From assembly GCA_013042375.1 (NCBI GenBank), contig JABDQH010000034.1, forward strand, positions 1 through 52,888: 52,888 bases of DNA, given 5' to 3'. Source of the DNA: Woeseiaceae bacterium (GTDB lineage Bacteria > Pseudomonadota > Gammaproteobacteria > Steroidobacterales > Woeseiaceae). The number at the start of each line of letters is the position of its first letter. Position 1 is the stretch's first letter. Positions 1 through 52,888 of the stretch are shown here, one piece after another. The notes beneath the pieces were generated by a model, which saw nothing but the letters and a program-made list of their open reading frames with translations, had not been told where the DNA came from and did not search any database. The position numbers and the translations under genes are program-made.

Positions 1-482
1 GCCCCGATCAGTCGCGGCAGGCGTGTCGTGCCGCCATAGCCGGGGATGATACCGAGCTTCGTTTCGGGTAGCCCGACCTTGGCAGCTTCCGACATGACGC
101 GGTAGTCGCAAACGAGCGTCATCTCGAAACCACCGCCGAGGGCGATACCGTTGATGGCGGCCACGGTCGGCACCGGCAGGTCTTCGAATGCATTGAAAAC
201 ATCGATGTTGATGGCGAGGATTTTCTCTACCAGCTCGTCCTCGCTGCCACCGAACAGGCTACCAAATTCGGTGATGTCTGCGCCCACAATGAAAACCGGC
301 TTGCCGCTCGTGACGATGACGCCCTTGATGGACTTATCGGCCGCGATGGCCGCCGTGGCTTCCTTTAGCTCGTTGACCGTCAGCGCATTGAACTTGTTGA
401 CCGAGTCGTCCTGCAGGTCGAAGCACAGCTCTGCGATAGCGTCGGTTACCTGGACGGTAATCGCCTTTCCCGTGTAGATCAT
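1..482 (-). CDS. fadB: FadB-type enoyl-CoA hydratase/3-hydroxyacyl-CoA dehydrogenase, N-terminal part
   Basis: Alpha subunit of the fatty acid beta-oxidation complex; only the first 160 residues are in the window and the rest lies beyond base 1. What is visible is the crotonase (enoyl-CoA hydratase) half: the oxyanion-loop motif IVGADITEF near residues 65-73, LGGGFE with E120, and [11 protein letters not shown] with E140. These two glutamates sit where the catalytic pair E119/E139 is in E. coli FadB. The start ATG has a GGAGAAG ribosome site just upstream. It follows the acyl-CoA dehydrogenase by 30 bases on the same strand, so both are probably co-transcribed. Whether the C-terminal dehydrogenase half exists cannot be seen here. 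Confidence 0.9.
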
Positions 483-512
483 TCTTGTCTTCTCCAGGTT
501 CAGCTCATGTGG

Positions 513-2315
513 TCAAAACATGAACTCGTTTTCGTCCAGCTTCATCAGTGGGTCCGGGCCGGTCGATATCGTTTCGAGCAGCGCCGTCGTGCGCGGCAGG
601 ATCTTCGCGAAATAGAACTCCGCAGTCTGGATCTTGGCACGATAGAATGCTTCTTCCTTGGTGCCTTCCTCGAGTCGCTTGTACGCGGCCCGCGCACTGG
701 CGGCCCAGGCAACGCCCAGCAGAACATAGCCCGAGAACATGATGTAGTCGACCGAGGCGGCGCCGACCGCGTCGCGGTTGCGCATCGCGGCAAAGCCAAT
801 CTTGCGCGTCAGTGACTTCCACTGCTTCGTGAGTCGCATCAGCGTCTTGAGATACGGCCTGAGTTCCTTGCGTCTGCGCGAGCGTTTGCAGAAGTCGAGG
901 ATAAAACTCGTGACTGGCGCGAGGGCCTTGCCTCTCGTGCCGAGTACCTTGCGGCCCAGCAGGTCGAGGGCCTGGATCCCCGTCGTACCCTCGTAGAGCA
1001 TGCTGATGCGCGCATCCCGTACGTTCTGCTCGGCGCCCCACTCGTTTATGTAGCCATGCCCGCCGAAGCACTGCAGACCGAGGTTGGCGGCCTCGAAGCC
1101 GGTCTCGGTCAGGAATGCCTTGATGATGGGCGTCAGGAAACTGAGCACGTGGTTGGCAAGTTCGCGGGCCTCCGGGTCATCGGACTTGGTCAGGATGTCG
1201 CCCTGCGCGCTGGCAAAGTAGATCAGCGCGCGGCCGCCTTCGGCGAAAGCCTTTTGCGTCAGCAGCATGCGCCGCACGTCCGGGTGCACGATGATCGGAT
1301 CCGCGGGCCCGTCCGGGTTCTTCGGCCCGGAGAGCGAACGCATCTGCAGCCGGTCACGCGCGTAGGCCAGCGATTGCTGAAACGCGAGTTCGGAGTGGGC
1401 GAGCCCCTGCAGACCAGTGCCGATGCGCGCGAAGTTCATAAACGTGAACATGTAGCTCAGGCCCTTGTTCTCCTCGCCGACCAGGTACCCGGTTGCGCTA
1501 TCGAAGTTGAGCTCGCAGGTCGAGTTGCCATGAATGCCCATCTTGCTCTCCAGCGCCCCGCACTTGACCCGATTGCGCTCACCGATCGAACCGTCCTCGT
1601 TCGGGATGAACTTCGGCACGATGAACAGCGAGATGCCCTTGGTGCCCGGCGGCGCGTCGGGCAGGCGAGCCAGCACGATGTGCACGATGTTTTCGGCCAT
1701 GTCGTGCTCGCCCGAAGAGACGAACAATTTGGAACCGGTAATGCGGTAGGTGCCGTCCGCAGCCTGTTCGGCCCGGGTGCGCAGCAGGCCGAGGTCCGTG
1801 CCGCAGTGTGCCTCGGTCAGGCACATCGTGCCGGTCCAGCGGCCGCTGACCAGCGGCTCCATGAAGATCGCCTTCTGTTCCTCGGAACCGTGCTCGTCGA
1901 TCGTTTCCATTGCCCCGTGTGACAGGCCCGGGTACATCGCCCAGGACCAGTTGGCGGTGCCGTTCATCTCGCGAATCGGCAGGCCGATGGACATCGGCAG
2001 GTCCTGGCCCCCGTAACGGGCCGGCTGGTCGAGCGACGGCCAGCCGCCATCGACGTACTGCTGGTAGGCTTCCTTGAACCCGGGCGGCGTTTTCACCTCG
2101 CCGTCGTCGAGCATGCGGCAGCCTGCTTCGTCGCCGATGGCATTGAGCGGGGCTACCACCTCCTCGGAGAATTTGCTGGCCTCGCCGAGAATGACGTCGA
2201 TCAGCTCCTGGTTGACCTCTTCACAGGCCGGCAATGACTGGTAGTGCTTGTCGAAATTCAGCAGGTCGCGCATTACAAACTGCATGTCCCGCAACGGCGC
2301 TTTATAAGTCGTCAT
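513..2315 (-). CDS. Acyl-CoA dehydrogenase, long form with C-terminal extension
   Basis: FAD-dependent alpha,beta-dehydrogenation of an acyl-CoA, first step of beta-oxidation. The 600-residue length, against about 380-400 for ordinary acyl-CoA dehydrogenases, and the C-terminal helical extension place it in the family that includes DmdC (3-methylmercaptopropionyl-CoA dehydrogenase) and many gammaproteobacterial FadE2-like enzymes. Visible motifs are MCLTEAHCGTDLG (FAD/substrate loop) and MLYEGTTGIQA, which carries the probable catalytic glutamate. It is upstream of fadB and divergent from a FabR-like regulator across a palindrome. The substrate cannot be told from sequence; general fatty acyl-CoA is more likely than a dedicated DMSP role, since no dmdB or dmdD is adjacent. 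Confidence 0.88.
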   Translation of the reverse strand: MTTYKAPLRDMQFVMRDLLNFDKHYQSLPACEEVNQELIDVILGEASKFSEEVVAPLNAIGDEAGCRMLDDGEVKTPPGFKEAYQQYVDGGWPSLDQPARYGGQDLPMSIGLPIREMNGTANWSWAMYPGLSHGAMETIDEHGSEEQKAIFMEPLVSGRWTGTMCLTEAHCGTDLGLLRTRAEQAADGTYRITGSKLFVSSGEHDMAENIVHIVLARLPDAPPGTKGISLFIVPKFIPNEDGSIGERNRVKCGALESKMGIHGNSTCELNFDSATGYLVGEENKGLSYMFTFMNFARIGTGLQGLAHSELAFQQSLAYARDRLQMRSLSGPKNPDGPADPIIVHPDVRRMLLTQKAFAEGGRALIYFASAQGDILTKSDDPEARELANHVLSFLTPIIKAFLTETGFEAANLGLQCFGGHGYINEWGAEQNVRDARISMLYEGTTGIQALDLLGRKVLGTRGKALAPVTSFILDFCKRSRRRKELRPYLKTLMRLTKQWKSLTRKIGFAAMRNRDAVGAASVDYIMFSGYVLLGVAWAASARAAYKRLEEGTKEEAFYRAKIQTAEFYFAKILPRTTALLETISTGPDPLMKLDENEFMF

Positions 2316-2337
2316 ACCCGGTTCCCTCCAGTTCAGC

Positions 2338-2361
2338 GTACAAGTGTGCGCACAATTGTAC
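2338..2361. promoter_or_regulatory. 24-bp palindromic operator between acyl-CoA dehydrogenase and fabR-like gene
   Basis: Arms GTACAA and TTGTAC enclose the perfect palindrome TGTGCGCACA; 22 of 24 positions are symmetric. It lies in the 103-base gap between the divergent dehydrogenase and TetR starts. The left part, AGCGTACA-AG-TGTGCGC, also resembles the FabR box of enterobacteria as I remember it. It is probably the binding site of the adjacent TetR/FabR-like protein, controlling both directions. Confidence 0.7.
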
Positions 2362-2418
2362 CACCAATCTGCTACTCTGCAATTTTCCGGCGGCAGCCGT
2401 CAATGCTGGGAACCACGT

Positions 2419-3033
2419 ATGGTGGCCTCGAGAAAACAGCAAAAAGCGTTGACAAGACAGCGACTTATGGATGCGGTCGCGGCCGAACTGGCCTCCGGCC
2501 GCAGTTTCGATACGCTCAGTCTCAGGGAAGCCGCCAAGCTGGCCGGCATTGCGCCGACGTCATTCTATCGGCATTTCCATCACATGGAGGACTTAGGGTT
2601 AGCGTTGCTCGAAGAGCATGGCAAGTCCTTGTTTGCGTTGATGGAGAACGTCAGGGGCCAGGTCACTGACGGGCGGTCATTGATCAGGGCCTCGGTGGAA
2701 GCCGTCTACGACTTCATCTTCACGAATCAAGGTCTGTCGCGGATGATCGTACAGGAGAGCCTGTCCCCGGAGTCGCCGTTCCGCGATGCGTCCGAGAACC
2801 TGTTCCTGGCGATATCGAGCGACCTCGCCGAGTACCTGGAGCAGGAAGCCCGCAAGCGAGGGGTACCCCTGGCTTATCCCAGGCTCGCCGCAAACGCCAT
2901 GGTATCGATCATGTTCACGACCGGCATCGCACTGTTGAACGCCCCGGAAGTGGATCGCGACCGTCATGTCGATGCCGCCGTGATCAAGGTCAAGATGATC
3001 GTGCGCGGGGCGGAATCGCTGGCCGCCAAATAG
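2419..3033 (+). CDS. TetR-family regulator, FabR-like
   Basis: A 204-residue DNA-binding repressor resembling FabR, which in E. coli represses unsaturated fatty acid synthesis genes. The N-terminal helix-turn-helix (about residues 33-52, with LSLREAAKLAGIAPTSFYRHF) is very close to FabR, and the C-terminal ligand domain also follows FabR (VIRTSV-like helix, AMVSIMFTTG). I chose the ATG at 2419. A longer GTG-started frame from 2344 would begin inside the palindromic operator and adds an unconserved leader. Divergence from a beta-oxidation operon suggests that here it senses acyl-CoA and controls degradation rather than, or as well as, synthesis. That is inference. Confidence 0.85.
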   Translation: MVASRKQQKALTRQRLMDAVAAELASGRSFDTLSLREAAKLAGIAPTSFYRHFHHMEDLGLALLEEHGKSLFALMENVRGQVTDGRSLIRASVEAVYDFIFTNQGLSRMIVQESLSPESPFRDASENLFLAISSDLAEYLEQEARKRGVPLAYPRLAANAMVSIMFTTGIALLNAPEVDRDRHVDAAVIKVKMIVRGAESLAAK

Positions 3034-3042
3034 AGGCACAGC

Positions 3043-3062
3043 CTCCTGTGGGAGCGGCTTCA
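3043..3062 (+). repeat. REP-like half element
   Basis: The string CCTGTGGGAGCGGCTTCA just after the regulator gene matches the 5' half of the common REP sequence of Pseudomonas and relatives (TGTGGGAGCGGCTT followed by AGCCGCG). The complementary half is missing. The stop codon of the minus-strand transporter falls at its end (3060-3062). Confidence 0.4.
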
Positions 3063-5432
3063 TACCCCGAGGGCACCTGGGCCGCGAACGGGCACCGTCG
3101 GTTTGACGAGGTAGCTCGCCAGGGCTGGCAGCAGGGTCAGCGCGCCGAGCATGTTCCACAGGAACATGAACGTCAGCATCAGCCCCATGTCGGCCTGGAA
3201 CTTGATCGGCGACAAGATCCACGTACCGACACCGATCGCCAGCGTGATACCCGTGAAGCCGACGGCCATGCCGGTCGTGCGCAGCGTCTTCGCGTACGAG
3301 TCGGACACGTCGAGGCCGCGCTTCAGGTAGGTGTTCATCTTGCTATAGATGTAGATGCCGTAGTCGACGCCGATGCCGACGCCGAGGGCAATGACCGGCA
3401 GGGTCGCGACTTTCACGCCGATGCCCAGGGTTGCCATCAGTGCCTGGCCGAGTACCGATGTCAGGGCCAGCGGCACAATGATGCACACGACGGCTCGCCA
3501 TGAGCGGAACGTCAGGAACACGAGAAAGGCGACGACGCTGTAGACCAGCGCCAGCATCTGGTACTGCGCCTTGCTGATGACGATGTTGGTCGCCGACTCG
3601 ATGCCCGAGTTGCCGGCCGCAAGGATGAACTGCACGTCGTCGCTGTTGTATTCGGCGGCAAACGCCTCGACGTCGCGTGTCACGGCCTGCAGCGTCTCGG
3701 CCTTGTGATCGTTCAGGAAGACCAGCACGGGCACCATGCTGCAATCGGTGTTGATCAGGTTGCTCGGTACCAGCGACAGCGAGTTATTGAGGATATAGCG
3801 GTTGCGGCTCAGGGCGTGCCACTTCGGGTTGCCCTCGTTCATGGCCATGGTCACGCGCTTGGAGATGTTCACGAGTGAGATGACCGACTGCACGCCTTCC
3901 GTATTACGCATGACTTCCTGGAAGCGGTCGATGGCCGATACGGTGCTGTAGTCGCCGCAAGCTTGCACGGGCGTCGTCACCATGACGACGAACACGTCGG
4001 TACTGGTCGAGTAATTCTCGGTCAGGAACGCGTTATCAAGGTTGTAGCGCGAATCGGGCCGCAGCTCCGGTGCGCCCGGGTCGAGGTCACCGATGCGCAG
4101 GTCCTTGCTGCCGAAAAGGCCGACGGCGAACAGTGCGACCGCGATGATGATCGTCGCAGGCGCAAAGGGCGCTTTCGCAAAGCGAGCGATGAAGGGCCAC
4201 AGGCGGGCGGGGCGCTCCTGCCGCCGCTTGATGTAGTTCATGCAGGCCTGCGTCAGCCCCGTGTAGGACAGCAGCACCGGCATCAGCAGCAGGTTGGTGA
4301 AGATCAGCACGGCCACGCCGATGCTGGCCGTCATCGCCAGCTCCTGGATGACCGGGATATCGATGACCATCAGCGTCAGGAAACCAATGCCGTCTGAGAT
4401 CAGCGCGATGAAGCCCGCGACGTATACGGCGCGGAAGGCGCGCCGCGCGGACCAGAACGCACCGATGCCGAAGTAAAACCGGCTGGCGACGTTGTTGATG
4501 ATCTGCACGCCGTGACTGATGCCGATAGCGAACACGAGGAACGGAACCAGCATCGAGTAGGGATCGAGGCCGAATCCAAGCGCCCGCAGCAATCCGAGTT
4601 GCCAGACGACCCCTACCGTCGAGCATAGAAGCGGGATCAGCGTTGCATACCAGCAGCGCGAGTACAGCAGCAGCAGGACCTTGGTGATGAACCATGCCGC
4701 CGCGAAGAACAGTGCGACCTGTACGGCGCCCTCGATGAGGTCACCGACGATCTTCGCGAACCCTGTGACACGAATCTGGATCGTGTCGGTCTCGTACTTG
4801 CTGCGGACGAGCTCCTCGATCCTGTTCGAGAAATCACGATAGTCGAGCCGCTCACCGGTATCGGGGTTGGTGTCGGTTAACGGCGCGATGATCGTCGCCG
4901 ACTTGAAGTTATTGGCAACGAGACGGCCGACCTGGCCGGACCGGAGGACGTTGGCTTTCAGCTGCTCGAGCTTGGCAGGCGAGCCGTCGTAGCCATTGGG
5001 GATAACGGTGCCGCCGCGGAAGCCTTCTTCGGTGACCTCGCTCCAGCGGATGTTGGGCGTCCATATGGACTGCAGGCCCGCGCGGTCGACGCCCGGAATG
5101 TAGAACACCTCGTCGTTGATCTTTTGCAGCGCCTCCTGGAACTCTTTATCGAAGATGTCGCCCTCACGGGTCTCGACGATGATGCGAATCGAGTTGCCGA
5201 GGCTCTTGAGGTCTTCCCGGTTCGCCAGGTAGTTCTGGATGTAAGGGTGCGAGGTCGGGATCATCTTCTCGAAGCTCGCGTCGGGCTCGAGCTTCGAGGC
5301 CTGGTAAGCGAAGAACACGGTCGCCAGTGCGAACAGAATGATGACGAGGACGCGGTTCCCGAACAGCAGTCTCTCGGCGAGTGGCGCTTTGCCGCCGTTC
5401 AGGCCCGTGATGTCCTTGCGCGAATCACTCAT
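3060..5432 (-). CDS. MMPL/RND-superfamily transporter
   Basis: Inner-membrane transporter of the MMPL/HpnN type (790 residues), a class that moves lipids and other hydrophobic molecules. One membrane helix near residues 25-45 is followed by a large periplasmic loop, a block of about five helices, a second loop and a second helix block near the C-terminus (VIALGVGIGVDYGIYIYS). This is the usual duplicated 12-helix plan. Start chosen at MSDSRKD (5432), which overlaps the stop of the upstream YCF48 gene by 8 bases; the frame is open for 65 more codons upstream but those lie within the neighbour. It is the last gene of the DUF1302-DUF1329-YCF48 operon, and its cargo is unknown. Confidence 0.85.
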   Translation of the reverse strand: MSDSRKDITGLNGGKAPLAERLLFGNRVLVIILFALATVFFAYQASKLEPDASFEKMIPTSHPYIQNYLANREDLKSLGNSIRIIVETREGDIFDKEFQEALQKINDEVFYIPGVDRAGLQSIWTPNIRWSEVTEEGFRGGTVIPNGYDGSPAKLEQLKANVLRSGQVGRLVANNFKSATIIAPLTDTNPDTGERLDYRDFSNRIEELVRSKYETDTIQIRVTGFAKIVGDLIEGAVQVALFFAAAWFITKVLLLLYSRCWYATLIPLLCSTVGVVWQLGLLRALGFGLDPYSMLVPFLVFAIGISHGVQIINNVASRFYFGIGAFWSARRAFRAVYVAGFIALISDGIGFLTLMVIDIPVIQELAMTASIGVAVLIFTNLLLMPVLLSYTGLTQACMNYIKRRQERPARLWPFIARFAKAPFAPATIIIAVALFAVGLFGSKDLRIGDLDPGAPELRPDSRYNLDNAFLTENYSTSTDVFVVMVTTPVQACGDYSTVSAIDRFQEVMRNTEGVQSVISLVNISKRVTMAMNEGNPKWHALSRNRYILNNSLSLVPSNLINTDCSMVPVLVFLNDHKAETLQAVTRDVEAFAAEYNSDDVQFILAAGNSGIESATNIVISKAQYQMLALVYSVVAFLVFLTFRSWRAVVCIIVPLALTSVLGQALMATLGIGVKVATLPVIALGVGIGVDYGIYIYSKMNTYLKRGLDVSDSYAKTLRTTGMAVGFTGITLAIGVGTWILSPIKFQADMGLMLTFMFLWNMLGALTLLPALASYLVKPTVPVRGPGALGV

Positions 5433-6567
5433 CGCCAGTCTCCCCGATGCGCGACACGCCACCGAAACCAACCAGTAGCGCCTCGCCACCGGCATCGAAA
5501 ATAACGCCGCTGTAAACAGTGCTGGTGTTGGTGGGGACCACCTCGAAACTCGCGCCCGCGTCTTTGCTCTCCAGCACGACGCCGGCAGCGCCTGCGAGCA
5601 TGACCGAGCCGTCTTCACGCGCGGCACCGCACATCAATGTGCGCTGGTCGCCCGTGTCGACTGCCTGCCAGCTGGCACCCTCGTCATTCGAGCGGAACAC
5701 GTTGCCGCGCAGGCCGAAAATCAGCAGGCCGCCATCGCTCGGCGCGACGGCACCGAAGTACGAACCCTGGTAGGGGGTCTCGACGCGTTCCCAGGTTGCG
5801 CCGTTATCGAGCGAGCGCTGCAGGGTCCCGGCTTCACCTGCCACCAGCAGGGTGCCGGCCGAGGAGCGGGCCATGCCGTAGAGATGGTAGTTGTCGGGAT
5901 TGTGCAGCCGGTTGTTATGGGCCACCCAGGTTGCACCACCGTCGGTGGTGTGCAGAAAGACCCCGTAAGCGCCCAGCACGTAGCCGAATGCGTCGTCGGC
6001 AAACCAGGTCTCGAGGAGTGGCGAAGTCATGCCGTCGCCAATCGCGGCCTGCGCCTCTTCGAGGGCGAAGAGAGCATCGTCGAGCGCCCACTCCGCCTCT
6101 TCGCGCGTCTCGGGCGTGGCCTGCTCGAGCACGGCTTCGAGGCTTTGCACCTGCGCCTCGATGGCGCCGACCGACAGGGCCGCGACATCGGAACCCGTCA
6201 GTTTGACCTCCCAGGTCGCGCCGTTGTCGGAGGAGTGCAGCAGGTAGCCGTCATGGGCGGTCGCCCACGCGTGGCCGTCGCCACCGAACGCGACCGACGT
6301 AATCGCGAACGAGATGGGGACATCGGCCTGGATCCAGCTCGCGCCATCGTCGTCGGAATACAGGATATTGCCCTGCTCGCCGCCGACCAGCAGCCGTTCA
6401 CTATCGCGTGCCGCATCTAGCAGCAGGCTGTCCTTGGCAAGATCGGATTTGATCGCAGGCAGCAGCGGAAACTCGACCGCCTGGCTCGTCGCCAGCCAGC
6501 CGAGAGCGCCAAGCAGGACCGCCGCGCGCGTGGCGGCAGTCCTGACCGATGTTTGCGCGGCCCCCAC
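5425..6567 (-). CDS. YCF48/Asp-box beta-propeller protein
   Basis: Exported 380-residue protein with a hydrophobic leader (VLLGALGWLATSQA) followed by about six Asp-box repeats of the SxDxGxxW type: SDDDGASW, SSDNGATW, TTDGGATW, SLDNGATW, SNDEGASW and a degenerate SKDAGASF. This is the YCF48/BNR propeller fold named after the photosystem II assembly factor. In this operon type it probably acts as a periplasmic scaffold rather than an enzyme. A helical insert (about residues 128-170, rich in Glu and Ala) interrupts the propeller. The start codon is GTG, six bases after the DUF1329 stop, and the 3' end overlaps the RND gene, so translation is likely coupled. Confidence 0.82.
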   Translation of the reverse strand: MGAAQTSVRTAATRAAVLLGALGWLATSQAVEFPLLPAIKSDLAKDSLLLDAARDSERLLVGGEQGNILYSDDDGASWIQADVPISFAITSVAFGGDGHAWATAHDGYLLHSSDNGATWEVKLTGSDVAALSVGAIEAQVQSLEAVLEQATPETREEAEWALDDALFALEEAQAAIGDGMTSPLLETWFADDAFGYVLGAYGVFLHTTDGGATWVAHNNRLHNPDNYHLYGMARSSAGTLLVAGEAGTLQRSLDNGATWERVETPYQGSYFGAVAPSDGGLLIFGLRGNVFRSNDEGASWQAVDTGDQRTLMCGAAREDGSVMLAGAAGVVLESKDAGASFEVVPTNTSTVYSGVIFDAGGEALLVGFGGVSRIGETGDE

Positions 6568-6573
6568 GTGAGC

Positions 6574-7926
6574 CTAGCGGCGGCCGGAGCGACGCAGCGC
6601 CGCCGGCGTGTACTCACGCTCTGTGACCTTGTAATCCCACTGGTACTGGTAGCCCTTGAGCTCGTTGCCGAGACCCTGTGGCAGATGCCTGCCGGAGATC
6701 AGGTCGTGCGAGGTCTCGGCCGCATACCACGGTACCTTCTGCTGGTAGTGCGACAGGTTGTGCGCTTCGCGCACCCGCCACATCTCGCCACGGCCGTCGT
6801 AGAGGTCGGCGGCGCTGATCTGCCAGGTGTCCTCATCGACGTAGAAGGTACGGCGTGCGTAGATATGCCGCTGGCCGTCCCTGAGCGTGGCATCGACAAC
6901 CCATACGCGGTGCAGCTCGTAGCGCAGGTACTCGGGGTTCAGGTGCCCTTGGAGGACGATGTCCTTGTACTTGAGGTCCTTGTCGAGCAGCTTGTACGCG
7001 TTGTACGGGATGTACATCTCTTTCTTGCCGACGAGTTTCCACTCGTACTTGTCGGGCGCACCATTGTAGAGGTCGAGATCGTCGGAGGTGCGCAGGCCGT
7101 CCGATGCCGTGCCCGGTCCGTCATAGGCGACGTCGGGCGCGCGGCGTACGCGGCGCTGGCCGGCATTGTAGATCCAGGCCGCACGCGGCTCGGCGATCTG
7201 GTCGATGTTCTCGTGCACGAGCAGGACGTCGCCTTCCAGGCGTGCCGGCGCCCGGATGGCCTGCTTGAAGTAGAACAGGCGGTTTTCCGGGGAGCCCTCC
7301 AGGTAGTTGGCGAACGTCAGCTGCTCATCGAGGATGACCGGGCTGAACGCGCCGTTGGCCTGCACGGGAATCTGCGCATAGACGCGCCGCACGCTGCCGC
7401 CGCGATAGCGGAGGACGTGGTTCCAGATGATCTCGATCCCGGATTGCGGAATCGGGAACGGCAGGTAGGACGTCACGTTGGCAAGGCCATTGCCGTCGTT
7501 GGTGAGCTGCGCCCCCATCGCATCCTGTTTGAACACGTCGTAAAGCTCTTCGGGATAGGCAGCCGAGCGACGCGACTGGTAGACCGGCATCCGGAACGTA
7601 TCGGGATAGCGTTTCAGCAGCGCGATCTGGCCGGGTGACAGCTTGTCCTGGTACTGCTCATGATTGGCAGCCGTTATCGTGAACAGCACTTCGTCGTCCG
7701 GGAACGGATCCACGAGCGGTTCACCTTCGACATAGCCGGCAGGCAGTTCGGTGAGACCGCCGGTCCAGGCCGGGATCGTGCCTGCGGCGTTGCCGGCGCG
7801 TTCCGCGCCCATCGGCGTCAGATCGTCGCCGAGGCGGTCGGCCTGTTCCTGCGTGAGTTCTGCGAATGCACCCTGGGCCGCCAGGCCGAGTGCAGCCAGC
7901 ATCGAGATTCTTGTGATGGTTCTCAT
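6574..7926 (-). CDS. DUF1329 periplasmic protein (LolA-like fold)
   Basis: A 450-residue secreted protein with a clean signal peptide (cleavage after GAFA near residue 22). The body matches the DUF1329 family: the early LGDDLTPMGAERAGN block typical of the family and a large beta-rich domain. Structural work on relatives suggests a LolA-like lipid-cradling half-barrel. These proteins are recurrently encoded with DUF1302 proteins, YCF48 proteins and RND exporters, as here. I infer a shuttle carrying a hydrophobic compound between the RND pump and the outer membrane. Nineteen bases separate it from the DUF1302 gene. Confidence 0.85.
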   Translation of the reverse strand: MRTITRISMLAALGLAAQGAFAELTQEQADRLGDDLTPMGAERAGNAAGTIPAWTGGLTELPAGYVEGEPLVDPFPDDEVLFTITAANHEQYQDKLSPGQIALLKRYPDTFRMPVYQSRRSAAYPEELYDVFKQDAMGAQLTNDGNGLANVTSYLPFPIPQSGIEIIWNHVLRYRGGSVRRVYAQIPVQANGAFSPVILDEQLTFANYLEGSPENRLFYFKQAIRAPARLEGDVLLVHENIDQIAEPRAAWIYNAGQRRVRRAPDVAYDGPGTASDGLRTSDDLDLYNGAPDKYEWKLVGKKEMYIPYNAYKLLDKDLKYKDIVLQGHLNPEYLRYELHRVWVVDATLRDGQRHIYARRTFYVDEDTWQISAADLYDGRGEMWRVREAHNLSHYQQKVPWYAAETSHDLISGRHLPQGLGNELKGYQYQWDYKVTEREYTPAALRRSGRR

Positions 7927-7945
7927 GATGTATTGCCCTTAGGTT

Positions 7946-9946
7946 TCAGAAACTGACGGAGAGCGACAAGGAGACAAAGTCGCGATCCTTGATCGTGTTG
8001 TAGTCGCCGCCGGTAAACGATGTGTAGTCCAGCGAGGCCGTGTAGCGGTTCAGGTACTCGGCCGTCAGTCCCAACGATAGCGCCTTGGCGCCTTCGTTGA
8101 AGTTGCTATTCGGCGAATAGCCGTCAACGTCGTGCGACCAGGCGAAACGCGGCGTCAGGTTGATGCCGGCGAATACGTCATTGTAGGTCAGCGACGCGCG
8201 CACGCGGTAGCCCCACGAGGAGTCGGTTACGTAACCGTCATTCGTGCAGTTCCTTGCGTTGGTGTTGGTACTGCTGGTCGGAACCGGCGGAATGATCACG
8301 CTGTCGTCAGGAGCAAAGAGCCCCGCGTAACCATCGGAACACGTGATGACCTGACCCGGAACGGGGAGCTCATACGCGAAACTACCCATGCCATAGATCG
8401 GCGAGCGGCCGTAACGCTGCTCGGTCTCCTGCCCGTTGGGAAGAACAATGAGCTGAGGCAAATCGCCGACCCAGTTGCCGCCGATTTCGGCGGCGAAGGA
8501 CAGGCGGCTGGCGCCGAGGACCTGATCGAAGAAGCGGATGAAGGTCACCTGCGCCTGCGTGACGGGGAGCCGGTCATAGCCGGCCGCCGGGTTGCCAAAT
8601 CCCACTTCCAGTATCCTGGGCAGGGCCGTCGACCAGGGCGCGTAGCCGACTGCCCCCTGGAGAATCTCGGTCGTGTTGATTTGCACGGGAAAGTCCGGCC
8701 GGTGGCTGACTTCACCCGAGACCGCGAAGCCCGCGAGATTGGTCGCGAAGCTCACGCCAAACAGCTCGATGTCCTCGGGAAATTCGGCGAAGTACTGCGG
8801 GTTGCCCGTTACGGTGACGTCACCCAGTTGCAGGCCTTGGAACGGATTACCCGGGATAAACGGCCAGGGCGGATCTCCAAACCCTGCGGTCAGCGCGTCA
8901 ATCAACGCAGGTGGGTAAAGCCCTATGGGAACCTGAGGATTCGAAGACGCGAAACCACCGAGGTAGGGAATGCGGCTGTGGTAGTTGATGTAGTAGAGGC
9001 CGAATTCGGAGCCTGCCAGGCGTTCGGCAAAGTAGCGCAACGACGCGCCCCACTGGCCGCTGTCATCGGGCTCGATGTCGGGAAGCCGGTCGATGTACAG
9101 GTCGACGCCGGGGAGCATCTGCACCTGGTCGCTGAGCGCGTTGGTCAGCGTGACTATGTTACAGCCTGTAGCCGCGACGTCGGCGCTCGAGAAGTAGGTG
9201 CCGCAACCGTCGATGACCGTCTTCTCCCACTCAAGCTGGTAGAACATGTCGAAGCTCAGCGCGTCCGTCAGGCCGATGGAAGCGGTAAACATCGCGACCG
9301 GCAGCAGGCCTTCCTTGATTTCCGCGCCCGGGCGACGGAATGCCGAGACATCGACCGGGTTGATCGTGTTGATGCCATTCTGGATGAACGTGCTCTCGCC
9401 CCAGCTTGCGACCTGGCGGCCGAGCCTGAGGTCGAGCGGTATGCCGCTTTCGCCGAGGTAGAAGGTGCCGTAGACGAAGGCGTCGAGTAATTCGATGCCC
9501 GAGGCCTGGGCGAAGTCGTCAAAGCCGCTGTCGTCGAGCGGCACGTTTGACATGTACATGTTGGCCGAGTTGCCGTGCGGCAGGTCGTCGTCGGACAGTG
9601 CCTTGTCGTACCAGTATTTGCCGCGCACGAACAGGCCGAAGTCACCTTTCCTGAGCTCGAGGTCGTGGACGCCTTTGATAATCAGCGAGTAGATGTCGCC
9701 GTCGACGTAGTTGGAGTTGCCGTCGTCGCCGGTACTGGTCGACGCGGTGCCGAAGTCCGGCGCATTCCCCGGTGTGATCAGCAGAGGGTCCTGGTCGGAG
9801 ATGCGCCAACTGGCGCCGATCGAGAGCTGCGAGTTAAAGCTGCCCTCGACCTCTCCCCACTGGAACTCGAGCGCCGCTGCAGGAAAGCTCAGCGCGCAAG
9901 CCGCCAGCAGCAGCCCGATAGGTGCTTGTCTTTTGATAGCGTTCAT
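7946..9946 (-). CDS. DUF1302 outer-membrane barrel protein
   Basis: A 666-residue exported protein of the DUF1302 family. It has a signal peptide ending AAA-LEFQWGEVEG, an N-terminal region typical of the family (GRQVASWGESTFIQNGINTINPVD), many amphipathic beta strands, and a terminal phenylalanine in LSLSVSF, a signature of outer-membrane barrels inserted by BamA. Family members accompany DUF1329 genes and have been linked by expression to steroid and hydrocarbon use. It is the first gene of the four-gene operon, and nothing but a remnant and a terminator lies upstream on this strand. Direction of transport (uptake or export) is not determinable here. Confidence 0.85.
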   Translation of the reverse strand: MNAIKRQAPIGLLLAACALSFPAAALEFQWGEVEGSFNSQLSIGASWRISDQDPLLITPGNAPDFGTASTSTGDDGNSNYVDGDIYSLIIKGVHDLELRKGDFGLFVRGKYWYDKALSDDDLPHGNSANMYMSNVPLDDSGFDDFAQASGIELLDAFVYGTFYLGESGIPLDLRLGRQVASWGESTFIQNGINTINPVDVSAFRRPGAEIKEGLLPVAMFTASIGLTDALSFDMFYQLEWEKTVIDGCGTYFSSADVAATGCNIVTLTNALSDQVQMLPGVDLYIDRLPDIEPDDSGQWGASLRYFAERLAGSEFGLYYINYHSRIPYLGGFASSNPQVPIGLYPPALIDALTAGFGDPPWPFIPGNPFQGLQLGDVTVTGNPQYFAEFPEDIELFGVSFATNLAGFAVSGEVSHRPDFPVQINTTEILQGAVGYAPWSTALPRILEVGFGNPAAGYDRLPVTQAQVTFIRFFDQVLGASRLSFAAEIGGNWVGDLPQLIVLPNGQETEQRYGRSPIYGMGSFAYELPVPGQVITCSDGYAGLFAPDDSVIIPPVPTSSTNTNARNCTNDGYVTDSSWGYRVRASLTYNDVFAGINLTPRFAWSHDVDGYSPNSNFNEGAKALSLGLTAEYLNRYTASLDYTSFTGGDYNTIKDRDFVSLSLSVSF

Positions 9947-10116
9947 TTCGGAAAATCCCGTTTAGTGGTTCTGGATGTTCTTGTTGTGGCCACAGGAGGT
10001 CCGACCGGGCACGGCTATAGAGACCCCCCAATAAGCCGATAAGCGCTATTTCCACATAATTCGGGGCCTTTGGTTATTCGGAATTACCGAGGGTAAACCT
10101 TCGCTTTTGAAAGAGG

Positions 10117-10140
10117 AAAAGCCCCGCGGGCGGGGCTTTT
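10117..10140. terminator. Rho-independent terminator
   Basis: AAAAGCCCCGC-GG-GCGGGGCTTTT is a perfect 11-bp stem with A/T runs on both sides, so it can work in both directions. On the minus strand it comes five bases after the stop of a 42-codon gene remnant (10145-10273). This protects the DUF1302 operon from upstream transcription. Confidence 0.85.
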
Positions 10141-10144
10141 ATCA

Positions 10145-10273
10145 TTATTGACGCTCCGTCAGCCCCATCGGCGGCGCATCCGGTGGCCGGCACGCAAGCG
10201 GCTTGCCCTCCGGCGCTTCCCAGGTGCCTTCGAGGCTCTCGCCGCGACGACCCTCGAACGAGCAGGGATCCCC
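10145..10273 (-). pseudogene. C-terminal remnant of an unidentified gene
   Basis: A 42-codon open stretch on the minus strand ending ...APPMGLTERQ-stop directly before a strong terminator. It has protein-like composition (LEGTWEAPEGKPLACRPPDA) but no start codon with a ribosome site, and an in-frame stop at 10274-10276. The end of a real gene seems to have been kept and its body lost. I do not recognise the family. The breakpoint coincides with the start of the YHYH remnant on the other strand. Confidence 0.4.
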
Positions 10274-10379
10274 TTACCCGAGCGGTATCTACCATTACTT
10301 TGTGACTGACGATTACCCGTTCATTCAGCGCTGCGTCTGGGGTGAGCCTACCGATGACGCACTGCTGGGTCCTCCGTAG
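10272..10379 (+). pseudogene. C-terminal remnant of a YHYH-domain protein
   Basis: The plus-strand frame reads SGIYHYFVTDDYPFIQRCVWG then a stop at 10377. This matches the C-terminal end of YHYH-domain secreted proteins, where a GxYHYHVTxxFPY motif precedes a short Cys-containing tail. No upstream part of the domain is present; left of about 10272 the sequence belongs to a different remnant. YHYH genes often precede HupE-like genes, and that is what follows here, 10 bases downstream. Confidence 0.5.
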
Positions 10380-10726
10380 GAGCAGGGTAATGAAATTCAA
10401 ATACACGATGCTCCTCCTGATCCTCGTCGCCTCGCAGGGGTCGGCACATGGAACGGCAGACAATCATCTCCAGATAATGGTCGTCGATAACCGCATCAAG
10501 ATGAACATCGTCGTCGACATGCGTGTTTTGCATATTGCAGACGCGGATAAAGATGGCTACGCGAGCCTCGAGGAACTCGCTGCCCGATCACATGAGATCA
10601 AGAGGTGGGTCCGGCAGTCTTTTAGTGTGACCGATAGCGACGATAACTCGGGGAATGTGGTTTTCGCCGACATTACGGCGGACCTGAACATCGCAAGCGC
10701 AAACGGCGACAGCCCGAGCAACGCGA

Positions 10727-10783
10727 GGCCCGTCTCTGCGGGCCAACGCGCAAGGCGTTGTCCAAATCTGCTCTGCCGATTTG
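10727..10783. repeat. Three consecutive perfect hairpins
   Basis: Stems follow each other without gaps: GGCCCG/CGGGCC (10727-10744, 6-base loop), CAACGC/GCGTTG (10744-10760, 5-base loop) and CAAATC/GATTTG (10763-10783, 9-base loop). They begin where HupE-like homology stops. No T-run follows, so an ordinary terminator is unlikely. Confidence 0.6.
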
Positions 10784-10816
10784 TCGCGGCACCTGTGCAT
10801 CCTGCTCATCGCACGT

Positions 10817-10859
10817 CAAACGAACAGAGTGATCCCATACGGAATCACTCTTCTGTTTG
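10817..10859. repeat. Long imperfect hairpin
   Basis: CAAAC..GAGTGAT (10817-10833) pairs with ATCACTC..GTTTG (10844-10859) with a small internal bulge and a 10-base loop. This is the longest stem in the hairpin-rich stretch. It could be an RNA structure or terminator for the truncated gene before it. Confidence 0.5.
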
Positions 10860-10956
10860 TTCATTGCCTGGGTCAGCCGAGACAGATTATGTTCAGTCAC
10901 AGCAGATGATGAGTAGACGCCACGATAGACAAACCTGCAATCCGCTGCGACGCTAA

Positions 10957-11200
10957 CAAACTGCCAGTCGAAGAATAAACAAGTTGCACCTGGCCTGTCG
11001 GAACCTGCTGCGGGTATGTGTGCGAGAACACTGGCGTGAACGCTGGCGTTCCCCATTCGCGAACCGCTTTCTGGCTTCTCTTGCAGACTTTTCATCTGCA
11101 TCTCACGGTAGTTATGTGCAACAAGAGCCTCCGTTCCAGAGGCCGCTTCCGACTGCCTGGCCTTTACGGGCCTTGTTTACTTAACGAAGGAGCAAGCCTC
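10957..11200. other. Gene-free stretch with short hairpins
   Basis: No convincing gene on either strand. It contains the perfect inverted repeats GAACGC-TG-GCGTTC (11038-11051) and TGCAGA/TCTGCA (11082-11100). Composition is closer to even GC than in the flanking operons. It ends with a ribosome-site-like GAAGGAG before the mini-gene at 11201. Confidence 0.5.
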
Positions 11201-11281
11201 ATGAACTGCTCCAAATGCTGCGAGACCGCAGCGGCAGTTCGTAACCCAGCCGCGAGAAAAGGAGTGATGCCGATGATCTGA
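11201..11281 (+). CDS. Possible 26-residue Cys-containing mini-protein
   Basis: ATG preceded by CGAAGGAGCAAGCCTC, a good Shine-Dalgarno at suitable distance, then MNCSKCCETAAAVRNPAARK... to a TGA at 11281. Three cysteines sit in the first seven residues (CSKCC). The hairpin GCTGCG-AGAC-CGCAGC (11217-11232) lies inside the frame. It could be a leader peptide controlling the secreted-protein gene 143 bases downstream, or chance. I recognise no family. Confidence 0.3.
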   Translation: MNCSKCCETAAAVRNPAARKGVMPMI

Positions 11282-11344
11282 ATCCAGGCTTCCGTGGACA
11301 GACGTACGTGGATTTGATGTTCCCGGAAGACGTGCAGCATGACC

Positions 11345-11409
11345 CTGCGAGTTTCTCCTGATCTCGCAGACAAGGAAAAGAGACAAGTTCAGAGTGAGTT
11401 GATCTGAAC
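11345..11409 (+). promoter_or_regulatory. Paired hairpins in the leader of the secreted orphan gene
   Basis: Two perfect stems, CTGCGAG/CTCGCAG (11345-11369, 11-base loop) and GTTCAG/CTGAAC (11387-11409), stand directly before the strong ribosome site AAGGAGGA at 11412-11419. The second ends three bases before the Shine-Dalgarno, so it could influence translation initiation. Confidence 0.45.
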
Positions 11410-11424
11410 TCAAGGAGGAAAGAA

Positions 11425-12381
11425 ATGAAAAGAACAATCCTGATCTTTACTGTCGTAGCGATGATGCTGTCCACCGCCGCTTTTGCCAAGGAGGGATTGG
11501 ACAATCTGTGGATTGATGGACAAAAGGTCGTTTATGACTATACGAACGAGCTGTGCTGGTATCCCTACTTGCCCGACACGCTCTATATGAGCAAAGACAA
11601 GCAAGAGGGTTTCATCGCCGGAATCAGCGCCGCTGAGTATGGCGGCATAGCGAATTGGGAAATGGCTACATGGGAACAGGTACAGGACATGAAAGATTCC
11701 CTGGCGGCTATGGGAAAGATGCTCACTGAGCACGCGTGGCCCTGGGTACCGCCCGGAGCACCGCGTGATCCCATAGCCTCACCCTTCCTCGCGTGGTCAG
11801 TCCAGGTGGACGAGTTCTTTACGCCTACCTTTGTGATGTCCCAGCCTATGTTTGATATGCCCATGGATATTCTCGGCGGCTATGACGTCATGTTCTTCAA
11901 CGGACGCACGACGGGCTGGGGATGGCGGTCCAATTCGCCTCTCGAGCCTCCTGTGTGGGCAGAAGGAGAAGCTGACGATCATTTCGTGACAACCGAGTTC
12001 AAGACTCCCGGCAAGTTCGCCACGATGACGTGGAACTATGACCAGCACTACCTTGCTGACGATGCTACTACTCGCGACGGCTTTCCTGGCGACTTCGGTG
12101 CATGGATCGTCTCAACGGCGAAGCCGCATCTGGTTCACTTCATGGTGCTGGACGATATGGTCAAGGGCATGAAGCTCCACGATCGCGTTGAAAAAGCCCT
12201 GTTAGCGAAACTGAAAAAGGCCATCAAGTATATGGAGGACGGCCGGGCGAGATCTGCGGCGTATCGTATGAAAGCCTTCATCTACGAGGTTGAGTCCTGG
12301 CGCGGCGACAAGATCACACACGAACAGGCAGACATCCTGGTCGCTGATGCGCTGGCCATCATTGACCTGCTGCGCAGGTAA
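11425..12381 (+). CDS. Secreted orphan protein with FIMAH-like C-terminal domain
   Basis: A 318-residue protein with a clear signal peptide (MKRTILIFTVVAMMLSTAAFA). Residues 25-90 recall the DUF1566-like region of some exported proteins (LWIDGQKVVYDYTNELCWYPY ... GIANWEMATWEQV). The middle is Trp- and Pro-rich and unfamiliar. The last 65 residues, helical with IKYMEDGRARSAAYRMKAFI and ITHEQADILVADALAIID, resemble the FIMAH domain found at the C-terminus of secreted proteins. Base composition is nearer 50% GC than the neighbouring operons. It stands alone between a hairpin-rich leader and a terminator, so acquisition by transfer is plausible. Function unknown. Confidence 0.75.
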   Translation: MKRTILIFTVVAMMLSTAAFAKEGLDNLWIDGQKVVYDYTNELCWYPYLPDTLYMSKDKQEGFIAGISAAEYGGIANWEMATWEQVQDMKDSLAAMGKMLTEHAWPWVPPGAPRDPIASPFLAWSVQVDEFFTPTFVMSQPMFDMPMDILGGYDVMFFNGRTTGWGWRSNSPLEPPVWAEGEADDHFVTTEFKTPGKFATMTWNYDQHYLADDATTRDGFPGDFGAWIVSTAKPHLVHFMVLDDMVKGMKLHDRVEKALLAKLKKAIKYMEDGRARSAAYRMKAFIYEVESWRGDKITHEQADILVADALAIIDLLRR

Positions 12382-12448
12382 GAGAGACAGTGGAACACTG
12401 ACGGCCTGAGCCGTTTGACGGCCGACAGCCGACGCCGTCGTCTCAAGC

Positions 12449-12494
12449 AAGCCCCTGCTCGCATCCATGCGTTCTGCGAGCGGGGGCTTTCATT
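12449..12494. terminator. Terminator between convergent genes
   Basis: AGCCCCTGCTCGC and GCGAGCGGGGGCT form a 13-bp stem with one mismatch around a 13-base loop, followed by TTTCATTTATT on the plus strand and an A/AG-rich flank on the other side. It ends the secreted orphan gene and touches the stop of the racemase on the opposite strand. Confidence 0.75.
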
Positions 12495-13579
12495 TATTCG
12501 CTATCCAGGCTCGCCAGTATCTCTGCCGTGTGTTCGCCACGGGTCGGTGCGGCTTCGGGGTCTGCGGGTCGCTGGCCGTCGTACCTCGGAGCCGAGCGTG
12601 CCTGCATCTGCCCATCGACCTCAGTCCAGGTTCCTCTTGATGCCAGGTGTGGATGGGCAGCCGCCTCGGCAGGTCCGAGCACGGGCGCGACACACGCGTC
12701 ACTGCCATCGAATATCTGAGACCACTCCCTCAACGGCCGACTGGCAATGAGTTCGGCGATACGTTCGGCCAGTGCGTCCCAGGAACTCGGGTCCGGTTTC
12801 CGGGCGAATGCCGCGTTTCCGCCGACGCCGAGTTTCCGCAGAAACACTTCGTAGAACCTGGGTTCGAGGCACTGTACCGACAGCCAGCGGCCATCCGACG
12901 TCGAGTAGCAGCGCGACCACGGCGACCCGTCCAGTACGCTCGCGCCACGATCAGGCGCCAGCATACCGGCGGACTGCGCCGCCATCATCAGGTTCATCAT
13001 GTGCGCCGAACCATCCACGATTGCAGCGTCGATGACCGCGCCCTGTCCGGAACGCTGCGCGCGCAGCAGGGCTGCCAGCATACCGGTAACAAGGTACAAC
13101 GCGCCGCCGCCAATATCGCCGACCATGGTCGGCGGAGCCAGTGGCTGGTCCGGTGCCTGCGATGCATACCAAAGCGCCCCCGACAGGGCGATGTAGTTGA
13201 GGTCATGCCCGGCATACGGTGCTTGCGGTCCCTCCTGGCCCCAGCCAGTGAGTCGCCCGTAGACCAGGCGTGGATTCTCCTGGCACACCACATTGGGCCC
13301 AACGCCCAGCCGTTCCATAACGCCGGGTCTGAACCCCTCGATCAGTCCGTCGGCAATTGCGATCAGTTGCTTCAGCGCGTCGATGTCTCGTTCGTTCTTG
13401 AGATCGAGCACGACCGACTTCTTGCCACGATCCAGCAGGCTGCGCTCGGGCGCACCGGGCGCGGGCGGTTCCTCGCGGTGTATGACGATGACCTCCGCCC
13501 CGAGGTCGGCGAGCATCATTCCCGCGAATGGCGCTGGTCCGAGGCCTTCGATTTCTATGATGCGAATGCCTTCAAGCAT
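12494..13579 (-). CDS. Alpha-methylacyl-CoA racemase (CoA-transferase family III fold)
   Basis: Interconverts R- and S-2-methylacyl-CoAs so that branched fatty acids or sterol side chains can enter beta-oxidation. The protein of 361 residues is the size of mycobacterial MCR (360). The expected catalytic residues are present at matching positions: H125 in AGHDLNYIALSG, D155 in MVGDIGGG, and E239 in LEPRFYE. The N-terminus, LEGIRIIEIEGLGPAPFAGM, is typical. Start chosen at ATG 13579, which has AGGAGAAACGG before it; an upstream in-frame start adds 34 unconserved residues. Together with the dehydrogenase/FadB genes it suggests branched-chain or steroid lipid catabolism nearby. A CaiB-like transferase is less likely. 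Confidence 0.87.
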   Translation of the reverse strand: MLEGIRIIEIEGLGPAPFAGMMLADLGAEVIVIHREEPPAPGAPERSLLDRGKKSVVLDLKNERDIDALKQLIAIADGLIEGFRPGVMERLGVGPNVVCQENPRLVYGRLTGWGQEGPQAPYAGHDLNYIALSGALWYASQAPDQPLAPPTMVGDIGGGALYLVTGMLAALLRAQRSGQGAVIDAAIVDGSAHMMNLMMAAQSAGMLAPDRGASVLDGSPWSRCYSTSDGRWLSVQCLEPRFYEVFLRKLGVGGNAAFARKPDPSSWDALAERIAELIASRPLREWSQIFDGSDACVAPVLGPAEAAAHPHLASRGTWTEVDGQMQARSAPRYDGQRPADPEAAPTRGEHTAEILASLDSE

Positions 13580-13659
13580 CCGTTTCTCCTGTAGCTGGCG
13601 CTTGCCTGCGTATTGCAGCATAGTCCCAACACGAAATTTTGACACAGCAGAGCGAATAG

Positions 13660-14739
13660 ATGCCTGACAGCCGCCGCGCAATTTTCGCAGGTTTACTTCT
13701 CATACTATCCGTTGACGTCGCCGCAGAGGCGCCGGTGCGTGTCGAAACCGTCTCGAGCCGCTCGATCGTGCAGCAGGTCAACGTCACGGGCAGCGTCACG
13801 TCGCCGCGAACGGCAGTATTGTCGACCGCGGTTGCGGGACTCGTTGCGGACATCGTCGTTGACGAGGGTCAGCGCGTTGCAACGGGTGACGACATGCTGT
13901 CCCTCGATGCCGAGCTGGCTCGACTCGCGCTCGCCCGTTCGCGGGCCGAGGTCCGTCAAAGCGAGACGGCACTGGCAGACGCAAAGCGCCGCCTTGCCGA
14001 TGCCGAAAAAGTCGGCGCCGAGAGAGCCATTGCCCGAACCCAGATCGAGTCTCTGCGAGCTGAAGTTCTGACAGACGAAGCGGGGCTTGCTGCATCGAGG
14101 GCTGCGTCGCGCGAGCAGGAGGCCATCGTTGCGAGGCATACGCTGAAAGCGCCCTTCGCGGGCGTTGTCAGCGTACGGCACGCGGAGCTCGGTGAATGGG
14201 TCAATCCCGGTGACGGGCTGTTCGAACTTGTCGCAACCGAAGATCTGCGCTTCGATTTCCGCGTGGCCCAGGAGTATTTCGGTGCGTTGACGCCGGACGC
14301 ACCGGTCGAGATTGCGCTGGACGCGGTCCCGGATCGCACCCTTCCAGGGCGCATCGACGCGATTGTGCCGGTCAAGAGCTCCGGGGCAAGGACCTTCCTG
14401 ATCCGCGTTCTCGCCGTCGACATCGACGGCGGCAACGAGCTGCCGATCACACCGGGCATGTCCGTGCGCGGCAAGCTGCAGCTGGAAACGGGGCATAACG
14501 GCATTGCCGTTTCCCGCGACGCGATACTGCGATACCCGGACGGCCGGGTCACCGTATGGGTTGTCGATAATGCGAACGAGCTGCCTGTTGTTCGCGAGCA
14601 GGCCGTCGCAACCGGCTTCGAATTCGATGGAATGGTGGAACTCACGACGGGCCTTGCCGAGCGAGACCTCGTCGTTACGCACGGCAACGAAACCCTGCAG
14701 GAAGGGCAGGAAGTCAAGATCCTGTCAGGTGCGCCCTAG
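13660..14739 (+). CDS. RND efflux periplasmic adaptor (membrane-fusion protein)
   Basis: Periplasmic adaptor of an RND pump, 359 residues. It has a signal peptide (VAAEA near 22) and a split lipoyl/barrel-sandwich domain (VAGLVADIVVDEGQRVATGD and LKAPFAGVVSVRHAELGEWV). Between these is an alpha-hairpin coiled coil of about residues 85-155, followed by beta-barrel and membrane-proximal domains. There is no lipobox, so it is probably anchored differently from AcrA. The RND pump gene follows after 2 bases. Divergent from the racemase with an 80-base gap. Confidence 0.88.
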   Translation: MPDSRRAIFAGLLLILSVDVAAEAPVRVETVSSRSIVQQVNVTGSVTSPRTAVLSTAVAGLVADIVVDEGQRVATGDDMLSLDAELARLALARSRAEVRQSETALADAKRRLADAEKVGAERAIARTQIESLRAEVLTDEAGLAASRAASREQEAIVARHTLKAPFAGVVSVRHAELGEWVNPGDGLFELVATEDLRFDFRVAQEYFGALTPDAPVEIALDAVPDRTLPGRIDAIVPVKSSGARTFLIRVLAVDIDGGNELPITPGMSVRGKLQLETGHNGIAVSRDAILRYPDGRVTVWVVDNANELPVVREQAVATGFEFDGMVELTTGLAERDLVVTHGNETLQEGQEVKILSGAP

Positions 14740-14741
14740 CC

Positions 14742-17700
14742 ATGTTCGATGCCTTCGTTCGCAACGGGATTCTCGTGACGGTGGCGGCGCTGATTATCTC
14801 GGTTCTGGGCATCCTGGCCGCGCTGCGCGTGCCGGTGCAGATGATCCCGGATCTGGATGTCCGCACGGTTTCGATTCAGACAGCGTGGCCGGGTGCGACG
14901 CCGCAGGACGTCGAGAAGGAAATCCTGATCGAGCAGGAGGAGTATCTGCGCAGCCTGCCCAATCTGCGGCGGCTCGAGTCGTCGTCCTCCAGTGGCAGTG
15001 CGGTCATCGAACTCGACTTCCCGTTTGGCGTCGACATGACCCAGACCCTGATTCGGGTCAACAATGCCTTGAACCAGGTACCTTCGTATCCCGAAAATGT
15101 CGACCAGCCGCGGGTCTTCGCGAGCTCGTTTTCCGCGAACTCTTTCATGTACTTCGCGATCTCGCCGCTACCCGGTAATCCGCGCGGCCTCGACATGGAC
15201 ATGATGAGGGACTTCATTGTCGACAACGTTCGGACGCGGCTATCGGGCGTTGCCGGTGTTTCCGAGGTCGCGGTCTGGGGTGGCGCAGACCGGCAGGTGC
15301 GGATTCTTCTCGATCCGGTGCGGCTGGCAGATCGTCAGCTCACGATATTGGATGTCCGCAACGCCATCCGCGCGCGCAATCGCGACGTGTCGGGCGGTGA
15401 GATAGACAGCGGCAAACGCCGCTATCTTTTGCGAACGGTGGGTCGCTTCGGTTCGGTGGAAGACCTCAGCGACCTGATTATCGAGCGGCGGGGCGATGCG
15501 CTCATTCGACTCTCTGATGTCGCCGAGGTCGAGCTGGATCATTTCGAGATTCGCAACTTTTCGTACTTCAATGCGGATCGCATCATTGCGCTGGCCGTCA
15601 GCCGCGAAGCCGGTTCCAACGTCATCGACATCAAGTACGACATGCTGGACGCGGTCGAGCAGGTCAAGCGCGACGTGCTTGAGCCGGCCGGAATGACAAT
15701 CCACCTGATGGCCGAGGATGCCGGTTACGTGGAGGCGTCTGTCAGGAACGTCTGGATCAACCTCTCGCTCGGCGCAATATTCGCGACCGCCGTAATGTTC
15801 CTGTTCCTGCGCTCGGCGCGTGCGACTGCCGTTGGCGTCATCGGCATTCCAATCTGCACGATCGCGGCCTTCATAGGCTTGCTCGCGGCAGGGCGGACGA
15901 TCAATGTCATTTCCCTGGCCGGCGTTGCGTTTGCGATCGGCATGACGCTCGACAACAGCATCGTCGTCATCGAAAGCATCGAACTCAAGCGCCGCCAGGG
16001 GCTCGATCGGTTCCGTGCGGCTGTCGAAGGTGTGAGGAGCGTGTGGACAGCGGTGCTGGCGTCGACGCTCACGACAATCCTCGTTTTTCTGCCAGTGCTG
16101 TTTATCCAGCAGGAAGCAGGGCAGCTTTATTCGGACGTTGCCATCGCGATCTCGGCTTCAATTTTCGCATCGATGCTCGTCGCCATCACGTTGATCCCGA
16201 CCGCGAGCGCCCGGCTCTCGTTTGGCAGCGAAAACCGCTCGCACGGCGCAGGCAAGATGCGTGACCGCGTGCTCGCGTGGATCGATGCGCTGATCACGAC
16301 GCCCAGGCGCCGCATGACGACGATCCTCGTCACCGTGGTCGTCAGCTCTGCCGTTATCGTCGGGCTTACGCCGCCGGCCGAATACCTGCCGGAGGGCGAA
16401 GAGCCGAAGACGTTCGCGTTCATGAGCGCGCCGCCGGGCTACAACTTGCAGACCATGACCGAGATCGGTCTGGACGTTCGCGACTATTTCCTCGCGTTCG
16501 TCGACGACGAATCGGGGCGCTATGCACGTGGCGAAATCGACGTGCCGCCGATCAAATACATGAACACGGCGATCTCCGCGGACAACCTGCGCATCATCTC
16601 CGAGCCGGTGCATCGTGGTGACATCGAGGCGCTCATGAACGCGTTTACCGAGCGTTTCCGCCAATACCCGGGTATGCGCGCCTTCGCGGCACGTGGTTCG
16701 ATCATTTCCTCCAATGATGGAGGCACCCGCAGCATCAACCTGGACGTGTCGGGGCCGTCGTTGAGCGTGATATACGATGCCGCGCTCACCGTTTACCGAC
16801 GCGCGCAGGACGTTTTCGAGAACCCGCGCATCCAGTCGAACCCGTCGTCGCTGGCGTTGTCGCAGCCACTCGTCGAGGTACTGCCGGATTGGAACAGGGC
16901 GGCCGAGCTCGGCATGGAGGCAGGGGAGGTCGGCTACACGGTCGCCGCGCTCACGGACGGTGCGTTCGTCGACGAGTTTTTCGAGGCCGATGACAAGATC
17001 GACATGTATCTTTACAGCACGACGGCCGGCCAGGCGGAACTCGACAGCCTCGGCAGTCTCCCGGTCTACACCCCGCAGGGCAGTATCCTGCCGCTAGACG
17101 CGATCGCGACCATAACCGAGACAGTCGACACCAGTACGATTCGCCGCATCAACGGCCGGCGGACCGTGACGCTGAACATCATCCCGCCGAAGACCGTGCC
17201 GCTTGAGGAGGGCGTCGAGATCGTGCGACAGGATGTCGTTGCGCACCTGCGGGACTCGGGCGCACTGCCTGCGAGCGTCAACGTCGACATTTCCGGTGCG
17301 AGCGATCAGCTCGACGCCACCAAGGCCGCGCTCGCGACGAACTATCCCGTGGCGCTGGTCATCATCTTCCTGTTGCTGGTCGCGATCTTCCGCCACTGGG
17401 GCTACCCGCTGCTAATCATGACGACAATACCCCTCGGCATCGCGGGCGGCATCGTCGGGCTGGCGTTATTCAACGGCATCGGCACTGCTGCGGGATGGAT
17501 CGGGCTCGGCGGGTTTCACCAGTCTTTCGACATGATCACGATGCTGGGTTTCCTGATCCTGATCGGCACGGTCGTCAACAACCCGATCCTTATCGTCGAT
17601 CGAGCCATGCAGCACATGAAAGCGGGCGAAGCGTCGGCACTCGAGGCGGTTCGCGAGGCCGTCTCCGCGCGGCTCCGGCCCATCGCGATGTCGACGCTGA

Positions 17701-17900
17701 CCACAATCTGCGGTTTGTCGCCGCTCGTGTTCATTCCGGGCGCGGGAACCGAGCTTTACCGCGGCGTCGGCGCGATTGTGCTGTTCGGAATCCTCGGTGC
17801 GGCGGTGGTATCGGTGACCATGCTGCCGGCGCTCACGATCGCCGTGTTGGAGTGGCGATCGAGCAAGCAGGCCGTCCTGATGCCAGGCTCGGCAAACTGA
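14742..17900 (+). CDS. RND efflux pump permease (first system)
   Basis: A 1052-residue inner-membrane proton antiporter of the AcrB superfamily, working with the adaptor encoded just before it. It shows the N-terminal helix, porter domain, GATPQDVEKEI motif, helices 2-6 with GMTLDNSIVVIE in helix 4, a second periplasmic domain and helices 8-12 (LIGTVVNNPILIVDRA). The helix-4 proton-relay pair, DD in AcrB, is DN here, as in several environmental subfamilies. No outer-membrane channel is encoded in this pair; the TolC protein of the next operon could serve both. Substrate unknown. Confidence 0.9.
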   Translation: MFDAFVRNGILVTVAALIISVLGILAALRVPVQMIPDLDVRTVSIQTAWPGATPQDVEKEILIEQEEYLRSLPNLRRLESSSSSGSAVIELDFPFGVDMTQTLIRVNNALNQVPSYPENVDQPRVFASSFSANSFMYFAISPLPGNPRGLDMDMMRDFIVDNVRTRLSGVAGVSEVAVWGGADRQVRILLDPVRLADRQLTILDVRNAIRARNRDVSGGEIDSGKRRYLLRTVGRFGSVEDLSDLIIERRGDALIRLSDVAEVELDHFEIRNFSYFNADRIIALAVSREAGSNVIDIKYDMLDAVEQVKRDVLEPAGMTIHLMAEDAGYVEASVRNVWINLSLGAIFATAVMFLFLRSARATAVGVIGIPICTIAAFIGLLAAGRTINVISLAGVAFAIGMTLDNSIVVIESIELKRRQGLDRFRAAVEGVRSVWTAVLASTLTTILVFLPVLFIQQEAGQLYSDVAIAISASIFASMLVAITLIPTASARLSFGSENRSHGAGKMRDRVLAWIDALITTPRRRMTTILVTVVVSSAVIVGLTPPAEYLPEGEEPKTFAFMSAPPGYNLQTMTEIGLDVRDYFLAFVDDESGRYARGEIDVPPIKYMNTAISADNLRIISEPVHRGDIEALMNAFTERFRQYPGMRAFAARGSIISSNDGGTRSINLDVSGPSLSVIYDAALTVYRRAQDVFENPRIQSNPSSLALSQPLVEVLPDWNRAAELGMEAGEVGYTVAALTDGAFVDEFFEADDKIDMYLYSTTAGQAELDSLGSLPVYTPQGSILPLDAIATITETVDTSTIRRINGRRTVTLNIIPPKTVPLEEGVEIVRQDVVAHLRDSGALPASVNVDISGASDQLDATKAALATNYPVALVIIFLLLVAIFRHWGYPLLIMTTIPLGIAGGIVGLALFNGIGTAAGWIGLGGFHQSFDMITMLGFLILIGTVVNNPILIVDRAMQHMKAGEASALEAVREAVSARLRPIAMSTLTTICGLSPLVFIPGAGTELYRGVGAIVLFGILGAAVVSVTMLPALTIAVLEWRSSKQAVLMPGSAN

Positions 17901-17948
17901 CTCGTATCGATCCGGAGGGCGGAGGTATCTATCCGGGGCCGCGTTGTT

Positions 17949-18692
17949 CTATAGCCTCTGTACTGCCGCGACCGCGGCGCCGATGATGCCGGCGTTATTC
18001 AGGAATTTAGCCACGTGGATCGGCGTCGAGATTGTCAGGGCATTTTCGAATTGTTCGAACTTCTTGCTGATGCCGCCGCCGATGATGAAGTGGTCGGGTG
18101 AGCACACCCGGTCGGCACGTTTCAGGAAAGCATCGAAGCGATCGCCCCACTCGAGCCATGAAAGCTCTTCGGCTTTACGTGCGCGGTTGCTCGCATACGC
18201 TTCGAACGGCTCACCATCCTTGCCGGCCATGTGACCGAGCTCGAGATTCGGGATGAGTTGGCCCTTGTAGAACATGCCGCTACCGATCCCGGTGCCGATC
18301 GTGATCGTGAGCACCAGGCCGTCGAGTCCCCTGCCGGCACCGAGCCGCATTTCGGCGACGGCGGCGGCGTCCGCATCGTTGAAGACGATAAAAGGCAGAC
18401 CTGTAGCACGCTCAAATGTATGGTCAATCTGTACGTCGCGCCATGCTTCGCCGAGATTGCTGGCCGACCTGGCATGGCCGTCGACGACTATGGTGGGGAA
18501 ACAACAACCGACCGGGCCCTTGTAATCGAATTCGCCAACCAATTGCCTGATCGCCTCGGACATGGTGTCCGGCGTCGCAGGACGCGGTGTCTCGACTCGG
18601 TGCCTGTCGGTTTGTAGTGCGCCCGACTCGACGTCGACCAGTGCCGCCTTGATGCCGGTACCGCCGACGTCGATTCCCAGTATTTCTTTCAT
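17949..18692 (-). CDS. ppgK: Polyphosphate glucokinase (ROK family)
   Basis: Phosphorylates glucose to glucose-6-phosphate using inorganic polyphosphate, and in many relatives also ATP. The 247 residues follow the actinobacterial PPGK sequence closely: phosphate loop DVGGTGIK (8-15), NDADAAAVAE with catalytic D106, TIGTGIGSG (131-139), PNLELGH, and FIIGGGISKK near the C-terminus. The CXCGXXGC zinc motif of other ROK kinases is absent, as expected for PPGK. It lies alone between two RND operons, convergent with the first. Use of glucose released from laminarin by the GH81 enzyme about 11 kb away is a reasonable but unproven link. Confidence 0.87.
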   Translation of the reverse strand: MKEILGIDVGGTGIKAALVDVESGALQTDRHRVETPRPATPDTMSEAIRQLVGEFDYKGPVGCCFPTIVVDGHARSASNLGEAWRDVQIDHTFERATGLPFIVFNDADAAAVAEMRLGAGRGLDGLVLTITIGTGIGSGMFYKGQLIPNLELGHMAGKDGEPFEAYASNRARKAEELSWLEWGDRFDAFLKRADRVCSPDHFIIGGGISKKFEQFENALTISTPIHVAKFLNNAGIIGAAVAAVQRL

Positions 18693-18814
18693 CCGGCAAC
18701 CGTATCATAAAGGCCGGAGCATCCGGCCGCGCTTGCGGCCGACAAGTCGCTCTGGTCAAATTGTGCGCTTCGACAATAGCGCAAGACCGATTCGATCCAG
18801 TCTGGAAACGTCAC

Positions 18815-21169
18815 ATGTCGTTGTCAGTAGGGCCCCGCCATCTCAGCACGACGTCACTCGTCGCTGCCATTCTGCTGTTATCGGTGGTTCCCGCCGCGGC
18901 GCAGCAGGGGTTCACCGTCGCGGTAGTGGGCGACGGGCCGTCCGATCGACTGTCGGAACAGCACCAGCTGTACGTGGACGAGTTGCTGGTCCTGACCTCG
19001 AGCGAGTTCGACGTTCAGATTCGACGCTTCTCTGGCGCGTGGACGCGAGAATCCATCGACGCCGCGACGGACGATGCGTATGCCGATCCCGAGGTCGATC
19101 TCGTGCTCGTGCTCGGCATCGTCGCCAATCAGCTCGCGGCAATCAGGCGGGAATTTCCCAAGCCTACGTTCTTGCCCATCATTCTCGATACCGGGCTGCT
19201 TGCCGGGGACGGGGGTGAGACGACGTCCGGTATTCGCAATCTCAACTTCCTGGCTGCGTACGCGGATTTTGCCCACGACCTGGATGTTCTCGCGAGGCTG
19301 GCGCCTTACCAGAAGCTCGTTCTGTTTCTCGACGAGGCGTTGTCGTCGGCCATACCGGAGCTGCGGGACGCAGCACTCGCGATCGGTGCCGAGAAAGGCA
19401 TCGAACTGATCGAAGTTACGCACGATGGCGTGGACCACGAACTCGTAGAGCGTGTGCCGGTCGGGACCGACGCGGTCATCGTTGCCGGATTGCCACGCAT
19501 GCCAATCCCGGACTTCGAGCGCCTCGTGGACGCCATTAACGCGGCGCGGCTGCCGAGCTACAGTTTTATCGGTGTCACCGAGGTCGAGTTCGGACTGCTC
19601 GCGACGAACAACGAGCCGCGTGACATGGATCGCCAGGCCAGGCTCAATGCACTCAACATGCAGGCCGTGATGCTCGGTGAGCGCGCCGAAGACCAGCCGA
19701 CCGGCGTCCAGGGGCGGGAGAAGCTGACGATCAACATGGCAACGGCCCGCAAGATCGGATTGTCGCCGAGTTTCGACGTAATGGGCGATGCCGTCCTTCT
19801 CAACCAGGAAGTCGAGGCGGCGGGCCCCCGGTACGGTCTCGTCGAAATTGCGCGACTCGCATTGCAGCAGAACCAGGATCTGCAGGCCGAGGCGTACGGC
19901 GTGGAGGCAGGCCTGCGAGAGATCGCGACGGCCCGCTCGAACCTGCTGCCGAGCCTCGACCTGTCGGCGGCCCATACGCGGCGCAGGGAGTCCCCGTCGG
20001 TAGCCGCCGGGCTGTTTGCCCAGCGCTCGACCGATGCGTCGCTCGACCTGACCCAGCTCATCTATTCAGATGCCGCCGCCGCGAACCTCGCCATCCAGAA
20101 AGAGTTGCAGCGCACACGCCTCGCGAGCCTGGAGGAGTTCCAGCTCGACGTCGTGCTGGCGGCGACGACCTCCTACTACAGCGTGTTGAACGCGCGCTCC
20201 CAACTCGCCGTGCAGGACAACAACCTGAATATCACGCGCGCTAACCTCGAACTGGCCGAGGATCGCGTGCGTCTCGGCACGTCGACGCCGGCCGATGTCT
20301 ACCGCTGGCAGGCGGAAGCGGCCCGGGCGCAGATCCGCGTGATGAACGCCCGTGCCGCGCTCAACCAGGCCTGGGAAACGCTGAACCGGATTCTCCACAG
20401 GCCGCAGGGTACGCGTATGGCCCTGCGAGAGGCGAGCTTTGGTGAGGCGTTCGTGATCTCGCGCGAGGACATCGAGCATCTCGTCGCGAGTCCGGCCGAC
20501 TACGCCGTATTCTCCCGGTTCAATATCAACCGGGCGCTGGCACAGGCGCCGGAGCTGCAGCAGCTCGACGCCCGGATCGCGGCCAAGCGGCGCGAACTGA
20601 CCAGCTACCGTCGCGCCTACTGGTTGCCCGACTTCAGTATCGGCGGCCGGTATTCGAGCAATCTGGATCAATCGGGCGTCGGCGCGGGACCGCAGGCTGG
20701 CAACGGCCTCGATGACTGGAGCATCGGTGTGCAGGCAACGCTGCCGTTGTTTTCGGGTGGCCTGAAGAAAGCCAACGTCTCGAGAGCCGACTATGAACTG
20801 CGCCAGCTCGAGGCATTGCAAAGGTCGACACGGGAACGCGTGGAGGAGGCGGTCCGTCTGCAGCTGTACGCGGCCCAGGCGGCCTATGTCCAGATAGACC
20901 TGTCTGCCATTGCGGCCGAGGCCTCACGCAAGAACTATGAGCTCGTGAGTGACGCGTATGCGCGCGGCACCGTTACGGTTATCGAGCTGCTCGACGCGCA
21001 GGATTCGAGTCTCGCCGCGTCTGCGTCGGCGGCCGAGTCGCTGTATGGCTTTCTTATTACGATCATGTCCATGCAACGCGCCGTCGGCAGCTACGACTAC
21101 CTGCTGAGCGAGGACGAGAGAGAGGCGTTAGCCGGCGAGTTTCGCGGTACGCTGACAGGAACGAGATGA
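18815..21169 (+). CDS. Periplasmic-binding-domain-TolC fusion, outer-membrane efflux channel
   Basis: A 784-residue protein made of two parts. After a signal peptide (ending PAAAQQ), residues about 30-325 look like an ABC-type substrate-binding domain of the TrpX/PF04392 kind: VAVVGDGPSD, a Rossmann-like VDLVLVLGI, and the family's closing LTINMATARKIGLSPS. Residues about 335-784 are a full TolC-type outer-membrane efflux factor with two repeats (LEIARLALQQNQDLQA-like start, ARSNLLPSLDLSA; later AKRRELTSYRRAYWLPDFSIGG). Ordinary TolC proteins have about 450 residues. ATG 18815 was chosen over a TTG 54 bases upstream. The 3' end overlaps the adaptor gene by 4 bases (ATGA). Confidence 0.85.
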   Translation: MSLSVGPRHLSTTSLVAAILLLSVVPAAAQQGFTVAVVGDGPSDRLSEQHQLYVDELLVLTSSEFDVQIRRFSGAWTRESIDAATDDAYADPEVDLVLVLGIVANQLAAIRREFPKPTFLPIILDTGLLAGDGGETTSGIRNLNFLAAYADFAHDLDVLARLAPYQKLVLFLDEALSSAIPELRDAALAIGAEKGIELIEVTHDGVDHELVERVPVGTDAVIVAGLPRMPIPDFERLVDAINAARLPSYSFIGVTEVEFGLLATNNEPRDMDRQARLNALNMQAVMLGERAEDQPTGVQGREKLTINMATARKIGLSPSFDVMGDAVLLNQEVEAAGPRYGLVEIARLALQQNQDLQAEAYGVEAGLREIATARSNLLPSLDLSAAHTRRRESPSVAAGLFAQRSTDASLDLTQLIYSDAAAANLAIQKELQRTRLASLEEFQLDVVLAATTSYYSVLNARSQLAVQDNNLNITRANLELAEDRVRLGTSTPADVYRWQAEAARAQIRVMNARAALNQAWETLNRILHRPQGTRMALREASFGEAFVISREDIEHLVASPADYAVFSRFNINRALAQAPELQQLDARIAAKRRELTSYRRAYWLPDFSIGGRYSSNLDQSGVGAGPQAGNGLDDWSIGVQATLPLFSGGLKKANVSRADYELRQLEALQRSTRERVEEAVRLQLYAAQAAYVQIDLSAIAAEASRKNYELVSDAYARGTVTVIELLDAQDSSLAASASAAESLYGFLITIMSMQRAVGSYDYLLSEDEREALAGEFRGTLTGTR

Positions 21170-22263
21170 TGAGAATCAGCACTTACATCGTATTGTTGGC
21201 GAGCCTGGTGCTCGGAGCCTGCGGAGACGCCGGAGACGCCGTCGACGAGCGCTTGCGGCCCGTACGCTACATGACGATCAGCGACGTCGGCGTCGATCGG
21301 GAGCGCAGCTTCTCCGGGACGTCCAAATCCAGCCGCGAGTCGCGCCTGAGTTTCAAGGTATCCGGCACCATCGTCGATCTGCCCGTACAGAACGGGCAGC
21401 GGCTGAATGCCGGGGACCCGATTGCGGCGCTCGATTCGGCCAGCTACGTATTGCAGGCACAGCAGGCCCAGGCCGCGCTCGTCGAGGCGCAGGCGAACGA
21501 TCGCCGGGCCAGTGCGAATTACGAACGAACCAAGGGACTCTATGCCAACGACAATGCGTCCCTTAACGATCTCGAATCGGCGCGGGCGCAGGCCGAATCG
21601 GCGCAGGCCGTCGTTGCCTCGGCCAACAAGGCACTCGAAATCGCACGTCTCAACGTCTCGTATACGCGGCTGAACGCAGACACCGACTGCTCCATCGCCT
21701 CGCTCGACGTCGAGGTCAATGAAAACGTGGCCGCCGGACAGCAGGTCGCGGCCGTCAGCTGTGGTGATGAGTTCGAGGTCAACCTGGACCTTCCCGAGAG
21801 CCTGATCGGCAGTGTCGGTCCTGATACGCCGGTCAGCATTCGCTTCGGCGCCATCCCCGGGGAGGACTTCGATGGCGTCATCTCCGAGGTGGCAGTCGCG
21901 TCCGCCGCCGGCTCTGCCGCGTTTCCCGTCGTCGTCAAGATTGACGGCACGCACCCGTCGTTGCGCTCGGGCCTGGCCGCGGACGTGACGTTTCAGTTCG
22001 AATCCGGAGCGGCACAGGAGGGCGGTGTCGTGCTGCCCGTGACGGCGGTAATCAACCGTCCCGAGGGCACGTCGGTCTTTGTCGCCGAGCTGGCGGAGGC
22101 AGAGGGCGAAGCTATCGTGCGCCGTCGCTCCGTTACGCTGGGCGAGCTGACGCAGTCCGGTATCGAAGTCTCGGCGGGTCTCGAGGTGGGTGATCGCGTT
22201 ATCACAGCCGGTATTTCCGTCATCCGGGACGGTCAACGCGTACTGATCCCCGAGGCCGACTGA
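21166..22263 (+). CDS. RND efflux adaptor lipoprotein (membrane-fusion protein)
   Basis: A 365-residue adaptor with a lipoprotein signal (LVLGAC, lipidated Cys near residue 19), so it is anchored in the inner membrane like AcrA. Barrel-sandwich halves are KVSGTIVDLPVQNGQRLNAGD and LNADTDCSIASLDVEVNENVAAGQ, around a coiled-coil hairpin of about residues 95-160. A C-terminal membrane-proximal domain follows. It overlaps the TolC fusion gene by ATGA and precedes the pump by 14 bases. Compared with the first system's adaptor, this one is lipidated and belongs to a different subfamily. Confidence 0.88.
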   Translation: MMRISTYIVLLASLVLGACGDAGDAVDERLRPVRYMTISDVGVDRERSFSGTSKSSRESRLSFKVSGTIVDLPVQNGQRLNAGDPIAALDSASYVLQAQQAQAALVEAQANDRRASANYERTKGLYANDNASLNDLESARAQAESAQAVVASANKALEIARLNVSYTRLNADTDCSIASLDVEVNENVAAGQQVAAVSCGDEFEVNLDLPESLIGSVGPDTPVSIRFGAIPGEDFDGVISEVAVASAAGSAAFPVVVKIDGTHPSLRSGLAADVTFQFESGAAQEGGVVLPVTAVINRPEGTSVFVAELAEAEGEAIVRRRSVTLGELTQSGIEVSAGLEVGDRVITAGISVIRDGQRVLIPEAD

Positions 22264-22277
22264 AGGCGTCCAGAGCC

Positions 22278-25200
22278 GTGAACCTGACCGCTGCCGCAAT
22301 CGACAAGAATCGTATTACGCTGACGGTTGTCGCGCTCGCCGTCATTGCCGGCATATTCGCCTTTCAGACCTTGCCTAAAGCGCAGGACCCGGGCTTCACC
22401 GTGCGTACGGCGGTCATTACCACCCGGTTCCCGGGCGCCAGTCCGGAACGCGTCGAGTTGCTCGTAACCGACAAGATCGAGAAGAAGATCCAGGAGATGC
22501 CGGAGATTGACTCGATCGTCAGCGAGTCTCGCACCGGGATCTCGGTGGTGTACGCGAATTTCAAGGAAAGCTACAAGATAATGCGGCCGATCTTCGACGA
22601 TCTGCGCCGCAAGGTCGACACGGTGGTTCCGGACCTGCCGCAGGGCGTGCAAGCGCCCGACGTCAATGACGAGTTCGGCGATGTATTCGGCAGCGTCTAC
22701 ACGTTGTCGGGTGAGGGCTTCTCCTATGCCGAGCTCGAGACCGTTGCCGACGAGCTGCGTGATGAGCTGCTCAAAGAGCCCGACATCGCCAAGGTGTCCA
22801 TCCATGGCGAGCAGCAGGAAGTCATCTTCGTCGAGTACAACAATGCGCGACTCGCGGAGCTCGGGCTGTCTCCGCAACAACTCTCGGCCGCCCTGGCCAG
22901 CGTCAACATCGTCTCTTCCGGTGGCAACATCATCAGCGGTCGCGAGCGCATCACGCTCGAACCAACGGGCAATTTCGAGTCGGTCAACGACCTGCAACGC
23001 ACCGTCATCCAGCTTCCCGGCGGCGCACTCGTCTATCTCGAAGACATCGTCGATGTCTATCGCGGCTACAAGGACCCGCCGAGCAGCGTCAGCCGCGCCA
23101 ATGGCGAGCCGACGCTGGCCATCGCGATATCGATGCGCGAAGGCGGCGACATTCTCAAGCTCGGCGAACGCCTGAATAGCCTGATGCCCGAGCTGGTATC
23201 TCGTTACCCGTGGGGCATCGAGGTCGACAAGGTCTGGTTCCAGGCGGACCTCGTCAGCAACGTCGTGAACGCGTTCTCGTCCAGCCTGTTGCAGGCGATC
23301 GGGATCGTCATCCTCGTGATGATCGCTTTCCTGGGGCTGCGCACGGGCCTCGTCGTCGGCTCGCTGATCCCGGCGACGATGCTCGTGTCGTTCTTCGCCA
23401 TGCAAATCTTCGACATTACGGTCAACCAGATATCGCTGACGGCGCTGATCATCGCGCTGGGGCTGCTCGTCGACAACGCGATCGTCATCGTGGAATCGGT
23501 CCTGGTGAAGCGGGGCAAGGGTCAGGACGCCATCACGGCCGCGGTCGGCTCGGGCAAGGAGCTGATGACGCCGTTGTTGATCTCGTCGCTGACGACGGCC
23601 GCGGCTTTCATGCCCATCGCAATGGCCAAATCGGCGGTCGGCGAGTATACGGCCGATATCTTCTTCGTCGTCAGCATTGCACTGATCTCGTCCTGGCTCC
23701 TGGCCATGACGTTCGTGCCGATGCTCACAACCGTGGCGCTCAAGGTCGATTCCGCACATACGGATAGCGATGGCGAATTCTCGAGTCGCTGGTACGGTTA
23801 CTACCGTGACCTGTTGACGCTATCGCTGCGTTGCCAGTACCGCTTCCTGCTGGTCGTCGTCGGGCTGTTCGCGCTGGCTATCGTCGGCCTGGGCTACGTG
23901 CGCCAGGAGTTTATTGCGCCGTCAGAAGACCCGGTCTTCTCGGCCAAGCTCGAAATGCCGCTCGGGACTTCGATCGAGACCAGCCAGGCCGTCGTTGCCG
24001 ACGTCGATGCGTTCATTCGCGACACGTATTTTGCGCCGTCCACTGGTGAGCCGATGATCCGGAACTGGCTCACGTTCATCGGCGAAGGCGGGCCGCGTTT
24101 CCAGCTGAGCCTCAACCCGCCGAATCCGAATCCTGCGAATTCCTTTGTTATCGCAAACACGATCGACGGTGACGACGTGACGGACGTTATCGCTGGCATC
24201 GAAGACTATGTGCGTGAGCAGCATCCCGATCTCGCGGCGCAGGTGAAGCGTCTCGACAACGGTCCCCCGGTGGACTACCCGATCATCGTGCGCATCGCGG
24301 GCCGCGACTTCGACACGCTGTACTCGCTGGCTGACGCGGTGACCGGATTCCTGTACGGCATTCCACAGGTGTCGGACGTCAAGAACTCCTGGGGCCTGCA
24401 GACCAAGAAACTGACCGTCGACGTCAACCAGGAGCTCGCCCGGCGATCGGGAGTAACGAGCGAGGATGTCGCGTACTCACTACAGGCAGGCCTGACCGGC
24501 ATCGATCTGACGCAGTATCGGGAGGGCGACGAACTGATCCCGGTTACGCTGCGAACCGTTGCGGCCGATCGCCAGGACTTCGGCAAGCTGGACGGGCTGA
24601 CGGTCTACTCTCAGAGCACGGGGGCCAATGTGCCGCTGAAGCAGGTTGCCGATGTCGAACTGACATTCGAACCGGGCATCATCGAGCGCAGGGATCGGGA
24701 CCGGACCTTGTCACTGAACGTGCAGCTTGTTGCCGGTGCGACGGCAGCGGAGGTCGTCCAGGTGCTGGCGCCATGGCTCGAAGAGGCTGCCGCAAGCTGG
24801 CCGGCCGGGCACGCATTCGAGATCGGCGGCGAGACGGAGGAATCCGGTGACGCCAACGCGTCGATTGCCGCCGAATTGCCGATCGCGGGCATGCTCATCC
24901 TGTTGCTGCTGGTTGGGCAATTCAATTCGCTGCGCAGGCCCGCGATTATCCTGGCGACGATTCCGCTCGGACTGATCGGCGTGACCATCGGCCTGCTCAT
25001 CGCCAATTCATCGTTCGGCTTTTTCACCATCCTGGGCCTGATATCCCTGTCCGGCATCATCATCAACAATGCGATCGTGTTGCTGGACCGGATTGCTATC
25101 GAGATACGAGAATTTGGCCGCACCCAGGCCGAGGCCGTCATGTTCGCGTGCCAGCAGCGGATGCGCCCCATTCTCCTGACCACAGCCACGACCGTGCTCG

Positions 25201-25373
25201 GCATGACGCCGCTGCTCTGGGGCGGTACTGCGATGTTCAAACCGATGGCGATTACGATTATCTTCGGTCTGGCGTTTGCGACGTTCCTGACCTTACTGGT
25301 CGTGCCGGTGCTTTATTCTTTGTTCTTCCGCATATCGTTCTCGACGCCGCCTCAACTCCATCGGCGTCGCTGA
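22278..25373 (+). CDS. RND efflux pump permease (second system)
   Basis: A 1031-residue AcrB-superfamily pump forming a tripartite system with the lipoprotein adaptor and TolC fusion encoded immediately before it. The GTG start lies 14 bases after the adaptor stop. Visible hallmarks are FPGASPERVELLVTDKIE in the porter domain, LGLLVDNAIVIVESV in helix 4 and LSGIIINNAIVLLDRI in helix 10. As in the first pump, the helix-4 acidic pair is DN rather than DD. Its close relatives are typically of the multidrug (HAE1) class. It ends 16 bases before the convergent NYN gene. Confidence 0.9.
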   Translation: MNLTAAAIDKNRITLTVVALAVIAGIFAFQTLPKAQDPGFTVRTAVITTRFPGASPERVELLVTDKIEKKIQEMPEIDSIVSESRTGISVVYANFKESYKIMRPIFDDLRRKVDTVVPDLPQGVQAPDVNDEFGDVFGSVYTLSGEGFSYAELETVADELRDELLKEPDIAKVSIHGEQQEVIFVEYNNARLAELGLSPQQLSAALASVNIVSSGGNIISGRERITLEPTGNFESVNDLQRTVIQLPGGALVYLEDIVDVYRGYKDPPSSVSRANGEPTLAIAISMREGGDILKLGERLNSLMPELVSRYPWGIEVDKVWFQADLVSNVVNAFSSSLLQAIGIVILVMIAFLGLRTGLVVGSLIPATMLVSFFAMQIFDITVNQISLTALIIALGLLVDNAIVIVESVLVKRGKGQDAITAAVGSGKELMTPLLISSLTTAAAFMPIAMAKSAVGEYTADIFFVVSIALISSWLLAMTFVPMLTTVALKVDSAHTDSDGEFSSRWYGYYRDLLTLSLRCQYRFLLVVVGLFALAIVGLGYVRQEFIAPSEDPVFSAKLEMPLGTSIETSQAVVADVDAFIRDTYFAPSTGEPMIRNWLTFIGEGGPRFQLSLNPPNPNPANSFVIANTIDGDDVTDVIAGIEDYVREQHPDLAAQVKRLDNGPPVDYPIIVRIAGRDFDTLYSLADAVTGFLYGIPQVSDVKNSWGLQTKKLTVDVNQELARRSGVTSEDVAYSLQAGLTGIDLTQYREGDELIPVTLRTVAADRQDFGKLDGLTVYSQSTGANVPLKQVADVELTFEPGIIERRDRDRTLSLNVQLVAGATAAEVVQVLAPWLEEAAASWPAGHAFEIGGETEESGDANASIAAELPIAGMLILLLLVGQFNSLRRPAIILATIPLGLIGVTIGLLIANSSFGFFTILGLISLSGIIINNAIVLLDRIAIEIREFGRTQAEAVMFACQQRMRPILLTTATTVLGMTPLLWGGTAMFKPMAITIIFGLAFATFLTLLVVPVLYSLFFRISFSTPPQLHRRR

Positions 25374-25389
25374 TTTCAACCAGGCTCTG

Positions 25390-26202
25390 CTACGGTCTGA
25401 CGCTGCGCACGATATAGCCGCCCGATTTTTCGTCGCGCTCCAGCTCGAGCTGATCGCGATTGGCCGCTTCCTCGAGCAGGTCGGAAAATGAGTTGAATCC
25501 GTAGACGGCCTCGCTGAAGCCCGGGCGCTGTCTCTTCAGGGTCTGCTTGATCATAGAGCCCCAGAGCCGCTCCCTGTCTCCTCGCTCGGCATACAGGCCC
25601 TCGGTGGTGGCGATGACAAGATCGATGGCCTCCTGCGCGGGATCGTCTTTTTTCGGCGCTACCTTTTTCCTGGTCTTCTTCGAGGTCTTCTTCGCCCGCG
25701 ACTTCTTCGTTGTGCGCGACTTGCGGCTCGCCCGGGCAGGCGTCAGGTCATCGTAGAAGATGAACTCGTCACAGTTGCTGATGAGCAGGTCGGAAGTCGA
25801 CTGCTTCACGCCGACACCGATTACGGTCTTGGCGTTCTCGCGGAGCTTGCTGACCAACGGCGAGAAGTCGGAGTCGCCCGAAATAATGACAAAGGTGTCG
25901 ATATGTTCCTTCGTGTAGCACAGGTCGAGTGCGTCGACGACCATGCGAATGTCGGCAGAGTTCTTGCCCGATAGCTTAACGTGAGGAATCTCGATCAGCT
26001 CGAATGCCGCCTCATGCATGCCCGGCTTGAACTGCTTGTAGCGATCCCAGTCGCAGTAGGCTTTCTTGGTGACGATAGTGCCCTTCAGCAGGAGACGCTC
26101 GAGGACCAGGCCGATATCGAACTTCTTGTCGCCGCTGTCGCGCACGCCAAGCGCGATATTCTCGAAATCGCAGAAGAGGGCAAGATGCTTATCGCCATTC
26201 AT
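25390..26202 (-). CDS. NYN-domain nuclease-like protein with C-terminal LOTUS (OST-HTH) domain
   Basis: A 270-residue protein. Residues 5-145 form a NYN (PIN-like) domain with the acidic metal site: D12 in FCDFEN, D84 in SADIRMVVD, and D110/D112 in ISGDSDFSPLV. Next comes a Lys/Arg-rich linker (about 155-185, repeated KKSRAKKTSKKTRKK-like), then an OST-HTH/LOTUS domain (about 190-265, ending GGYIVRSV), a module thought to bind RNA, including G-rich RNA. A role in RNA turnover is inferred. It lies downstream of the cold-shock gene on the same strand but behind a strong terminator, so it likely has its own promoter. Confidence 0.87.
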   Translation of the reverse strand: MNGDKHLALFCDFENIALGVRDSGDKKFDIGLVLERLLLKGTIVTKKAYCDWDRYKQFKPGMHEAAFELIEIPHVKLSGKNSADIRMVVDALDLCYTKEHIDTFVIISGDSDFSPLVSKLRENAKTVIGVGVKQSTSDLLISNCDEFIFYDDLTPARASRKSRTTKKSRAKKTSKKTRKKVAPKKDDPAQEAIDLVIATTEGLYAERGDRERLWGSMIKQTLKRQRPGFSEAVYGFNSFSDLLEEAANRDQLELERDEKSGGYIVRSVRP

Positions 26203-26222
26203 AATTTTTTATCCAATGTAAG

Positions 26223-26252
26223 AAAAAACGGCCCCGATTGCGGGGCCGTTTT
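26223..26252. terminator. Rho-independent terminator of the cold-shock gene
   Basis: AAAACGGCCCCG-ATTG-CGGGGCCGTTTT is a perfect stem ending in TTTTTTCT on the minus strand, 20 bases past the cspA-type stop. The T-run on the other strand is also good, so it may work both ways. Confidence 0.9.
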
Positions 26253-26271
26253 AGCGTATTGAACGGGTGTT

Positions 26272-26478
26272 CTATAACGGGACGATATTTTCTGCCTGCG
26301 GGCCTTTCTGACCCTGCGTGACAGTGAACTCGACCTTCTGGCCCTCAGCGAGCGTCTTGAAGCCGCCGCCCTGGATTGCGCTGAAATGCGCGAATACGTC
26401 GGGGCCGTTTTCTTGCTCGATGAATCCGAATCCCTTCGCTTCGTTGAACCACTTCACGGTTCCGGTAGTTGTAGACAT
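26272..26478 (-). CDS. CspA-family cold-shock protein
   Basis: Single-stranded nucleic acid chaperone of 68 residues, a five-strand OB fold. RNP1 is KGFGFI (15-20) and RNP2 is VFAHF (28-32), after the family's [12 protein letters not shown] opening. Start chosen at the ATG with GGAAAAAG upstream, not at a TTG four codons earlier. The mRNA leader is long (about 160 bases) from a TATACT promoter, as in cold-inducible csp genes. Followed by a strong terminator, so it is monocistronic. Which of the csp paralogues it is cannot be decided. Confidence 0.93.
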
Positions 26479-26854
26479 AGCTTTTTCCAATTAAATCAAT
26501 GTAATGAACGCCCTCTTCCAAGGGCCGTGTAGCAGGAAGTGATGCAATTACTGATGAAATACAGGACGAGGAACTTCGGAAGAAACTTCTGATGGAACGT
26601 CGAAATGGAGTGCATAGTGAAAAGCGCACTTACAAGCAGACCCGAGTATAGACCAACTCGCCGTGTATACAAGGAATTTCGGCACGATTCCCGCCTTTCC
26701 GGCATATGAACGGCCGGCAATCAGGCGTATAGTGATTGTGTATCTGTACCCGCTTATCGAGCGTAAGGGCCCGCCGCGCCCATGTCCTCATGCGGGCCAT
26801 ACCATCGGCGTTAGTCAGCCACGTGACAGCTAAAGATAGCGGAGCGTCATCGCC
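26479..26854. other. Intergenic region holding the csp leader and promoter
   Basis: No gene found on either strand. The left part (26479-26640) is the probable long untranslated leader of the cold-shock gene. The middle carries its promoter (26645-26673). The right part holds the upstream region of the small plus-strand gene at 26855. It is more AT-rich than the surroundings. Confidence 0.6.
26645..26673 (-). promoter_or_regulatory. Sigma-70 promoter of the cold-shock gene
   Basis: On the minus strand CTTGTA/TTGTAT is followed after 16-17 bases by TATACT. Transcription would begin about 160 bases before the start codon, giving a cspA-like long leader. Confidence 0.55.
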
Positions 26855-27109
26855 TTGACCCCTGAAGACTATGAAATCGTATCGATAAAGCCGACGGATC
26901 CGCCGGGTGGGGTCGTTGGCACGGACTGGCAGTGCTACATCATCCAGCAAGGCAAGAACAAGATTCGCGGCTATAAACAGGGCGATATCAAGGCTGTCAC
27001 ACGAGCCGTGGAAGAAATTGTCCTGCGTCTGAACGAACGGCGATACGGCAAGAGCGGGCGCGTTCACCTCGTCATGACGGCACGAGGAAAGAAATCGAAG
27101 ACGCAATGA
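26855..27109 (+). CDS. Small conserved-looking protein of unknown function
   Basis: 84 residues, starting at TTG (GGAG lies 12 bases before). The sequence is well ordered: [22 protein letters not shown], then [17 protein letters not shown], then a helix [16 protein letters not shown] and a basic tail (ARGKKSKTQ). The codon use matches the neighbours, and the strand change from the csp gene gives it its own upstream region. It sits just before the RhlE helicase on the same strand. I do not recognise a family; a small nucleic-acid-binding or ribosome-associated role is only a guess from the basic tail. Confidence 0.6.
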
Positions 27110-27127
27110 GAATGCGGTAGGAATCAC

Positions 27128-27155
27128 TGGCTTTTGCCTAAAAGCCTGTTATAGT
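27128..27155 (+). promoter_or_regulatory. Possible promoter of the helicase gene
   Basis: TGGCTT, 16 bases, TATAGT. The -10 is good and the -35 poor. It would give a leader of roughly 145 bases before the GTG start of the helicase, in line with the long, regulated leaders of several RNA-helicase genes. Confidence 0.4.
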
Positions 27156-27305
27156 CCCGCGCATCCTGGCACCCATCGATCGGTGCCACTCACTACGCGC
27201 CGCAATCCTGCGCCTCGCGTAGCCACTCAAGAATTCCAGCCTGGATCGAGACTTTCGCGGCATCTCGCTGCCATCGTGTCAGGCGATTTCGGAGCAAACA
27301 TTCCA

Positions 27306-28577
27306 GTGTTATTCAATCAACTTGGCCTTTCGGCCGAACTGCTGCGTGCAGTCGAAAAACAGGGGTACCAGACAGCCACCCCGATCCAGCAGCAGGCCAT
27401 ACCCCTCATTCTTGAAGGTCGCGATATTCTCGCGGGCGCCCAGACGGGCACCGGCAAGACCGCGGGCTTTACGCTGCCCATGCTGCAGCGCCTGCAAAAC
27501 GGCACGGTCAATCGGCGCCGTATTCGTGCGCTGGTACTGACGCCCACGCGCGAACTGGCAGCCCAGGTCGCCGACAGCGTACGCTGTTACGGCCAGTACC
27601 TGCCTTTTCGTGCCGCCGTCATCTACGGCGGCGTCAGCATCAACACACAGATCGCAAAGTTGCGCAAAGGCGTAGATGTCGTTGTCGCGACGCCCGGACG
27701 ACTTCTTGATCACCTGCAGCAGGGGACCATCGATCTCGGCGCCATCGAATGCCTGGTTCTCGATGAAGCGGACCGCATGCTCGACATGGGTTTCATTCGA
27801 GATATTCGCAAGATCATGAAGGTCCTGCCGAATGAGCGGCAGAACCTGTTGTTCTCGGCCACGTTCTCGAAAGAAATTCGCGGCCTGGCGAAAGACCTGT
27901 TGAATTCGCCCTCGGAAATCAGTGTTGCGACGCACGGCAAACCGGCCGAGGGGATCGACCAGCTTGTCTACCGGGTCGACCGGCAGCGCAAGCGGGAGCT
28001 CCTGTCGCATACGATCGGCAGCCAGGATTGGCGCCAGGTTCTGGTCTTCACGAGGACCAAGCACGGGGCCAACAGGCTGGCGACGCAGCTCGAATCCGAT
28101 GGCCTCAAGTCGGCCGCGATTCACGGTAACAAGTCACAGGGTGCGCGACTGCGGGCCCTGCAGGACTTCAAGACCGGCAAGGTCAGGGTGCTGGTGGCAA
28201 CCGACGTGGCCGCCCGCGGCCTCGATATCGAGCGCCTGCCGCACGTGGTCAACTACGAGTTGCCGCATGTGCCGGAAGACTATGTGCATCGCATTGGGCG
28301 CACCGCCCGTGCCGGGCACCAGGGTCACGCGGTCTCGCTCGTCTGTGTCGACGAGCACAAGCTGCTGGCGGACATCGAGAAGCTGCTGCAGATGAACATC
28401 TGCAAGGAAACGGTCCCGGGTTACGAGCCGGATCCGCGTATCAAAGCCGAGCCGATCACGAGAGGGCGGGTACAGCGCTCGCCCAGCCGCAAGAAGAACC
28501 GGCGGAATACGGGCCGTCCTGCCTCGGCGAAGGGCCGCAACTCCGGCAAACGTCGATCTTCCGGACGTCAGATGTAG
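27306..28577 (+). CDS. rhlE: DEAD-box RNA helicase, RhlE type
   Basis: ATP-dependent RNA helicase, 423 residues from the GTG at 27306, which gives the family's usual opening ([20 protein letters not shown]). The frame is open upstream for 41 more codons without family similarity. Motifs are the Q motif ([11 protein letters not shown]), Walker [11 protein letters not shown] (43-52), [17 protein letters not shown] at 153-156, SAT (FSATF), and [10 protein letters not shown] near the end of the RecA2 domain. The C-terminal tail is Arg/Lys-rich and disordered ([10 protein letters not shown]...), typical of RhlE RNA-binding tails. Roles in ribosome maturation and cold adaptation are known for the family, and the csp gene is nearby. 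Confidence 0.9.
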
Positions 28578-28601
28578 GAATACGGCGGCCGGGCGACTAT
28601 G

Positions 28602-28619
28602 CGCGGGCCAATGCCCGCG
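28602..28619. terminator. Hairpin after the helicase gene
   Basis: CGCGGGC-CAAT-GCCCGCG is a perfect 7-bp GC stem 25 bases after the helicase stop. There is no T-run, so termination may be weak or Rho-assisted. Confidence 0.4.
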
Positions 28620-28686
28620 AGTTGGCGACCCGGCGCCAGTCCAATACCATCGTGGAGTGGGCGCTGATAGAGCGAGGCTTCATTTA

Positions 28687-29385
28687 ATGACGGAGAACGG
28701 CGAGACGGTCAACGGGGATCCGACGGTCAGGGCCTTCATGGACACCCAAGCAATGGAGTGGACCGCGAGCCCCAGCGGTACCGTGTGGCGCAAGCGCGTA
28801 CACTTGGTCGGCGCGCCCGAGTCTGGCCAGGTCACATCGATCGTTCGCTACCAACCGGAATCCTCGTTCCCGGCACACGACCATCCGGAAGGCGAGGAAA
28901 TCCTCGTCCTCGAGGGCGTGTTCTCCGACGAACATGGCGACTGGCCCGCCGGTACTTACCTCCTGAATCCGGAAGGCTTCAGGCACGCGCCGTTCTCGCA
29001 GCAGGGCTGCCTGCTGTTCGTGAAGCTGCGGCAGTTTCCCGGACCCGACCGGGAGCATCACGTCATCGACACCCGCGATCGGGAATGGCAGCCCACGCAG
29101 CGCAAGGGCGTCTGGCAAAAGTCGCTCTACCGCCAGGCTGGTTATAGTGACACCACGCGTCTTGAGCGATGGGAGGCGGAGAGTACGGCCGGGACGATTT
29201 CTCACGAGCAGGGCGCTGAGTTCTTCGTGCTCGATGGCGAATTCGAGGACGACGAGGGCGTCTATCCGGCCGGAACCTGGCTGCGGATTCCGGCAGGTGG
29301 GATGCACTCGCCCGGAACGTCGCGGGGCTGCCGACTTTACATAAAGCAAGGCGGCGTTCCCTACCTGAGAAGCGTTCAGCGGTAA
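28687..29385 (+). CDS. Double-cupin, ChrR-like protein
   Basis: 232 residues made of two cupin domains of the ChrR C-terminal type. The first (about 35-120) has the metal motif HDHPEGEEILVLEG and later FRHAPFS. The second (about 145-225) keeps EFFVLDGEFEDDEG and GMHSP but lacks a clear HxH, so it may not bind metal. ChrR proteins act as zinc anti-sigma factors sensing singlet oxygen, but the N-terminal zinc anti-sigma domain is missing and no ECF sigma factor is adjacent. A stand-alone acetylacetone-cleaving-like or regulatory cupin is more likely. ATG 28687 is preferred over a start 30 bases upstream. Confidence 0.8.
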   Translation: MTENGETVNGDPTVRAFMDTQAMEWTASPSGTVWRKRVHLVGAPESGQVTSIVRYQPESSFPAHDHPEGEEILVLEGVFSDEHGDWPAGTYLLNPEGFRHAPFSQQGCLLFVKLRQFPGPDREHHVIDTRDREWQPTQRKGVWQKSLYRQAGYSDTTRLERWEAESTAGTISHEQGAEFFVLDGEFEDDEGVYPAGTWLRIPAGGMHSPGTSRGCRLYIKQGGVPYLRSVQR

Positions 29386-29431
29386 CAGGGCCCGCACGCA
29401 AGGCGGCCCGTCTCTTCGGGTCGTCACCATA

Positions 29432-29459
29432 TTGACAGCGCTGTCACGCCGTGTTGCAC
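29432..29459 (+). promoter_or_regulatory. LacI-type palindrome on the promoter of the GH81 gene
   Basis: The 14-base perfect palindrome TGACAGCGCTGTCA (29433-29446), with a central CG, is the form of LacI-family operators of carbohydrate genes. TTGACA (29432-29437), a consensus -35 box, overlaps its left half, and TGCACT follows at 17-base spacing as a weak -10. A bound repressor would block the promoter. No LacI gene is in the window. Confidence 0.6.
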
Positions 29460-29540
29460 TGTGCGCGAGTCTGTACGTGCAGATTCTCGTGCGTACCTGC
29501 CTTGTGCCTCCGCTCGCGATTTTCACTGCCGGGGTCAAGC

Positions 29541-32500
29541 ATGCTGACCAAACCAACACTATTTCTCATCTCGCTGCACGCGATGGTTTTCCTGCTGTCC
29601 GGCTGTGGTGGTGGCGGAGGCAGCGATACGCCCAATACCGGTTCGGCGGATCGTACGGCGCCCGTCATTACCATGAGCGGCTCGTCGACCGTCAATCACG
29701 AGCAGGGCACGGCTTACACAGACCCGGGTGCGACGGCGACCGACGCGGTTGACGGCTCGGTGCCCGTGACGACGTCGGGTTCGGTTGGCGCTGCCGCCGG
29801 CACGTATACACTGACTTATACCGCGACCGATAGCGCCGGCAATAGAGCGACGGCGACGCGCACGGTCATCGTGGCGGATACCACGGCTCCGGTAATAGAC
29901 ATGGTGGGCCCTGCTTCCATGAACCACGTGCAGGGAACGGCGTTCACAGACCCTGGAGCTACCGCGACGGACACCGTGGACGGTTCGGTCGCCGTCGTCA
30001 CGACGGGATCGGTCGACGATGCGGTCGGCACCTATACGCTCACCTATACGGCCACCGATGCGGCGGGCAACTCGGCGACCGCGTCGCGGACCGTTATCGT
30101 CGAGGCGCCGCCGCCCGGATCGGAAGCGACGGATCTGTGGGTTCTGGTCGACGGTGCCGTCGACCCGGCCTGGGATCGGGGCATCAGCGCATTCGACGAG
30201 GCGCTCGGCTTTGGGGAGTGCAACAATGATGGCGGCGCCGCGTGCCCGAGCATCAGCTGGGAGTTCGTCACCGACGACGAACGCGGTGAGGTGCTGCAGG
30301 TCACGCATGCCGCTTCCGGTGACCTGGCCGGCGTATTCATCGCCGCCAGCATTCCGCTCGATGTTTCGGGGTTTGCCAACGGCAGCGTCGTGTTCGACAT
30401 CAAGGTCGTCAGCGGCGACAGCAATATCACGATGAAGCTCGACTGCGTCTTTCCCTGTACCTCCGGTGAGCAGCAGCTCGGCAGCAAGGGCGCCGCAGGC
30501 TGGGAGACGGTCGAAGTGTCGTTTGCGACGCTCGTGGCCGGAGGGCTCGATCTGGGCAATGTGAATACGGGCATCGTCATCTGGGCGACTAACGCGACCA
30601 GCACGGTTTTCCAGATCGACAATGTGCGCTTCACGGGATTCGACGACAGTGGTCCGCCGCCGACCAGCGGCTACACCGTTACCGCCTATGGCGCAGGCAG
30701 TGTCTCGGACACCATCAACCCGGCCAGTTATCGCTGCGTCGTTGATTTTGGCAACTGGATCTACAATGCGGGTGTCGTCGCGCCCGCCATTCCTGCCTGT
30801 AACGCATCGACCGGCATTCCGACGGGTACGCCGACGCCTCTGCAGCCGCAGCTGACCGGCCCGGCAGCCGACAAGCCGACGCCGACCCACAAATGGTGGG
30901 GCTCGATCCCGTTCCTCGGTGAGATGACGATCGGCGACGCCAACGATGCCGCGTACATCACGCCGGACCCGATGATTGCCCGGGTGACGGACAGGGGTTT
31001 TCGCGTCATGGGGATTCCGTCGGGACTCACAAGCAGGGGCGATGGATTCCTGTACCCGATTCCCGACCCCTTCAGCGAGGTGTTCGACGGTGTGGCGATC
31101 GGCAATGCGGACTTCGCCAGCCTGGACGCCTACCTGAAAAACCACAGCGATGGGTCGGTGACGGTGGAGTGGCAGAGCGGCGGACAGGCCGTGATGGAAG
31201 CGACCTTCGTACACGGATCGCCGTATGTCTACATGACGGCATTCCAGGGTGAACTCGTGGTGCGCACACTGCGCACGGATGGTGGCGAGAAAGGGACTTT
31301 CTATAACCAGGGGAATAGCCTCGGCGTCTGGACCAATGTCGCGGGCAATCACAACAACTTCCTGGTAACCGGGGAGGGGACCACGACGTTCGGCAACATC
31401 GCGGGCAACGAGATCACGGTCAGCAATGCGGCGAATGCGCTGACGCTGACCTACTTGCCCCAGACCGCAGGCACGCCAGCCGATGCACTGACAGGCTTCT
31501 TCGAATCCCGGGCACGCAACATTGTCGCCGCTGTAGACATCGACTACTCAGTCAATCGCGCCACGAATGAGGTCACGGTCACTCACAGTTATCTTGATGG
31601 CCAGGGGGCGCCGATCGAGACCATCGCTGGCATGCACCCGCTGCACTGGAAGAACAGCGCACAGCCGACTTCCCAGTACCAGGTCAGGAGCGCCCGCGGC
31701 ACGATCAAGTTCAGCCAGACCGGCACTTTCTCCTACGAGCTGCCGTCGGTGGGCGTTTTGCCGGCCTTGCCCTCGATCGACGGCACGTTCGACCAGGCAA
31801 CCCTCGAAGGCCTGGTCAGTGATTTCGTTTCGCAAGGCCCCGCTGCCTGGAATGACCGCACCGACACCTACTGGGCGGGCAAAAACTACGGCAAGGTGGC
31901 AGAGCTTGTTGCAATCGCCGACTCGATCGGCATGAACGCCGAAGCAGCGCAGTTGCTCGACTGGCTGAAAGCGGAACTCGCCGACTGGTTTACCGCGGAA
32001 ACCAGCGGCAACCTCGACGTCTTCAAATACTTTGTCTACGACGACGAGTGGAATACCCTGCTCGGCCTGGAGGAATCATTCGCTTCCCACCAGCAGCTCA
32101 ATGACCATCATTTCCATTACGGCTATTTCGTGCGCGCGGCGGCCGAGGTTTGCCGCATGGACATCGCCTGGTGCGGTGCCGATCAGTACGGGCCGATGAT
32201 CGAGCTGTTGATTCGCGATTACGCAGGCGATGCCGACGATCCCATGTTCCCCCGCCTACGGAATTTCGATCCGGCCAACGGCTTTTCCTGGGCGTCCGGT
32301 CCCGCCAACTTCGCGCGCGGCAATAACAACGAGTCCACGTCCGAGGCGGCCAATGCCTACGGGGCGATCGTCTTGTATGGCTTGATCACGGGCAGGGACG
32401 ATCTCGTAGACAAGGGCATGTACCTGCATGCCTCGACGGCGGCAGCTTACTGGCAGTACTGGAACAACATCGACGGCTACAACAACCGCGGCACCGAGGA

Positions 32501-33062
32501 GGACAACTTCCCCGCCGGCTACAACAGGATTACGACGTCGATCATCTGGGGTGACGGCAGCGCTTTCGCGACCTGGTTCAGCGGGGCTTTCGCGCACATT
32601 CTCGGGATTCAGGGGCTACCCTCGAATCCCCTGATCCTGCACGTGGGGCAGTATGCTGACTACATGGCTGACTACGTAGCGCTGGGGCTGAGCGAGTCAT
32701 CCAACATCATGCCGTCGGGCCTGCCCGACGATCAGTGGCGCGACCTGTGGTGGAACCTCTGGGCGATGACCGATGCCGATGCGGCCATCGCCGACTACGA
32801 CACGGTAGCCGACTACGTACCCGAGGCGGGTGAGACGAAAGCGCACACCTATCACTGGATCCATACGTTCCGCCGACTGGGCCACATGCAAACCGGCACC
32901 GGAGCGCTCACAGCCGACTATCCGGCAGCGCTGGCCTTCGACAACAATGGTGTGACCAGCTACGTCGTGTACAACTTCACCGGGCAGGAACTGGCCGTTT
33001 CGTTCAGCGATGGCCAGATCGTCAATTCGGCACCCGACGGATTCACGCTTATTACAAACTGA
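29541..33062 (+). CDS. GH81 endo-beta-1,3-glucanase lipoprotein with Ig-like and carbohydrate-binding domains
   Basis: Cleaves laminarin or curdlan-type beta-1,3-glucan at the cell surface. The 1173-residue product has a lipoprotein signal (LLSGC, Cys22) and a Gly-rich linker. Two Ig-like DUF5011/HYR repeats follow (about 37-110 and 112-188, each with APVI...TAYTDPGATATD). Next is a galactose-binding-like module similar to the ExoP C-terminal domain (about 195-375), and a GH81 catalytic domain (about 400-1160). Catalytic candidates are D855 in NDHHFHYGYF and E931/E935 in NNNESTSEAAN; the 76-residue spacing equals that of D466 and E542 in Bacillus GH81 as I recall it. No TonB transporter or other glucanase is adjacent. 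Confidence 0.88.
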   Translation: MLTKPTLFLISLHAMVFLLSGCGGGGGSDTPNTGSADRTAPVITMSGSSTVNHEQGTAYTDPGATATDAVDGSVPVTTSGSVGAAAGTYTLTYTATDSAGNRATATRTVIVADTTAPVIDMVGPASMNHVQGTAFTDPGATATDTVDGSVAVVTTGSVDDAVGTYTLTYTATDAAGNSATASRTVIVEAPPPGSEATDLWVLVDGAVDPAWDRGISAFDEALGFGECNNDGGAACPSISWEFVTDDERGEVLQVTHAASGDLAGVFIAASIPLDVSGFANGSVVFDIKVVSGDSNITMKLDCVFPCTSGEQQLGSKGAAGWETVEVSFATLVAGGLDLGNVNTGIVIWATNATSTVFQIDNVRFTGFDDSGPPPTSGYTVTAYGAGSVSDTINPASYRCVVDFGNWIYNAGVVAPAIPACNASTGIPTGTPTPLQPQLTGPAADKPTPTHKWWGSIPFLGEMTIGDANDAAYITPDPMIARVTDRGFRVMGIPSGLTSRGDGFLYPIPDPFSEVFDGVAIGNADFASLDAYLKNHSDGSVTVEWQSGGQAVMEATFVHGSPYVYMTAFQGELVVRTLRTDGGEKGTFYNQGNSLGVWTNVAGNHNNFLVTGEGTTTFGNIAGNEITVSNAANALTLTYLPQTAGTPADALTGFFESRARNIVAAVDIDYSVNRATNEVTVTHSYLDGQGAPIETIAGMHPLHWKNSAQPTSQYQVRSARGTIKFSQTGTFSYELPSVGVLPALPSIDGTFDQATLEGLVSDFVSQGPAAWNDRTDTYWAGKNYGKVAELVAIADSIGMNAEAAQLLDWLKAELADWFTAETSGNLDVFKYFVYDDEWNTLLGLEESFASHQQLNDHHFHYGYFVRAAAEVCRMDIAWCGADQYGPMIELLIRDYAGDADDPMFPRLRNFDPANGFSWASGPANFARGNNNESTSEAANAYGAIVLYGLITGRDDLVDKGMYLHASTAAAYWQYWNNIDGYNNRGTEEDNFPAGYNRITTSIIWGDGSAFATWFSGAFAHILGIQGLPSNPLILHVGQYADYMADYVALGLSESSNIMPSGLPDDQWRDLWWNLWAMTDADAAIADYDTVADYVPEAGETKAHTYHWIHTFRRLGHMQTGTGALTADYPAALAFDNNGVTSYVVYNFTGQELAVSFSDGQIVNSAPDGFTLITN

Positions 33063-33191
33063 GGCGTCGGACGAAATACGACCATCGTGCCGGGCGCTTA
33101 TACGGCAGGAGCATAATGCTGAAGATACGTACTTGTCGAAGGCCGTCGCGATCGATGACATGGCTCGATAACGGATAGAATTGCGCCTGCA

Positions 33192-34457
33192 ATGTCTTTG
33201 ATTCTTCACACACGGCCGATGCGCGTGCCAGCCCGGGCGATCCGCTTCACCCACACGTTCGGCCTCGGCGGTATTGCCCTGGTGCTCTTCGGGTTGCTCG
33301 TGTTGTCGGGTGTCCTGATGATGTTCTCTTACGACCCGAGCCCGGAGCGGGCGTGGCAGTCGGTCGCCAGTTATCAGGAGGATACGCTTTTCGGCGGTCT
33401 CGTTCGGGGTGTCCATTACTGGAGCGCCAACCTGCTGCTCCCCGTCATTGTTTTGCACCTGTTGCGGGTCTTTCTGACAGGTGGATTTCATGCCCGTCGC
33501 CGATCGAACTGGCATCTGGGGCTCGGTATTGCGTTCTTCATATTCCTGTCGGGCTTTACCGGCTACCTGCTGCCCTGGGACCAGACAGCCTACTGGGCCA
33601 TCACGATCTGTACCGAGATGCTGGGCCAGGTGCCCGTCATAGGGCCCGCGATCAAGAGCGCCGTGATCGGCGGTAGCGAGATCAATGCGGCGACGGCGGT
33701 GAACTTCTATGCGTTACACGTCGTCGTGACACCACTGGCGATGGTCGCCCTGCTGACCTGGCATTTCTGGCTGATTCGGACGGCCGGGGGCGTGGTGCTG
33801 CCGACGGCACGCGCGGACGAAGAGGGCCGGTACTTACCGTTCTCGCCGGATTTGCTGCACAGGGAAGCCGTCGTATCGGCCGGCGTTGTGGCCGCGGTCC
33901 TTGTCCTGGCTTTCGTGTTTGACGCGCCACTCGGCGATCCGGCCAACCCCGGGATCAGCCCGAACCCGACCAAAGCGCCCTGGTATTTCGCGGGTTTGCA
34001 GGAATTGCTGATCCATTTTGATGCACTGTTCGCAGTACTTGTCATGCCTTTGTGTATCGTAGCAGGGCTGATCGCGGCACCGTTTGTATGCGATGGTTCG
34101 GAACCAGCCGGAGACTGGTTCCTGACCGGCAACGGGCGGCGCGTGGCGCTGGTCGCTGCGGTGACGGCAGTGGTCGTCGTACCGGCGTTCATCGTTTTCA
34201 GCGAGTTGGTGGTAGGGCAGGGCGGCTGGATGCCCGGCGCTCCCACGGTGGTGAGCAATGGGCTGATCCCGTTTGCGATCCTGGGTATTGGCGTTGCCGC
34301 GTTCGGCATCGTGGTTGGCAAGATCTTTTCTCCGACAAGGAATGAGCTGGTGCAAGCAGTGTTCGTGTTTTTCTTCGTCGCGTTTCTGGTCCTGACAATG
34401 GCCGGTGTCTGGTTCCGTGGGGCCGGCATGGACCTGGTGTGGCCGTGGCGGAGTTAG
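33192..34457 (+). CDS. Cytochrome b of a bc/b6f-like complex
   Basis: Integral di-haem cytochrome b of a quinol-oxidising complex, 421 residues. Haem ligands are the pairs H75/H89 (14 apart) and H176/H191 (15 apart). The 15-residue gap in the second pair is the cytochrome b6 type rather than the bc1 type. The quinol-site motif is APWYF instead of PEWY, so the usual glutamate is absent. About eight or nine helices, including a C-terminal part with three or four extra segments, so b6 and subunit-IV-like halves are fused. The next gene, a Rieske protein, overlaps by 19 bases. No cytochrome c1 follows; a multihaem cytochrome takes its place. Confidence 0.88.
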   Translation: MSLILHTRPMRVPARAIRFTHTFGLGGIALVLFGLLVLSGVLMMFSYDPSPERAWQSVASYQEDTLFGGLVRGVHYWSANLLLPVIVLHLLRVFLTGGFHARRRSNWHLGLGIAFFIFLSGFTGYLLPWDQTAYWAITICTEMLGQVPVIGPAIKSAVIGGSEINAATAVNFYALHVVVTPLAMVALLTWHFWLIRTAGGVVLPTARADEEGRYLPFSPDLLHREAVVSAGVVAAVLVLAFVFDAPLGDPANPGISPNPTKAPWYFAGLQELLIHFDALFAVLVMPLCIVAGLIAAPFVCDGSEPAGDWFLTGNGRRVALVAAVTAVVVVPAFIVFSELVVGQGGWMPGAPTVVSNGLIPFAILGIGVAAFGIVVGKIFSPTRNELVQAVFVFFFVAFLVLTMAGVWFRGAGMDLVWPWRS

Positions 34458-34933
34458 ATCCAGGTCGACGGCGTTTCCTCGTTCGCCTGATGCGCGTGCT
34501 TGGCGGCGTCGCGTTGCTCGAGGCGGGGTGGATCGCGATCTCGAATTTCGTGCCAGGCGCACGCGGCAAGGCATCGCCGGATGGGCCCGGCGTCATCGTG
34601 GCCGGTCCTGTGGAACGTTTCGCGCCCGGGAGCGTCACGCCGTTTGTCGCTGGTAAGTGTTACCTGGTGCGCGACGAAGACGGCGGCTTCCTCGCGCTGC
34701 ATCGCAAGTGCACGCACCTCGGCTGCAGCGTTCCGTGGAACGAAACCGAGCGGCGTTTCGCGTGTCCCTGTCATGCGTCGGCGTTCGACATTCACGGCGA
34801 CGTCGTAAACGCGCCGGCCTCGCGTCCTCTCGACCTGTTCGCTGTGACGATTCGTGACGGCGTCGTGAGAATCGACACCAGCAGGCCAATACGGCGCACC
34901 GTATTCGAGCCTGGCCAGGTCGTGCGAGCCTGA
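34439..34933 (+). CDS. Rieske [2Fe-2S] protein
   Basis: Iron-sulfur subunit of the same complex, 164 residues. An N-terminal transmembrane anchor (about 14-38, after a twin-arginine-like RRRFLVRL) precedes a Rieske fold. Cluster ligands are C91 and H93 in CTHLGC and C109 and H112 in CPCH; the stabilising disulfide is C96-C111. The GTG start lies within the end of cytochrome b, indicating coupled translation. The twin-arginine motif suggests export of the folded protein by Tat, as for other Rieske proteins. Confidence 0.9.
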   Translation: MAVAELDPGRRRFLVRLMRVLGGVALLEAGWIAISNFVPGARGKASPDGPGVIVAGPVERFAPGSVTPFVAGKCYLVRDEDGGFLALHRKCTHLGCSVPWNETERRFACPCHASAFDIHGDVVNAPASRPLDLFAVTIRDGVVRIDTSRPIRRTVFEPGQVVRA

Positions 34934-34935
34934 TC

Positions 34936-37212
34936 ATGAGGAACTGGTACGTCACGGGCGTCGTCGCGCTGGTCATCATCGTTGTTGCGATCCCCCTGTA
35001 CGCGGTTCGGCAGGTCGCGCAGGGTGACGCCGGCACACCCGCCGCAGCCCCGGACGCGACGTTTGTCGGCCGTGAGGAATGCGTCGATTGCCATACGGCC
35101 GCTTACGAGAGCTGGCTCGGCTCGCACCATGACGATGCGATGGATGTCGCCAACGCGCAGACTGTCCTGGGCGATTTCAGCGACGCGGAATTCACCCATA
35201 ACGGTGTCACGTCACGCTTCTATCGCAGGGACGACAAGTTCCTCGTGGAAACCGAGGGTGCCGACGGGGAGTTGGCCGAGTTCGAAGTGCGCTACACGTT
35301 CGGCGTCGAGCCCTTGCAGCAATATCTCGTGCCTTTCCCGGGAGGCCGCCTCCAGGCCCTGTGGATCGCGTGGGATACCGAAAGCAAACGCTGGTTCCAT
35401 CTCTACGAGGACGAGGACATCCCTGCCGGCGACTGGTTGCACTGGACGCGCAATGGCCAGAACTGGAACGGCATGTGCGCCGAGTGTCACTCGACCAACC
35501 TGCGGAAAAACTTTGACGCGGAAACGGGCGAATTCAACACCGAATGGTCCGAGATCGACGTCAGTTGCGAGGCCTGTCACGGACCGGGCTCGATCCATGT
35601 CGAATGGGCGCAGATCGACCCGATGGGCCGCCCCGATCTCGACAACTACGGCCTGACGGTCAGGACGAGCGGCCTGGACAACGTCGGGCTCGTCGAGGTC
35701 TGCGCCGCCTGCCATTCCCGGCGCCGGGAGATCGGCGACTACGATCATGCGCAGCAATCGACGTATGAGAGCGTCGCGCCGATACTCCTCGCAGAGGGCA
35801 TCTACCATCACGACGGGCAGATCCTCGAGGAAGACTACGTCTGGGGCTCTTTTCTGCAGAGCAAGATGTATGCGAACGGGGTCCGTTGCGATGACTGCCA
35901 TGACGTGCACAGCCTCGCACTGCACCAGCAGGGCAATGCGCTGTGCCTGCAGTGTCATCTCGGCGAGACCTACGACAGCTACGAGCACCACTTCCACCAG
36001 GCAGAGGTCGAGGGTGAGCCGAGTGACGGCGCACTGTGCGTGAAATGTCACATGCCGGAACAGGTCTACATGGGCAACGACTGGCGCGCCGACCACAGCA
36101 TCCGTGTGCCGCGGCCCGACCTGAGTCTCGAGATCGGCACGCCGAATTCCTGCAGCCAGAGCGGCTGTCACGATGACCAGACCGTCGAGTGGGCCGTCGA
36201 CGCGTATACGAAGTGGTACGGCACGACCCGCAAGCCGCACTTCGGCAGCGTCTTCGCCGCAGCCCGAGCCGGGAATCCGGAGGCAGAAGATGGCTTGCAC
36301 CAGATCATCGGGAACGAGCTGCACCCGGTGATCGTGCGCGCGACGGCGCTGGGCGAGCTGCGGGCGTTCCCGGGTGAGCGCACGAACCAGGCGCTGCGGC
36401 AGGCGCTCGCCGATGAGGAGGCGATGATCCGCGTGGCGGCCGCCGAGACTTTCGCCGGGCAACCGCCCGAGCAGCTGGCCGGATTCCTCGGTCCGCTGCT
36501 GTTCGACCCTGTGCACGGCGTGCGTATCGCCGTGGCCTCCCAGCTCGCCGGCGTCGATCGTGCATACCTCGAGCCGCACGAGAGGCCCGCTCTCGACGCG
36601 GCGCTGGCCGAACACATTGCGGCCAACGAGCGCAACCTGGACTTCGCGGCCTCGGGCATGAACCTCGGCAACCTGTACGCGGGGCAGGGCAACCTCGAGC
36701 TCGCCGAGAAGTACTACCGCATGGCGCTCGACGTCGACGACCTGTTCTTCCCGGCGCAACAGAACCTTGCCGTGTTGCTCAGCGGGCAGGGCAGGAACGA
36801 CGAAGCCGAGCAGCTCCTGCGCGCGGTCCTCGACGAGTATCCGGAGCAGCACGATACGGCCTATTCCCTGGCATTGCTGCTCGTCGGTGTCGGCAGGGCC
36901 GACGAAGGCCTCGAGTATCTCGGGCGCGCAGCCGGGGCGATGCCGGAGCGGGCGAGAATCCAGTACAACTACGGCCTGCTGCTGGCGCAGATGCTGCAGG
37001 ATGACGAGGCCGAGGCGGCGCTGAGCCGAGCGCTCGGCCTCGAGCCGGAGAACCTCGATTACCTGTATGCGATGGCCGATTTTCTCTACCGACGCGATCG
37101 TCTCGACGATGCACTGGAGATCGCGGACCGGATGATCGAGGCTCATCCGCAGCAGCGCGTCGGTTACGACATAAAGGCGGCGATCAGGAACCGGCAGCAG
37201 CAGGCTCCGTAG
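34936..37212 (+). CDS. Multihaem cytochrome c with HEAT-like and TPR repeats
   Basis: A 758-residue periplasmic electron carrier anchored by one N-terminal helix (about 7-25). It has seven CxxCH haem sites at residues 49, 181, 211, 256, 318, 337 and 368, plus CSQSGCH (406-412), a possible eighth haem with a CX4CH motif. The first part resembles the cytochrome c554 family (ECVDCHTAAYESWLGSHH). After about residue 420 come HEAT-like helical repeats (HPVIVRATALGELRAFPG), then four or five TPRs (about 570-745, LAEKYYRMALDVDD). It starts 2 bases after the Rieske stop, so it is the probable acceptor from the b/Rieske pair. The 3' end overlaps the convergent MFS gene by 29 bases. Confidence 0.88.
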   Translation: MRNWYVTGVVALVIIVVAIPLYAVRQVAQGDAGTPAAAPDATFVGREECVDCHTAAYESWLGSHHDDAMDVANAQTVLGDFSDAEFTHNGVTSRFYRRDDKFLVETEGADGELAEFEVRYTFGVEPLQQYLVPFPGGRLQALWIAWDTESKRWFHLYEDEDIPAGDWLHWTRNGQNWNGMCAECHSTNLRKNFDAETGEFNTEWSEIDVSCEACHGPGSIHVEWAQIDPMGRPDLDNYGLTVRTSGLDNVGLVEVCAACHSRRREIGDYDHAQQSTYESVAPILLAEGIYHHDGQILEEDYVWGSFLQSKMYANGVRCDDCHDVHSLALHQQGNALCLQCHLGETYDSYEHHFHQAEVEGEPSDGALCVKCHMPEQVYMGNDWRADHSIRVPRPDLSLEIGTPNSCSQSGCHDDQTVEWAVDAYTKWYGTTRKPHFGSVFAAARAGNPEAEDGLHQIIGNELHPVIVRATALGELRAFPGERTNQALRQALADEEAMIRVAAAETFAGQPPEQLAGFLGPLLFDPVHGVRIAVASQLAGVDRAYLEPHERPALDAALAEHIAANERNLDFAASGMNLGNLYAGQGNLELAEKYYRMALDVDDLFFPAQQNLAVLLSGQGRNDEAEQLLRAVLDEYPEQHDTAYSLALLLVGVGRADEGLEYLGRAAGAMPERARIQYNYGLLLAQMLQDDEAEAALSRALGLEPENLDYLYAMADFLYRRDRLDDALEIADRMIEAHPQQRVGYDIKAAIRNRQQQAP

Positions 37213-38482
37213 CCATCACACGCAAGAGTGCGACGCTCGCGAGCAGCCCGACAAGCGAGAATGCGGCCAGGAACATGAAGAAGTGCTGGTGTCCCAACAG
37301 TCCCGGATTGCGGTCGATTAGAATCCCGGCGACCAGTGTCACGAAGATGTCGGGCGTAAAACCGATGACGGACACCAGGCCGACGGCCGTTCCCGTGACC
37401 GCAGGCGGCACGCTGGCTTCCTCGAACAACGCGAAGTAGAGACCGCGAAATCCGAAAATCGCAATGCACGTCAGCAGCGTGTTGATGATCATGGCCGAGG
37501 CGGCGCCCGGTACCGGGGTTGCGATCGCAAAGTACAGGTGCGAAGCAAGCAACAGGGCGAACAGTACGACGATCACCCGGGACGCATTGAACCGATCGCC
37601 CAGCATGCCGGCGCCGATCGCGGCGACGGGCCGCAACCAGGATCCGATCGTGACGATACGGGCGGCTTCGACCTCGTCGAGTCCATGGCCCTGCACGGCG
37701 AACAACGCATAGTTGTCGAAGCCTTTGTAGCCGACGTAGGCGGTGAACACGATCAAGGCCTGCAACCAGACCGCCGGCAGGCGCAATACGCGCAGGATGT
37801 GTGCCGCCACGCTTTCCGTATGCGGTTTCCAGTCGGCAAGCTCAGGTTCCCCTGCCGGGTGGCCGTCCGAAATAACGAACCACACGAGGATTCCCGCCGC
37901 CGCCGTCACCGCGGAATAGCCGAGAATGACGAGACGGAGCGCCTGCTCTTTGTCCTGGATCGACGCGGACGAGTAACCGTCGGGAAAGCTGAGGCTGAAT
38001 ATCAGTACGCCGATCGACGCCAGCGCCGCCGCGAGCAAGCCGCGCCCGCCGTCGAGCAGGCCGTAGGCGCGCCCCTGGGTGTCATGGCCGCCCCAGTCGC
38101 GGCAGGCCCGGATCAACGCCGCCCAGAACAACAGGATCGTGGAAACGCCGAAGAATCCCCACAACATCAGGGCGCCGCGGTAATCCGGAAAGGTGCTCAT
38201 GTACAGTCCGCCCGCCGCCGTCATCCATAGGGACAAAGCCATCAGTTTGCGCGCGGAGAAGCGGTCGGCGATCGGTCCGCCTGGAAAATAGGCGAGCATC
38301 GCCAGGATTCCGTATACGCCCTGGGCCGCCCCCAGCTCGGTCGCGGAGAGGCCGAAGACCTCGAGCACGACCGGGCGGAAGAAGCGGGTCACATGAAACG
38401 GCAGCGCGAAGATCGCTTCGCCTGCAATGATCAGCCCCAGCATGAACAGGAAGCGATGCAGTGTGTTCGTTTGCCTGTTCAT
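37184..38482 (-). CDS. MFS transporter
   Basis: A 432-residue major facilitator with 12 predicted helices. The loop 2-3 signature is visible as GGPIADRFSARK and its weaker repeat in the second half as GMLGDRFNASRV. The N-terminal part (FFRPVVLEVFGLSATELGAAQGVYG) resembles the nitrate/nitrite or sugar-phosphate-like porters of environmental bacteria, but I cannot assign a substrate. ATG 38482 is used because a start 39 bases earlier would fall in the hairpin that terminates the upstream gene. Its 3' end overlaps that of the multihaem gene on the other strand. Confidence 0.85.
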   Translation of the reverse strand: MNRQTNTLHRFLFMLGLIIAGEAIFALPFHVTRFFRPVVLEVFGLSATELGAAQGVYGILAMLAYFPGGPIADRFSARKLMALSLWMTAAGGLYMSTFPDYRGALMLWGFFGVSTILLFWAALIRACRDWGGHDTQGRAYGLLDGGRGLLAAALASIGVLIFSLSFPDGYSSASIQDKEQALRLVILGYSAVTAAAGILVWFVISDGHPAGEPELADWKPHTESVAAHILRVLRLPAVWLQALIVFTAYVGYKGFDNYALFAVQGHGLDEVEAARIVTIGSWLRPVAAIGAGMLGDRFNASRVIVVLFALLLASHLYFAIATPVPGAASAMIINTLLTCIAIFGFRGLYFALFEEASVPPAVTGTAVGLVSVIGFTPDIFVTLVAGILIDRNPGLLGHQHFFMFLAAFSLVGLLASVALLRVMATEPAAAGS

Positions 38483-38512
38483 TTCCAGACTCAGCGGGGC
38501 GCCAACAAGAAA

Positions 38513-38532
38513 GGGCCCCATTGTAGGGGCCC
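38513..38532 (-). terminator. Hairpin terminator of the secreted orphan gene
   Basis: GGGCCCC-ATTGTA-GGGGCCC is a perfect 7-bp stem followed on the minus strand by TTTCTTGTT. It lies between the secreted orphan gene's stop and the MFS start. Confidence 0.6.
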
Positions 38533-38586
38533 CTGGCGGTAAAGGTCATGCCGTTAATTGAGGCAGATGCGTTCTCAAGTCAATTG

Positions 38587-39162
38587 TCAGTAGCCCAGAT
38601 CATCCACGGCGATGAGATACCCGGTGAACTTCACCTCCACCGGAAACACGGCACCGAAGTTCAGACCAACACTTGCCCTGGGGATACGGCCCGCAGGCAG
38701 TACCTGGTACGGCGTCTGGAAGTGCATGGACTGAGTTTCACCCGGTTTCAGGATCATCGGGACACCCGCTCCGAAAGTCGTTCCGCCAATTCTGCTCGTA
38801 ACCCGGACGACCGATTGGCCGTTCGAGCCTGCAGGGAGCTGGCTCGTGGCGAAGATGTCCGTAATGGCCAGGTAAAAACCCACCGGAACAGGGGACGCCG
38901 CTCCTTCGGGGCTGAAGCATGCAGCATCCTGAGAACCAGCTTCAGAGAATGCCGGCATCGTGCACAAGACCGGCAAGCGGCGAACCGCGGATTTGACAGG
39001 CAACGGATCAGTTTCACTGTTGGCCACTACAACGTCGGGAACGTTTGCCACATTGACATCTGGCGAGTTAATGACGATCACGTCGTCGGGCTTGGGCGCG
39101 GCAAAAACCGTGGTCGTGCCAGCCAATAAGAAAATCAAAGTGGCTCGAAATATTCTTTTCAC
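38587..39162 (-). CDS. Secreted protein of unknown function
   Basis: 191 residues with a signal peptide ending VFAAP. The mature start is a Val/Asn/Pro repeat (VIVINSPDVNVANVPDVVVANSETDPLPV) of the kind seen before phage-like or adhesive beta domains. The rest is beta-rich with a Cys pair (C67, C81) that may be a disulfide. It has its own terminator and a 39163-39328 gap upstream, so it seems monocistronic. No family recognised; base composition is somewhat lower in GC than the flanking operons. Confidence 0.65.
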   Translation of the reverse strand: MKRIFRATLIFLLAGTTTVFAAPKPDDVIVINSPDVNVANVPDVVVANSETDPLPVKSAVRRLPVLCTMPAFSEAGSQDAACFSPEGAASPVPVGFYLAITDIFATSQLPAGSNGQSVVRVTSRIGGTTFGAGVPMILKPGETQSMHFQTPYQVLPAGRIPRASVGLNFGAVFPVEVKFTGYLIAVDDLGY

Positions 39163-39328
39163 TGGATGGATCCTCCTGTTCTTGTGCTTTTTTCTCGGTG
39201 ACGTCCGAGTATCGAACGCCGCAACTCTAATTTAGCAGAAAAGATCTCAGCCGCAGCAAGCCGGCACTTTGGCTCGCTTGAAGGCGATGGCATCGAACAA
39301 GATGTCGAGAAGGCCGCTGGAAAGAGCG

Positions 39329-40153
39329 CTACGATGCGATGTTCGGCGGCGACAAGTAGGTCGCGCCGAACATATATGCATCCATCGCCAGCACCCCGTA
39401 AGTCTCGCTCACGTGAACGCGACTTCGTGCCTCGCCGGGTAACGCGGCGCCCATGGCACCCAGGAGCGGCAGGAAGTGTTCTTCGGTCGGGTGATTGCGT
39501 GCGGCGTCCGGCGCACGCAAGCGATAGTCGACCAGATCGTCGCGCCGATCATTCTCGATAGCGTCCGCGACCCACTCCCTGAAGCTCGTGACCCAATCGG
39601 GCACCGGGTCACCGATGTCGGCGCGCAATGCGTAGGCGAGGTTGTGCGTCACGCCGCCCGAACCGAGGATCAACACGCCCTCGTTGCGCAGCGGCTGCAG
39701 CAGCTCGCCGAGGCGCAGGTGATGCGCCGGGCCCTGGCGCGCGTCGATCGACAGCTGCACGACGGGAACGTCAGCGTGCGGGTACATGAGCGACAGCGGC
39801 ACCCATACGCCATGATCCAGTCCCCGGTCGGCGTCTTCTCGTACGGGAATGCCACCGGCTTCGAGCAGTTTTCTGACGCGACGGGCAAGGGCCGGGTCCC
39901 CGGGCGCCGGGTAGGTCACACGGTAGAGCGCCTCGTCAAAGCCGCCGAAGTCATAAATCGTATCCGGCGCAGGATTCGTCAAGACGGTCGCAGCCGGAGC
40001 CTCGAAATGCGCCGACAGCACGAGAATGGCTGCGGGCTTTCCGAGACGCCTGCCGCTTTCGATCAGGAAGCGATGCGCGGGACCGTCTTCGATGGCGAGC
40101 GTCGGCGCGCCATGCGAAACGAACATGGTCGGCAGTTGTGGCATGAGGGTCAC
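39329..40153 (-). CDS. Class III extradiol dioxygenase, DODA/YgiD type
   Basis: Ring-cleaving dioxygenase related to 4,5-DOPA extradiol dioxygenase (E. coli YgiD), about 274 residues. Metal ligands are visible as H14 in FVSHGAPT and H49 in LSAHFEAP, with GLDHGVWVPL and SGGVTHNL carrying further conserved histidines. It shares a GTGA overlap with the DoxX gene if the GTG at 40153 is used. The ATG at 40144 is an alternative start and fits family N-termini well. The pair with DoxX opposite a LysR regulator is a common arrangement; the aromatic substrate is unknown. Confidence 0.85.
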   Translation of the reverse strand: MTLMPQLPTMFVSHGAPTLAIEDGPAHRFLIESGRRLGKPAAILVLSAHFEAPAATVLTNPAPDTIYDFGGFDEALYRVTYPAPGDPALARRVRKLLEAGGIPVREDADRGLDHGVWVPLSLMYPHADVPVVQLSIDARQGPAHHLRLGELLQPLRNEGVLILGSGGVTHNLAYALRADIGDPVPDWVTSFREWVADAIENDRRDDLVDYRLRAPDAARNHPTEEHFLPLLGAMGAALPGEARSRVHVSETYGVLAMDAYMFGATYLSPPNIAS

Positions 40154-40575
40154 GCGGCCGTGCGTGCGAGTCGCTGCTTACGGGCCGGGAGGCGCAGCGC
40201 AAGAGCGCCGTCGCCGAGCATGGCCTGGACTGCGAGCGCGACTGCCCAGAATGCCGGGAACTCCCAGCCGCCGCCCTGGTTCGAGAACACCCAGCCGGCG
40301 CTGCTGTGTACGACCGTGGCGCCGAGCAGGATCGGGATCATCGCGAGCGATACGTAGCGCGTCTTGACGCCGGCGATCAGCGCGATGCCACCGACGACCT
40401 CGATGCCGATCGTGGCGTAGGCGAGCGCGGCGGGCAGCCCGAGCGAGGCGAAGAAGCCAACGGTGCCGGCCGGCGTAAAGACGAAGATCTTCAGCAAGCC
40501 GTGCGCGAGGGCCAGCGTGCCGAGTGAGATGCGCAGCAGCGTTGCTGCATAAGCGGTGAGTTGCGTGTCATTCAT
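40150..40575 (-). CDS. DoxX-family membrane protein
   Basis: 141 residues with four membrane helices, and family motifs LALAHGLLKIFVFTPAGTVGFFASLGLP and GIEVVGGIALIAGVKTRYVSL. DoxX proteins are small quinone-pool-linked or redox-related membrane proteins with poorly known roles. It is first in a two-gene operon with the extradiol dioxygenase and divergent from the LysR gene. ATG preceded by GGGAGACAAACG. Confidence 0.85.
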   Translation of the reverse strand: MNDTQLTAYAATLLRISLGTLALAHGLLKIFVFTPAGTVGFFASLGLPAALAYATIGIEVVGGIALIAGVKTRYVSLAMIPILLGATVVHSSAGWVFSNQGGGWEFPAFWAVALAVQAMLGDGALALRLPARKQRLARTAA

Positions 40576-40624
40576 CGTTTGTCTCCCTGGGTTTCGAATT
40601 GCGGTTCACGCGGAGAACACTAAC

Positions 40625-40684
40625 AAGCAACAAAAAGATGATAAATAAGACTAATATGGAATTACTATCAATGATATGTTGCTT
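40625..40684. promoter_or_regulatory. Divergent control region with 8-bp inverted repeats
   Basis: AAGCAACA (40625-40632) and TGTTGCTT (40677-40684) are exact inverted repeats 44 bases apart, flanking an AT-rich core that contains TAAT-ATGGA-ATTA. The right arm ends two bases before the LysR start codon. This fits a two-site LysR operator controlling both the regulator and the doxX-dioxygenase operon. Confidence 0.5.
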
Positions 40685-40686
40685 AT

Positions 40687-41592
40687 ATGGACACGATTGA
40701 TGGGATGCGCACGTTTGTTACCGTGATCACCGAAGGGTCGTTCTCGGCCGCGGCCGAGCGCCTGAACATGTCGCCGCAGCTTGCGAGCAAGTACGTGGCG
40801 CAGCTCGAGGCGCGCCTCGGGGCGCGGCTGATCAACCGCTCGACGCGCCGCATGAGCATCACCGAAGCCGGGCAGGCGTACTTCGAACGCTGCCAGTACG
40901 TGCTCGCAGAGATCGACGAGATGGAGAGCGCCGTTGGCGATGCGACGACGGCCGCGCGTGGCACCTTGCGCATCAATGCGCCGATGACCTTCGGCACGAT
41001 GCACTTGTCGCAGGCGATCGCCGAGTACCAGCGTGGCCAGCCCGACGTCAGCGTTGACCTGACGCTGGACGATCGCGTCGTCGACATCGTCAGCGAGGGC
41101 TATGACATGGCGATACGCATCGGTCGAATGCCCGAGTCGGCGCTGGTTGCGCGCAAGCTGGCGCCGGTTCGCCTCGTCGTTTGCGGCTCACCCGATTATT
41201 TTGCCAACCGCGAGATTCCGCGCACCCCGGATGACCTGGCCGGGCACGAGTGCCTTCTTTACACGATTGCGTCCGACGCCAGCCGCTGGCGGTTCGGCAG
41301 GGGAACGGAAACGCACGACGTCAGGGTCAGCGGCGGTTTCTCGGCCAACAACGGCGACGCGTTGCGCCTCGCGGCATTGGCGGGCAGGGGCCTTGTCTTG
41401 CAGCCGACGTTCATCGTCGGCGAGGACATTCGCGCCGGGCGCCTGCGACAGGTCCTCGAGGACTACGAGGTCGAGCCGATGGGCGTCTATGCCGTCTATG
41501 CGCACCGGCAGTACCTGTCCGGCAAGGTGCGCACGTTCGTCGACTTCCTGGCCGGCTATTTCGGCTCCCCGCCGTTCTGGGAATGCGGCTGA
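40687..41592 (+). CDS. LysR-family transcriptional regulator
   Basis: 301 residues. It has an N-terminal winged helix-turn-helix (about 18-40, GSFSAAAERLNMSPQLASKYVAQLE) and a periplasmic-binding-like effector domain (about 92-295, RLVVCGSPDYFANREIPRTPDDLAGH). It belongs to the large AaeR/DmlR-like subgroup that often controls an adjacent, divergent gene for a small redox or aromatic enzyme. It faces the DoxX/extradiol-dioxygenase operon, its likely target. Confidence 0.9.
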   Translation: MDTIDGMRTFVTVITEGSFSAAAERLNMSPQLASKYVAQLEARLGARLINRSTRRMSITEAGQAYFERCQYVLAEIDEMESAVGDATTAARGTLRINAPMTFGTMHLSQAIAEYQRGQPDVSVDLTLDDRVVDIVSEGYDMAIRIGRMPESALVARKLAPVRLVVCGSPDYFANREIPRTPDDLAGHECLLYTIASDASRWRFGRGTETHDVRVSGGFSANNGDALRLAALAGRGLVLQPTFIVGEDIRAGRLRQVLEDYEVEPMGVYAVYAHRQYLSGKVRTFVDFLAGYFGSPPFWECG

Positions 41593-41630
41593 CGGATTCC
41601 CCGTATCAGCCGTCACGCTTCAGGCAAGGC

Positions 41631-42371
41631 TCAGGGTTTCCTGAAAAGCAGCGTAAACCGGTCCGTATTCCCCGATACCGAGCGCCGTCCGACCTCGTAC
41701 TCGAGTTCGTCGTCGGCCCGGTAGTGCAGGTCGGAGTAATCGACGAACTCGAACCCGATGTCGAGCAACTCCTTGATGATCATGACCGGGTCCGCGCGGC
41801 GGCGATTCTCGTTGTTGGGTGGCTCCATGTGGCGGGCCGTATGATCGACGACGCCGTACAGCCCGCCCGATTTGAGCGCATCGAAGACCTGCTGGTTCAT
41901 GATGGCCCGGTGCTCCGAGCCGAAGTTGTGCACGTTGCGGAACGTCAACACCATGTCTACACCGGATACGCCGAACTCGAAGTCCTCCAGGGCGTAGAAG
42001 CGGGATCCTTCGGGCCGGTGAATGTTGGCCGAGGTTTCGAGTACTTCGACCTTCTCGAATCCGGGCTCTTTGAGGACGGTGTCCTTGACGCGATTCGTCC
42101 CGAGGGCGACGTACAGCTTGCCATTCTCCGCGAGTACCGGCGCAAGCACGCGCGTGTACCAGCCACCGCCCGGCAGCAGTTCGACGACCGTCATGTCGTC
42201 TTCGAGACCGAAGAACTGCAAGGTCTGTAGCGGCCGGCGATTGCGATCGCGCACGACATCTGCTTCAGGTCGGGACTCGGCCGCGAGCGCGGCTTCCACC
42301 ATGGCATCGATGCTCCCGGCAAAGGCAATTCCGGGTACGGCGAACAGGGCAATGGCTAACAGTATTCTCAT
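41631..42371 (-). CDS. Exported class I SAM-dependent methyltransferase-like protein
   Basis: 246 residues. The first 18 or so form a signal peptide (MRILLAIALFAVPGIAFAG), followed by a methyltransferase fold with the AdoMet loop VVELLPGGGWYTRVLAPVL and motif VDMVLTFRNVHNF. It resembles COG4798 predicted methyltransferases. A periplasmic methyltransferase is odd because AdoMet is cytoplasmic, yet this family regularly has leaders. The start ATG was set at the leader; the frame is open upstream by 48 codons with no similarity. Divergent from the TonB receptor. Confidence 0.82.
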   Translation of the reverse strand: MRILLAIALFAVPGIAFAGSIDAMVEAALAAESRPEADVVRDRNRRPLQTLQFFGLEDDMTVVELLPGGGWYTRVLAPVLAENGKLYVALGTNRVKDTVLKEPGFEKVEVLETSANIHRPEGSRFYALEDFEFGVSGVDMVLTFRNVHNFGSEHRAIMNQQVFDALKSGGLYGVVDHTARHMEPPNNENRRRADPVMIIKELLDIGFEFVDYSDLHYRADDELEYEVGRRSVSGNTDRFTLLFRKP

Positions 42372-42514
42372 GTTTGGGGTCTCCGATTCGTGGCATAGTC
42401 GGCGGTTTTTGGGGCACCAATGATAACAGGCGACGGTCATAGTCCAACGGGTTATCCTGACGCGCGTTGCGGACAATTGAGTACCCGGGGCTCCTAAAAT
42501 TTGAAGGACAAGCA

Positions 42515-44506
42515 TTGCTGAAGTCGCGCTACATACCGTGCCTGGCCGTTATCGCGCCCGGCCTCGTCTTCGGACAGGGCCAGACGGCGATCGATGAGGT
42601 CATTGTGACCGCGGCGCCGACCGAGGATCGCGTCGTCCCGCCATCGGTGCAGCTCGATCACGAGGCGTTGCTGGAGTTCCAGCCGGTCGCCACGGCGGAC
42701 GTATTTCGCAACCTGACCGGGATCTCGATGCGCACGAACTCGCGCGGCGAGTCCGTGATCCGCATCCGTGGCGCGGAAGAGCGGCAGACGCTCGTGTTCC
42801 TCGACGGGGCGCCGCTGGCGACGCCGTGGGACGGGCGCACCGACCTCGCGCTGCTGCCCGCCGGGCTCATCGAGCGCATCGAGGTTACGCGCGGTGCGGT
42901 GCCCATCGAATACGGCGCCAACGCGGTGGCCGGCGCTGTCGACCTGTTCACCTACATACCGGAGTCAGGCAGCGAGCTGCGCGCCGAACTGCAGCGCGGC
43001 ACGCTCGGCATAGAGAACCTGAATGTCGTCGCCGGGCTCGGGCTCGAGAACGGCTGGTCATTCGTCGCTGGCGCATCGAAGATCGAACGCGATGCCGAAC
43101 GCATCGCCGAGCGCGGCAGTGTCGCTTTCGATCCGTCGTTAACCCGCGAGCGCACCAATACCGATATGTCCGGCACGTCGGGCTACCTGGCGGCAGGGTT
43201 TGCGCGCGAGTCATTCACTATTCGCGCCTCACTGCTGCACGCGGACGTCGAGCGCGGCGTGGCCGCGCAGGGCGACCTCGACCCTGCCGTGTCGCGCGTG
43301 CGCTTCTGGCGCACGCCGGACTGGCGCCTCACGCAGGCGACGCTGAACGGCAGCTGGGACATCGGGCGTGCTCTTAACGTGCGCGCCACGGGCTGGCGCC
43401 AGTGGTTCGACCAGACGATCGACGCCTACACGGATTATTCGTATTCGATCCTGGGCGCACGTGAGCAAGGCGAGGACGACACGGCCGGGATGCGCATGGC
43501 GTTGACGCTGCAGCGGGACGTCGCCACGTTCCGCCTGGTCTCGACCGCGCAGGAAAGTACCCACGACAACGTCGAGCTGGAAACGGATACGGGCGCTGCA
43601 TCCGGCCTGCTTGCCGGGCCCGTCCTGCGCTATCGGCAACGCCTCGTGACGGTCGGCATGGAGGCCGACCTGCGCATCGGCGATACGCTGACCTCGACGT
43701 TCGGCATCGCGACCGATCGCGCGACGACGCCGCTGACCGGTGATAAACCGTCACAACCCTCGCTCTCGGCGAGCAGCTGGTCTGCCGGCCTGCGCTGGGA
43801 GCCCGCCGAGGCCTGGACGGTGTCGGCGACGCTCGGCGAGCGCTCGCGTTTTCCGACACTGCGGGAACTGTACGGCGCCGCGCTTGGCAGGTTCCTGCTG
43901 AATCCCGACCTCAGGCCTGAGCGCTCGCTGCTGGCCGACGTCAACGTCCGGCATGTTGCGGACAACGACCTGTTTCTCGACTTCGCGGTCTGGGCGAATG
44001 ACAGCGACGACACGTTGTCACAGCGCGTCGTCGAGGTCGACGGCATTAACCTCCGCCAGCGCTATAACACGGGAGGATCTTTCACCTGGGGCGCCGAGGC
44101 CGCGGCGACGCATTACCTGGCCGAGGCGCTGCGCATCGAGCTGTCGGCCGCCTGGCAGGACGGGCGGGTCGAGCGCGACGCCAGCGGCGAGCGGCCCGTC
44201 ATGTTGCAGCGCCCCGACGTCCAGCTGCGTGCGGCACTCGACTGGCAGGCATCGGCGCGCCTCGACCTGCGGGCCGAAGTCCTGCACACCGCATCGGCCT
44301 GGGATCTCGACGACGACGGTGTGCTTGCACGGCTGCCGGATTCGACCAGCGTCAATCTGCGGGGCTTCCTGCGGGTCGCGGACTGGCAAGGGCGCGGCAT
44401 CCAGCTCACGGCGTCGGTCGACAACCTGACCGATGAGCTGATACTGCCGCAGCTCGGGCTGCCGGCGCCGGGCAGGACCTGGCGCATCGGTATTCGCGTC
44501 AACTAG
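42515..44506 (+). CDS. TonB-dependent outer-membrane receptor
   Basis: Energised uptake channel, 663 residues. A TTG start at 42515 with AAGGA seven bases before gives a signal peptide (LKSRYIPCLAVIAPGLVFGQ). TonB-box-like IDEVIVTAAP follows, then the plug (about 45-150, with GISMRTNSRGESVIRIRGAEE and RIEVTRGAVPIEYGANAVAGAVDL), and a 22-strand barrel with the usual FRERFPTLRE-like motif (RSRFPTLRELYGAAL). The last residues are RIGIRVN, lacking the common terminal aromatic. The short plug and lack of siderophore genes leave the ligand open. The 3' end overlaps the convergent channel gene by 8 bases. Confidence 0.88.
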   Translation: MLKSRYIPCLAVIAPGLVFGQGQTAIDEVIVTAAPTEDRVVPPSVQLDHEALLEFQPVATADVFRNLTGISMRTNSRGESVIRIRGAEERQTLVFLDGAPLATPWDGRTDLALLPAGLIERIEVTRGAVPIEYGANAVAGAVDLFTYIPESGSELRAELQRGTLGIENLNVVAGLGLENGWSFVAGASKIERDAERIAERGSVAFDPSLTRERTNTDMSGTSGYLAAGFARESFTIRASLLHADVERGVAAQGDLDPAVSRVRFWRTPDWRLTQATLNGSWDIGRALNVRATGWRQWFDQTIDAYTDYSYSILGAREQGEDDTAGMRMALTLQRDVATFRLVSTAQESTHDNVELETDTGAASGLLAGPVLRYRQRLVTVGMEADLRIGDTLTSTFGIATDRATTPLTGDKPSQPSLSASSWSAGLRWEPAEAWTVSATLGERSRFPTLRELYGAALGRFLLNPDLRPERSLLADVNVRHVADNDLFLDFAVWANDSDDTLSQRVVEVDGINLRQRYNTGGSFTWGAEAAATHYLAEALRIELSAAWQDGRVERDASGERPVMLQRPDVQLRAALDWQASARLDLRAEVLHTASAWDLDDDGVLARLPDSTSVNLRGFLRVADWQGRGIQLTASVDNLTDELILPQLGLPAPGRTWRIGIRVN

Positions 44507-46661
44507 CCGGCGGTTCTTCCGCGGCCTGCGGCGGCTCCGGCACGGGCCAACCTGAACGCAGATTGAGGTCACGCTGGGGAAACGGAATCTCGACGCCGTA
44601 TTCGCGCAGCTTGTCTTCGAGCGCCCACAGGTAGGCGGCCCGCGTGCGCGTCGGGCGGCGCGCGCCCTGGCGGTTGACCCAGACCAGCAGCAGGAAGTTG
44701 AGGCTGCTGTCGCCGTACTCGACGAGCCAGACGTCGGGCTCGCGGCCCGGCATGTGGGTCAGCGTATACGGCACGTTCTCGCAGGCCTCGATCGCCGCCT
44801 TCTTGACGGTCTCCTTGTCCGACCCGTAGGCGACACCGAACGGTATGCGCACCCTGAGGATGTGCTCGGCCAGCGTCCAGTTGGTCAGGCGCGTCGAGAC
44901 GAACTCGGAATTCGGCACGACGATGTCGATGTTGTCGTTCGTATTGATCAGCGTACTGCGCACGTTGATCGCCTTGACGGTTCCGGTCAGACCGTTGTCG
45001 AGCTCGATGTAGTCGCCGACGCGCAGCGTGCGTTCGAACAGGATGATCAGCCCTGAGACAAAGTTGTTGACGATCGACTGCAGGCCGAAACCGATGCCGA
45101 CGGAGAGAGCGCCGGCGACCAGCGCAAGGTTCGTGAAGTCGAGCCCGATCGACGTCAGCGCGAGGAAGATCGCGACGATGATGATCGTGTAATGGGTCAG
45201 GCGGCTGATCGTGTAGAGCGACGCCTGCACACCAGTGGACTCGCTGCTGCCCATGCGCCGGATCGCGTAGCGTACGCCGCGCGAGAGGAGCCAGCCGACG
45301 AACAGGATCATCAGCGCCTTGACGATATCGCCGGCCGTTACCGGGGTCTCGCCGACCGAGAACAGGGTCGTCCCCGTCATCTCGTTGGCGCGTTGCCATG
45401 CCGTCCGCAGCGAACGGCCGACGTTGCTGAGCCACTGGCTGAACGGCCCCGAGTACTCGAGGATGGCGTTGTCGACGGCGACCATGAGCAGGTCGAGATC
45501 GGCAATGGCGCCCTCGAGCTCGCCGATGTGGCCGAGCGATTCCTGCGCCGTGCCGATGCGCTGGTCGAGGACCCTGCGCGCGCTGCGGTTCAACCCGTCG
45601 CGGTTAGCACCCTGGACGGCCAGCATTTCGTCTTCGGTTTGCCGTTCCCAGTCCGGTAGTTGCGCACCGACCTCGCGGCTCACTTCGGACCACTCGAATA
45701 CCTTGTCCTCGATGAAGGAGCGCTGGACGTCGGTATCGAGCTTGAGCTCGGTCCAGAACTGCCTGGCCTCGGCATCCGCGAGTGCGATGCGGGCGTCCGC
45801 CAGCTCGATCTCCGCATCGAGCGCCCGCTGCTGCAGCAGCCGCTGCTCGGAGCGGTCTTCGGCCGTAGCGACGTCGAGGCTGCTCGCGGCAATCTGCGAT
45901 TCGCGGGCCAGCTCTTCGCGATTTGCGACCGATTCGACTGCGATCGCGACGGCCGTCATGAGTTCCGCGAGCACGTCGGTATCGGCATCGGTTGCGAGAC
46001 GTTGCTGAACGAGCTCGATGCGCGCGGCCGCTTCGCCGGCATATGCACTGGCTCTATCGGCATTCTCGGTCAGTACGGCGAGGCGGAGCATGGAAATCGC
46101 CTGTGCCGAGCGTGCCCGCACGACGCGCAGCGACGCGAGCCAGCGCGTGTCGCCGTCGGTGGCGGCGATGTATTCCTTGTAGATGGCGTCGCGACGGCGG
46201 CTCGCCCCGTCGAGGATACGTTGCTCGCGTTCGACCTCGACCCTGGCCGCGTCGGCAGCGGCCTGTGCCTCGCGGGCCTGTGCCGCGATCTCGAGCATGT
46301 CGTCGATCGAATAGCTCGCGGCGGGCTCGGGCAGGGCCTGCCGTTCGATGTCGACGCCTCCGAGCAGCGATACGTACACCGTGAAGTTGTCACGCACGGC
46401 CTCGAGCACGGCGCTCGCCGTCGCCTGGTTCTGCACGGCGAGATCGGGAATTTGCCCTTCTGCCTGTTCGAGCAGCGACGCGATGCGAGGCTCGACGTCT
46501 TCGGGTGCGCCTTCGAATTGGCTCCACCAGTCCTGGCCCAGCGTTGGAAACTCGGCCGCCGACGTCGTGGCGAGCTGCGCGGGTTCCTGCGCCTGGCTCG
46601 CGGCGCCGGCAAGGAGGCCGGCGACGAGCAGGAGCTTGAGGATTGTGCGGGCCGCTGTCAT
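44499..46661 (-). CDS. MscS-family mechanosensitive channel, large periplasmic form
   Basis: 720 residues. A signal peptide is followed by a long periplasmic alpha-helical/coiled-coil region (about 40-400), then a few helices and the MscS pore helix and beta domain near the C-terminus (SVGIGFGLQSIVNNFVSGLIILFERTLRVGDYIEL and NDNIDIVVPNSEFVSTRLTNW). This resembles MscK/YbdG-type proteins rather than the 286-residue MscS. The ATG at 46661 overlaps the dehydratase stop (ATGA), so it belongs to the operon starting at the acyl-CoA dehydrogenase. It is probably gated by membrane tension under osmotic downshock. Confidence 0.85.
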   Translation of the reverse strand: MTAARTILKLLLVAGLLAGAASQAQEPAQLATTSAAEFPTLGQDWWSQFEGAPEDVEPRIASLLEQAEGQIPDLAVQNQATASAVLEAVRDNFTVYVSLLGGVDIERQALPEPAASYSIDDMLEIAAQAREAQAAADAARVEVEREQRILDGASRRRDAIYKEYIAATDGDTRWLASLRVVRARSAQAISMLRLAVLTENADRASAYAGEAAARIELVQQRLATDADTDVLAELMTAVAIAVESVANREELARESQIAASSLDVATAEDRSEQRLLQQRALDAEIELADARIALADAEARQFWTELKLDTDVQRSFIEDKVFEWSEVSREVGAQLPDWERQTEDEMLAVQGANRDGLNRSARRVLDQRIGTAQESLGHIGELEGAIADLDLLMVAVDNAILEYSGPFSQWLSNVGRSLRTAWQRANEMTGTTLFSVGETPVTAGDIVKALMILFVGWLLSRGVRYAIRRMGSSESTGVQASLYTISRLTHYTIIIVAIFLALTSIGLDFTNLALVAGALSVGIGFGLQSIVNNFVSGLIILFERTLRVGDYIELDNGLTGTVKAINVRSTLINTNDNIDIVVPNSEFVSTRLTNWTLAEHILRVRIPFGVAYGSDKETVKKAAIEACENVPYTLTHMPGREPDVWLVEYGDSSLNFLLLVWVNRQGARRPTRTRAAYLWALEDKLREYGVEIPFPQRDLNLRSGWPVPEPPQAAEEPPAS

Positions 46662-47677
46662 GGGCCGCAAGGATACTCCGCATCTACTCGCAGGTCGCCC
46701 AGTTGCACAGGCTGTCCCGCCGCGATGTCGGCGAAGCGCCTCGTATCCACGTTGCGCCCGGAGATAACGATCGCCGCGGGGCCCTCGATATCGACCTTGC
46801 CCGCGATGATCGCGGCGTGACCCACAGCGGCCGCGCCTTCCGCGACGAGGCGTTCGCGGTGAAACAGGGCACGCATACCCTCATAGATCTCGCTCTCGGT
46901 GACGAGCACGACCTCATCGACTAACTCGCGGCAAGCCGCGAACGTGTAGCGGTTGTCCTTCGGGATGCCGCCTCCCAGCGCGTCGGCCAGCGACGCGACC
47001 TCGTCGACGTCCACGATGTGACCGGCCGCGATACTCTCGGCCATCGCCGCGCCGCGGTCCATGCTCAGGCCGACGAGCCGAATGTCCGGTTTCAGCGCTT
47101 TGGCGGCAATGGCGATGCCGCTGATCAGCCCGCCGCCCGACATCGGTATGAGCAGGCTCTCGAGGTCGGGTTTGTCCTCGAGCAGTTCGAGGGCGATCGT
47201 ACCCTGGCCGGCGATCACGTCGGCGTGATCGAACGGCGGCAGTTCGACCATGCCTTCCACACGCACGAGCCGGTCGACTTCGAGCTGCGCGTCGTCCGAG
47301 GTGTTGCCGACTCGCAGCACGTTCGCGCCCAGCCCTTCGATGGCCTCGACCTTGGTTTGCGGAACCAGTTTCGACAGGCATATCGTCGCGCTGATGCCGG
47401 TTTCCCGGGCTGCGTGCGCGACCGCGCGACCGTGATTGCCGGTCGAGCAACAAATGACGCCGCGGCGCTTCTCGTCGGCCGATAAATTCGCGATGGCATT
47501 CGTCGCGCCCCGAATCTTGAACGAGCCGGTCGGCTGCAGGCACTCGAGCTTGAGCCAGAGCGGCGTATCCCTGTCGGGCGATAGCTCGGAGAGGACCAGC
47601 GGCGTGTGAATCGCGGTCGATGTGATGGTCTGGCGGGCGGCTCGTACGTCGGCGAGCGTCGGCAGCGGTACGCTCAC
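46658..47677 (-). CDS. PLP-dependent threonine dehydratase-like protein, EutB type
   Basis: 339 residues of fold-type II PLP enzyme. The Schiff-base lysine lies in TGSFKIRGA, with STGNHGRAVAHAAR and the phosphate-binding loop SGGGLISGIA. The sequence resembles EutB of hydroxyectoine catabolism (CCSTGNHGR, LVPQTKVEAI, SMDRGAAM, ADALGGGI). EutB is a dehydratase acting on the opened hydroxyectoine ring. No ectoine hydrolase or other eut genes are in the window, so a general threonine/serine dehydratase or another hydroxy-amino acid is equally possible. The GTG start overlaps the kinase stop (GTGA). A C-terminal ACT domain is absent. Confidence 0.8.
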   Translation of the reverse strand: MSVPLPTLADVRAARQTITSTAIHTPLVLSELSPDRDTPLWLKLECLQPTGSFKIRGATNAIANLSADEKRRGVICCSTGNHGRAVAHAARETGISATICLSKLVPQTKVEAIEGLGANVLRVGNTSDDAQLEVDRLVRVEGMVELPPFDHADVIAGQGTIALELLEDKPDLESLLIPMSGGGLISGIAIAAKALKPDIRLVGLSMDRGAAMAESIAAGHIVDVDEVASLADALGGGIPKDNRYTFAACRELVDEVVLVTESEIYEGMRALFHRERLVAEGAAAVGHAAIIAGKVDIEGPAAIVISGRNVDTRRFADIAAGQPVQLGDLRVDAEYPCGP

Positions 47678-48702
47678 TCGCCGGGTCCCTCGATCAGGCC
47701 GACGCCCATTGCTGCGAGGGACGCCGTGTAGGCGCCGTATTCGAGCGCTGTCGTGCTCGACGCGTTGCCGTCGAGGGCGCGTTTCTTGACGCCCTGCAAT
47801 ATCGCCGCGAGGCGGAAGAAGCTGAACGCCAGACAGAAGGTCCAGTCCGGGACGTCGTCGAATCCTGCGCGTTCGCAGTAGCGCTCCACGTACTCGCGCT
47901 CCTCGGGAATCCCCAGGGCCTTGCGATCCAGTCCGGCGAGCCCCTTGACGGGCGAGTCGGCCGGCATCCTGAGCTGCATGCACTGGTAGGCGAGGTCTGC
48001 GAACGGGTGCCCGAGCGTAGACAGCTCCCAGTCGAGCACGGCAGTAATGCGATCGCTGCCTTCGGCGAACAACAGGTTATCGAGGCGGTAATCGCCGTGA
48101 ATCAGGCTGACGCGACCGTCGTCGGCCGGCGTGTTGGCCGGCAGCCAGTCGATGAGCGCATCCATCGCGGCGATCGTGTCGGTCTCGGAGGCGCGGTACT
48201 GCTTCGTCCAGCGCGTGACCTGGCGCTCGAAGTAATTCCCCGGATGGCCGAAGTCCGCGAGACCGACGGCCTCGACATCGACGGCGTGCAGCGCCGCGAG
48301 CACGCGGTTCATCTCGTCGTAGATGGCCGTGCGGCTCGCGTTGTCGAGCTCGGGAAGCGACGGGTCCCAGAAGTGCCGCGCGTGGATGAAGTCCATGATG
48401 AAGAACGTCGCACCGATCACATCGTCGTCTTCGCACAGGTGCAGCATGCGCGGCACGGGCACGTCGGTCGCCGCGAGCGCCTGCATGACCCGGAATTCGC
48501 GCTCGACCGCATGCGCGGATTTCAGCAGTTTCCCGAACGGCTTGCGCCTGAGCACGTAGTTGCCCGAGTCGGCCGTCAATCGGTACGTCGGGTTCGACTG
48601 GCCTCCCGGGAACTTGTCAATGTATCTGAGTCCCCGAAAGCCGTCGATATTGGCTTCGAGGTACGGCCCCAGGTCCTCGACGGAGAGGTCCACGTTGCTC
48701 AT
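47674..48702 (-). CDS. APH-fold kinase, ACAD10/11- and LvaA-like
   Basis: 342 residues of aminoglycoside-phosphotransferase fold. The catalytic loop is HGDYRLDN and the metal site DWELSTLG. The same fold is fused to an acyl-CoA dehydrogenase in human ACAD10/11 and is paired with one in Pseudomonas putida (LvaA/LvaC). There the kinase phosphorylates a 4-hydroxyacyl-CoA and the dehydrogenase-like enzyme then eliminates the phosphate. Here it overlaps the acyl-CoA dehydrogenase gene by ATGA, so the same coupled chemistry is the best inference. Overlap GTGA with the dehydratase downstream. Confidence 0.87.
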   Translation of the reverse strand: MSNVDLSVEDLGPYLEANIDGFRGLRYIDKFPGGQSNPTYRLTADSGNYVLRRKPFGKLLKSAHAVEREFRVMQALAATDVPVPRMLHLCEDDDVIGATFFIMDFIHARHFWDPSLPELDNASRTAIYDEMNRVLAALHAVDVEAVGLADFGHPGNYFERQVTRWTKQYRASETDTIAAMDALIDWLPANTPADDGRVSLIHGDYRLDNLLFAEGSDRITAVLDWELSTLGHPFADLAYQCMQLRMPADSPVKGLAGLDRKALGIPEEREYVERYCERAGFDDVPDWTFCLAFSFFRLAAILQGVKKRALDGNASSTTALEYGAYTASLAAMGVGLIEGPGE

Positions 48703-49922
48703 GAAGATTCGGCCGCGTGTTGTCCGGCGACCTGCTTGCCGAGCGCCATCATGTGCACCTGGTCCGGGCCGTCGGCGATGCGGCACTGGCGCGCGTAATT
48801 GAACGCCTCGGCGAGGAAGAAGTCCTCGGTCATGCCGGCCGCGCCGTGCACCTGCATGGCACGGTCGATGACCCGGCACGCCATCGCAGGTACGGCGATC
48901 TTGATCGCCGCGATGTAATCCCGTGCCACCTTGTTGCCGACGAGATCCATGCGCGCGGCGGCCTTGAGCGTCAGCAGGCGCGCCTGCTCGATGTCGCAGA
49001 ACGATTGCGCGATGTCCTCGCGCACGGACTGGTGTTTGCTCAAGGGGCGACCGAAGGTGCTGCGCGACTCGGCACGCACGCACATGAGCTCGAGCGCGCG
49101 TTGCGCACAGCCGATCAGGCGCATGCAGTGATGCACGCGGCCCGGGCCGAGCCGCCCTTGAGCGATTTCGAAACCGCGACCTTCGCCGAGCAGGATGTTC
49201 GTGACCGGGACCCGCACGTTCTCGAACAGGGTCTCGGGCTCGCCGTACGGCGCATCATCGTAGCCGAGCGTCGTGCGCGGGCGGACGATGGAGACACCGG
49301 GCGTGTCGCTGGGCACGAGTACCATCGACTGCTGCCGGTGCCGGTTGGCATTGTCGGGGTCGGTCTTGCCCATGACGACCAGGATGTCGCAGTCGGCGCG
49401 CATCGCGCCCGTCGTGAACCACTTGCGCCCATTAATGACGTACTCGTCGCCGTCGCGCTCGATCGAGCATTCGATGTTGGTCGCATCCGAGCTGGCCACG
49501 TCGGGTTCGGTCATCGCAAAGGCGGAGTGCATCTCGCCCGCGAGCAGGGGTTCCAGCCAGCGCGCCTTTTGCTCGTCGCTGCCATACAGGATCAGGGTTT
49601 CCATGTTCCCGGAGTCGGGCGCGTTGCAGTTGAAGACCTCGCAGGCCCACACGACGCGCCCCATGATCTCGGCAAGCGGCGCGTACTCGAGGTTGCTGAG
49701 GGCATCGTCGTCGCCGTGGCCTCTTGGAACGAACAGGTTCCAGAGGCCCGCCAGCTTCGCCTTGTCGCGCAGGTCGTGCATGAGTGCCGGCGTCTTCCAG
49801 CGATCGTCCGTCGTGCGGAAGTGCTCGCGATACTCGGCCTCGACGGGATAGACGTGCTCCGCCATGAAGCTTTCGAGCCGTTCGATGAGTGCCCTGGTCC
49901 TGGCCGGGTATTCGAAGTCCAT
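48699..49922 (-). CDS. Acyl-CoA dehydrogenase family protein, ACAD10/11- or LvaC-like
   Basis: 407 residues of the acyl-CoA dehydrogenase fold. FAMTEPDVASSDATN and GRKWFTTGAM are the FAD-side motifs; GRVHHCMRLIG and FGRPLSKHQSVREDIA are further family blocks. The C-terminus has MQVHGAAGMTEDFFLA and RIADGPDQVHMMAL. This version pairs with an APH kinase as in LvaC/LvaA. The first gene of a four-gene operon (dehydrogenase, kinase, EutB-like dehydratase, MscS channel), all joined by overlapping stop/start codons. Substrate is probably a 4-hydroxyacyl-CoA or its phosphate. Confidence 0.88.
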   Translation of the reverse strand: MDFEYPARTRALIERLESFMAEHVYPVEAEYREHFRTTDDRWKTPALMHDLRDKAKLAGLWNLFVPRGHGDDDALSNLEYAPLAEIMGRVVWACEVFNCNAPDSGNMETLILYGSDEQKARWLEPLLAGEMHSAFAMTEPDVASSDATNIECSIERDGDEYVINGRKWFTTGAMRADCDILVVMGKTDPDNANRHRQQSMVLVPSDTPGVSIVRPRTTLGYDDAPYGEPETLFENVRVPVTNILLGEGRGFEIAQGRLGPGRVHHCMRLIGCAQRALELMCVRAESRSTFGRPLSKHQSVREDIAQSFCDIEQARLLTLKAAARMDLVGNKVARDYIAAIKIAVPAMACRVIDRAMQVHGAAGMTEDFFLAEAFNYARQCRIADGPDQVHMMALGKQVAGQHAAESS

Positions 49923-49976
49923 GTTTGCCCCCTTGGAGTGGGCCCCAATCTAGCAAAATGACCTGCTCGCGCGAAG

Positions 49977-50714
49977 TTAGTTTTGTCCGGATGCATCGGC
50001 CGCGCCGCGCATAACCATCGCCGCAAGTTCATGGATACGCTCAGGCGAGGCATCGAAACTCGAGATCGTGGAGCTGATCGCTGCCGCGATCTCGCCGTCG
50101 ACGCCGAAAACGGGCGCCGCGACGCAAACCAGGCCGCGCGTAATTTCCTCGCGATCGACGGCATGGCCTTTGTCGGCAACGACATCGAGTTCTTTGCGCA
50201 GCGCCGGCCCGTCCGTGATCGTGTTGGCCGTGTAGCCGGGGAGTTTGCGCCGTGCAATCCGCCCGATGGTCCGAGTGTCACTGTGCGCGAGCAGCACCTT
50301 GCCCATGGCCGTGCAGTGCAGCGGGAAACGCTTGCCGACCTCCGAGTGGAGGCGAATGCCGAAGTCTGTCGGTTCGATCTTGTCGATATAGATGCCGACG
50401 TCACCGTCGCGAATCCCCACGGTCACGACGCTGCCCGTCTGCAGGTGCAACGCTTCGAGATGGGGCCGAACCACACGCCGGACGTCATAGTTGGCCGTGA
50501 CCGAAGCGCCGAGGCCGGCGAGCAGCAGGCCGCCGCGGTAGGTACGCGTTGCCTCGTCGAATTCGAGGGCCGCGAGATCGACAAGCTCGCGCAGCAGGCG
50601 GTGCGCGCTGGCCTTGGGAATCTCCGTCCGCTCGACGACGTCGCTGAAGGACAGGCCGCCCCTGTCGGCCGTCACGACCTCGAGAATCCGGAATCCTTTA
50701 CTGAGTGCGCTCAT
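49977..50714 (-). CDS. IclR-family transcriptional regulator
   Basis: 245 residues. The N-terminal winged helix (about 20-45, LSFSDVVERTEIPKASAHRLL) is followed by an IclR ligand-binding domain (about 75-240, GSVVTVGIRDGDVGIYIDKIEP and LHCTAMGKVLLAH). It is divergent from the KDPG-aldolase/KDG-kinase operon, the position and role of KdgR-type repressors, which respond to 2-keto-3-deoxygluconate. It was probably named after the pathway it controls in its genome. Confidence 0.9.
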   Translation of the reverse strand: MSALSKGFRILEVVTADRGGLSFSDVVERTEIPKASAHRLLRELVDLAALEFDEATRTYRGGLLLAGLGASVTANYDVRRVVRPHLEALHLQTGSVVTVGIRDGDVGIYIDKIEPTDFGIRLHSEVGKRFPLHCTAMGKVLLAHSDTRTIGRIARRKLPGYTANTITDGPALRKELDVVADKGHAVDREEITRGLVCVAAPVFGVDGEIAAAISSTISSFDASPERIHELAAMVMRGAADASGQN

Positions 50715-50733
50715 TGGTGACCTTTACGCCGGC

Positions 50734-50764
50734 TTGACAGGCTTGTCGTTTGGGTGCCTAATAC
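50734..50764 (+). promoter_or_regulatory. Promoter of the KDPG aldolase operon
   Basis: TTGACA (50734-50739) and TAATAC (50759-50764) with a 19-base spacer, slightly long. It lies between the divergent IclR and aldolase genes and just upstream of repressor-like half-sites. Confidence 0.5.
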
Positions 50765-50773
50765 TGCAATAAA

Positions 50774-50800
50774 TAGAACTTAGTTTCAAATATGGAACTA
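50774..50800 (+). promoter_or_regulatory. Candidate IclR/KdgR operator
   Basis: TAGAACT, AGTTTC and GGAACTA half-sites sit close together just downstream of the -10 box; AGTTTC-AAATAT-GGAACT is an imperfect palindrome of the GAAAC/GTTTC type bound by KdgR-like IclR proteins. Position fits repression of the aldolase operon. Confidence 0.45.
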
Positions 50801-50819
50801 TAGACGTGAGGCGACAAGC

Positions 50820-51455
50820 ATGAAGATCAATGAAATTCTCGCCAACCGGCCCGTGGTCCCGCTGGTTCAGGCCGATGATCCCACCGTTGCCGTCAAGACG
50901 TCCCGCGCCCTCGCTGCGGGTGGGTTGACGGTCGTAGAAGTCGTCTTCCGCACCGATCGTGCGCTCGAATGCCTGCAGGCGGTCGCGGAAGAGGTGCCCG
51001 AGATGATCGCCGGGGCGGGCACCGTGCTGTCCGCGGAGCAGGCCAATGCCGCCCTCGACAACGGCGCGCGGTTCATCGTATCGCCGGGGCTCGATGACGG
51101 CGTCGTCGGCGTCGCGCAGGAGCGCGGTGTGCCCGTATACCCCGGGACGATGACGCCGAGCGAGGTGCAGCATGCGTTCAATCTCGGTCTCGACACGGTC
51201 AAATTCTTCCCCGGATCGCTCGCCGGCGGTGTGCCGATGCTGAAGGCACTGGGTAGTGTCTTCCGAACCATGAAGTTCATGCCGACGGGCGGAGTCGGTC
51301 CCGGCAACCTCGCCGAATTCCTGAGCGTGCCCGCCGTCCTGGCCTGCGGCGGCAGCTGGCTCACCCCGGCCGCCGAAATTGCCGCAGGAAATTATGACGC
51401 TGTTACCGCGCTGGCCGCCGAAGCGGTCGAAATCGCCAGCGCCTCGAGAGGATAG
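50820..51455 (+). CDS. eda: 2-keto-3-deoxy-6-phosphogluconate (KDPG) aldolase
   Basis: Splits KDPG to pyruvate and glyceraldehyde-3-phosphate, the closing step of the Entner-Doudoroff and uronate routes. The 211 residues carry the Schiff-base lysine K128 in TVKFFPGS, the catalytic glutamate E40 in TVVEVVFRT, and GAGTVL and MPTGGVG phosphate-binding loops. The length is typical. First gene of an operon with KDG kinase and a hydratase-like gene. GAGG lies eight bases before the ATG. Confidence 0.92.
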
Positions 51456-51459
51456 AACA

Positions 51460-52488
51460 ATGGGTAAATTCGTGACCTTTGGCGAAATCATGCTGCGACT
51501 GAAGTCGCCGGGCCATGAGCGCTTTTTCCAGTCGCCGTCGCTCGAAGCGACGTTCGGCGGCGGTGAATCGAATGTCGCCGTCGCACTTGCGAACTACGGT
51601 TTCGACGCGCAGTTCGTCACCGCGCTGCCCGACAACGACATCGCCGAGGCCTGCATGCGTGAGGTGCGCGGCTTCGGTGTCGACGTGGGCCACATCCGCC
51701 GCTCCGGTGATCGCATCGGCATTTATTTCCTGGAGTGCGGCGCGAACCAGCGGCCCAGCAAGGTCGTCTACGATCGTGCCAACTCGGCGATCGCCGAGTG
51801 CGGACCCGGCGATTTTGACTGGCAGGCAATTTTCGACGGCGCCGAGTGGCTCCACATCACGGGCATCACGCCGGCGCTGTCACAATCGGCCGCCGACCTT
51901 TCGATCGAAGCCTGCAAGGCCGCGCAGGATGCGGGCGTGACCGTCTCCTGCGACTTCAACTACCGCGGTAAGCTATGGAAATACGGCAAGACGGCGCCCG
52001 AGGTGATGCAGGAACTCGTCAAGTACGTCGACGTCGGCATCGCCAACGAAGAGGACTGCCAGAAGTCGCTCGATATTTCCGTCGACGTGGACGTCCACGC
52101 GGGCGAACTGGACACGGTCAAGTACGAGGCGCTGTCGGAGAAGGTGCTGGAAATCTACCCCGACATGTCGATCATCGGCATTACGCTGCGCGAGAGCCGC
52201 AGTGCCGACACCAATGGCTGGTCGGCGTGCATGCGTGACAAGGACGGCTTCAAACTGTCACGCCACTACGAGATCACTGACATTATCGATCGTGTTGGCG
52301 GCGGCGATAGCTTCGCGTCCGGCTTCATCGCGGGCCTGCAACTCTACAAAGACCGCCAGCAATCGCTCGAGTTCGCCGTTGCGGCGAGCTGCCTGAAGCA
52401 CTCGATATCGGGCGACTTCAACCGCGTTTCGAGGGCGGAAGTCGAGAACCTCATGGGCGGCGACGCCTCGGGTCGCGTGCAGCGCTGA
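51460..52488 (+). CDS. kdgK: 2-keto-3-deoxygluconate (KDG) kinase, PfkB family
   Basis: Phosphorylates KDG to KDPG, feeding the aldolase encoded just before it. The 342-residue PfkB-family protein has FGEIMLRL at the N-terminus, [15 protein letters not shown] (substrate/sugar loop), and [10 protein letters not shown] with catalytic D283. The length is a little above the usual 310-330 because of an acidic insert ([14 protein letters not shown], about residues 204-217). ATG 51460 with GAGAGGATAGAACA before it is preferred over a start 81 bases upstream, which lies within the aldolase gene. Confidence 0.9.
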
Positions 52489-52888
52489 TGATTGAACTTT
52501 CAGAACGAGACGATGCGATTTCACGGTGCCTGGTGAACGCACGATTGCGTGCCGAGCCGTTGCCCGATTTTCCCGATCGCCTCCCCGAGACGCTGGATCA
52601 GGCGTACGCGATCCAGGCCGCCAGCATCGAACGCTGGCCCGACGAAATCGGTGGCTGGAAGGTCGCCGGACTGTCACCGGCGGACCAGTCTCGTCTCGGT
52701 GCGGAGCGGCTTGCCGGCCCGGTATTCAGGTCGAGAATCCACAGGATCGAGAACGGCGGCGCCATCGTCATGCCGGTCTACGAGGGCGGGTTTGCGGCCG
52801 TCGAAGCCGAAATCGTCCTGGAACTCGGCGTCGCGGTGCCACCGTCGGAAAGGAATTACTCGGACGAGGAACTGATCGACGTCATTTC
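52488..52888 (+). CDS. 2-keto-4-pentenoate hydratase/fumarylacetoacetase-like protein, N-terminal part
   Basis: Only the first 133 codons are in the window. The start ATG shares its A with the kinase stop (TGATG), so translation is coupled. The fold's N-terminal half is visible, with ETLDQAYAIQAASIER, GGWKVAGLS and the metal-side EAEIVLELG. This matches the MhpD/FAH family, which hydrates or cleaves 2-keto-enoic acids. In an operon with KDG kinase and KDPG aldolase it may process a dehydrated keto-deoxy-sugar acid, but its exact reaction is unknown. Confidence 0.8.
   Translation, partial: MIELSERDDAISRCLVNARLRAEPLPDFPDRLPETLDQAYAIQAASIERWPDEIGGWKVAGLSPADQSRLGAERLAGPVFRSRIHRIENGGAIVMPVYEGGFAAVEAEIVLELGVAVPPSERNYSDEELIDVI

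Follow-up and report, generated by a model that had tools for sequence, protein, structure and literature searches.

A conserved cytochrome b, Rieske protein and octahaem-TPR cytochrome gene trio as a probable alternative quinol-oxidising complex in Woeseiaceae and other lineages

Introduction

Complex III is a textbook example of an enzyme that conserves energy, and related but distinct complexes in which cytochrome b and a Rieske protein are combined with multihaem cytochromes have been described from Geobacter, Kuenenia, Methanoperedens and Caldithrix. The complexes Kustd1480-1485 and Kuste4569-4574 of Kuenenia stuttgartiensis are described, in the relevant parts of PMC12954380, as containing a b6-like cytochrome b, a Rieske protein and a hexa- or octahaem cytochrome c that replaces cytochrome f; they differ from the locus reported here in the split of b and subunit IV, an NAD(P) oxidoreductase subunit and haem c_n, and the words "TPR" and "tetratricopeptide" are absent from the main text of that paper. 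The Geobacter bc-complex cluster GSU2930-2937 likewise joins b and Rieske genes with multihaem cytochromes, but with four c-type cytochromes of 2, 10, 12 and 5 haems, as given in excerpts of PMC2825233. In the archaeal Methanoperedens, a Rieske/b complex is proposed to send electrons via multihaem c, although two pentahaem cytochromes and a c1/f-type protein are encoded there (PMC4683180, sections on this cluster). In the Nap cluster of Caldithrix abyssi (Cabys_2558-2556), Rieske and b genes lie beside the octahaem eHao with no c1, and electrons are proposed to reach the multihaem protein from Rieske/b, according to the portion of PMC5317091 that treats it. The initial annotation of the present locus was thus right that related modules are known, with Geobacter as its example; a literature search found these related forms and no Rieske/b complex of the octahaem-TPR form.

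Gene layout and distribution

The window, which is the whole stretch of 52,888 nucleotides analysed from a Woeseiaceae genome, carries three genes on the forward strand. They encode a cytochrome b that unites a b6-type N-terminal half and a subunit-IV-like half in one chain (33192..34457, 421 residues), a Rieske [2Fe-2S] protein with a GTG start codon and a Tat-type RRxFL start (34439..34933, 164 residues), and an octahaem cytochrome c that is anchored in the membrane and carries HEAT-like and TPR repeats (34936..37212, 758 residues). As the initial annotation had stated, the b and Rieske genes overlap by 19 bases and a gap of 2 bases separates the Rieske and octahaem genes; the 19-base overlap is also present in four other members of the genus (L026, L027, L029 and L056). 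The usual c1 or f is missing, as had also been noted, in that no such gene adjoins the trio within the window, which sets the locus apart from canonical bc1 and b6f. Alternative complex III, defined by the ActABCDEF gene set, was set aside as an identity in view of the b and Rieske genes.

The search for synteny suggested at the outset found b, Rieske and octahaem genes in identical order in at least 21 of the 80 contigs that a search with the b alignment retrieved, and these contigs carry seven phylum labels. This recurrence in several phyla indicates a real, uncharacterised electron-transfer module. Clustering of the neighbouring genes in 29 contigs (21 with the trio and 8 from Chloroflexi) yielded no fourth conserved gene beside the trio, and no other family occurs in more than 5 of the 29. 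In at least eight Chloroflexi contigs the b-Rieske pair is kept and the third gene encodes a trihaem protein, as expected if the third slot holds the acceptor of the Rieske protein. A class-wide search for the b subunit at E ≤ 1e-45 gave matches in 0 of 368 other genomes, and two stretches of viral contigs that fitted a pattern were not confirmed. Identity of the octahaem protein with eHao was rejected: in the presumed Caldithrix abyssi genome (G484, a 4.98 Mb contig) the gene order is Rieske-b-octahaem, b is a different protein of 350 residues with PEWY, and the 538-residue octahaem protein has no tblastn match to that of the trio.

From the sequences, the trio most probably encodes a quinol-oxidising b/Rieske complex that passes its high-potential electron to the octahaem protein rather than to c1 or f. 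We infer that the three products assemble in the inner membrane into a single Rieske/cytochrome b complex, whose outer, quinol-oxidising (Qo) site would lie where cytochrome b meets the Rieske protein. One electron from quinol would follow the pair of b haems to a second quinone-binding site, in a Q-cycle, and the mobile Rieske domain would carry the other to the octahaem protein. The latter, held by its own N-terminal helix, would replace c1 or f; its haem chain could store electrons and hand them to partners in the periplasm, for which the HEAT/TPR tail would be the docking surface.

The octahaem protein and its partners

The octahaem protein consists of an N-terminal membrane helix predicted by AlphaFold (residues 2-29, 34939..35022), a haem domain whose eight haem sites span C49 to H412 (35080..36171), HEAT-like helical repeats assigned from Pfam HEAT_2 and AlphaFold (residues 417-537, 36184..36546) and TPR repeats assigned from Pfam TPR models, AlphaFold and Foldseek (residues 549-756, 36580..37203), all on the forward strand. 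Seven CxxCH motifs and CSQSGCH, which the initial annotation had listed, are confirmed, and none of the eight sites is lost in any of the 19 trio contigs, out of 21, that have a complete haem domain (L061 and L063 end inside the octahaem gene and were left out of this count). The eighth site reads CX4CH in 5 of these 19 contigs and CxxCH in 14, and its retention throughout marks it as a true haem site. The HEAT-like and TPR repeats hold up as well, since several Pfam TPR models lie above their cut-offs, HEAT_2 falls slightly short (25.5 bits, cut-off 27.7) and AlphaFold agrees. In the AlphaFold model (21 rows; mean pLDDT 67), the helix and both repeat regions are predicted at good confidence, and the haem domain is mostly below 50, so that its fold is not comparable; a Foldseek search with this model returned only TPR and helical-repeat proteins among the 50 matches listed. 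Judged by eye, a hydrophobic N-terminal stretch is common to the trio members, and the starts of 14 solo relatives, whose genes stand outside a trio, are signal-peptide-like and often lipoprotein-like.

By profile comparison with solved structures, the haem domain matches OcwA of Thermincola potens (6i5b, E 2.9e-22) and 6qvm (E 2.3e-11), and more weakly c554 (1bvb, E 4.6e-4) and MccA (4rkm, E 9.6e-4); on this evidence it is homologous to the NrfA/HAO/OcwA haem family. OcwA resembles the trio protein in its haem domain and in an aligned His-His, but it is a soluble surface protein with nine haems and a C-terminal three-helix bundle in place of the HEAT/TPR region, and the passages of PMC6703420 that describe it mention no b/Rieske partner. 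The same passages give OcwA two open haems, each covered by its own His-His motif, and activity as a reductase of nitrite and hydroxylamine (PMC6703420). In the HMMER alignment, the second His-His of OcwA falls on H351/H352 of the trio protein (columns counted by hand), with both His-His motifs of OcwA giving an identical numbering offset of 29; H351 is present in 26 of 26 and H352 in 25 of 26 trio members.

Given this kinship, the octahaem protein might itself be both wire and terminal reductase, with one five-coordinate haem under the His-His and a small-molecule substrate such as nitrite or hydroxylamine; in that case the trio would form a quinol:acceptor reductase complete in itself. This is consistent with the conserved neighbourhood, which includes no reductase gene in the 29 contigs, with the absence of NrfA from most hosts checked, and with the joining of Rieske/b to HAO-like octahaem proteins that is proposed, in the sections concerned, for Kuenenia (PMC12954380) and Caldithrix (PMC5317091). 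However, the eight conserved or nearly conserved non-motif histidines (H65, H221, H325, H351, H352, H354, H387 and H435) suffice for eight bis-His haems, and only half of the 14 solo relatives (7) have H352. All eight sites end in CH, leaving no CxxCK catalytic haem, PF02335 (NrfA) is absent among the 25 Pfam matches of the protein at E ≤ 0.1, and nitrite turnover by OcwA is reported as slow in the relevant part of PMC6703420. We therefore entertain the reductase function as a tentative possibility.

The initial annotation had the TPR tail of the haem wire dock a partner such as a terminal reductase. The first part of its route, in which a multihaem protein takes over from c1 or f in an alternative b/Rieske complex, is supported, and the arrangement is kept across the seven phylum labels; the docking of a reductase is not supported, as no fourth gene is conserved and the general candidates are each missing from some hosts. 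Among 55 genomes searched for NrfA, haem-copper oxidase and NosZ, full-length NrfA was found in 1 of 8 trio hosts of the genus and 6 of 20 other trio hosts, COX1 in 8 of 8 and 14 of 20, and nos_propeller in 0 of 8 and 2 of 20, and all three were rejected as a general terminal partner.

Electrons might instead leave the complex by an extracellular or outer-membrane path to a metal, an electrode or a partner cell, via other multihaem cytochromes. The two best matches of the haem domain among solved structures, 6i5b and 6qvm, are surface multihaem cytochromes, and the trio hosts belong mostly to sediment or anaerobe lineages. The mtrCAB genes have been reported from sediment Woeseiaceae (PMC12175321, in the part that concerns them), which also counts for such a path. 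Porin-cytochrome genes are not conserved beside the trio in the 29 contigs, however, and we consider this route unlikely.

A separate canonical bc1 with c1, which the initial annotation would have counted against its proposal had the trio not been expressed with it or not been found together in other genomes, does exist here, as a Rieske-b-c1 set on contig C84; the trio is, however, found together in other genomes. With this set in the present genome, the trio is dispensable for ordinary respiration there. Canonical bc1 occurs in all eight trio hosts of the genus; outside the genus, a search of 20 trio hosts detected canonical c1 in one, and most of them (19/20) seem to be without it. Neither PF02621 nor MenD (above cut-off) marks a menaquinone pathway in the genus (0/8 for each), and at least one of the two is found in 14 of the 20 other hosts; the identical complex therefore probably uses ubiquinol in the genus and menaquinol in other hosts. 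The trio hosts enable clear tests of how quinone type and Rieske acceptor set the energy yield.

Cytochrome b and the Rieske protein

Cytochrome b has the two His pairs of the bc1/b6f superfamily, H75/H89 and H176/H191, which are invariant in 19 aligned relatives and confirm the b6-type spacing of 14 and 15 read initially. It matches Pfam Cytochrome_B with 135.9 bits, and all five solved chains that match it at E ≤ 1e-30 are cytochrome b6; the AlphaFold model has a pLDDT of 82. Its best NCBIfam match is ExtP (235.2 bits, cut-off 290), and ExtQ gives 44.6 bits (cut-off 150), both below cut-off; these are two separate models, and the trio protein spans both. The quinol-site motif is APWY (residues 262-265, 33975..33986, forward strand) instead of the PEWY of canonical bc1/b6f, as first noted, and is invariant in eight genus members. 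Across the 19 aligned rows A262 and W264 never vary and Y265 hardly does, P263 being variable, which makes APWY a trait of the whole clade.

The Rieske protein matches Pfam Rieske with 50.9 bits and contains both boxes of the superfamily, CTHLGC and CPCHASAF; R11 is invariant and R10 nearly so, which fits a Tat-type RRxFL start and agrees with the Tat-like assignment made earlier. The locus thus shares with b6f and bc1 the b haem and Rieske ligands, the b6-type 14/15 spacing and the subunit-IV-like half (fused here), but differs in the absence of c1 or f, in APWY, in the octahaem-TPR subunit and in a glycine: FGLGG of b aligns with YCLGG of cytochrome b6, and G24 replaces the cysteine to which haem c_n is bound there.

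Features of the Rieske protein recall the Kuenenia proposal, in which flow is reversed or unusually bifurcated and a high-potential Rieske centre drives quinone/NAD(P) reduction. In the Rieske protein Ser114 is kept and Phe116 replaces Tyr (both invariant in 17 rows), a pair shared with Kustd1480, whose titration gave +335 mV according to the part of PMC12954380 that treats it. Among solved structures, 9rk4 is the closest to the Rieske profile and 9rk3 ranks third; their names suggest that both come from the same paper. The missing haem c_n cysteine speaks against such a mechanism, as does the neighbour clustering, which shows no conserved NAD(P) oxidoreductase gene around the trio, and we regard this mechanism as quite improbable.

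Co-inheritance of the trio

In the b tree (52 rows), the 26 trio members and two sequences with unreadable downstream ends form one group (support 100/98); in the octahaem tree (41 rows), 25 trio members and two unlinked relatives separate from the 14 solo relatives (100/100). Both trees join Woeseiaceae with Acidobacteriota, pair Chromatiales L064 with Desulfobacteraceae L062, and pair L079 with Desulfobulbus L090, and these odd cross-phylum placements common to both trees indicate that the trio travels as a unit. Distances in b and octahaem proteins from 20 contigs are correlated (r 0.71; 0 of 5000 permutations as high), which is also expected from shared descent alone. The preferred reading, a quinol-oxidising complex with an octahaem acceptor, would mean that a core b/Rieske pair has been plugged into an eight-haem protein instead of c1 or f and moved as an interphylum cassette. 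Linkage is not absolute, since G018 has its octahaem gene on a separate contig without b/Rieske upstream. That b/Rieske and the octahaem cytochrome are separate systems and neighbours by chance, as this gene, a further unlinked one in G035 (whose b matches are of the ordinary type only) and the many solo octahaem-TPR genes within the order and on plasmids might suggest, is highly improbable, because conservation in identical order across phyla effectively excludes a chance arrangement, and the trees run parallel with the solo relatives as a separate group.

Arylsulfatase genes near octahaem-TPR genes

An unexpected observation, which first emerged from the neighbour clustering, is that octahaem-TPR genes often adjoin arylsulfatase genes. 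Sulfatases were sought by tblastn with 11 sulfatases from these same neighbourhoods, and the counts of positive stretches were unchanged when each locus's own sulfatase query was dropped. The window itself contains no sulfatase gene, and the literature search gave nothing on point for such a link among the matches listed. A sulfatase was found in 4 of 26 trio stretches (L056 and L059 being one contig, and L028 lacking b/Rieske) and in 0 of 53 control contigs of the b family (Fisher p 0.009, with 4/25 used), groups that also differ in host taxonomy. Around solo octahaem-TPR genes of the order, 4 of 18 stretches are positive, three within 3 kb, against 0 of 20 other stretches of the same contigs (p 0.04).

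Formylglycine formation is a redox step. It is conceivable, but very doubtful, that the trio is a separate class of complex III, a three-gene interphylum cassette whose octahaem-TPR protein is both Rieske acceptor and an enzyme with a periplasmic task tied to arylsulfatases; it may, for example, be a redox partner that matures or serves secreted sulfatases, or handle redox-active phenols that they release. If functional, the link would give membrane electron transfer a role outside the current picture.

The plasmid sample comprised 11 of 164 records, picked for spread over nine genera with two each from Rhizobium and Sinorhizobium, the sulfatase counts per genus being non-independent. A sulfatase lies within 3 kb in nine of these records, 16 kb away in one and nowhere in one; in the seven long plasmid stretches, five of the nine sulfatase genes fall in the near 15 percent (p 0.005).

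Organization of the three-gene cluster

The three genes of the trio lie on one strand at 33192-37212 of the window, which is contig C105 in a 2.76-Mb genome of 84 percent completeness. The first gene encodes a cytochrome b of 421 aa that matches cytochrome b6 over its N-terminal half and subunit-IV-type models over its C-terminal half, and an alignment reveals that its haem ligands H75, H89, H176 and H191, with a spacing of 14 and 15, are invariant in 19 relatives. The second gene overlaps the first by 19 bases and encodes a Rieske protein whose start is of the Tat type and in which the Ser/Phe pair beside the cluster (S114 and F116) is invariant in 17 rows. The third gene follows after 2 bases and encodes a 758-aa octahaem protein, in which an N-terminal membrane helix precedes the haem sites (seven CxxCH and one CX4CH) and then HEAT-like and TPR repeats. 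A large gene on the same strand (29451-33062), 129 bases upstream of the trio, resembles, as judged by eye, a glucanase with recurring Ig-like stretches; none of the other genus members examined has a match to it at the trio locus.

Distribution of the trio across bacteria

The contigs of 84,980 species were scanned with the cytochrome b alignment, and the best 80 contigs were kept and grouped by hand. The b-Rieske-octahaem arrangement, with order and strand kept, is present on at least 21 contigs (21 of the best 80), two of which end inside the octahaem gene. These carry seven NCBI phylum labels (Pseudomonadota, Thermodesulfobacteriota, Acidobacteriota, Myxococcota, Bacteroidota, Calditrichota and Ignavibacteriota) in addition to one unassigned record. 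Plasmid pAT1 of Aureibacter tunicatorum supplies a 22nd trio, whose genes are annotated as cytochrome b, ubiquinol-cytochrome c reductase iron-sulfur subunit and multiheme c-type cytochrome. Beyond the genus, a sample of 368 other genomes of the class gave no match to the b subunit at E 1e-45, although a Chromatiales contig (L064) carries the trio.

On eight of the best 80 contigs, all from Chloroflexi (L074, L080, L081, L082, L084, L086, L088 and L089), b and Rieske are followed by a trihaem protein; four (L060, L072, L076 and L087) stop before the third gene is readable, and the remaining 47 contain a more distant b close to a Rieske gene, either with cytochromes of other kinds or with no cytochrome at all. 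The Chloroflexi third gene encodes a membrane-anchored cytochrome unlike the octahaem protein, next to the same b and Rieske genes as those of the trio. Additionally, the b gene of a Desulfobacteraceae trio (L085, 6800-8247) is split over two reading frames, by an assembly error or as a broken gene, and its Rieske and octahaem genes are intact.

The trio as one unit

In a 52-row tree of cytochrome b (the 21 scan contigs, seven genus rows including the window, seven of the eight Chloroflexi contigs, 16 of the 47 other b genes and one canonical b), the trio-type genes form a single group with support of 100/98. In the 41-row octahaem tree, whose root is arbitrary and whose solo rows (relatives that do not adjoin b/Rieske genes) come from the window's order only, 25 trio members and two unlinked Woeseiaceae genes are separated from 14 solo relatives with support of 100/100. 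Three cross-phylum joins are shared by the two trees: Woeseiaceae with Acidobacteriota, Chromatiales L064 with Desulfobacteraceae L062, and L079 with Desulfobulbus L090. The b and octahaem distances of 20 contigs correlate with r 0.71, a value reached in none of 5000 permutations; shared descent alone would also yield such a correlation. Clustering of the neighbours on 29 contigs revealed no further family in more than five.

Within the genus, the b subunit has an ortholog, with 57-67 percent identity, in eight of 73 genomes, all of which also hold cytochrome c1 and a second, bc1-typical b match; the canonical Rieske-b-c1 genes of the window's genome lie on contig C84 (L025, 5227-7812). The downstream region is readable at six of the eight loci (the window, G003, G026, G027, G429 and G459), and all six read b-Rieske-octahaem; in two of them the contig breaks off within the octahaem gene. 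In genome G432, the contig stops just past Rieske. Genome G018 has b/Rieske (L055, 2416-3868, ending within the Rieske gene) and the octahaem ortholog (L028, 1342-3603) on separate contigs, and G035 has the octahaem ortholog without a trio-type b; the linkage within the genus is therefore strong, not absolute. The gene directly upstream of the G018 octahaem ortholog is unrelated and outer-membrane-like.

Respiratory context of the hosts

Cytochrome c1 is missing in 19 of the 20 trio hosts outside the genus, whose genome completeness is not given. Menaquinone markers are present in 14 of these 20 hosts, whereas none of the eight genus hosts has them, and therefore the quinone type probably differs between the two groups. 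None of three terminal enzymes is general among these 28 hosts: full-length NrfA is found in 6/20 outside the genus and 1/8 within it (and is absent from the window's genome), haem-copper oxidase in 14/20 and 8/8, and NosZ in 2/20 and 0/8.

Proposed mechanism

A b6-type cytochrome b, a Rieske protein that keeps every cluster ligand and a membrane-anchored c-type protein are what a quinol-oxidising Q-cycle complex consists of; in the trio, the c part is a chain of eight haems. The same Ser/Phe pair occurs in Kustd1480, a Rieske protein of a Kuenenia complex that titrates at +335 mV according to PMC12954380, and this match suggests that the trio Rieske protein is possibly high-potential. The haem domain of the octahaem protein is homologous to OcwA, the surface nonahaem cytochrome of Thermincola potens, whose second His-His sits over an open haem (PMC6703420) and aligns with H351/H352. 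Eight non-motif histidines, H351/H352 among them, are conserved or nearly so in the octahaem protein, enough for eight bis-His haems, so an open haem in this protein is no more than a possibility. The HEAT/TPR tail may plausibly serve as a docking site.

Relation to known complexes

Rieske/b complexes with multihaem cytochromes appear in published accounts of Kuenenia (PMC12954380), Methanoperedens (PMC4683180) and Geobacter (PMC2825233), and one with a multihaem cytochrome in Caldithrix (PMC5317091), where Dibrova 2013 is cited for the view that early Rieske proteins had multihaem acceptors. The Nap cluster of a likely Caldithrix abyssi genome (L166, 4971-8988) ends with genes for a Rieske protein, a b of 350 aa that has PEWY, and an octahaem protein of 538 aa. 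The word "Rieske" is nowhere in the text of a review (PMC6295460) on quinol oxidases that serve extracellular transfer, and no name for the exact trio form turned up in listings of open-licence papers. The trio is therefore a variation on published complexes and not a separate kind, and its octahaem-TPR form is apparently new.

Arylsulfatase neighbours and solo relatives

Arylsulfatase genes adjoin octahaem-TPR genes, trio or solo, unusually often and in several phyla. Such a gene is the immediate upstream neighbour of the trio on Aureibacter pAT1 and lies 0.2 kb downstream in Desulfoluna (L065, 11362-12900), 0.25 kb upstream in Prolixibacteraceae (L077, 5262-6728) and 2 kb downstream on L062 (8430-9968). 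Beside solo genes, arylsulfatases occur in rhizobia, methanotrophs, Vibrio, Pseudoalteromonas and a Rhodobacterales strain, with a 4-base overlap of the two genes in Methylosinus; Alteromonas is an exception at a distance of 16 kb, and Qingshengfaniella has none by its octahaem-TPR gene. The link is missing at the window, in 22 of the 26 trio stretches and in 14 of the 18 solo stretches of the order, and it establishes association rather than function. The coordinates of the other arylsulfatase-type genes listed beside octahaem-TPR genes are L140 2439-3856, L139 908-3337, L173 4355-6817, L196 25840-28104, L197 22268-23764, L200 27301-28971, L201 27630-29300, L202 24102-25676 and L175 9881-11383.

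By eye, the solo relatives have signal-peptide-like, often lipoprotein-like starts and no membrane anchor as in the trio. Solo genes occur on plasmids (for example L139 and L201) and are common on rhizobial megaplasmids, pSymA included, where the annotation calls them just a tetratricopeptide repeat protein or a multiheme c-type cytochrome; 145 plasmid records match at E <= 1e-60.
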